The position numbers were made by a program, and so were the translations under genes. A DNA stretch of 28,068 nt from a virus: IMG/VR virus record IMGVR_UViG_3300025759_000525, positions 1 to 28,068 of that record; one strand, written 5' to 3'. Each line of letters starts with the position of its first letter. Position 1 is the first letter of the stretch. The notes below the pieces were generated by a model, which was not told where the DNA came from, did no database searches, and worked only from the letters and a program-made list of their open reading frames with translations. Below, piece by piece: positions 1-28,068 of the stretch.

Positions 1-1
1 G

Positions 2-946
2 CAAGGTTGGTGGAAGTTAGATGCTTCTGCTACTTATGATGGTACTAACTGGACTATACCTGATGACAGTTCTAATTCAAACGATGGCACAAGCTCAGGA
101 ATGACTCAAGCCAACCTGATACAAAGTGATTTAAGTTTTATAAGTGGTTACTCTCCGTATGCTTTAGATTTTGATTCTGGTAGTGGTGATTATTTACAAG
201 TTCCTAATACTACAGATTTTGATTTTGGAACAGGAGATTTTACTTGGTCATTATGGATAAATTACGAAACACACGTTAATTATTCAGGTTTATTAGTTAC
301 TGGAACTTCTAATAGTGAATATAGATTAAAATTCCAATTTAGTGGACAAATATTATTTATGCAAAATGCTGATGGAGATTCTCAAGTAGCCAATTTAGGA
401 ACTAATATTACTGGTACAGGATGGCATCATTTGTGTCTTGTAAGAAATTCAGGAACAATTACTACTTATTTAGATGGTTCTGCTGTTGATACAGATTCAA
501 GAACGGGTAACGTTAACTCTAATGGTAATGATTTATTAATTGGAAGAAATGGAAGTAGTTATTTTAATGGTAAACTGTCAAATATTTCAATTTGGAATGC
601 TGGTTTAACATCTTCACAAGTAACAGAAATTTATAGTGAAGGTATTCCTCAAAATCTCTTAAATCACTCTGCAGCAAGTTCACTCGTATCGTGGTGGCAG
701 TTAGGAAGTAACAGTTCTTTTAATACTAACTGGACTGTACTTGATGAAGTGACTGCAAGTGGCAACAATGGAACATCTGTAAATATGACTGAGGATGATA
801 TAGTAGATGGTGTTGGTAGTTATGCAAATGGATTGAGTTCTGGAATGGGTGGAGATGAAATTATCGGCTCAGCTCCGTTTTCAGATGCAAATTCGCTTTC
901 AATTAATATGGACGTTTTAGATAGAACAGAAGACACACCAGCGTGA
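2..946 (+). CDS. LamG-like surface/fibre protein, 5' truncated
   Basis: The reading frame is open from the first bases, so the protein starts before the window; 314 residues are visible. A LamG/concanavalin A-like beta-sandwich is suggested by YALDFDSGSGDYLQVPN, the FTWSLWINY strand, GWHHLCLVRNSGTITTYLDG and LLIGRNGSSYFNGKLSNISIWN, a series typical of the family. The sandwich is bracketed by two similar linker units, WWKLDASATYDGTNWTIPD near the visible start and WWQLGSNSSFNTNWTVLDE about 230 residues later, each followed by an N-N/D-G-T motif. Such repeated modules usually sit in virion surface or tail-fibre proteins that bind host glycans. The role is inferred from the domain and from the position next to lysis genes. 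There is no catalytic signature. Confidence 0.75.
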   Translation, partial: QGWWKLDASATYDGTNWTIPDDSSNSNDGTSSGMTQANLIQSDLSFISGYSPYALDFDSGSGDYLQVPNTTDFDFGTGDFTWSLWINYETHVNYSGLLVTGTSNSEYRLKFQFSGQILFMQNADGDSQVANLGTNITGTGWHHLCLVRNSGTITTYLDGSAVDTDSRTGNVNSNGNDLLIGRNGSSYFNGKLSNISIWNAGLTSSQVTEIYSEGIPQNLLNHSAASSLVSWWQLGSNSSFNTNWTVLDEVTASGNNGTSVNMTEDDIVDGVGSYANGLSSGMGGDEIIGSAPFSDANSLSINMDVLDRTEDTPA

Positions 947-971
947 AGTTAATAATATTAAATAAATAAAA

Positions 972-1217
972 ATGAACAATAGAACATACATAATTTGTAA
1001 TTTATCAGACAGCAACCTTGTGCTTTTTTCACAAGTAAATCAAAGTTCTGCTCAATCTGTAAGAAGGAATTTAGCTAATACTGAAATGGTTTTAAGTTAC
1101 CAAGTTGAACCAAGTTTTATAACTGATGGAACTTTAACGCCTTTAGGAGTATACACTCACGAAGAAATTTTAGTTATTTTAGCTGGCAGCGATTGGAGTG
1201 AACCAATGCCAGAATAA
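972..1217 (+). CDS. Hypothetical 81-aa protein
   Basis: A small acidic protein with no domain I recognise. It begins MNNRTYIICNLSD and ends SDWSEPMPE, and it has mixed strand and helix character without a membrane segment or signal peptide. It starts 25 bases after the LamG gene, and its stop overlaps the next start by one base (TAATG), which suggests translational coupling into the lysis genes. Position makes it a candidate fibre accessory or chaperone, but the sequence itself does not show this. Confidence 0.6.
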   Translation: MNNRTYIICNLSDSNLVLFSQVNQSSAQSVRRNLANTEMVLSYQVEPSFITDGTLTPLGVYTHEEILVILAGSDWSEPMPE

Positions 1218-1543
1218 TGAATTGCTTAAAAAGTATAAAGATGGATGACCACAGTATATTAATGGCTGTTACTGCTTTAATATCCGCAATTGGATTAAAA
1301 GAGGTTTGGAGTATATTTAAACAAAAGATTGATATTAACGCAAAGAAAGAAGAAAGAAGCGACAGCATGTATGCTCAGCAAGTTGCAGTTCTTAGTAATA
1401 AGATACAACAGCTTGAAACAAAGATTGAATTATTGATTGAAGAAAATATACAGTTAAGGGTTAAAGTTGTGAAGATGGAAGCACGTTTAATTACAAGTGC
1501 TAAGAAAAAAGTAAATAAAAGAAAAGATGAGAAAAGTAAATAA
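1217..1543 (+). CDS. Membrane-anchored coiled-coil protein of the lysis region
   Basis: 108 residues. A hydrophobic stretch at about residues 14-31 (ILMAVTALISAIGLKEVWSIF) is followed by a long charged helix at 40-95 with heptad-like hydrophobics (VAVLSNKIQQLETKIELLI) and a very basic tail (KKKVNKRKDEKSK). One membrane anchor plus a coiled coil directly before an endolysin suggests a holin- or spanin-like accessory, but no family match is clear. The true start may be Met9 at 1241, since the first start overlaps the upstream stop by one base and adds only MNCLKSIK. The 3' end overlaps the amidase gene by 17 bases. Confidence 0.6.
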   Translation: MNCLKSIKMDDHSILMAVTALISAIGLKEVWSIFKQKIDINAKKEERSDSMYAQQVAVLSNKIQQLETKIELLIEENIQLRVKVVKMEARLITSAKKKVNKRKDEKSK

Positions 1544-2039
1544 AATTGTAATACATTGTACTGCTACCAAAGAAGGGCAGAATGTTAGTCCAGCTACTAT
1601 AAAGAAGTGGCATTTAAACAGAGGTTTTTCAGACATTGGCTATCACTATATTATTGGTACAGAAGGGAAAATTAATTCAGGTAGACCAGTTTCTAAAATT
1701 GGTGCGCACGTTAAGAATGGTAATAGCGACAGCATTGGAATCGCATATACAGGAGGGCTTGACGTAAATGGTAAAGCAAAAGACACAAGAACAGAAGCTC
1801 AAAAAGCATCATTAATTAAAATACTAAAAGTTTTAAAAAACATTTATCCTAAAGCAAGTATACATGGACATAGAGACTACTCACCTGACAAAGATGGCGA
1901 TGGTGTAGAGGAACACGAATTTATGAAGCAATGTCCTTGTTTTTCAGCAGAGGAAGAATATTTAGATTTACAACCAAAATCATTTAAACCAAAAACAAAA
2001 AAAGTAAAAGAAAAACTAAATGGAAAAAAATCAAACTAA
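1527..2039 (+). CDS. N-acetylmuramoyl-L-alanine amidase, endolysin (Amidase_2 type)
   Basis: 170 residues forming a single catalytic domain of the T7-lysozyme/PGRP type, which cleaves the amide bond between MurNAc and the peptide stem. Visible landmarks are KIVIHCTAT with zinc ligand His10, the GYHYIIG strand (Tyr39, His40), HGHRDYSPD with the second zinc ligand His115, and KQCPCF with Lys134 and the third ligand Cys136. These match the His/His/Cys zinc site and catalytic Lys of T7 lysozyme. There is no signal peptide or cell-wall-binding domain; the tail after residue 150 is basic and probably disordered. Export would therefore need a holin, and a candidate lies two genes downstream. The start overlaps the preceding gene by 17 bases. 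Confidence 0.93.
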   Translation: MRKVNKIVIHCTATKEGQNVSPATIKKWHLNRGFSDIGYHYIIGTEGKINSGRPVSKIGAHVKNGNSDSIGIAYTGGLDVNGKAKDTRTEAQKASLIKILKVLKNIYPKASIHGHRDYSPDKDGDGVEEHEFMKQCPCFSAEEEYLDLQPKSFKPKTKKVKEKLNGKKSN

Positions 2040-2133
2040 TTTAGAAGACTTAATTAAAAGAATGGAAAACGTTCCAGTTCCAGAAAGAACCTGTAACATA
2101 GATGACGAAACTTGTGAAAGTTGTAGCGGATGA
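2020..2133 (+). CDS. 37-aa cysteine-containing microprotein
   Basis: A short open frame that fits exactly between its neighbours: it starts 20 bases inside the amidase gene and ends in an ATGA overlap with the next start at 2130. The protein begins MEKNQTNLEDLIKRMENVPV and ends TCNIDDETCESCSG. The three cysteines (C-x6-C-x2-C) at the C terminus could bind metal or form a disulfide. No family is recognised. Support rests on the exact tiling of start and stop in a genome where most genes overlap this way. Confidence 0.5.
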   Translation: MEKNQTNLEDLIKRMENVPVPERTCNIDDETCESCSG

Positions 2134-2567
2134 AGAAACTGCAAGACACTAAAATAGGACAATTACTAAAAGAAAAAGCACCACAAGTTTTTGAGGTAGC
2201 AAAGAACCTTTTGCCAGACAAAGGTTTATTAGGAGTTGTTAAAAATTTAGTTAGTCAATCAGATTTATCAAAAGAAGATAAAGAACAAATACACAAGCAG
2301 CTTGTAGAGTTTTACGAGTTAGAAGTGCAAGACAGAGACAGTGCAAGAGATAGAGAAGTTAAAATGGCTGAGGCTGGTGCTAATGACTGGATGATGAATG
2401 TTACAGGTATTATCGGTTTAGCTTGTTTTGTTTTTATTATTTATTCAGTTGTATATATTCCTGCAGTTTTAGAAAATGAATTGTTTATACATTTGATGGG
2501 CATGGTAGAAGGTGTTGTTATTGGAAACATCTTTGCTTTTTACTACGGAACAAGCTCCAAAAAGTAA
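2130..2567 (+). CDS. Putative holin (GTA-holin-like), two or three membrane segments
   Basis: 145 residues. A soluble, charged N-terminal helical part (1-85) carries a D-R-D-S-A-R-D-R-E-V run, then W-M-M-N-V begins two hydrophobic segments at about 91-110 (VTGIIGLACFVFIIYSVVYI) and 117-139 (FIHLMGMVEGVVIGNIFAFYYG). The layout, a DR/DSAR-rich helix followed by paired membrane helices near the C terminus, resembles the 3TM holin family found with gene transfer agents and phages. The position after the amidase supports a role in membrane permeabilisation. The exact family is a judgement from pattern, not a search. Confidence 0.6.
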   Translation: MKKLQDTKIGQLLKEKAPQVFEVAKNLLPDKGLLGVVKNLVSQSDLSKEDKEQIHKQLVEFYELEVQDRDSARDREVKMAEAGANDWMMNVTGIIGLACFVFIIYSVVYIPAVLENELFIHLMGMVEGVVIGNIFAFYYGTSSKK

Positions 2568-2587
2568 TTAATATTTTTTTTTATATA

Positions 2588-2608
2588 TTTAACAAAAAAA
2601 CTGTTAAA
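2588..2608 (+). repeat. Inverted repeat TTTAACA-N7-TGTTAAA over a start codon
   Basis: Perfect 7-bp arms, TTTAACA at 2588-2594 and TGTTAAA at 2602-2608, with loop AAAAAAC. The last base is the A of the ATG of the phosphoesterase gene, so the element could act as an operator or as an mRNA hairpin occluding the start. A very similar element follows the gene at 3674-3693. A TATATTTA box (2584-2591) overlaps the left arm, but no TTTG lies at the expected distance upstream. Confidence 0.45.
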
Positions 2609-3672
2609 TGAAATCACATAATAAAAGGTGGCGAGAGAAAGGTGCTAACCCAAGATACCGTTTAAATACAGACGAAGCACAAATTATAAATGATTATAGA
2701 AGGTTAAAACAAGAAGCACAAGCAGAAGGTTTAAATCCTAATGACATTCACAGCGGGTGGATTAAAAACAAAAAAGCCAGTTTATACTTTAAAAATCCTA
2801 ATTTTAAGAAAAACGATTTAAAGGAGTTTAAGAAACAATTATTAAACGACTTAAAAGAATATTCACCAAACTTTGAAAAGGTTGTTAAACCTAAAGTAAA
2901 AGACGGACATTGCCTTTTAATATCACCAGCAGATATACACATTGGTAAATTATGTAAATCTTTTGTAAGTGGAGAAGAATACAATAAACAAATAGCAGTA
3001 CAAAGAACATTAGAAGCTATTGACGGAATATTACAAAAAAGCAACGGTTTTAATATAGATAAATTAGTTCTATGTATTGGTAATGATGTAATGCACATTG
3101 ACACACCAAGTGGTGGTAAAACTACAAGAGGAACGGTTCAGGATGTAGACGGTATGTTTTTTGAACATTTCCATATAGCAAAAAGATTATATATAAATAT
3201 TATTGAAACATTAGTTAGTTTCTATCCTGATTTACACGTTGTTTATAATAGTAGTAATCACGATTACTTAACTGGGTTTTGTTTAGCAGATACAATTTCA
3301 ACTTATTTTAGAAATAGTAAAAACATTACTTTTGACATTAGTTTAAAACATAGAAAGTATTATACTTATTATGATAACTTAATTGGAAGTACACACGGAG
3401 ATGGTGCTAAATGGGATTTACTACCATTATTAATGGCTGATGAGTGTTCAGAATGGAGCAGAACTAAATACAGGTATATGTTTACACATCACGTACATCA
3501 TAAAATAACTAAAGATTTAGTTGGTTGTACTTTAAGCAGTTTTCGCAGCCCATCACCAGCAGATAGTTGGCATCATAAAATGGGATATACTTCTTCAAAT
3601 AATCAAGGTATTGAAGGAGTAATATTCTCTAAACGTAATGGCCAAGTAGCCAGAATCACACATTTATTTTAG
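2608..3672 (+). CDS. Calcineurin-like metallophosphoesterase
   Basis: 354 residues. The metallophosphatase signature appears in order: D109-I-H111 (PADIHIGK), G158-N-D160 (CIGNDVMH), N217-H-D219 (SSNHDY), H263-G-D265 (STHGDG) and H294-H-V-H-H298. These are the dimetal-site residues of calcineurin/Mre11-type phosphoesterases. The N-terminal 95 residues are basic and helical and may bind nucleic acid. Substrate cannot be read from the sequence; DNA or a cyclic nucleotide are both possible. The gene stands alone between the lysis genes and the early region, with a similar inverted repeat on each side. Confidence 0.8.
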   Translation: MKSHNKRWREKGANPRYRLNTDEAQIINDYRRLKQEAQAEGLNPNDIHSGWIKNKKASLYFKNPNFKKNDLKEFKKQLLNDLKEYSPNFEKVVKPKVKDGHCLLISPADIHIGKLCKSFVSGEEYNKQIAVQRTLEAIDGILQKSNGFNIDKLVLCIGNDVMHIDTPSGGKTTRGTVQDVDGMFFEHFHIAKRLYINIIETLVSFYPDLHVVYNSSNHDYLTGFCLADTISTYFRNSKNITFDISLKHRKYYTYYDNLIGSTHGDGAKWDLLPLLMADECSEWSRTKYRYMFTHHVHHKITKDLVGCTLSSFRSPSPADSWHHKMGYTSSNNQGIEGVIFSKRNGQVARITHLF

Positions 3673-3673
3673 A

Positions 3674-3693
3674 ATTAACATTTAATTGTTAAT
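3674..3693 (+). repeat. Inverted repeat ATTAACA-N6-TGTTAAT after the phosphoesterase gene
   Basis: Perfect 7-bp arms (3674-3680 and 3687-3693) with loop TTTAAT, two bases after the stop codon and followed by AAAGTTTTT. It could be a weak terminator. Its arms share TTAACA/TGTTAA with the element at 2588-2608, so it may equally be a protein-binding operator close to the promoter-like site at 3709-3743. Confidence 0.4.
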
Positions 3694-3708
3694 AAAGTTT
3701 TTAGTGTG

Positions 3709-3743
3709 TTTTGTTATTTGTATTATAATTATATATATATTTA
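3709..3743 (+). promoter_or_regulatory. Candidate Bacteroidota-type early promoter
   Basis: TTTTG at 3709-3713 and TATATTTA at 3736-3743 are separated by 22 bases. This approximates the Bacteroidota primary-sigma consensus (TTTG about 19-22 bases before TAnnTTTG), with 7 of 8 matches in the second box. It lies 26 bases before the first early gene at 3770. The AT-rich background makes chance matches likely, hence moderate confidence. Confidence 0.4.
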
Positions 3744-3769
3744 CAACCATAATCTTAAAAACATATATT

Positions 3770-3955
3770 ATGAAAAACATAAAACAAGAACTATTAAACG
3801 GAAAATTTTTAGAATTTACAAACTCTAACGAAGATTTAATAGAAGTTGTATTATTTAACGGGACTTTCGCAGTCATATTAAATGGTAGATGCGTGAAAGC
3901 TACAAAAACATTTAAACCAATTAAAGATAAATTAGAATTTTTAGAAGCTATTTAA
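3770..3955 (+). CDS. Hypothetical 61-aa early protein
   Basis: First gene of the early region. It begins MKNIKQELLNGKFLEFTNSN and contains VVLFNGTFAVILNGRCVKA, which reads as a beta-rich fold. The ATG at 3770 is preferred. The frame stays open upstream to a TTG at 3686, but that extension is a hydrophobic artefact of the AT-rich leader and would run through the candidate promoter. No function can be assigned. Confidence 0.6.
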   Translation: MKNIKQELLNGKFLEFTNSNEDLIEVVLFNGTFAVILNGRCVKATKTFKPIKDKLEFLEAI

Positions 3956-3958
3956 CAA

Positions 3959-4072
3959 ATGGATATATTTAATAATAAAACACAAATCTTTAACGACTTA
4001 GAAGAACTAAGTCAATTAGCAAATAAAATAGATAAACAAAACGAACAATTAATTAACTATATAAATAAATAA
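3959..4072 (+). CDS. 37-aa helical microprotein
   Basis: Open frame starting three bases after the previous stop and ending two bases before the next start. It begins MDIFNNKTQIFNDLEELSQL and reads as one amphipathic helix with leucine/isoleucine repeats (DLEELSQLANKIDKQNEQLI). It may be a small binding or inhibitor peptide. No family is recognised; the exact tiling is the main support. Confidence 0.5.
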   Translation: MDIFNNKTQIFNDLEELSQLANKIDKQNEQLINYINK

Positions 4073-4074
4073 TT

Positions 4075-4230
4075 ATGAGCAGAGAAATATCATATACAAC
4101 AAGAACCTTTTACGTGCCAGCAAATAAAATTGACACGCTGGTAGAATTTCAAGGTAAATGCAAAGAGAACGGACACAGGTCATATTCTGAGGTGTTACTA
4201 AGTTTAATGGAGCAATACAATAAATCATGA
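4075..4230 (+). CDS. Small ribbon-helix-helix-like DNA-binding protein
   Basis: 51 residues, beginning MSREISYTTRTFYVPANKI. A short N-terminal strand (TRTFYVPA) is followed by two helices separated by a turn (DTLVEFQGKCKENG, then SYSEVLLSLMEQYN), the size and pattern of Arc/MetJ ribbon-helix-helix repressors. If correct it would be a transcriptional regulator acting as a dimer, and the inverted repeats at 2588 and 3674 would be natural targets to test. It ends in an ATGA overlap with the next gene. Confidence 0.5.
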   Translation: MSREISYTTRTFYVPANKIDTLVEFQGKCKENGHRSYSEVLLSLMEQYNKS

Positions 4231-4544
4231 TACATTATCCGCACCCTCACAACGAACAGCACCATAATGAAAACATATCTCATTGGTGGGCTTATGAAAC
4301 TAACAAGTATTTACAAGACAGATTAAGAAACTTAGTTGTTAGAGCCAATTGGAATAAAAGAATTATTTGTCAAATAAGATTATCAAACAATGACTTAGAA
4401 ATACATAGACACAGGTTTGAAGGTTACATTTCACAATTAGACAACATTGCAAAACAATTAAAAACTATTGCGGTGCAATACAATGAACAAAGAATAAATA
4501 AATTAAAAACTATATTTACAAAAATTAAAAACTATGAAAATTAA
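4227..4544 (+). CDS. Hypothetical 105-aa protein with His-rich N terminus
   Basis: It begins MIHYPHPHNEQHHNENISHW, unusually rich in histidine (seven in the first 19 residues), followed by helical sequence with many Arg, Asn and Gln residues and a C-terminal helix (RFEGYISQLDNIAKQLKTI). There is no membrane segment. The histidine cluster could bind metal, but no conserved site can be named. It overlaps the next gene by 11 bases. Confidence 0.55.
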   Translation: MIHYPHPHNEQHHNENISHWWAYETNKYLQDRLRNLVVRANWNKRIICQIRLSNNDLEIHRHRFEGYISQLDNIAKQLKTIAVQYNEQRINKLKTIFTKIKNYEN

Positions 4545-4908
4545 AGAAATAGCACAAAAATATAATTTATCAAAAGATGACTTTTGGGAATTAAAAAGAG
4601 GTACACGCTCAATGTGGATTATAACGCATGATGCTTGCGAAAAGATAGCAGCACAAGAAAATATACAATTCGGCGCACCTACAATATACAGAGACAGCAA
4701 CCAAGATGTTGCAATTGTTGGAGATGCAAAAAGAGGTAATAAAATAATCTGGTCAACTGGTGAAGCAAGTCCTAAGAACTGCAAAGCTCCTTATCCTTTT
4801 GCAATGGCTGAAAAGAGACTGAAGGACAGACTCGTTTTAAAATTAATAAATGCGTATGAATATGGTATCTATTCAGATTCTGAGGCAGATAACTTTAAAA
4901 AACAATGA
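4534..4908 (+). CDS. Conserved phage protein, possible recombination/annealing accessory
   Basis: 124 residues. The C-terminal half has the pattern YPFAMAEKRLKDRLVLKLIN followed by YSDSEADNF, a signature I associate with phage proteins near recombination and replication genes, some of them annealing-type or Rad52-like. The N terminus (IKEIAQKYNLSKDDFWEL) looks like a helix-turn-helix. It lies directly upstream of a RecE-like exonuclease, where a single-strand annealing partner would be expected. At 124 residues it is shorter than most annealing proteins, so this is a hypothesis from context. Confidence 0.4.
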   Translation: MKIKEIAQKYNLSKDDFWELKRGTRSMWIITHDACEKIAAQENIQFGAPTIYRDSNQDVAIVGDAKRGNKIIWSTGEASPKNCKAPYPFAMAEKRLKDRLVLKLINAYEYGIYSDSEADNFKKQ

Positions 4909-4997
4909 TAGAGACAAACGTTTTAGAGGTGATACAAGTGGTCTTGCTTTGCCTCACATTAGGGTTTTTAATCGGAACTCATTTAAATAAAAAATAA
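4905..4997 (+). CDS. 30-aa single-span membrane microprotein
   Basis: Starts in an ATGA overlap with the previous stop. It begins MIETNVLEVIQVVLLCLTLG and ends FLIGTHLNKK, giving a hydrophobic segment at about residues 7-25 and a basic end. It may be an inner-membrane peptide; similar tiny membrane proteins recur at 5935 and 9090. Function unknown. Confidence 0.45.
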   Translation: MIETNVLEVIQVVLLCLTLGFLIGTHLNKK

Positions 4998-5012
4998 ATT
5001 AAACTATATATT

Positions 5013-5741
5013 ATGAAAAAGAATCACTTAAGCTACTCGGCATTATGCCAGTTTAAAAAGTCACCTAATCACTTATTGGCTTACTGGAATAAAGAAACAA
5101 AAACAACTGATGCAATGCAGTTTGGTACAATAATACATAAGATGTTATTAGAACCAGAAACATTTACTGATGAGTTTGCAATCTTTGAAGGTGCAAGAAG
5201 AGCTGGTAAACAATGGCAAGAGTTTAAAGAACAGAACGAAGGTAAAACACTAATTAAGCAACAAGAGTTAGACGATGCTAATAAAATAATTAACAACGCT
5301 TTATCTCATCCAGTACTTACTGAAATGATGCTGAATAAAGAAGCAACAGAAATTAGATTGGAATGGAAACATAAAGGAGTTGATTTTAAAGGCTTTGCTG
5401 ACCTTCTAACAACGTTTAACGGTAGAAAGTGTGTAGTAGATATTAAAACCACTTTTGATGCTGGTAGACGTTTTGAGCGTGACTTATACTATAATGACTA
5501 TAAAATGCAATTAGCAATGTATCAAGACCAGTATGACAAAGATACTGACGCTTATATTGTAGCAATAGAAACAGCAACACCTTTTAACATACAGGTTTAT
5601 AAATTAGACGATAGTTTATTATTTAAAGGCTGGATGGATTACGACCATTACACTGATAAGTTTTTAGAATGGGATGGTAAGCCACAAGGTTACTCAAATA
5701 GTATAGTAGAAGTAAAAACAGAAACAGAAGAAATATTATGA
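5013..5741 (+). CDS. RecE-like PD-(D/E)XK exonuclease (DUF3799 type)
   Basis: 242 residues, the size of a RecE C-terminal nuclease domain. Landmarks are LSYSALCQFKKSP at the start, FGTIIHKMLLEP (His42), the KGFADLL strand (Asp130), VVDIKTT (Asp143-x-Lys145) and the helix with MQLAMYQDQY (Gln166, Gln171). Together these give the H...D...D-x-K...Q pattern of RecE/lambda-exonuclease-like enzymes. The expected reaction is 5'-3' degradation of one strand of duplex DNA to produce 3' tails for annealing. The neighbour upstream (4534) may be the annealing partner, and an SSB-like gene follows at 6386. It ends in an ATGA overlap with the next gene. Confidence 0.85.
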   Translation: MKKNHLSYSALCQFKKSPNHLLAYWNKETKTTDAMQFGTIIHKMLLEPETFTDEFAIFEGARRAGKQWQEFKEQNEGKTLIKQQELDDANKIINNALSHPVLTEMMLNKEATEIRLEWKHKGVDFKGFADLLTTFNGRKCVVDIKTTFDAGRRFERDLYYNDYKMQLAMYQDQYDKDTDAYIVAIETATPFNIQVYKLDDSLLFKGWMDYDHYTDKFLEWDGKPQGYSNSIVEVKTETEEIL

Positions 5742-5938
5742 AAAAAATAATTGACTTTTATATAACTACTAAAAGAGAATTAAAATTTCAATTAGAGCTT
5801 ACAGATTTGCAATATAATGATTGGTTAAAAAATCAATTAGATTCAGATGTTGAACAAGTTATATTGAATTACTATGATGAAAATTCTGAAGAAATTGAAA
5901 TGAATTTACAACATAAATTAATAAATAATAAATTATGA
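5738..5938 (+). CDS. Hypothetical 66-aa protein
   Basis: Small acidic protein beginning MKKIIDFYITTKRELKFQLE, a short strand followed by charged helices (QYNDWLKNQLDSDVEQVILN). No domain recognised. It is translationally coupled on both sides: ATGA overlap with the exonuclease gene before it and with the microprotein gene after it. It may be a partner of the exonuclease, by position only. Confidence 0.55.
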   Translation: MKKIIDFYITTKRELKFQLELTDLQYNDWLKNQLDSDVEQVILNYYDENSEEIEMNLQHKLINNKL

Positions 5939-6090
5939 AAAAATTTGCAATAATAGGAGGCTTAAGTTTAATGACTGCTGGAACTACTAACATGGTTTGG
6001 CACAAACAAAACTTAAATTTAAATCCTAATACATTTGCAATAGCTACAGGAGGGTTTTTTGTAGCTGTAGGAATAACGTATAAATTTTAA
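5935..6090 (+). CDS. 51-aa membrane microprotein
   Basis: Begins MKKFAIIGGLSLMTAGTTNM and ends FFVAVGITYKF. Two hydrophobic stretches, at about 4-18 and 34-48, are separated by a short polar loop (HKQNLNLNPN). It starts in an ATGA overlap with the previous stop and ends two bases before the next start. The first stretch could also be a signal peptide. Function unknown. Confidence 0.5.
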   Translation: MKKFAIIGGLSLMTAGTTNMVWHKQNLNLNPNTFAIATGGFFVAVGITYKF

Positions 6091-6092
6091 TT

Positions 6093-6386
6093 ATGTATAA
6101 GACTAAACAATATTACGAAGAAAATAAAGAGTATTACATTAAAAAAGCTAAAGAATGGAGACATGAAAATCCAGAAAGTAATAAAAAACATTTAAAAAAA
6201 TATTATCATAAAGATTCTCCAGAAGAAGGTGTTTCAACTGGTTGTCTTAACAAAAGAAATAGCAGAGCTAAACAGAGAGCAAAAGGTGATTTACATATTT
6301 ACTGCGAATGTGGTTCTAAAGTTATTAGAAGCAATATGGGTAGACATAAAACAACTAAAAAACATTTAGAATATTATAAATTTTAA
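6093..6386 (+). CDS. Small basic protein with a C2H2-like zinc finger
   Basis: 97 residues, very lysine/tyrosine-rich at the N terminus (MYKTKQYYEENKEYYIKKAK). The C-terminal third has C-E-C-G-S-K-V-I-R-S-N-M-G-R-H-K-T-T-K-K-H, a C-x-C-x12-H-x5-H arrangement that fits a classical zinc finger with short Cys spacing. The basic charge and finger suggest nucleic-acid binding, perhaps in recombination or transcription. The stop overlaps the next start by one base (TAATG). Confidence 0.6.
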   Translation: MYKTKQYYEENKEYYIKKAKEWRHENPESNKKHLKKYYHKDSPEEGVSTGCLNKRNSRAKQRAKGDLHIYCECGSKVIRSNMGRHKTTKKHLEYYKF

Positions 6387-6703
6387 TGATAAAAAAAGAA
6401 TGGCAATGGATGCCAGATTATAAACAAAAACAAATAACAATGAATAAAAAAGAAGAAACAATATATTGCGGAAGCGGTAAAGTTATGAATGACAAATGGT
6501 TAAAAGTGACTATTAATCCAACTAAAATTGCTGATTACATTCAAGAGTTTAATGGTAATAAATTCATCAAACTAAATATTAATATAAAAGATGAGCCAGA
6601 CCAGTATGACAAAAATGTAAGTATTAGTGTAGATACTTGGAAGCCAGATGCAGAAGCACCAAGAGCTGCTGTAAAAGAAACTTCAAATGACTTACCCTTT
6701 TAA
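6386..6703 (+). CDS. Putative single-stranded DNA-binding protein (SSB-like tip)
   Basis: 105 residues. The core from residue 23 (EETIYCGSGKVMNDKWLKVTIN, NKFIKLNINIKDEP, NVSISVDTWKP) reads as a compact beta-barrel, followed by a linker and the C terminus ETSNDLPF. The acidic-hydrophobic D-L-P-F end is like the SSB tip (DDIPF) that recruits partner proteins. OB-fold length is short but plausible for a phage protein. The start may instead be Met19 at 6440; the upstream start is favoured by the TAATG coupling. Its position among nuclease and helicase genes fits replication/recombination. Confidence 0.6.
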   Translation: MIKKEWQWMPDYKQKQITMNKKEETIYCGSGKVMNDKWLKVTINPTKIADYIQEFNGNKFIKLNINIKDEPDQYDKNVSISVDTWKPDAEAPRAAVKETSNDLPF

Positions 6704-6708
6704 ATACC

Positions 6709-7023
6709 ATGAAAGAATCAAAAGTCTTGAAAGCATTGGGTTTGACTTCGTCAGATATACAAAATTTATTGATGAGCGGAGTGTCAATGCCAGAAATAGC
6801 AAAGAGGTATAAAATTAGTTATATCTCTTTAGTTCAGGCTTATAAAATTCAAAAGAAAAACTTCAAGTATATTGATTTTTTACAACCTAAAGAAGAAGTA
6901 AAGGACATTAAAAACGTGTCCTTTGCTTTTGACAAACTATATACAGAAGAATCACTTAACGAAGATGAGCTATTAGCATATTATAAATACGAACAAAAAA
7001 ACAAAGCATATTATGAAACATAA
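6709..7023 (+). CDS. Putative helix-turn-helix protein
   Basis: 104 residues. Residues 10-48 (ALGLTSSDIQNLLMSG, then SMPEIAKRYKISYISLVQAY) have the spacing of a helix-turn-helix, with a Met-Pro-Glu-Ile-Ala-Lys-Arg-Tyr recognition-type start. The C-terminal half is acidic and rich in Glu/Tyr. It may be a DNA-binding regulator or replication-initiation accessory. It overlaps the next gene by 11 bases. No specific family is recognised. Confidence 0.5.
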   Translation: MKESKVLKALGLTSSDIQNLLMSGVSMPEIAKRYKISYISLVQAYKIQKKNFKYIDFLQPKEEVKDIKNVSFAFDKLYTEESLNEDELLAYYKYEQKNKAYYET

Positions 7024-7366
7024 CAGCGATTTTAAATATGATTTACAACTTGGTTTAAAAGGTGAAAATTTAGTTGCTGAAATATTATCTAATAAAAAAA
7101 TAGAAGTTAAAACAGATTTTAAAGCTAAAGATACTGGTAATGTTTTTATTGAATATGAAAGCAGGGGTAGCTTAAGCGGAATCTCAAAAACTCATGCTGA
7201 ATGGTTTTGTTTTGTTTTGTCAAATGAAAATATAATATTTGTTGAAACTACTAAATTAAAAAACTTATGTAGAGAATATTTAAATACAAATAGAGATACA
7301 AAAGGTGGAGATAAAAACACATCTAACGGAATATTATTACCAATCAAACAATTAATCGAATTATGA
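7013..7366 (+). CDS. PD-(D/E)XK nuclease-like protein
   Basis: 117 residues. An N-terminal helix with Glu18 (GLKGENLVAEIL) precedes KIEVKTD (Glu31-x-Lys33, Asp35), then TGNVFIEYESRGSLSGIS, with Glu47 on the next strand. This order is that of small phage PD-(D/E)XK endonucleases/resolvases, which typically have the E-V-K-x-D and TGN...E signatures. The likely role is structure-specific DNA cleavage or nicking during replication. It is separate from the resolvase-like protein at 9330. Overlaps its neighbours by 11 and 4 bases. Confidence 0.7.
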   Translation: MKHNSDFKYDLQLGLKGENLVAEILSNKKIEVKTDFKAKDTGNVFIEYESRGSLSGISKTHAEWFCFVLSNENIIFVETTKLKNLCREYLNTNRDTKGGDKNTSNGILLPIKQLIEL

Positions 7367-7743
7367 AATTAACAAAAAGAAAAGGATTTAATTTTTTTAG
7401 AAGTTATTACGATGTTTATAACGAATTAGAAAAAGATAAAGACAAACTACAATTTATTGAAGCACTACTTAATAGACAGTTTTTAGGTGTTAAGCCTACT
7501 AATTTAAAAGGCATGGCAAAGTTTGCTTACATAAGCCAAACTAATAGTATTGATAGCCAAGTAAAAGGTTATGAGACTAAGACTGGCAATGCCCTATCCA
7601 AAGACCCTAAGCAAGGGGGTAAGCAAGGCCCTAAGCAAACCCCTAAGCTACAAGTAGAAGTAGAAGAGAAAGAGAAAGTAGAAGAGAAAGAGAAAGGTGT
7701 TAAGTTTAAAGACCCTTACCTAACTACAACATTTATCAAATGA
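7363..7743 (+). CDS. DUF6291-like replication-associated protein with low-complexity tail
   Basis: 126 residues. The N-terminal 55 residues (FFRSYYDVYNEL, KDKLQFIEALLNRQFLG) resemble DUF6291, a domain seen in phage proteins next to helicase genes. The rest is low complexity: a Lys/Gln/Pro stretch (GGKQGPKQTPK) and a Glu/Lys stretch encoded by a perfect 18-base tandem repeat. Such proteins often sit where a helicase loader or initiator would be, and the helicase gene follows directly (ATGA overlap). The loader role is inferred from context only. Confidence 0.6.
   Translation: MKLTKRKGFNFFRSYYDVYNELEKDKDKLQFIEALLNRQFLGVKPTNLKGMAKFAYISQTNSIDSQVKGYETKTGNALSKDPKQGGKQGPKQTPKLQVEVEEKEKVEEKEKGVKFKDPYLTTTFIK
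7660..7695 (+). repeat. Two perfect 18-bp tandem repeats
   Basis: GTAGAAGAGAAAGAGAAA occurs at 7660-7677 and again at 7678-7695, in frame in the preceding CDS and encoding a Val/Glu/Lys repeat. The length is a multiple of three, so copy changes preserve the frame. A purine-rich repeat of this kind could also serve as an iteron-like site, but nothing else supports that. Confidence 0.85.
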
Positions 7744-8597
7744 TAGTTAACAAGGAAGACAACTTAAAATACTTGTACGCTTTTAAAGAAGGTAAAATCA
7801 AACGTGGTTTAGAAATTGGTAATGAGTTTGACAAGTGGTATGTTCATAAGCGTGGCAGCTTTACTGTAATTGTTGGATTAGATAATGTTGGTAAAACTTT
7901 TTTTATGTTATGGTACTTTTTATGCTTAAGTATTAAACACAACGTTAAGTGGTGCATTTGGTCTGGTGAAAATAGTTCAGGTCAATTAACAAGAGATTTA
8001 ATTCAAATGTATGCACAATGTAAATTAAATGATTTAAGTAAAGATGAAATTGATAAATACAATAATAAAATTTCAGAGTGGTTTACTTTTGTTAGTAATA
8101 AAAAAATGTACAATCATAAAGACTTATTAAAAATATTTAAGCAAAGTAATTGCGATTCATTTGCGCTTGACCCTTTTACTGGTTTAAACCATGACAGAAG
8201 AGTAAACCAATATGAACGTAATTATTTAATCTGCAATGATATAAGAGACTTTTGCAATACTACAGGTAAATCAATATATGTAATGACTCATCCAATGACA
8301 GAATCAGCAAGAAGAGTATTTCCACCGAATCATGAGTACGCTGGTTATATACAACCACCAAGAAAATCAGATGTTGAAGGTGGACAGGTGTTTGCTAACA
8401 GATGCGATTCTTTTCTTTCGATACATAGGTTTATTAATTCACCTGAAAGCTGGATGATGACACAAGTAAGAGTAGAAAAAATTAAAGACAAGCTAACAGG
8501 AGGAACACCAACTCTTGACCAGCCACTATGTTTTGATTACAACGGTGGACTTGGTTTTACAATTGGTGGTAATAATGTACTAAAACAAAAACAATGA
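7740..8597 (+). CDS. DnaB/RepA-type helicase ATPase (RecA fold)
   Basis: 285 residues comprising one RecA-like ATPase domain. Walker A is G46-L-D-N-V-G-K52-T53; W-S-G-E77 follows as in the DnaB/RepA strand with the catalytic Glu; Walker B is F-A-L-D144-P; and VMTHP (His184) gives the polar sensor motif. The later segment GGQVFANRCDSFLSIHR and EKIKDK match the hexameric-helicase C-terminal pattern. No primase or N-terminal domain is present, so it resembles RepA-like helicases. It probably unwinds DNA at the phage origin using host polymerase. It overlaps its neighbours by four bases on each side. Confidence 0.85.
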   Translation: MIVNKEDNLKYLYAFKEGKIKRGLEIGNEFDKWYVHKRGSFTVIVGLDNVGKTFFMLWYFLCLSIKHNVKWCIWSGENSSGQLTRDLIQMYAQCKLNDLSKDEIDKYNNKISEWFTFVSNKKMYNHKDLLKIFKQSNCDSFALDPFTGLNHDRRVNQYERNYLICNDIRDFCNTTGKSIYVMTHPMTESARRVFPPNHEYAGYIQPPRKSDVEGGQVFANRCDSFLSIHRFINSPESWMMTQVRVEKIKDKLTGGTPTLDQPLCFDYNGGLGFTIGGNNVLKQKQ

Positions 8598-8833
8598 GAT
8601 ATAAATATGAAGACATAGAAAAGTTTTTAGAGTTTAAAACTTGGACTAACAAAGATAAAATAGATAAATTACTTGAAATAGATTGTAGTTTATATGCACA
8701 CTTAGGAACTGATTCTACTAAAGCAGAGAAAGAAGAAGTTAAAAGGAAAAGCATAGATATATACAGAACCATAAAAACATTAGATAAAAAAATGGGTGAT
8801 TTGTTTTTGTACTCAGAAGATTTAAAAAGATGA
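8594..8833 (+). CDS. Hypothetical 79-aa protein
   Basis: Small, highly charged helical protein beginning MRYKYEDIEKFLEFKTWTNK and ending KKMGDLFLYSEDLKR. No motif recognised. It is tightly coupled to the helicase gene (ATGA overlap) and to the next gene (ATGA overlap), which suggests co-translation with the replication proteins. Confidence 0.55.
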   Translation: MRYKYEDIEKFLEFKTWTNKDKIDKLLEIDCSLYAHLGTDSTKAEKEEVKRKSIDIYRTIKTLDKKMGDLFLYSEDLKR

Positions 8834-9093
8834 CGGATTTAGATTATACAATAACAAAGAACAAATTAGAAATATTACTTCTAAAGGCACAAGAAGGTTT
8901 AAAGGTGGGTAAGGTTACACAATCTAAATTGGATGCCTTAGAAACGCTGCAAAGTAGCTTAAAATGTATTATTGAGCTAAGAAGCACAATAGATGAAATA
9001 AATAAAAAGCAATTATTATTAACAATGCAAAATGTAAAAGCGTATCAAGAAACTGCAGAACTTAAGAAAAAATTTAATACATTTAAAAAATGA
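8830..9093 (+). CDS. Hypothetical 87-aa coiled-coil protein
   Basis: Almost entirely alpha-helical, with heptad-like leucine and isoleucine spacing (LEILLLKAQEGL, LDALETLQSSLKCIIELRST, KKQLLLTMQNVKAYQ). Probably a dimeric coiled coil. No family recognised. ATGA overlaps tie it to the genes on both sides. Confidence 0.55.
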   Translation: MTDLDYTITKNKLEILLLKAQEGLKVGKVTQSKLDALETLQSSLKCIIELRSTIDEINKKQLLLTMQNVKAYQETAELKKKFNTFKK

Positions 9094-9179
9094 ACGGATT
9101 ATTAGCATTAATTATTACAACTCATTTAATTAGTTTTGTTGCTGGTGCAATAGTTACATATTTTTTTTATAATGAGTAA
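9090..9179 (+). CDS. 29-aa single-span membrane microprotein
   Basis: Starts in an ATGA overlap with the previous gene; it begins MNGLLALIITTHLISFVAGA and ends IVTYFFYNE. It is hydrophobic from residue 3 to 26, a complete membrane span. The stop overlaps the next gene start by 8 bases. Function unknown; it is one of three tiny membrane peptides in this early region. Confidence 0.5.
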   Translation: MNGLLALIITTHLISFVAGAIVTYFFYNE

Positions 9180-9333
9180 GAAAAGGACTTTAAATGAATA
9201 CAGACAAACAAAGGACTCGTATTATATTAATCATGATACTCCTGTTGAGTATAGTATTAATTTATTGTGTAGGATATATCCTAACGATTCTGAACTTGGA
9301 GCAATAATTAGAAAACATTTTCAAAAACTATGA
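9172..9333 (+). CDS. Hypothetical 53-aa protein
   Basis: Begins MSKKRTLNEYRQTKDSYYIN and ends IIRKHFQKL. It is basic with no membrane segment. It overlaps the membrane microprotein by 8 bases and meets the resolvase-like gene in an ATGA overlap, so it fills the gap between them exactly. No family recognised. Confidence 0.5.
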   Translation: MSKKRTLNEYRQTKDSYYINHDTPVEYSINLLCRIYPNDSELGAIIRKHFQKL

Positions 9334-9680
9334 GTTTAAACGCAAATCAAAAAGGAAAAAGATTCGAGCTAAAAATTGCAAAAGATTTAGCAAAGAAGTT
9401 TGACACCAATATAAGAAGAACACCCAACAGTGGAGGCTTAAGCATTAAAGGTGATATAATGACAACGTCTGGCATATTAAGCGAGTACAGTTGGGAGTGT
9501 AAGAACCAAGAAAAGCTAAACATCTGGAAAGCATTAGAGCAAAGCAAAGGAGATGCAATAGGCACATTAAAAACTCCTGTTGTTGTATTTACTAAAAACT
9601 TTGAAGATGATTACATTGCTTTAAAGTATGATGACTTTGTAAATATATTACTTGAGTTAGATGAATACCGAAGTAGATAA
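9330..9680 (+). CDS. Holliday-junction-resolvase-like PD-(D/E)XK nuclease
   Basis: 116 residues. It begins SLNANQKGKRFELKIAKDLA (Glu13 on the first helix), then RRTPNSGGLSIKGDIM (Asp42), SWECKNQEKLNIWKALEQ (Glu56-x-Lys58, Gln71) and VVVFTKN. The E...D...E-x-K...Q order and the GRxFE-like start are those of Hjc-type and phage resolvase-like nucleases. The likely role is cutting branched DNA before packaging, which fits the position near the end of the replication block. It overlaps the sigma-like gene by 20 bases. Confidence 0.75.
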   Translation: MSLNANQKGKRFELKIAKDLAKKFDTNIRRTPNSGGLSIKGDIMTTSGILSEYSWECKNQEKLNIWKALEQSKGDAIGTLKTPVVVFTKNFEDDYIALKYDDFVNILLELDEYRSR

Positions 9681-10170
9681 CATACTACAAATATTAGTAA
9701 GAGACGAGGCTATTTGGTTGAACATGGCTGAGGAGATTAGCAGCAACAGTAAAGTCCCAGCTAAAGATTTATTACATGACTTTTATATTGCTTTACATAG
9801 TAAAATTTATAACGGTAAAGTAAAAATTAACGATATTCTATATAACGATTCTTTAAATAAAGCGTTTATATATAAGATGATGCACAATATTTTTATTGAT
9901 ACAATAAGAGTTGACAAAGACATACTAATTGAAAAAGATTTAAAAAACATAGTAGAAGCTGACAATGTTAGTTATGTAGATATAGAAAAAATGGTTGACG
10001 ATATAGTTAACGAGTTTTATTGGTTTGATAGAAAGCTATTTAATTTATATAGAAAGAAATTCCACAGCATTAGAAAACTATCAGCAGCCACTAATATATC
10101 TCATGTTGTAGTATGGAGAACAATAAACAATTGTATTAAAGAAATAAAAAAAAAGATTAATGAAGACTGA
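9661..10170 (+). CDS. Sigma-factor-like protein (sigma-70 regions 2 and 4 pattern)
   Basis: 169 residues. The N-terminal half has DLLHDFYIALHSKI and KAFIYKMMHNIFIDTIR, recalling sigma region 2. The C-terminal part (122-165) has WFDRKLFNLYRKKFHSIRKL followed by SAATNISHVVVWRTINNCIK, a region-4-like helix-turn-helix ending in EIKKKI. Phages of flavobacteria often carry such diverged ECF-type proteins; this one lacks obvious anti-sigma contacts. The expected role is to redirect host RNA polymerase to late promoters. The gene immediately precedes the packaging block and itself contains one copy of the bipartite motif at 9839-9877. Confidence 0.65.
   Translation: MNTEVDNILQILVRDEAIWLNMAEEISSNSKVPAKDLLHDFYIALHSKIYNGKVKINDILYNDSLNKAFIYKMMHNIFIDTIRVDKDILIEKDLKNIVEADNVSYVDIEKMVDDIVNEFYWFDRKLFNLYRKKFHSIRKLSAATNISHVVVWRTINNCIKEIKKKINED
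9839..9877 (+). promoter_or_regulatory. Bipartite motif, copy 1 (inside the sigma-like gene)
   Basis: TATAAC at 9841-9846, 13 bases, then AAGCGTTTATATATA. The whole stretch matches the intergenic copy at 13758-13795 at 32 of about 37 positions, including two exact blocks of 13 and 13 bases. It lies within codons 60-73 of the sigma-like gene, upstream of the packaging genes, so it could be an internal promoter. Alternatively the similarity is coincidental to the coding sequence. Confidence 0.5.
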
Positions 10171-10426
10171 ATACTTAATTAAGAAAATAGGCAATGAAGT
10201 TATTGACTTGCTATTAGAGAAGAATGCAGCCTACGGAGATACTGCAAACAATCCATCTAATATATTTAGCAAGTTAGATTCTACTGAAGCAATCAAAGTT
10301 AGAATAGATGACAAGTTAGCAAGAATAAAAAACAAAGGATTAAACGATAAGACAGAAGACACTCTTAGTGATTTAATTGGTTACTTAGTATTGTTAAAAA
10401 TAGCATATATAAAAAATGAAAAGTAA
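10160..10426 (+). CDS. DUF1599-like protein (nucleotide-modification-associated domain)
   Basis: 88 residues, matching the DUF1599/Nmad1 pattern: LLLEKNAAYGDTANNPSNIF, then SKLDSTEAIKVRIDDKLARI and EDTLSDLIGYLVLLKIAYI. Members are small all-alpha proteins found in phages and are thought to act in nucleotide or base metabolism; the precise reaction is unknown to me. It overlaps the sigma-like gene by 11 bases and the next gene by 11 bases. Confidence 0.75.
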   Translation: MKTEYLIKKIGNEVIDLLLEKNAAYGDTANNPSNIFSKLDSTEAIKVRIDDKLARIKNKGLNDKTEDTLSDLIGYLVLLKIAYIKNEK

Positions 10427-10796
10427 AGGTTTAGGAGATAGCATAGAAAAAGTCACAAAGGCTACAGGAATAAAGAAAGCTACTGATTGGATATTTGACA
10501 AGTTAGGTAAAGATTGTGGATGCGATACAAGAAAAGAAAAGCTGAATAAATTATTTCCTTATAAAAATATAGAATGTCTTAATGAAGAGGAGTATATGTA
10601 TTTAAAAGGATTCTTTAGTATTAACAAAAATGTAGTTAACAGTCCAGAACAAAAAGAACTATTAAAAATACACAATAGAGTATTTAAAACAAATCGTAAA
10701 ACATCCAGCTGCGGTTCTTGTGTTAAAGGTTTAGTAGATACCATGAAAAGATTATATAACGAATATGAATATCAACGAGAAAGCAAAAGCAATTGA
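10416..10796 (+). CDS. Conserved hypothetical with paired Cys motifs
   Basis: 126 residues. It begins KSKGLGDSIEKVTKATGIKK, then DCGCDTRKEKLNKLFPYKN and, near the C terminus, SSCGSCVKGL. The two Cys pairs (C-G-C and C-G-S-C) suggest a metal site or disulfides. I associate this layout with proteins next to terminase genes in flavobacterial phages, but I know of no function. The upstream gene is DUF1599-like and the downstream gene is small terminase, so a packaging accessory role is possible. Confidence 0.6.
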   Translation: MKSKGLGDSIEKVTKATGIKKATDWIFDKLGKDCGCDTRKEKLNKLFPYKNIECLNEEEYMYLKGFFSINKNVVNSPEQKELLKIHNRVFKTNRKTSSCGSCVKGLVDTMKRLYNEYEYQRESKSN

Positions 10797-10902
10797 AAGA
10801 AAGCTATTAATGTTTTTAAAAAAATACAGAACAAATACAGAACAGAAAAATGAGCAAAGAAGATTTAATACCATTCAAAAAAGGACAGAGCGGCAATCCT
10901 AA
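10765..10902 (+). CDS. Possible 45-aa basic microprotein
   Basis: Open frame beginning MNINEKAKAIERKLLMFLKK, strongly basic and helical. It covers the 53-base gap before the small terminase but overlaps both neighbours (32 and 53 bases), more than is usual here. It may be chance in AT-rich sequence; the N-terminal half is the protein-like part. Low confidence. Confidence 0.28.
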   Translation: MNINEKAKAIERKLLMFLKKYRTNTEQKNEQRRFNTIQKRTERQS

Positions 10903-11188
10903 TGGTAGGCCAAAAGGCTCAAAGAATAGAAGCACAATTCTAAAAGAAATAGCAGAGCTTAGAACAAAAGGAATTCATCCTGTTACTGGTGAAGAAGTTT
11001 GGATGACTAACGAATATAGAATGGCTATGGCTGTTATAGAAAAGGTTATACAAAAAGGAGATGCACAAGGATTAAACATGGTGTTAGATAGCATTTATGG
11101 AAAACAAAAAGACACTGTTGATTTAAATACTACAGAAGAAGTAAACCATGATTTCAGAAACATCATTTCAAGGATTAAAGCTCAATAA
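10850..11188 (+). CDS. Small terminase subunit candidate
   Basis: 112 residues. The N terminus has FKKGQSGNPNGRPKGSKN, the glycine/arginine-rich signature of DUF5681-type proteins that commonly precede large terminase. A helical segment (TILKEIAELRT, NEYRMAMAVIEKVIQ) follows. The role would be recognition of phage DNA at packaging initiation. The 3' end overlaps the large terminase start by 41 bases, so the two are made together. Confidence 0.75.
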   Translation: MSKEDLIPFKKGQSGNPNGRPKGSKNRSTILKEIAELRTKGIHPVTGEEVWMTNEYRMAMAVIEKVIQKGDAQGLNMVLDSIYGKQKDTVDLNTTEEVNHDFRNIISRIKAQ

Positions 11189-12377
11189 AAAATACTTAGT
11201 ATTAGACGAATCATTTGCAAGGTACTTTATTGTAACTGGTGGTCGTGGTTCTGGTAAATCATTTGCAGTCAACTCTGTACTATTACTACTAACCTATCAA
11301 GCTGGCCATACTATACTATTTACACGATTTACTTTAAGAGCTGCAAGTATTAGTATCATTCCTGAATTTATAGAAAAGTTAGAACTGCTTGGAGTTATAA
11401 ACCAATTCAAAATAACAAAGGATGAAATAATTAATAAAGGCAACGGAAGCAAGATAATATTCAGAGGTATTAAAACCAGCTCAGGAGACCAGACAGCAAA
11501 TCTTAAATCATTACAAGGGATTACTACTTGGGTAATGGATGAAGCAGAAGAATTAAATGACGAAGATATATTTGACAAAATAGATTTATCTGTCCGTAAT
11601 AAAATACAAGAGAATAGAGTAATATTAATATTGAATCCAACAACTAAAGAGCATTTCATTTATAAGCGTTGGTTTGAAGATAGAGGCATTGCTGCTGGTA
11701 GTAATATAACTAAAGAAGATACTACCTATATACACACAACATATTTAGATAACTTAGACAACCTTTCCGAAAGCTATATTAAGCAGATTGAGACAATGAA
11801 GGTTAGAAGGCCAAACAGATACAAGCATACAATTGAAGGTGCTTGGCTGGATAAAGCTGAGGGTGTTATATTTACTGACTGGAGTATAGGAGAGTTTCAG
11901 CAAGTAGGCAAAGTTGTATTTGGCCAAGATTATGGTTTTAGCAATGACCCATCAACATTAGTTAAAACGAGCATTGACAAAGAGAATAAAGTTATCTATA
12001 TACAATTATGTTTCTACCAAACTAAATTAACCACAAGCGAGATACTACAATTAAATAAAAAGTTTGCAGCAGATAATTTAATAGTTGGTGATTCAGCAGA
12101 GCCAAGATTAATAACAGAACTTAGCAGAGATTGTAATGTAGTACCAGCTATTAAAGGTCAAGGTTCAATAACTTTTGGAATTAGTTTATTACAAGATTAT
12201 GATTTAGTAATAACTGAAGATAGTACAGAATTAATAAAAGAGTTAAATAATTATTGTTGGTTAGAAAAGAAAAGCCAAACACCAGTAGATAACTTTAACC
12301 ATGCTATTGATGCTTTACGATATGCAGTTAGCTACCAATTACAAAATCCAAACTTAGGAGAATATCACATATACTAA
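11148..12377 (+). CDS. terL: Terminase large subunit (Terminase_3-like)
   Basis: 409 residues, the normal length. The ATPase domain has Walker A GGRGSGKS (31-38), Walker B TWVMDEAEE (Asp131, Glu132) and the coupling motif ILNPT (161-165). The nuclease domain has FGQDYGFSNDPS (Asp261), IVGDSAEP (Asp315) and NHAIDALRYA (Asp388), the acidic triad of the RNase H-like fold. It powers DNA packaging into the prohead and cuts the concatemer. The start at 11148 is preferred because the ATP-binding domain follows closely, with MISETSFQGLKLNKKYLVLD as the usual leader. Its small-subunit partner lies immediately upstream. Confidence 0.96.
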   Translation: MISETSFQGLKLNKKYLVLDESFARYFIVTGGRGSGKSFAVNSVLLLLTYQAGHTILFTRFTLRAASISIIPEFIEKLELLGVINQFKITKDEIINKGNGSKIIFRGIKTSSGDQTANLKSLQGITTWVMDEAEELNDEDIFDKIDLSVRNKIQENRVILILNPTTKEHFIYKRWFEDRGIAAGSNITKEDTTYIHTTYLDNLDNLSESYIKQIETMKVRRPNRYKHTIEGAWLDKAEGVIFTDWSIGEFQQVGKVVFGQDYGFSNDPSTLVKTSIDKENKVIYIQLCFYQTKLTTSEILQLNKKFAADNLIVGDSAEPRLITELSRDCNVVPAIKGQGSITFGISLLQDYDLVITEDSTELIKELNNYCWLEKKSQTPVDNFNHAIDALRYAVSYQLQNPNLGEYHIY

Positions 12378-12382
12378 ATATT

Positions 12383-13117
12383 ATGAAATTATATAAAGGA
12401 GATTGCTTAGAAGTAATGCAAACAATACAAGACAAAAGTATTGATGCTATTATTACAGACCCTCCTTATGGAACTACAGCTTGTAAGTGGGATAGTGTAA
12501 TAGATTTTGAGTTAATGTGGGAACAACTTAATAGAATTATAAAACCTAACGGTGCTGTTGTTTTATTTGGTTCTGAACCGTTCAGTAGTGCTTTACGAAT
12601 GAGTAATATAAAGAATTATAAGTATGATTGGATATGGGAGAAACCAAAAGGAACAGGTTTTTTAAACGCAAAAAAGCAACCATTAAGATATAGCGAGTTG
12701 ATATCAATATTTTATAGAAAGCAATGTACTTATAACCCACAAAAAACAACAGGGCACAAACCATCTAATAAATCAAGCGCTAAAAGCAAAAAAGAAACTG
12801 ATGTATATGGTAAATTTAACAAGCAAGAAAAAGGAGGGCAAACAGATAGATACCCTAAAAATATAATAAAATTTAACAATGTAAACTCATCTAAAGGAAT
12901 AGTACACCCTACCCAAAAACCCATATCATTAATGGAATATTTAATAAAAACATACACAAATGAAAATGAAACGGTTTTAGATTTTACTATGGGTAGTGGT
13001 TCAACAGGTGTAGCTTGTAAGAATACCAATAGAAACTTCATAGGCATAGAACAAGATGAAAACTATTTTAACATTGCTAAACAAAGAATAAAAGAAACTG
13101 AATTTAAATTGTTTTAA
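12383..13117 (+). CDS. Beta-class DNA methyltransferase (N6_N4_Mtase)
   Basis: 244 residues. The catalytic motif IV DPPYG (26-30) comes before the SAM-binding motif FTMGSGST (201-208), the order of beta-class N6-adenine or N4-cytosine methyltransferases; HPTQKP at 175-180 is typical of the family. IGIEQDENYFNIAKQRI completes the SAM fold. The target sequence cannot be read. No restriction enzyme is nearby, so it is probably an orphan enzyme protecting phage DNA or marking it. It begins five bases after the terminase gene and is the last gene before the long noncoding stretch. Confidence 0.93.
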   Translation: MKLYKGDCLEVMQTIQDKSIDAIITDPPYGTTACKWDSVIDFELMWEQLNRIIKPNGAVVLFGSEPFSSALRMSNIKNYKYDWIWEKPKGTGFLNAKKQPLRYSELISIFYRKQCTYNPQKTTGHKPSNKSSAKSKKETDVYGKFNKQEKGGQTDRYPKNIIKFNNVNSSKGIVHPTQKPISLMEYLIKTYTNENETVLDFTMGSGSTGVACKNTNRNFIGIEQDENYFNIAKQRIKETEFKLF

Positions 13118-13193
13118 TTATAGCCCTGCTTAAGCCACCCTCAAGCATTTAGATAAGATATATAAAGAAAAATAAAAAAAAAGTTTAAAAAAG

Positions 13194-13225
13194 TTTTGTA
13201 GTTTATAAATATATTTATATATTAG
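13194..13225 (+). promoter_or_regulatory. Promoter-like site for the structured RNA
   Basis: TTTTG at 13194-13198, 19 bases, then TATATTAG at 13218-13225. The second box matches 7 of 8 positions of the Bacteroidota TAnnTTTG element, and the spacing is the classic one. It predicts transcription from about 13231, just before the structured region. A weak 5-bp hairpin (TGCTT/AAGCA, 13127-13147) after the methyltransferase gene may end the upstream transcript. Confidence 0.55.
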
Positions 13226-13230
13226 CATTG

Positions 13231-13670
13231 TAATTAAGTTTACAAAAGTTCTTTAAATAATAGGAAATTTGTTTTTTGCGTAAGCAGAAGTTAAATTGCA
13301 AGTATAAAACGCTGAAAGATTGCGTTAATTATTGAGCTGATAATCGAACTAAATATTTAGGTTCATATCTACTGTAAGATGTAGAATGTTCAGATTAAGG
13401 CAATAGGTAATACTTGGACAAGGGAGGGGAAAAAATATAACCTTAAAATCCTGAGTAAAACGAACCCATTTGAAACTGGGGGGGTAGATTGAACTGTAGG
13501 TATACAGATTGTTTCAATACCATGATAGCCTAATTACTGGAATCCTAACTATTTATTTAAAGAATATGTATATGCCCATATCTTAAGACGTTAAGTAAAT
13601 GGGAGCTGACAAGCGTATGAACACAAACAAACAAAAATAAAGAGCCACCGTAAAAAGTGGCTTTTTTTTA
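13231..13670 (+). ncRNA. Candidate large structured noncoding RNA, about 440 nt
   Basis: The 677 bases at 13118-13794 hold no plausible gene but many short perfect helices. Examples: 13277-13286 with a GUAA tetraloop; 13308-13312/13322-13326; 13328-13332/13340-13344; 13346-13364; 13368-13372/13381-13385; 13494-13507. A two-part helix 13390-13393/13451-13454 with 13395-13400/13441-13446 closes a larger domain. A hairpin at 13575-13603 stacks CCCAT/ATGGG on CTTAA-GACG-TTAAG. The loop of 13465-13480 can pair seven bases with 13511-13517, a pseudoknot. A promoter-like site lies just upstream and a terminator ends it. Size and setting recall large ornate phage RNAs such as ROOL and GOLLD, but I cannot match either. 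A degenerate group I intron is an alternative. Confidence 0.7.
13643..13669 (+). terminator. Rho-independent terminator, end of the structured RNA
   Basis: AGCCAC at 13643-13648 pairs with GTGGCT at 13657-13662 around loop CGTAAAAA. The stem extends with A-T pairs, and a run of eight T residues follows (13662-13669). This is a textbook intrinsic terminator on the + strand. Confidence 0.9.
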
Positions 13671-13710
13671 TTATATTTGAAATAAGCAAAAATTAAATTT
13701 GCGTTTTGGT

Positions 13711-13750
13711 AAAATAGGTAGTCGGCAAAAGAGCGTTACCTATTTTTTTT
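13711..13750 (+). terminator. Second terminator-like hairpin in tandem
   Basis: AAAATAGGTA at 13711-13720 is perfectly complementary to TACCTATTTT at 13737-13746; the loop is 16 bases and further T residues follow (13747-13750). Two hairpins within 110 bases would isolate the tail operon from upstream transcription. Confidence 0.7.
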
Positions 13751-13757
13751 ATATTTG

Positions 13758-13795
13758 TATATAACGATTCACTAATTTAAACGTTTATATATAAA
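13758..13795 (+). promoter_or_regulatory. Bipartite motif, copy 2 (before the tail operon)
   Basis: TATAAC at 13760-13765, 13 bases, then AAACGTTTATATATA from 13779, ending at the start codon of the first tail gene. The spacing is identical to copies at 9839 and 23513. A TATATTTG (13750-13757) just upstream is a perfect TAnnTTTG, but no TTTG lies at the expected distance before it. Confidence 0.6.
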
Positions 13796-14466
13796 TGAAA
13801 CTAACTATCAACATACCAGAAACTCTTAATGAAGTTACTTTGAAGCAATACCAAAAGTGGTTAAAGATTGCTGAAGGTAAAGAGCTGGATTCATTCCTAC
13901 AACAGAAGATGATTGAAATCTTTTGTAATATACCACTAAAGAACGTTCTACAAATAAAAGCAAGCGACATTAATAATATTACTGAAGAACTTACAAAGTT
14001 GTTTACTAATACACCTAAGTTTATAGATAGATTCGAAATGAATGGTAAAGAATTTGGATTTATACCTAAACTCGATGACATCAGCTTTGGTGAATATGTT
14101 GACCTTGATACCTACCTTGCTGACTGGGAGTCCATGCACAAAGCAATGGGTGTTTTATTTAGGCCAATAACATTCAAAAAGAAAAAGCAATACTTGATAG
14201 AAGATTACGACAGTGCTGACAAGTATGACATGACAGAAGTCACTTTAGATGTTGCATTTGGTGCGCTTGTTTTTTTTTGGAATTTAAAGAGCGAATTACT
14301 GAAAACTACCCTGAATTATTTAGCAACTCAGGAGGAGGTAGAGCTTCCTCAGCAAATGCGGGATTCGCTGCAAAATGGGGTTGGTATCAATCTATCTACG
14401 GACTTACTAATGGGAACATTCTTAAATACGATAGTATCACAAAATCAAAACTACACACCTGCTTGA
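13795..14466 (+). CDS. Tail-assembly chaperone, zero-frame product (gpG-like)
   Basis: 223 residues. It begins KLTINIPETLNEVTLKQYQK, followed by helical and mixed sequence. Position before the tape measure, plus the overlapping frame at 14277, identifies it as the analogue of lambda gpG, which binds the tape measure during tail assembly. After a slippery T run at codons 160-161 the zero frame continues for 62 residues (WNLKSELLKTTLNYLATQEE...) to the stop at 14466; ribosomes that slip make a fusion instead. The start follows the bipartite motif directly with no leader Shine-Dalgarno. Confidence 0.85.
   Translation: MKLTINIPETLNEVTLKQYQKWLKIAEGKELDSFLQQKMIEIFCNIPLKNVLQIKASDINNITEELTKLFTNTPKFIDRFEMNGKEFGFIPKLDDISFGEYVDLDTYLADWESMHKAMGVLFRPITFKKKKQYLIEDYDSADKYDMTEVTLDVAFGALVFFWNLKSELLKTTLNYLATQEEVELPQQMRDSLQNGVGINLSTDLLMGTFLNTIVSQNQNYTPA
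14271..14277 (+). promoter_or_regulatory. -1 ribosomal frameshift site T_TTT_TTT
   Basis: A run of nine T residues spans 14270-14278. In the zero frame it reads G-TT TTT TTT T-GG, so T_TTT_TTT is a canonical X_XXY_YYZ heptamer. A slip of -1 enters the frame that is open from 14277 to 14528. The -1 frame has no ATG until near its end, so the frameshift is the natural way to express it. Confidence 0.8.
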
Positions 14467-14528
14467 TGCACTTAGCATTTGAAAAGGATAAATATGAATT
14501 AGAGCAACAACTATTAAAAAACAAATAA
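14277..14528 (+). CDS. Tail-assembly chaperone, -1 frameshift extension (gpT-like)
   Basis: The -1 frame encodes 83 residues (LEFKERITENYPELFSNSGG, then AAKWGWYQSIYGLTNGNILK and FEKDKYELEQQL). The K-W-G-W-Y...N-G-I-L-K-Y segment reads as real protein, and similar sequence follows the chaperone in related phages. There is no ATG before residue 63, so it is expressed as a C-terminal extension of the 13795 gene, giving a fusion of 244 residues. The overlap with the zero frame (14277-14466, 190 bases) is coded in both frames. Lambda's gpG/gpGT is the model. Confidence 0.82.
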   Translation: MEFKERITENYPELFSNSGGGRASSANAGFAAKWGWYQSIYGLTNGNILKYDSITKSKLHTCLMHLAFEKDKYELEQQLLKNK

Positions 14529-14794
14529 TGACAAAAGACGATATATTAGAAGAACTGACAGAACGTAATTTATTAATCGAGAATGAACACATAATTCTTG
14601 TAGATGGATTTGAAGAAGCATTTATTGGTATATCAGCAAACAAACCAGCTAAAGCGGTTTACGATTATTGGATATGTTTAGATTTATTAATCCAGAGGGA
14701 GGGAGTTGACTTTGACGAAGCGATTGACAGCTTAGATGAATTTATTGAACAAGACTTAGGAGAACACACTCCAACTTATATAAAATTAGTATGA
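14528..14794 (+). CDS. Hypothetical 88-aa tail-region protein
   Basis: Acidic protein beginning MTKDDILEELTERNLLIENE; it contains VYDYWICLDLLIQREGVDFD and ends HTPTYIKLV. The Y-D-Y-W-x-C-L-D pattern recurs in small proteins between chaperone and tail genes of related phages, but no function is known to me. It starts in a TAATG overlap with the chaperone extension and overlaps the next gene by four bases. Confidence 0.6.
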   Translation: MTKDDILEELTERNLLIENEHIILVDGFEEAFIGISANKPAKAVYDYWICLDLLIQREGVDFDEAIDSLDEFIEQDLGEHTPTYIKLV

Positions 14795-15246
14795 ACAGTT
14801 TTTACAACATAATAGACAAGATTAAAGAAGTAATTGTAGCAGAACCATTTAATAATGAAATTACATTTGGTGATATTGCTGACATTGATTTAAAGAAACA
14901 AAGCTTATTTCCATTAGCTCATGTAATGATTAACAATAGTACAATAAACAACAACTACGTAACTTTTAACATTACTATTTTCTTTATGGATTTAGTAGAT
15001 ATTAGCAACAAACAAGTAACAGATTTATATAGAGGCAATGACAACAGGCAAGATATATTAAACACTCAGTTAGCATTGGCAACAAGAGTCATGCGAGTAT
15101 TACAAAAGAGTGATTTATATAAAGATAAATTTGAGCTAATCAATCCAGCTACTTGTGAACCATTTACAGAAAGGTTTGATAACATGCTTGCTGGTTGGGC
15201 TGTTACTTTTGATTGTGGTACTAAAGATGAAATGACTTACTGCTAA
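14791..15246 (+). CDS. Tail terminator/completion-like protein
   Basis: 151 residues. The order of elements (INNSTINNNYVTFNITIFFM, QDILNTQLALATRVMRVLQ, ERFDNMLAGWAVTFDCG) fits small tail terminator or completion proteins, which have a helix-strand fold and sit near the neck protein. The stop overlaps the next start by one base. Assignment is by pattern and position. Confidence 0.55.
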   Translation: MNSFYNIIDKIKEVIVAEPFNNEITFGDIADIDLKKQSLFPLAHVMINNSTINNNYVTFNITIFFMDLVDISNKQVTDLYRGNDNRQDILNTQLALATRVMRVLQKSDLYKDKFELINPATCEPFTERFDNMLAGWAVTFDCGTKDEMTYC

Positions 15247-15725
15247 TGAGTAAATTTAGACAAGCATTAGAAAAATACGCTAAATATGTTGTTCAGCAGT
15301 CAAGAAGTAATTTGACTAAAAAGAAAAACAACGCGTCTAAGGCTTTATATAATAGTTTAGCTTATACAATTAAAGGTGACAAGGTTTCATTTCTTAGCGA
15401 GGATTATGGACAGTTTATTGACAAAGGTGTTAAGGGTGCAAAGTCTACATATCCAGAAAGCTCTGCAAGTCCATTTAAATACAAAACTAAACAACCGCCA
15501 AGCTCTGCTTTTGATAAATGGAGTATTAGAAAAGGAATAGCACCAAGAGACAAGCAAGGTAGGTTTGTTAGTAGACAATCACTTAACTTTTTAATAGCAA
15601 GAAGCATTTACAAAAAAGGAATTAAAGCAACATTGTTTTTTACTAAACCTTTTGAAAGGGGTTTAGATTTATACGGAGATGAAATTGTTGCTGGTTATAT
15701 AGAAGATAATTTAGAAATAAAATGA
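15246..15725 (+). CDS. HK97 gp10-like neck/tail-completion protein
   Basis: 159 residues. A basic N-terminal helix (FRQALEKYAKYVVQQSRSNL) precedes FLSEDYGQFIDKGVKG, then FDKWSIRKGIAPRDKQGRF and IARSIYKKGIKATLFFTKPF. This sequence of motifs is characteristic of the HK97-gp10-like family, which joins the head to the tail. Overlaps the next gene by four bases. Confidence 0.75.
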   Translation: MSKFRQALEKYAKYVVQQSRSNLTKKKNNASKALYNSLAYTIKGDKVSFLSEDYGQFIDKGVKGAKSTYPESSASPFKYKTKQPPSSAFDKWSIRKGIAPRDKQGRFVSRQSLNFLIARSIYKKGIKATLFFTKPFERGLDLYGDEIVAGYIEDNLEIK

Positions 15726-16867
15726 GTACAATAATAAGAACAAGAAGTCCTTTTTTCATAAGGACACCACAAGAAACCGATGCTGAATTAAGTTACTTTC
15801 AAATTAATATAACTGTATTTGGTGGGTTAAGTAGTTCAACAGAACAATGCGACGATTTATATGCAGCTTACTCACTACAAAAAAAACCACTTGGTAGCGA
15901 AGATTCTGTTTCTTTTGATATTAGCGAAATAGTGAATGACCATATAGTACAAGTGTTTACTGGTGTTTATTCTGCCTCAGCATACAAGCAATCTATCTGG
16001 GTAACTGTTGCAACATCTCCAAGAAAAGCAGATGGTTCTTTAGTAGATGGTGCTTCAATAACTTCTAACACTTATTTAGCTCAAGAGGGTTACAATCATT
16101 TTAAAGATGGTGCTAACTATACAACTGAGCCTGTTGTCATGCTTAGTGGCACACACTTTGAATATCATGAAGGAAGTAGAATAACAATTCCTGTAAACGT
16201 TGAACAAGCTACATCACTACAATGGAAAAGAGGAGCGTCAGTAATTCAAACAGATTCAGTTTCTGACAATGGCAACCAAAATCAAAAGATTAGGTATGTT
16301 CAATATACTAATACATCAGCAGTTGAAGTTGACAGCGTAATTGTATATTATGGCGATGACCTTTCTACAACGATAACTTTAAAAAGAATTTCTGAATGTA
16401 AATATCCTGTAAATAAATTATCTTTTGTTAATAGATGGGGAGCAACTCAAGATTTATTCTTTTTTAAAAAGTCAACTGATAGTTTAGACTCAAGAAGCGA
16501 AAACTTTAATGCAAGTATATTTAAAGCAAGAAGTGTTCATTTAGAGCCACCTGAAGAAGGTCCAGACTGTCAAGAAACAATTACTTATAATACCTATTCA
16601 ACAACAGCACACGCAAAGAAAACTTTTAATTCAAATGCGACTGAAAGCGTTTCTTTAAATACTGGTTTTGTTAGTGAGTTAACTAATGTATATTTTGAAG
16701 AGTTAATGGTTAGTGAATACATTTGGCTTACTGATTCGACTGACACAATCTACCCTGTTAATTTAAAAGACAGTTCATTTACTTACAAGACTGGTTTAAA
16801 TGATAGGTTAATTAATTACACAATGAATTTTGAAAAGTCATTTAGATTAGTAAATAATATTAGATAA
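15722..16867 (+). CDS. Minor tail structural protein
   Basis: 381 residues, beta-rich. It begins STIIRTRSPFFIRTPQETDA and ends with KDSSFTYKTGLNDRLINYTM followed by a short helix, a closing pattern I associate with a tail protein of Bacteroidota siphoviruses. No enzymatic motif. It lies between neck proteins and a large baseplate-like protein, so a distal-tail or tail-tip role is likely. Its stop overlaps the next start by one base. Confidence 0.6.
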   Translation: MSTIIRTRSPFFIRTPQETDAELSYFQINITVFGGLSSSTEQCDDLYAAYSLQKKPLGSEDSVSFDISEIVNDHIVQVFTGVYSASAYKQSIWVTVATSPRKADGSLVDGASITSNTYLAQEGYNHFKDGANYTTEPVVMLSGTHFEYHEGSRITIPVNVEQATSLQWKRGASVIQTDSVSDNGNQNQKIRYVQYTNTSAVEVDSVIVYYGDDLSTTITLKRISECKYPVNKLSFVNRWGATQDLFFFKKSTDSLDSRSENFNASIFKARSVHLEPPEEGPDCQETITYNTYSTTAHAKKTFNSNATESVSLNTGFVSELTNVYFEELMVSEYIWLTDSTDTIYPVNLKDSSFTYKTGLNDRLINYTMNFEKSFRLVNNIR

Positions 16868-19218
16868 TGCAAAAAATAGTTCTATACATACAACCACAGC
16901 AAACAGCGGTTTTAACAACAGAAGAAGATTTTGTTAGGCTTGATTTAATGGAAGAGGAGCTTATTAGCTTAACACAAGTTATTCAAGATGTAAAGGACAT
17001 TGATAAATTATTTACTGATTACAGTAGGACTTTTAATTTACCAGCAAGTAAAACAAATAATAAAATTTTTAAGCATTGGTATAACCCTGATGTTAATGCT
17101 TTTGATAGTCAAGTGTTTTCAACAGCTAAAATAGAACTTAATCACTTTGAGTTTAAGACTGGTAAAATACAATTGAATGAGGTTGTGATGAAGCAGGGAA
17201 AACCAACTATGTATAAGGTTACTTTTTTTGGAGAAACAACAGATTTTAAAAATTCAATTAACGAAGATGAGCTTAGTGATTTATCTTGGTTAAATAATTT
17301 TAGCCACGACTATACTGTTGCAAATATTAAAGGAGGTTTAGAAAATGGTTTAAATATGACAGCTGACTCTGTTACTTATAACGATGCTGTAATTTATCCT
17401 TTGATAGCTCATTCTCAGAGTTATATATATAACTTAAATGGAGACCATCAAAACCCAGTAAATATTTCAACTCATAGCTCAGACCAGAAAAAAAGAGGAG
17501 TATTACCAGAAGATTTAAAACCAGCTATACAAGTAAAACTTATTATTAAAGCAATCCAAAATCAGTACAATATAAATTTTAAAACAGGTGAATTTTTAGA
17601 CTCAGCAGTTTTTAATAGTATGTATATGTGGTTGCACAGGGAAAAAGGAAAAATAATTTTAAGCAAAAGTAAATCTTTTATTGGTGTTGAAAATTCTACT
17701 TGTGGAAATATATCTGGTGGAGGAACTAACGCAGATTGTGAACCGTTAACTGACAGAGATTGGACCCCTCCGTCTGGAAGTCCTTTAGTAGGTATTCCAA
17801 ACGACTTTAGAAGGGGTTGGTTTTCAATAACCACAGTAAACACTGGAGCTACGTTTTCAAGTCAATTTGCAGGTGTTTTTTATTATATGGCTGACTTATT
17901 TATGGCTACAGAAAACCATGTTTTCACCGTAAATGTAAGCCCAACTGTAAACACAATTCCATATACAATTGAAATAATAAGGGAAAACAATCAAGAGGTT
18001 TTTGCAAGAAGCGAAAACAACACAGGTAATAGTTCTTTGTCAATAGAAATATTTACTGACCCTAATTCACCTTTTTCTCCAACTGGAAATAGATTGAACA
18101 GAGTTGATTTACATAATTTTGCAACTCAAACATTTACAAATGGTAGAAATAGATTTTACGCAAGAATAAGCTGCAAGGCAGATTTAACTGTTGGTTTATC
18201 ATACGATTTAGTGAGAACTTGGACAGCTCAAGTAGGTCAAGGTGGAGGAACTGAAACGCATAGCGGTAGAATGACAATGAATAATAATATTTTAATTAAT
18301 TCAAAGTTCATTACTATAAACGACCAAATACCAAAACTTAAAGTGAAAGATTTTTTAAATGGTTTATTTAGGAAATATAATTTATTAGCGCGTTTAGATT
18401 ATCAAGGTGAGCTTGTTGTTGAAACATTAGACAGTTATTATGAATCTGGTCAAACTCATGACATTACAGAGTTTGTAGAGACTGACCAACATACTGTAGG
18501 TGATGCTATACCATTTAGTGAAGTAGATTTTGAATATTCAGAACCTAAAAGCATATTGGCGCAACAGTTTGAGTTAATTAATAATCAAAAATATGGAGAG
18601 CTAAACTTTGTGTCAGTAGCAAGTAAAAAGAATATATATCAAATTAAATTACCTTTTGAGAGCATGATTTATGAAAGGCTTTTTGACCAAGGGAGTGGAG
18701 CTTCAACAAGTATTCAAATAGGAACATTTTTAAATATTGATTTGCAGCCAGACTTAGGCAAGCCATTAATGTTTTATGGAATTAATCAAGATTCATTAGG
18801 CACTACAGGTATTAATTTTGTAAATGCTACAAGAGAAGATTTATCTAATGGTGGTCATGATAACGAAACTTTAAATAACTACTGGATTCCAAGTGCTTAC
18901 AATGAGTTAGGCACATCATCAACACCGCCAGCATATAATTTAAACTTCGGTAGTGAAATAAACACTTATACTCTTACAGATTATTCTGGAACTAATAACA
19001 GCTTATTTCAGTTGTATTATGAAAATTACATTACAAGAGTGTTTAACACAAGAACAAGAATATTCAAGTTCTCTGCTATACTTCCATTAAAAGTATTATT
19101 GAATTTAACCTTAAATGATTTAATAGTAATTGGAACAAGAGCATATACAATAAATAAAATGACTACAAAACTACAGTCAGGCGAAACGAATTTAGAACTA
19201 TTAAACGAGCCATCATGA
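16867..19218 (+). CDS. Large tail/baseplate-like protein
   Basis: 783 residues. The N-terminal part (LISLTQVIQDVKDIDKLFTD, YSRTFNLPASKTNNKIFKHW) carries a signature of a large tail protein in Bacteroidota phages, often next to the tape measure. The body is beta-rich, with long Gly/Asn/Thr loops and a C-terminal LNDLIVIGTRAYTINKMTTK. No peptidase or glycosidase motif is seen. It is probably a tail hub or tip component that contacts the cell surface. Confidence 0.6.
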   Translation: MQKIVLYIQPQQTAVLTTEEDFVRLDLMEEELISLTQVIQDVKDIDKLFTDYSRTFNLPASKTNNKIFKHWYNPDVNAFDSQVFSTAKIELNHFEFKTGKIQLNEVVMKQGKPTMYKVTFFGETTDFKNSINEDELSDLSWLNNFSHDYTVANIKGGLENGLNMTADSVTYNDAVIYPLIAHSQSYIYNLNGDHQNPVNISTHSSDQKKRGVLPEDLKPAIQVKLIIKAIQNQYNINFKTGEFLDSAVFNSMYMWLHREKGKIILSKSKSFIGVENSTCGNISGGGTNADCEPLTDRDWTPPSGSPLVGIPNDFRRGWFSITTVNTGATFSSQFAGVFYYMADLFMATENHVFTVNVSPTVNTIPYTIEIIRENNQEVFARSENNTGNSSLSIEIFTDPNSPFSPTGNRLNRVDLHNFATQTFTNGRNRFYARISCKADLTVGLSYDLVRTWTAQVGQGGGTETHSGRMTMNNNILINSKFITINDQIPKLKVKDFLNGLFRKYNLLARLDYQGELVVETLDSYYESGQTHDITEFVETDQHTVGDAIPFSEVDFEYSEPKSILAQQFELINNQKYGELNFVSVASKKNIYQIKLPFESMIYERLFDQGSGASTSIQIGTFLNIDLQPDLGKPLMFYGINQDSLGTTGINFVNATREDLSNGGHDNETLNNYWIPSAYNELGTSSTPPAYNLNFGSEINTYTLTDYSGTNNSLFQLYYENYITRVFNTRTRIFKFSAILPLKVLLNLTLNDLIVIGTRAYTINKMTTKLQSGETNLELLNEPS

Positions 19219-19352
19219 AAACAATATTAGAAGGATTACAATTTTGTAAAGAGAATAAACTTTACGATAAACATATTAGAATAGCATTAGGCCTTAATAA
19301 AGTGCCAACAACATTCAAAGAAGCGTTTAACCATTTAAGATTAAGAAAATGA
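19215..19352 (+). CDS. 45-aa basic microprotein
   Basis: Begins MKTILEGLQFCKENKLYDKH and ends FNHLRLRK. Starts in an ATGA overlap with the tail protein and ends in an ATGA overlap with the tape measure, so it fits the gap exactly. Basic and helical; function unknown. Confidence 0.55.
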   Translation: MKTILEGLQFCKENKLYDKHIRIALGLNKVPTTFKEAFNHLRLRK

Positions 19353-22015
19353 AAACAATTAACTATACAGTTGATATAAATACTAAAACTTCTTCTGTTA
19401 AGCAAGGGGAGAAAGATGTTAAAGGTCTTGGTAAAACAACTAAAAAAGTTTCTAAAGATGCAACTAAAAACTTAAATGCAATGGGTGGAGCTTTAAACGC
19501 TTTACCAGCTCCAATACAAAGAATTGTAATGGGTTTCAAGACCTTAAAGACTGCAATTGCTTCTTCTGGTATTGGTTTGTTTCTTGTTGCTGCTGGAGCA
19601 TTAGCTGGATTATTTACAGCTGCTACTAAAAAAGGTGCTGAGTTTGCAAAACAAATGTCAACACTAAGAGCTGTTTCTAACGCTTCTGCTGAGGAAATGG
19701 ATGCTCTTTCTGCCTCAGCTAAAGAACTTGGAGCAACAACACAATTTACAGCTATACAAGTAGGCGAACTACAAACAGAGTTTGCTAAAATGGGTTTTAC
19801 TACTGACCAAATATTAGCTTCTACTAAAGCAACATTGGATTTAGCTGCATCAATGGAGGTTGACCTTGCTTCTGCTGCAATGTTAGCAGGTTCAACAGTA
19901 AATGCATTTGGATTAGAAGCTGAAGACACTCAAAGAGTTGTTGATGTTTTAGCTAAAAGTACAAGTTCAAGTGCTTTAGATTTTACAAGTTTACAAGAAG
20001 CATTAAAAAACGTTTCTCCAGCTGCAAAAGCTACTGGTAGAACTATTGAAGAAACATCTGCTTTGCTTGGTGTTCTTGCTAACAATGGTGTTAAAGGAGG
20101 AAGAGCTGGAACAGGTTTATCAAAAGCATTTATTGAATTAAATAAAAAAGGAATACCACTAAATGAGGCATTAGATAAAATTAAGAATAGTTCAAACGGT
20201 TTAAATACTGCTTTAGGTCTTGCTGGTAATATAGGAGGTCGAGCTTTATTGTCTTTAGCTGATAAGCAAGGTGAAATTAAAGATTTAACAGAGCAATTTA
20301 ATAATGCAGCTGGAGCAGCTCAAGCTATGGCAGAAGTTAGGCTTGATAACCTTGCAGGAGATACTACTAAATTAAATTCAGCTTGGGAAGGTTTCTTGCT
20401 GTCTTTAGAAGATGGCGAAGGCATATTTAGTAAAATATCGAGAGTTTTTGTTCAGGGGTTAACAAGTATAATAACAAAAGTGACTAAAACCTCAATAGTT
20501 TTTGGTGCTTTTGTAGGAGAAATACAAGATTCATTTGAAGTTGCTGGTAGAGTAAAATTATTTTTTGTAAGAGCATTTGAGGGGATATCTTTTGCAGGAT
20601 TAAAATTAAAAGAAGCATTTTCTAAGATTCCTTTTATAGGTGATAAAATAGATAAAACAAAACTTGAAGAAGATAAAAAAGCTATTGTTAATAATTTAAA
20701 AGATATTGACAAACAACTTGCTGTTTATGCTAAAAAAGCCGAAGAAAGACAGGCTGAAGGTACTTTCATGGAGAGGGTTAGAAACAGGTTAAAGAAAGCA
20801 GAACACGAAAAACTTTTAAAAGAAGAAGCAGAAGCGGAAGAAGCAGCAGCGCAAAAACAAGCTGAGTTAGATGAAGAAGCATTAGCTAAAAGAAAAAAAG
20901 CTTACCAAAAGTATTTAGCATTTAGAAATAAATTAGTTAAGAGACAAGAGGACTTTGACGACAAGACAGAAGAAGAAAAACTTGCAAGGCAAAAAGAAAG
21001 AGATTTAAAAGAATTAGCAGCTTTAAAAGTTTCAAGTAAAAAGAAAGCAGAAGCAAGGTTGTTAATAGATAAATTCTATGCAGATAAGTTTTTAGAACTT
21101 GAAAATAAAAAACAAGCAGAAGCTAAAAAAATAGAAGAAGCAGCAAGACTTGAAAGAGAAAAGAAACAAAGAGAAGAGCAAGAGGAAAATTTAAAAGCGC
21201 AACAAGATGAGTTAGCAAGAGAGGAGCAGCAATGGAACTTATTGCAACAAATAAGGAACACAGCTGAAGAGCAAGAGCTGCTTGACCTAACGCAACAATA
21301 TGAAGCAAAATTTGCTTTAGCACAAGGCAATGCTGAATTAGAAAAAGCATTAGAGGAGCAGCAGCAGATTGATTTAGCAGCGATTGAAGATAAATATTTA
21401 AAAGAATCAATAGAAGCAAACAAAAAAGCTGATGAAGAGAAAAAGGACAGCGACAATGCACTTAAACAAGCAAAAATAGATAATCAAGTTGCTATATTAT
21501 CTGCAACAAGTTCTATTTTATCATCAATTGGTCAAATTGCTAATGCTTTTGCTGGAGATGACGAAGAAAGAGCAAAGAAAGCATTTAATATAAATAAAGG
21601 TTTAGGAATAGCACAAGCAATAATATCAACAGCTCAAGGTATTATGAACGCTTACACTAATCCAGTAGACGTAGCAAGTGGTTTAGCTATTCCAAAAAGT
21701 ATCGCAATAGGTGTAGCTGGAGCAGCTCAAATTGCTACAATAGCAGCAACTAAGTATAAACCTACTGGCGGAGGTTCATCATCAGCTGGAGCAGCAGCAG
21801 TAGCAGCCGCAACACCAAGCACAACAACTCAAGGTGGCGGAGCAGGAACATCACCAAGTCAAGCACCAAGTTTTAACGTAGTAGGTCAATCAGGTTTTAA
21901 TCAAATAGCTGGCGCATTAGGACAACAAGGACCAGTACAAGCGTTTGTAGTTTCTGGAGATGTAACTACTGCACAAGAATTACAAAATAATACAATTACA
22001 CAAGCAACATTTTAA
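19349..22015 (+). CDS. Tape measure protein
   Basis: 888 residues. Residues about 100-290 match the TP901-type tail tape measure core (PhageMin_Tail): STLRAVSNASAEEMDALSAS, ELGATTQFTAIQVGELQTEF, NGVKGGRAGTGLSKAFIELN. A hydrophobic stretch at about 67-92 (AIASSGIGLFLVAAGALAGL) and a long Lys/Glu/Ala coiled coil from about 440 to 710 are typical. The C terminus has a further hydrophobic segment and a Gly/Ala/Ser/Thr/Gln-rich end. It sets tail length and may form the DNA channel. Its length predicts a tail of roughly 130 nm by the usual proportion, an estimate only. Confidence 0.95.
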   Translation: MKTINYTVDINTKTSSVKQGEKDVKGLGKTTKKVSKDATKNLNAMGGALNALPAPIQRIVMGFKTLKTAIASSGIGLFLVAAGALAGLFTAATKKGAEFAKQMSTLRAVSNASAEEMDALSASAKELGATTQFTAIQVGELQTEFAKMGFTTDQILASTKATLDLAASMEVDLASAAMLAGSTVNAFGLEAEDTQRVVDVLAKSTSSSALDFTSLQEALKNVSPAAKATGRTIEETSALLGVLANNGVKGGRAGTGLSKAFIELNKKGIPLNEALDKIKNSSNGLNTALGLAGNIGGRALLSLADKQGEIKDLTEQFNNAAGAAQAMAEVRLDNLAGDTTKLNSAWEGFLLSLEDGEGIFSKISRVFVQGLTSIITKVTKTSIVFGAFVGEIQDSFEVAGRVKLFFVRAFEGISFAGLKLKEAFSKIPFIGDKIDKTKLEEDKKAIVNNLKDIDKQLAVYAKKAEERQAEGTFMERVRNRLKKAEHEKLLKEEAEAEEAAAQKQAELDEEALAKRKKAYQKYLAFRNKLVKRQEDFDDKTEEEKLARQKERDLKELAALKVSSKKKAEARLLIDKFYADKFLELENKKQAEAKKIEEAARLEREKKQREEQEENLKAQQDELAREEQQWNLLQQIRNTAEEQELLDLTQQYEAKFALAQGNAELEKALEEQQQIDLAAIEDKYLKESIEANKKADEEKKDSDNALKQAKIDNQVAILSATSSILSSIGQIANAFAGDDEERAKKAFNINKGLGIAQAIISTAQGIMNAYTNPVDVASGLAIPKSIAIGVAGAAQIATIAATKYKPTGGGSSSAGAAAVAAATPSTTTQGGGAGTSPSQAPSFNVVGQSGFNQIAGALGQQGPVQAFVVSGDVTTAQELQNNTITQATF

Positions 22016-22026
22016 AACAAAATACA

Positions 22027-22989
22027 ATGGATATAATAGAATTAATATTAGATGAAGATAGTGAAGGGCTAACTGGAATCGAAGCCATTTCAATCGTAGA
22101 ATCTGGCGCAATTGAAAGCGACTTTATTTCACTATCAGAACAAGAAATAAAATTGGCTAAAGTAGATGATGAAAAGCGTTTACTAATGGGAGCTGCTTTA
22201 ATACCTAACAAACCAATCTTTAGAAAGAATGGAGAGAATACTTTTTACGTTTACTTTTCTGAGAAAACAGTAAGAAGAGCAAGCGAGTTATTCTTTCAAA
22301 ATAGTATGCAGAACAACGCAACTTTAGAACACGAAATGGAAATTAACAACTTAACTGTTGTTGAATCTTGGATTGTAGAAGATACTGAAATGGATAAAAC
22401 TAAAAAATATGGTTTAAGTGTACCAAAAGGAACTTGGATGATTAGTATGAAAGTAGAAAACGAAGACGTTTGGAAGAACTATATAGAAACTGGTAAAGTA
22501 AAGGGTTTTAGTATTGAAGGTTTTTTTGCTGACAAAGCACAAGTAAAAGACCCAAGTTTAAAATCTGAATGGAGTAAAGAACTACAAGAGATAGAAGAGG
22601 CTGAGGCTGAATATATGCTTAGTAATATTAAGGCTTTAATTAAAAAAGACAAAAGAACTAAGTCTGGTAAAAGAACAGAGCTTGAAACATTTAACGACTA
22701 TCCTGATGCGGTAAGTAATAATGCTAAAAGAGGTATAGAACTAAATAAAAAAATCAACAATAAATGCGCTACTCAAATAGGTAAAATTAGAGCGCAACAA
22801 TTAGCTAACAAAGAAAACATTAGCGTTGAAACCTTAAAAAGGATGCATAGCTATTTAAGCAGAGCGCAAGAGTATTATGATGAAGGAGATACAAAAGCTT
22901 GCGGAACTATTAGCTATTTATTGTGGGGTGGTAAAGCTGGTTTAAGATGGTCTGAAAGTAAATTAAAAGAACTTGAAAATAATAAGTAA
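22027..22989 (+). CDS. Prohead serine protease (XkdF/S78-like) with extra C-terminal domain
   Basis: 320 residues. The protease part (about 1-175) has AALIPNKPIFR, YVYFSEKTVRRASELFF, His102 in LEHEME, VVESWIVEDTEMDK and VKGFSIEGFF with Ser162, matching the XkdF-like Peptidase_S78_2 pattern in which His and Ser are catalytic. Residues about 220-315 form a second, basic module (DYPDAVSNNAKRGIELNKKI, LLWGGKAGLRWSESKLKEL) found at the end of several phage head proteins. The protease matures the capsid by removing scaffold parts; the extra module may target it. It comes before the scaffold-like protein and the major capsid protein. Confidence 0.85.
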   Translation: MDIIELILDEDSEGLTGIEAISIVESGAIESDFISLSEQEIKLAKVDDEKRLLMGAALIPNKPIFRKNGENTFYVYFSEKTVRRASELFFQNSMQNNATLEHEMEINNLTVVESWIVEDTEMDKTKKYGLSVPKGTWMISMKVENEDVWKNYIETGKVKGFSIEGFFADKAQVKDPSLKSEWSKELQEIEEAEAEYMLSNIKALIKKDKRTKSGKRTELETFNDYPDAVSNNAKRGIELNKKINNKCATQIGKIRAQQLANKENISVETLKRMHSYLSRAQEYYDEGDTKACGTISYLLWGGKAGLRWSESKLKELENNK

Positions 22990-23344
22990 TAAATACTATG
23001 ACTTATTGTTAGGTAATTCTTGTGAAGACTTATTTAATTATTACAAAGTAAATTTTATTCATGGTTTAACTAAAAATGATTGTGAGTGTTATAATGAAAC
23101 TAATACTGATGCTTATATAGCTGGCATGAGCAATGAAACACCTAATAAAGAAGTAAGTGAAAAACCTTATGTATTTATTAATTTAAAAAGACTAAATAAA
23201 ACCTTTGAAGATTACCTTCTTTTTTTTCATGAGTTTATGCACTTATCGTTTAGGTTGCATAACTGGGATGTAAACAAAGAAGAAGAGATTATCACATGGG
23301 CAGAATTAGAAACAATAAAAACAATTAAAAAACTAAACAAATGA
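22973..23344 (+). CDS. HExxH zinc-metallopeptidase-like protein
   Basis: 123 residues. LLFFHEFMHLSFRLHNW has His86-Glu-x-x-His90, and a nearby EEEIITWAE offers the third acidic ligand, so a gluzincin-like fold is plausible. The N-terminal half has several Cys residues (CEDLF, DCECY). The start appears to be TTG at 22973, overlapping the protease gene by 17 bases; no ATG is available before residue 52. The role is unknown; it lies between capsid protease and scaffold genes. Confidence 0.6.
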   Translation: MKIISNKYYDLLLGNSCEDLFNYYKVNFIHGLTKNDCECYNETNTDAYIAGMSNETPNKEVSEKPYVFINLKRLNKTFEDYLLFFHEFMHLSFRLHNWDVNKEEEIITWAELETIKTIKKLNK

Positions 23345-23493
23345 AAAGTAAAAGATTTAAAACACCAAGTAACTCAAGTCCAAGCAATAGCAGAAGGGGT
23401 TGTTTATGTTCTGATAATACTTACAGCAGCAAATGTTGTGACGGAAGTTTGCAAGCTCAAGGCATTGGAAACATAACTGGAACACCAGAATAA
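23341..23493 (+). CDS. 50-aa Cys-rich small protein
   Basis: Begins MKSKRFKTPSNSSPSNSRRG and contains G-C-L-C-S-D-N-T-Y-S-S-K-C-C-D-G-S-L, ending QGIGNITGTPE. The C-x-C...C-C-D-G-S-L arrangement is one I recognise in small proteins of flavobacterial phages, but the function is unknown. It begins in an ATGA overlap with the metallopeptidase-like gene. Confidence 0.65.
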   Translation: MKSKRFKTPSNSSPSNSRRGCLCSDNTYSSKCCDGSLQAQGIGNITGTPE

Positions 23494-23512
23494 AAATAAA
23501 GTTGCAAAAAAA

Positions 23513-23548
23513 TATAACAGTAAAGGTTTTCAAACGTTTATAGATATA
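23513..23548 (+). promoter_or_regulatory. Bipartite motif, copy 3 (before the head operon)
   Basis: TATAAC at 23513-23518, 13 bases, then AAACGTTTATAGATATA from 23532, ending 11 bases before the start of the scaffold-like gene. The 65-base gap 23494-23558 is otherwise AT-rich. Spacing is identical to the other two copies. Confidence 0.6.
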
Positions 23549-23558
23549 TACTCAAATT

Positions 23559-24167
23559 ATGAAAGCAAACGACATACTAAACAAAATAAAAAATATTGTT
23601 GGTGAAAAAGTTGAACTTTCTGAAAACAAAATAGAAATGGCTGAAGTTACTTTAGAAAATGGAACTGTACTTGTTGCAGAATCGTTTGAAGCTGGTAATT
23701 CAATATTCATTAAAACAGAAGATGAGCAAATTGCTTTACCTGTTGGCGAATATGAATTAGAAGGTGGTAAAATTTTAGTTGTTGTTGAAGAAGGTTTAAT
23801 TGACAGTATTAAAGAAGCTGCTGAAGAAGAGGTAGCTGAAGAAGAACTTTCTGAAGAGTCTAAAGAAGTTAAAGAAACTGAATTAGAAGAAGAAGAAAAA
23901 GAAGAAATGAACTACGTTACTAAAGAAGAATTTACATCTGCTGTTGAAGAAATCAAAGCAATGATAGACGAAAAACTTGGTAACAAAGAAGAAATGAAGG
24001 AAGAAGTAAAAGTAGAAGAAAAAGAAGAACTTTCTGCTGTTGCTCCTGAACCTGTAAAACATAATCCTGAAGCTGAAGTTGATAGTAAAATGAACTTTAA
24101 AATTTCTGAAAACAGAATTAAAACAACTAAAGACAGGGTTTTTGATAAAATTTTTAACAATAATTAA
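23559..24167 (+). CDS. Scaffold-like capsid-assembly protein
   Basis: 202 residues, very acidic. A beta-rich N-terminal half (VTLENGTVLVAESFEAGNSI, ALPVGEYELEGGKILVVVEE) precedes a Glu-rich coiled region (85-160) and a basic tail. I have met this arrangement directly upstream of the major capsid protein in related phages, where it serves as scaffold or decoration. The protease at 22027 would be expected to cleave it. Confidence 0.65.
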   Translation: MKANDILNKIKNIVGEKVELSENKIEMAEVTLENGTVLVAESFEAGNSIFIKTEDEQIALPVGEYELEGGKILVVVEEGLIDSIKEAAEEEVAEEELSEESKEVKETELEEEEKEEMNYVTKEEFTSAVEEIKAMIDEKLGNKEEMKEEVKVEEKEELSAVAPEPVKHNPEAEVDSKMNFKISENRIKTTKDRVFDKIFNNN

Positions 24168-24178
24168 TATAAAATAAA

Positions 24179-25102
24179 ATGGCTAATAGTTTAAATAGTT
24201 TAACTACTACATATGCTGGAGAGTTCGCTGGGAAATACCTAAGCGCAGCTTTATTATCAGCTAACACAATAGACAAAGGCGGAATTGAAGTGAAGCCGAA
24301 CATTAAGTATAAATCAGTAATGAAAAAAGTAGCAACTGGTGCTGTAATAGCAGATGCAAGTTGTGATTTTACTAAGACTGACGATGCAGTAACAATAACT
24401 GAAAGAATCCTACAACCGAAAGAATTTCAAGTAAACCTTGAATTTTGCAAAAAAGACTTTGCATCTGACTGGGAAGCGGTTCAAATGGGATACTCTGCAT
24501 TTGATAATATGCCACCACAATTTTCTGATTACATTATCGGACACGTTGCTGGTTTAGTTGCAGAGAAAACAGAGCAGACTATTTGGGAAGGTGTTGATGG
24601 TAGCGGTCAATTTGATGGCTTGGCTACTTTAGCTTTAGCTGATACTGACGTTCTTGATGTAACTGGAACAACTGTTGATGCTGCTAATGTTGTGGCTGAA
24701 TTAGGTAAAATTGTTGATGCAATACCTTCTTCACTTTATGGTAAAGAAGACGTACACATTTACATTTCACAAAACATAGCGAGAGCTTATGTTAGAGCAT
24801 TAGGTGGATTCGCTGCTACTAATAGCGGTGTTAACGCTCAGTCGCACATGTGGTACGGTGATGGCGCGCTTTCTTTTGATGGTGTTAAATTATTCGTTGC
24901 TAACGGTCTTAATGATAACACTGCAATGGCTGCTCAGAAATCTAACTTATTCTTCGGAACTGGTTTACTTTCTGACATGAACGAAGTGAAATTAATAGAC
25001 ATGGCTGACATTGATGGTTCTCAAAATGTAAGAATTGTAATGAGATATACAGCTGGTGTTCAATACGGAATCGGTTCTGATATTGTTCTTTACCACGTTT
25101 AA
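24179..25102 (+). CDS. Major capsid protein (HK97 fold)
   Basis: 307 residues. Landmarks are ANSLNSLTTTYAGEFAGKYL at the start, then FQVNLEFCKKDFASDWEA, EDVHIYISQNIARAYVRALG, and the C-terminal strand VRIVMRYTAGVQYGIGSDIV. These fit an HK97-fold capsid protein of Bacteroidota phages. It is the most abundant virion protein by expectation, and an intrinsic terminator-like hairpin follows, which suggests a separate transcript end. The scaffold-like gene precedes it by 11 bases. Confidence 0.88.
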   Translation: MANSLNSLTTTYAGEFAGKYLSAALLSANTIDKGGIEVKPNIKYKSVMKKVATGAVIADASCDFTKTDDAVTITERILQPKEFQVNLEFCKKDFASDWEAVQMGYSAFDNMPPQFSDYIIGHVAGLVAEKTEQTIWEGVDGSGQFDGLATLALADTDVLDVTGTTVDAANVVAELGKIVDAIPSSLYGKEDVHIYISQNIARAYVRALGGFAATNSGVNAQSHMWYGDGALSFDGVKLFVANGLNDNTAMAAQKSNLFFGTGLLSDMNEVKLIDMADIDGSQNVRIVMRYTAGVQYGIGSDIVLYHV

Positions 25103-25119
25103 GAAATAAAATAATAATT

Positions 25120-25139
25120 AGGGAGCTGCAATGCTCCCT
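25120..25139 (+). terminator. Hairpin after the major capsid gene
   Basis: AGGGAGC at 25120-25126 and GCTCCCT at 25133-25139 form a perfect 7-bp GC-rich stem with loop TGCAAT, 17 bases after the stop. The downstream T run is short (TTAATTT), so it may be a partial terminator or an mRNA-stabilising hairpin. Confidence 0.7.
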
Positions 25140-25159
25140 TAATTTAAAATTAATAACAA

Positions 25160-25708
25160 ATGGCTTGCGATTTAACACAAGGTAGAAAAGTACCATGTAA
25201 AGACGTAATTGGCGGAATAGTTAGAGCTTGGTTCGTTGACTTTGGAGACTTAGGAACGGTAACTAAAACTGACGATGAAATCACTGATTTATCTGGAACA
25301 TTTACTTGCTACCAATACGATTTAAAAGGCACTAACAGTTTAGAAACTGCTATTACCTCAAGTAGAGAGAATGGAACAACATTCTTTGAAGAAACATTAA
25401 CTTTAACTTTACCTAAACTATCTAAAGAAGATAATAAGGAACTTAAGCTAATGGCTTACGGTAGACCTCACATTGCTGTAGAGGACAGAAACGGAAACTT
25501 TATGCTTTGCGGTTTAGAGCATGGAATGGATGTTACGGGCGGTAGTATAGCTACGGGTCAAAATTTTGGTGACCTTTCAGGTTACTCATTAACGCTTACT
25601 GGACAAGAGCTTGAACCAGCTAACTTTATTAGCGGTGGAACTTCTGCTGACCCTTTTGCTGGAATGAGTTCTGCAACGGTGACTGTAACTGTTGGAACTA
25701 ATAGTTAA
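25160..25708 (+). CDS. Putative major tail tube protein
   Basis: 182 residues. It begins ACDLTQGRKVPCKDVIGGIV and contains FVDFGDLGTVTKTDDEITDL, then LPKLSKEDNKELKLMAYGRP and NFMLCGLEHGMDVTGGSIAT. I associate this pattern with the tail-tube type proteins that follow the capsid gene in flavobacterial phages. The sequence is beta-rich with no enzymatic motif. A strong terminator follows, as expected for a highly expressed structural gene. Confidence 0.65.
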   Translation: MACDLTQGRKVPCKDVIGGIVRAWFVDFGDLGTVTKTDDEITDLSGTFTCYQYDLKGTNSLETAITSSRENGTTFFEETLTLTLPKLSKEDNKELKLMAYGRPHIAVEDRNGNFMLCGLEHGMDVTGGSIATGQNFGDLSGYSLTLTGQELEPANFISGGTSADPFAGMSSATVTVTVGTNS

Positions 25709-25759
25709 AAAAGACGCGATTAATATAATTGTGTGATTCATAATATATAGTTTGATTGG

Positions 25760-25791
25760 AGGGGAGGAAGTGATTATCCTCCCCTTTTTTT
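25760..25791 (+). terminator. Strong Rho-independent terminator after the tail tube gene
   Basis: GGGGAGGA at 25761-25768 pairs perfectly with TCCTCCCC at 25777-25784 (loop AGTGATTA), extended by an A-T pair, with seven T residues at 25785-25791. Confidence 0.92.
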
Positions 25792-25801
25792 ATTTAAAAA
25801 T

Positions 25802-26155
25802 ATGCAAATATTAACTACAAGTGGCACACGAATTATTAACTTTATACCAAGAGAAACAATAACTGGTACTAAAACTTATAAATTAGTGATAAAGTCAGAA
25901 GCTCAAAATAAAGTTATATTAACAGACGATGCAGCAACATTTTCTGAACTGGATTACTATTACCAATATTCAACGACACAAGCATTAGTTGAAAATAATT
26001 ACTATACTATTACAATCACCAATACAACAGATAACGCAATAATTTTTAAAGACAAGATGTATTGTTCAGACCAAACACTTTCAGACTATGAAATTTCAAA
26101 CGGTGTTTATATAGAACAAAGCACAGGAGACAATCAATTTGTACATTATGGATAA
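25802..26155 (+). CDS. Hypothetical 117-aa structural-region protein
   Basis: Beta-rich throughout (RIINFIPRETITGTKTYKLV, NNYYTITITNTTDNAIIFKD), ending with YCSDQTLSDYEISNGVYIEQ. No motif recognised. It begins 11 bases after the terminator and overlaps the portal start by 8 bases. It may be a head or tail decoration protein, judged only by its fold type and position. Confidence 0.6.
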   Translation: MQILTTSGTRIINFIPRETITGTKTYKLVIKSEAQNKVILTDDAATFSELDYYYQYSTTQALVENNYYTITITNTTDNAIIFKDKMYCSDQTLSDYEISNGVYIEQSTGDNQFVHYG

Positions 26156-27971
26156 TTTACACTTAATACAATTAAATCAATACGAACGACCAACTATTAC
26201 AGAAGAACGTAATAGAAATTATGTATCAATAGGAGATAACAACGACTATTACCAATGTTTAATAGATGCTTACATGGATAGCACTACAAACAATGCAGTA
26301 ATTAACGGAATAGTCAACCAGATATACGGAAAAGGATTAGACGCTACTGATTCAGCTGAAAAGCCTGACCAGTATGCTCAAATGAAAAGTTTAGTTAAAC
26401 CTCACGATTTAAGAAACGTTTGCCAAGACTTAAAGTTATTAGGAGAGGCTGCTTTTCAAATTACTTACAATGGAAATAAAATATCAGCAATAACACATTT
26501 CCCAAGAGAAACGCTTAGAGCTGAAAAGATGAATGACAAAGGCGAAATAAAAAATTATTTTTATTCTGCTGATTGGTCTAAGGTCCAAAGAAATACTAAA
26601 CTAAAAAAGTTTCCTGTTTTTGGTAGTGGTGGACAAAATGAAATTTATATTATTAAAAGATATGTAACTGGTTTTTATTACTATTCACCAGCTGACTATA
26701 ATACTGCTTATGCAACACTTGAAAAAGAGATAGCTGACTACTTGATAAATGATGCAATGTGTTCATTTTCAGGCACTAAAATTATAAATTTTTCTAATGG
26801 TATTCCTGATAGGGAAAAACAATTAGCCATAAAAAATGACATAATGTCGAAGCTGACTGGTAGTTATGGCGAAAAGGTAATTGTAGCATTTAACAATAAC
26901 GCAGAAAGTAAAACGACTATTGATGATGTAAGTTTAACAGATGCTCCAGAACATTACTCTTATTTAAGCGAAGAATGTTCAAAAAAAATTATGTTAACTC
27001 ACAGAGTTACTTCACCATTACTTTTAGGTTTATCTTCTGCTAATGGTTTTTCAAGCAATGCTGATGAAATAGAGAACGCCTCACGGCTTTTTAATAACAT
27101 AGTTATACAACCTTACCAAAACCTTTTAATTGATTGCTTAGATACAATTTTAGCAGTAAATGACATTAGTTTAAATCTTTACTTTAAAACTATTGAACCT
27201 TTAGAGTTCATGGATTTAGAAAACGTTGAAGGTGAAGAAGCTGTTGAAGAACAAACTGGAATAAAAGAAGAAGAAGAAAACACCGCAGAACTCGAAATGA
27301 TGGCTTCTAAAAGCTTTTCTTCACAAGAAGATAAAGAACTACTACAAGAAGCGTTAAACGAGCTTAAAGGCGAGGTAATGGATTCAGAGCAATTTGAAAT
27401 AGTTGATATTAGAGATGTAGACGATGAAAACGAAAGTGTTGAGGATTGGGCAACCGATATGATTCAGCTTAGTGATACTATAAAAAGCAAAGAAGATGGC
27501 TTTTCTGTTTTAGATAAATCTTTTTACAAAGTAAGATACAAATACCAAGTAGGGTCAAGAAAAGCATACAAGACAAGCGGAAAAGGTAAAAATAAAAAAG
27601 CTAATAAGTCAAGAGACTTTTGTATTGAAATGATGAACAGAAGCAAGGCTGGTATAGTTTACAGATTAGAAGATATTGACAAAGCGAGTAGAACAATGAG
27701 TTTTGCAGCTGCTAAATTACCAAGACATAATTTACAGAACTACGATTTGTTTAAATTTAAAGGCGGTGTTTACTGCAGACATAAATTTGTACAAGTATTG
27801 TATAAAGTTAAAAACTTAGATGACAAAGGGAGTAAAGATTTAGAAGACTATAAAAAAACTAAATCAATTCCAAAGAGTTACGAACCGAAACCGAGAGGGC
27901 ATAAAGAAGCAAAAAAAGCTCCTGTTAACATGCCAAATAATGGACATCACCCAAATTATGCAGGAAAATGA
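26148..27971 (+). CDS. Portal protein with long C-terminal extension
   Basis: 607 residues from the ATG at 26148. The first 355 residues match phage portal proteins: NAVINGIVNQIYGKGLDATD, RNVCQDLKLLGEAAFQITYN, ISAITHFPRETLRAEKMND, RVTSPLLLGLSSANGFSSNA, then NIVIQPYQNLLIDCLDTIL. It forms the DNA entry ring and docks the terminase. After an acidic linker (VEGEEAVEEQTGIKEEEENT) a basic module at about 455-560 (SRDFCIEMMNRSKAGIVYRL, YDLFKFKGGVYCRHKFVQVL) is appended, like end domains of some head or MuF-type proteins. A TTG nine bases upstream could also start the frame, but the ATG is preferred. Confidence 0.88.
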   Translation: MDNLHLIQLNQYERPTITEERNRNYVSIGDNNDYYQCLIDAYMDSTTNNAVINGIVNQIYGKGLDATDSAEKPDQYAQMKSLVKPHDLRNVCQDLKLLGEAAFQITYNGNKISAITHFPRETLRAEKMNDKGEIKNYFYSADWSKVQRNTKLKKFPVFGSGGQNEIYIIKRYVTGFYYYSPADYNTAYATLEKEIADYLINDAMCSFSGTKIINFSNGIPDREKQLAIKNDIMSKLTGSYGEKVIVAFNNNAESKTTIDDVSLTDAPEHYSYLSEECSKKIMLTHRVTSPLLLGLSSANGFSSNADEIENASRLFNNIVIQPYQNLLIDCLDTILAVNDISLNLYFKTIEPLEFMDLENVEGEEAVEEQTGIKEEEENTAELEMMASKSFSSQEDKELLQEALNELKGEVMDSEQFEIVDIRDVDDENESVEDWATDMIQLSDTIKSKEDGFSVLDKSFYKVRYKYQVGSRKAYKTSGKGKNKKANKSRDFCIEMMNRSKAGIVYRLEDIDKASRTMSFAAAKLPRHNLQNYDLFKFKGGVYCRHKFVQVLYKVKNLDDKGSKDLEDYKKTKSIPKSYEPKPRGHKEAKKAPVNMPNNGHHPNYAGK

Positions 27972-28068
27972 GTAAAGCACTATTTGTAACAAGACATGAT
28001 ATATCAGTATTTACAGCTGCTAATGGTAACATTGACAATGATAAAATATTACCTTATATAAACCAAGC
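27968..28068 (+). CDS. Head-tail connector-like protein, cut by window end
   Basis: Starts in an ATGA overlap with the portal gene. The visible residues, SKALFVTRHDISVFTAANGN followed by IDNDKILPYINQ, match the beginning of connector-type proteins that follow portal in related phages. The rest lies outside the window, so the fold cannot be judged further. Confidence 0.6.
   Translation, partial: MSKALFVTRHDISVFTAANGNIDNDKILPYINQ

Follow-up and report, generated by a model that had tools for sequence, protein, structure and literature searches.

A predicted structured noncoding RNA of about 440 nt occupies an exchangeable cassette island next to the terminase gene of a marine flavobacterial phage

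In the genome of a marine flavobacterial phage, IMG/VR record IMGVR_UViG_3300025759_000525 (28,068 bases, called the window here), the gap between the terminase gene and the gene starting at 13795 is a hypervariable island of exchangeable accessory cassettes, and one of its occasional occupants is a large structured noncoding RNA. The prediction that 13230-13669 forms a structured RNA is well supported, and this RNA belongs to a new family that is absent from Rfam and that in kind can be placed with the other large phage RNAs whose function is unknown. Judged only from its context, the RNA most likely serves counter-defence or takeover of the host, and the cassette is probably an accessory (moron-type) unit making a structured, trans-acting noncoding RNA of ~440 nt that is most likely directed at the host.

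The genes of the window include those for portal, tape measure, a virion structural protein and terminase, and its closest named relatives are the Nonlabens phages P12024S and P12024L (terminase 52% identical). In P12024L the gene after terminase abuts it without a gap and this phage is therefore without the island. The methyltransferase encoded at 12383-13117 is missing from most relatives. The stretch 13118-13794, which the sequence-only reading had described as free of genes, extends from the methyltransferase stop at its 5' side to the ATG of gene 13795-14466 at its 3' side, and it does lack genes, the longest ATG-started plus-strand frame inside the RNA having 13 codons. The 40 bases just before gene 13795 (13755-13794) are 85% identical to 9836-9875, which lie inside the sigma-factor-like gene 9661-10170, and this pair of stretches is also present in relatives.

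Table 1. Positions in the window of the island borders, the RNA unit and its proposed structural elements
Feature	Position	Strand	Remarks
Terminase large subunit	11148-12377	+	Left island border; 52% identical to Nonlabens phage P12024L terminase
DNA methyltransferase	12383-13117	+	phrog_67, E 1.3e-82; optional island occupant
Island linker, palindrome-like TGCTTAAGCCACCCTCAAGCA then TTTAGATAAGATATATAA	13118-13161	+	Single copy in window
Predicted promoter TTTTG-N19-TATATTAG	13194-13225	+	TTTTG 13194-13198, TATATTAG 13218-13225
5' leader hairpin UGUAA/UUACA	13229-13244	+	Every pair kept in six sequences
Structured noncoding RNA, ~440 nt	about 13230-13669	+	Fold, homologues, pair conservation; 5' end (13230) deduced from promoter position
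Domain closed by helix P1	13248-13565	+	P1 = 13248-13265 with 13543-13565; 96-97% of cells paired
Hairpin P2, GNRA tetraloop	13266-13297	+	All pairs kept
Hairpin H6, 13424-13427/13441-13444	13424-13444	+	GAGG/CCUU; GAGA/UCUU in L280; one double-changed pair
Hairpin H8b	13494-13507	+	CUGUA/UACAG; CUACA/UGUAG in four homologues; two double-changed pairs
3' hairpin H9, loop GACG	13575-13604	+	Inner stem 13582-13595
Predicted intrinsic terminator of the RNA	13641-13669	+	GC-rich stem then U run
Second terminator-like hairpin, apical GUAGUCGGCAAAAGAGCGUUAC	13714-13750	+	Right island end, just before gene 13795
Conserved gene, phrog_32199 (function unknown)	13795-14466	+	Right island border

Folding of 13226-13672 (447 nt) gave a minimum free energy of -103.2 kcal/mol, compared with a mean of -83.4 for shuffled sequences (z -3.55), and none of 100 shuffles folded as well. 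The most distant homologue, from locus L280, displayed a fold z of -3.86. The homologous sequences comprised only seven distinct ones, the majority with 84-99% identity to the window, and six distinct sequences made up the alignment for the pair test. For the 68 proposed pairs in ten helices, 98.8% of the cells of this alignment were paired, versus 38-52% when one strand was slid, and with a somewhat different set of 67 pairs the observed pairing was reached by none of 2,000 shuffles. Three pairs of the 68-pair set had changed on both sides, one in H6 and two in H8b, and two more were contributed by H9 when the H9 region of L280 was aligned by hand, which brings the double-compensated pairs to five, spread over three hairpins. 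Taken alone, the count of double-changed pairs in the 68-pair set is not extreme, since 33 of 500 shuffles reach it; most pairs are invariant, and it is mainly L018, L091, L096, and L280 that supply the covariation.

Among the individual elements, the loop of P2 is GUAA, GGAA or GAAA across the homologues, so that its changes stay within the GNRA type, and the inner stem of H9 occurs as CUUAA/UUAAG, CAUAA/UUAUG, and CUUUA/UAAAG, which accounts for its two double-changed pairs. The outer stem of H9, CCCA/UGGG, is absent in L280, and the middle region at about 13335-13400 has no agreed fold. As P1 is nearly invariant, it is weakly tested by variation. From the comparison of homologues it is evident that much of what the sequence-only reading had proposed withstands scrutiny: homologues with compensatory changes argue for a large structured noncoding RNA of ~440 nt and back both the GUAA tetraloop hairpin (13266-13297) and the stacked 3' hairpin (13575-13603) described there. 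The domain-closing helix suggested in that reading (13390-13400 with 13441-13454) fails, however, as its pairing is disrupted in L091, L096, and L280; instead, the hairpin 13424-13427/13441-13444 is kept in all homologues and the real closing helix is formed by 13248-13265 with 13543-13565.

The TTTTG-N19-TATATTAG site upstream of the RNA and the terminator at its end were both located where they had been expected, and both are predictions from sequence. The TATATTAG of the window promoter closely resembles the consensus of the sigma-A box in flavobacteria, TAnnTTTG (PMC9723704), and homologues carry at the -7 position of the promoter TATATTTG, which matches the consensus form. The protein cassettes of the island are preceded by the same promoter type. 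The RNA cassette would be transcribed by the housekeeping RNA polymerase of the host. At the left end of the gap lies the linker, whose GATAAG form is present as a single copy per locus in 83 of the 281 loci; it is also found between tandem cassettes, and a variant form is present in L280. We infer that the linker is likely a homology tract for cassette exchange, which would proceed via the shared linker, promoter and terminator sequences. The GUAGUCGGCAAAAGAGCGUUAC hairpin at the right end, on which the sequence-only reading is silent, is present in one copy in the window and with the same sequence in 45 islands. Its apical part is strongly conserved and its lower stem varies (for example in L073), and it might possibly be a protein-binding or regulatory RNA element.

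Loci were fetched by a related terminase or downstream gene, and the stretch from terminase to the gene corresponding to 13795 measured 44 to 1,546 nt across 91 distinct cases, counting that of the window. The islands contain methyltransferases (in seven of them), orphan ORFs of 36-112 aa, or nothing; some are almost empty and others hold at least one unit composed of linker, promoter, short ORF and terminator. The short ORFs fall into many unrelated groups. Most of the cassette proteins tested belong to no family, single matches concerned DUF7258, a nucleoside triphosphate pyrophosphohydrolase PHROG and PHROGs without a known function, and no anti-defence families were detected among the cassette proteins tested with Pfam and PHROGs. 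The RNA unit itself combines a putative promoter and terminator of its own with patchy presence between conserved genes, as moron cassettes do.

Other islands carry noncoding cassettes as well. In L071 (2984-3317) and L139 (4864-5190), noncoding bodies without clear similarity to the window RNA lie just after terminase, share the promoter of the RNA and begin with the same leader hairpin. The L071 body folds only somewhat better than shuffles (z -2.41) and the L139 body no better than shuffles (z -0.18), and neither of them is claimed as a structured RNA. A short noncoding element with promoter and terminator is common to L082 and L121, and another short noncoding cassette type, also with promoter and terminator, is present in L117 and L124. 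In 29 islands (among them L006 at 3507-3552, L058, and L062), a conserved hairpin GAGGCAGCCGAU..UUAGCGUAAGUCCUC is located just 5' of a terminator and often follows a protein cassette; its stem variants GAGG/CCUC and GAGC/GCUC suggest compensation, and it had no Rfam match in L058. L006 also harbors, at 3557-3590, H9 alone behind a 78-aa protein cassette, which suggests recombination between RNA and protein cassettes close to their 3' ends.

Homologues of the RNA were found in few islands, namely L003, L159, L018 (with L019 and L020), L091, L096, and L280. Its position relative to the linker varies: the window and L003 have the RNA after the linker, and L018, L091, and L096 have it before. Relatives with 97-99% identical terminase are without the RNA and have other cassettes in the same slot, indicating that the RNA is dispensable to the phage backbone. 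The L280 homologue, which was found by a leader-pattern scan, is 72-75% identical in nucleotides; it is situated directly 3' of the terminase gene, and its island ends at the homologue of gene 13795. In this phage the flanking proteins are distant from those of the window, the terminase and the product of gene 13795 each being 25% identical; the terminases closest to that of L280 come from gut phages, Bacteroides phages for example (35-36%). The presence of a 72-75% identical RNA at a syntenic site between flanks that are only 25% identical argues that the RNA moves horizontally, and exchange is the simpler account because under vertical descent the RNA would have had to stay far more conserved than the terminase.

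Five exact-pattern scans of IMG/VR converged on the same few contigs, and the RNA family thus appears small within the reach of exact seeds; distant relatives may escape scans that require exact seed matches. The pattern GATTGTTTCAATACC was too short and its additional loci are due to chance. An exact-seed scan of 84,980 genomes for host copies yielded five hits, all of them chance 19-letter matches without flanking similarity. In the family of Flavobacterium micromati, from which 397 bacterial genomes were searched, the RNA core had no match, and what did match was almost solely the terminator. The lone covariance-model hit of the search for host copies, L289, was discarded since it lies inside an ORF and has many broken pairs. 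Searches of named phages with the window RNA and the L280 RNA as queries returned only short terminator-like or low-complexity matches.

A pattern of optional presence, alternation with other genes and sharing among distant backbones is typical of host-interaction genes, unlike core phage functions. The RNA is optional, alternates with orphan proteins and the methyltransferase, and spans distant backbones, and for these reasons a role in host interaction is proposed. The RNA would act on its own, in trans, and its most likely target would be in the host, where it might inhibit or decoy a defence system or another RNA or protein machine. Its complementarity to the phage's own genome, as would be needed for an antisense role there, was not above that of shuffles. 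Counter-defence is the leading guess, resting on the company of the methyltransferase and on general logic, and among the roles that had been proposed from sequence, antidefence would fit best. A further-reaching version is advanced only tentatively: the transferable site would accept protein or RNA cargo, its RNA cassettes would be counter-defence agents, large folded RNAs that directly block a bacterial immune system, and the noncoding cassettes of L071, L139, L082/L121, and L117/L124 would be distinct RNAs doing the same kind of work.

Known RNA families were searched with Rfam, to which neither the window nor six related loci had a match; relaxed limits yielded nothing beyond scattered low scores. 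The ROOL model (RF03087) found no match at E<=10, a model that was also silent in all 14 control genomes and so was used without a positive control. The GOLLD model (RF02032) found none in the RNA region, and its sole match in the window (6916-6944, 29 bases, 9.7 bits against a cut-off of 150 bits) is meaningless. The group I intron model (RF00028), which does ring in control genomes, likewise remained without a match at E<=10, and no gene is interrupted at the RNA site. Neither the window nor eight related loci had a tRNA gene. With these models unmatched, the earlier suggestion that the RNA resembles ROOL and GOLLD in kind and not in sequence is supported. A ROOL- or GOLLD-like ornate RNA, forming an RNA-only multimer or cage that serves the late phage cycle and is not directed against the host, would agree with the large size, the closing helix, the GNRA loop and the phage location, and the self-complementary ACGU in the 3' hairpin loop region might permit dimer contacts. 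However, besides the missing model matches, the RNA is smaller than ROOL and GOLLD, has no tRNA genes near it and is missing from most close relatives, which makes this explanation unlikely.

Being directly 5' of the structural gene block, the RNA could alternatively act in cis, as a leader or antitermination element for the structural genes from 13795 onwards. Against this, the RNA has its own terminator followed by the second terminator-like hairpin, most phages of the same gene order do without the RNA, and a linker (L018, L091) or another cassette (L096, L280) separates it from the downstream gene, so that control in cis is improbable. A degraded intron, a pseudogene or idle filler would explain why the RNA is absent from most relatives, but it is a very improbable origin for a sequence with compensatory changes, a kept GNRA loop, a maintained promoter and terminator and 72-75% identity across distant phages, in which there is no coding remnant and which the group I intron model does not match. 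Packaging and virion assembly, both among the roles proposed from sequence, are disfavoured, and an RNA working with the adjacent terminase like phi29 pRNA is scarcely credible: the RNA always adjoins the terminase gene, L280 included, but phages with 97-99% identical terminase lack it and carry other cassettes, the L280 terminase beside it is just 25% identical, and an only occasional island occupant is not an essential packaging or virion RNA.

To the earlier reading as a large structured phage RNA, the main addition made here is the setting, a transferable cassette site at which the RNA moves between distantly related phages. Few large structured phage RNAs are known and their functions are open, and the context of this one suggests a testable role. 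If the RNA counters defence, phage counter-defence islands would hold large RNAs that are invisible to protein-based searches, and the island would be an address for finding more of them.

Among known systems, ROOL and GOLLD resemble the window RNA in being large, structured, phage-encoded RNAs of which the function is open. ROOL is often located near tRNA islands and many GOLLD RNAs exceed 800 nt (PMC12286853), whereas the window RNA has no tRNA island nearby and, with about 440 nt, is shorter than the 574 positions of the ROOL model and than many GOLLD RNAs. With the moron and anti-defence islands of phages, the island described here shares self-contained promoter-terminator units that are exchanged at a fixed site and are patchily distributed; it differs from them in that the cassette proteins tested are without a recognised anti-defence family and that the cargo here is an RNA.
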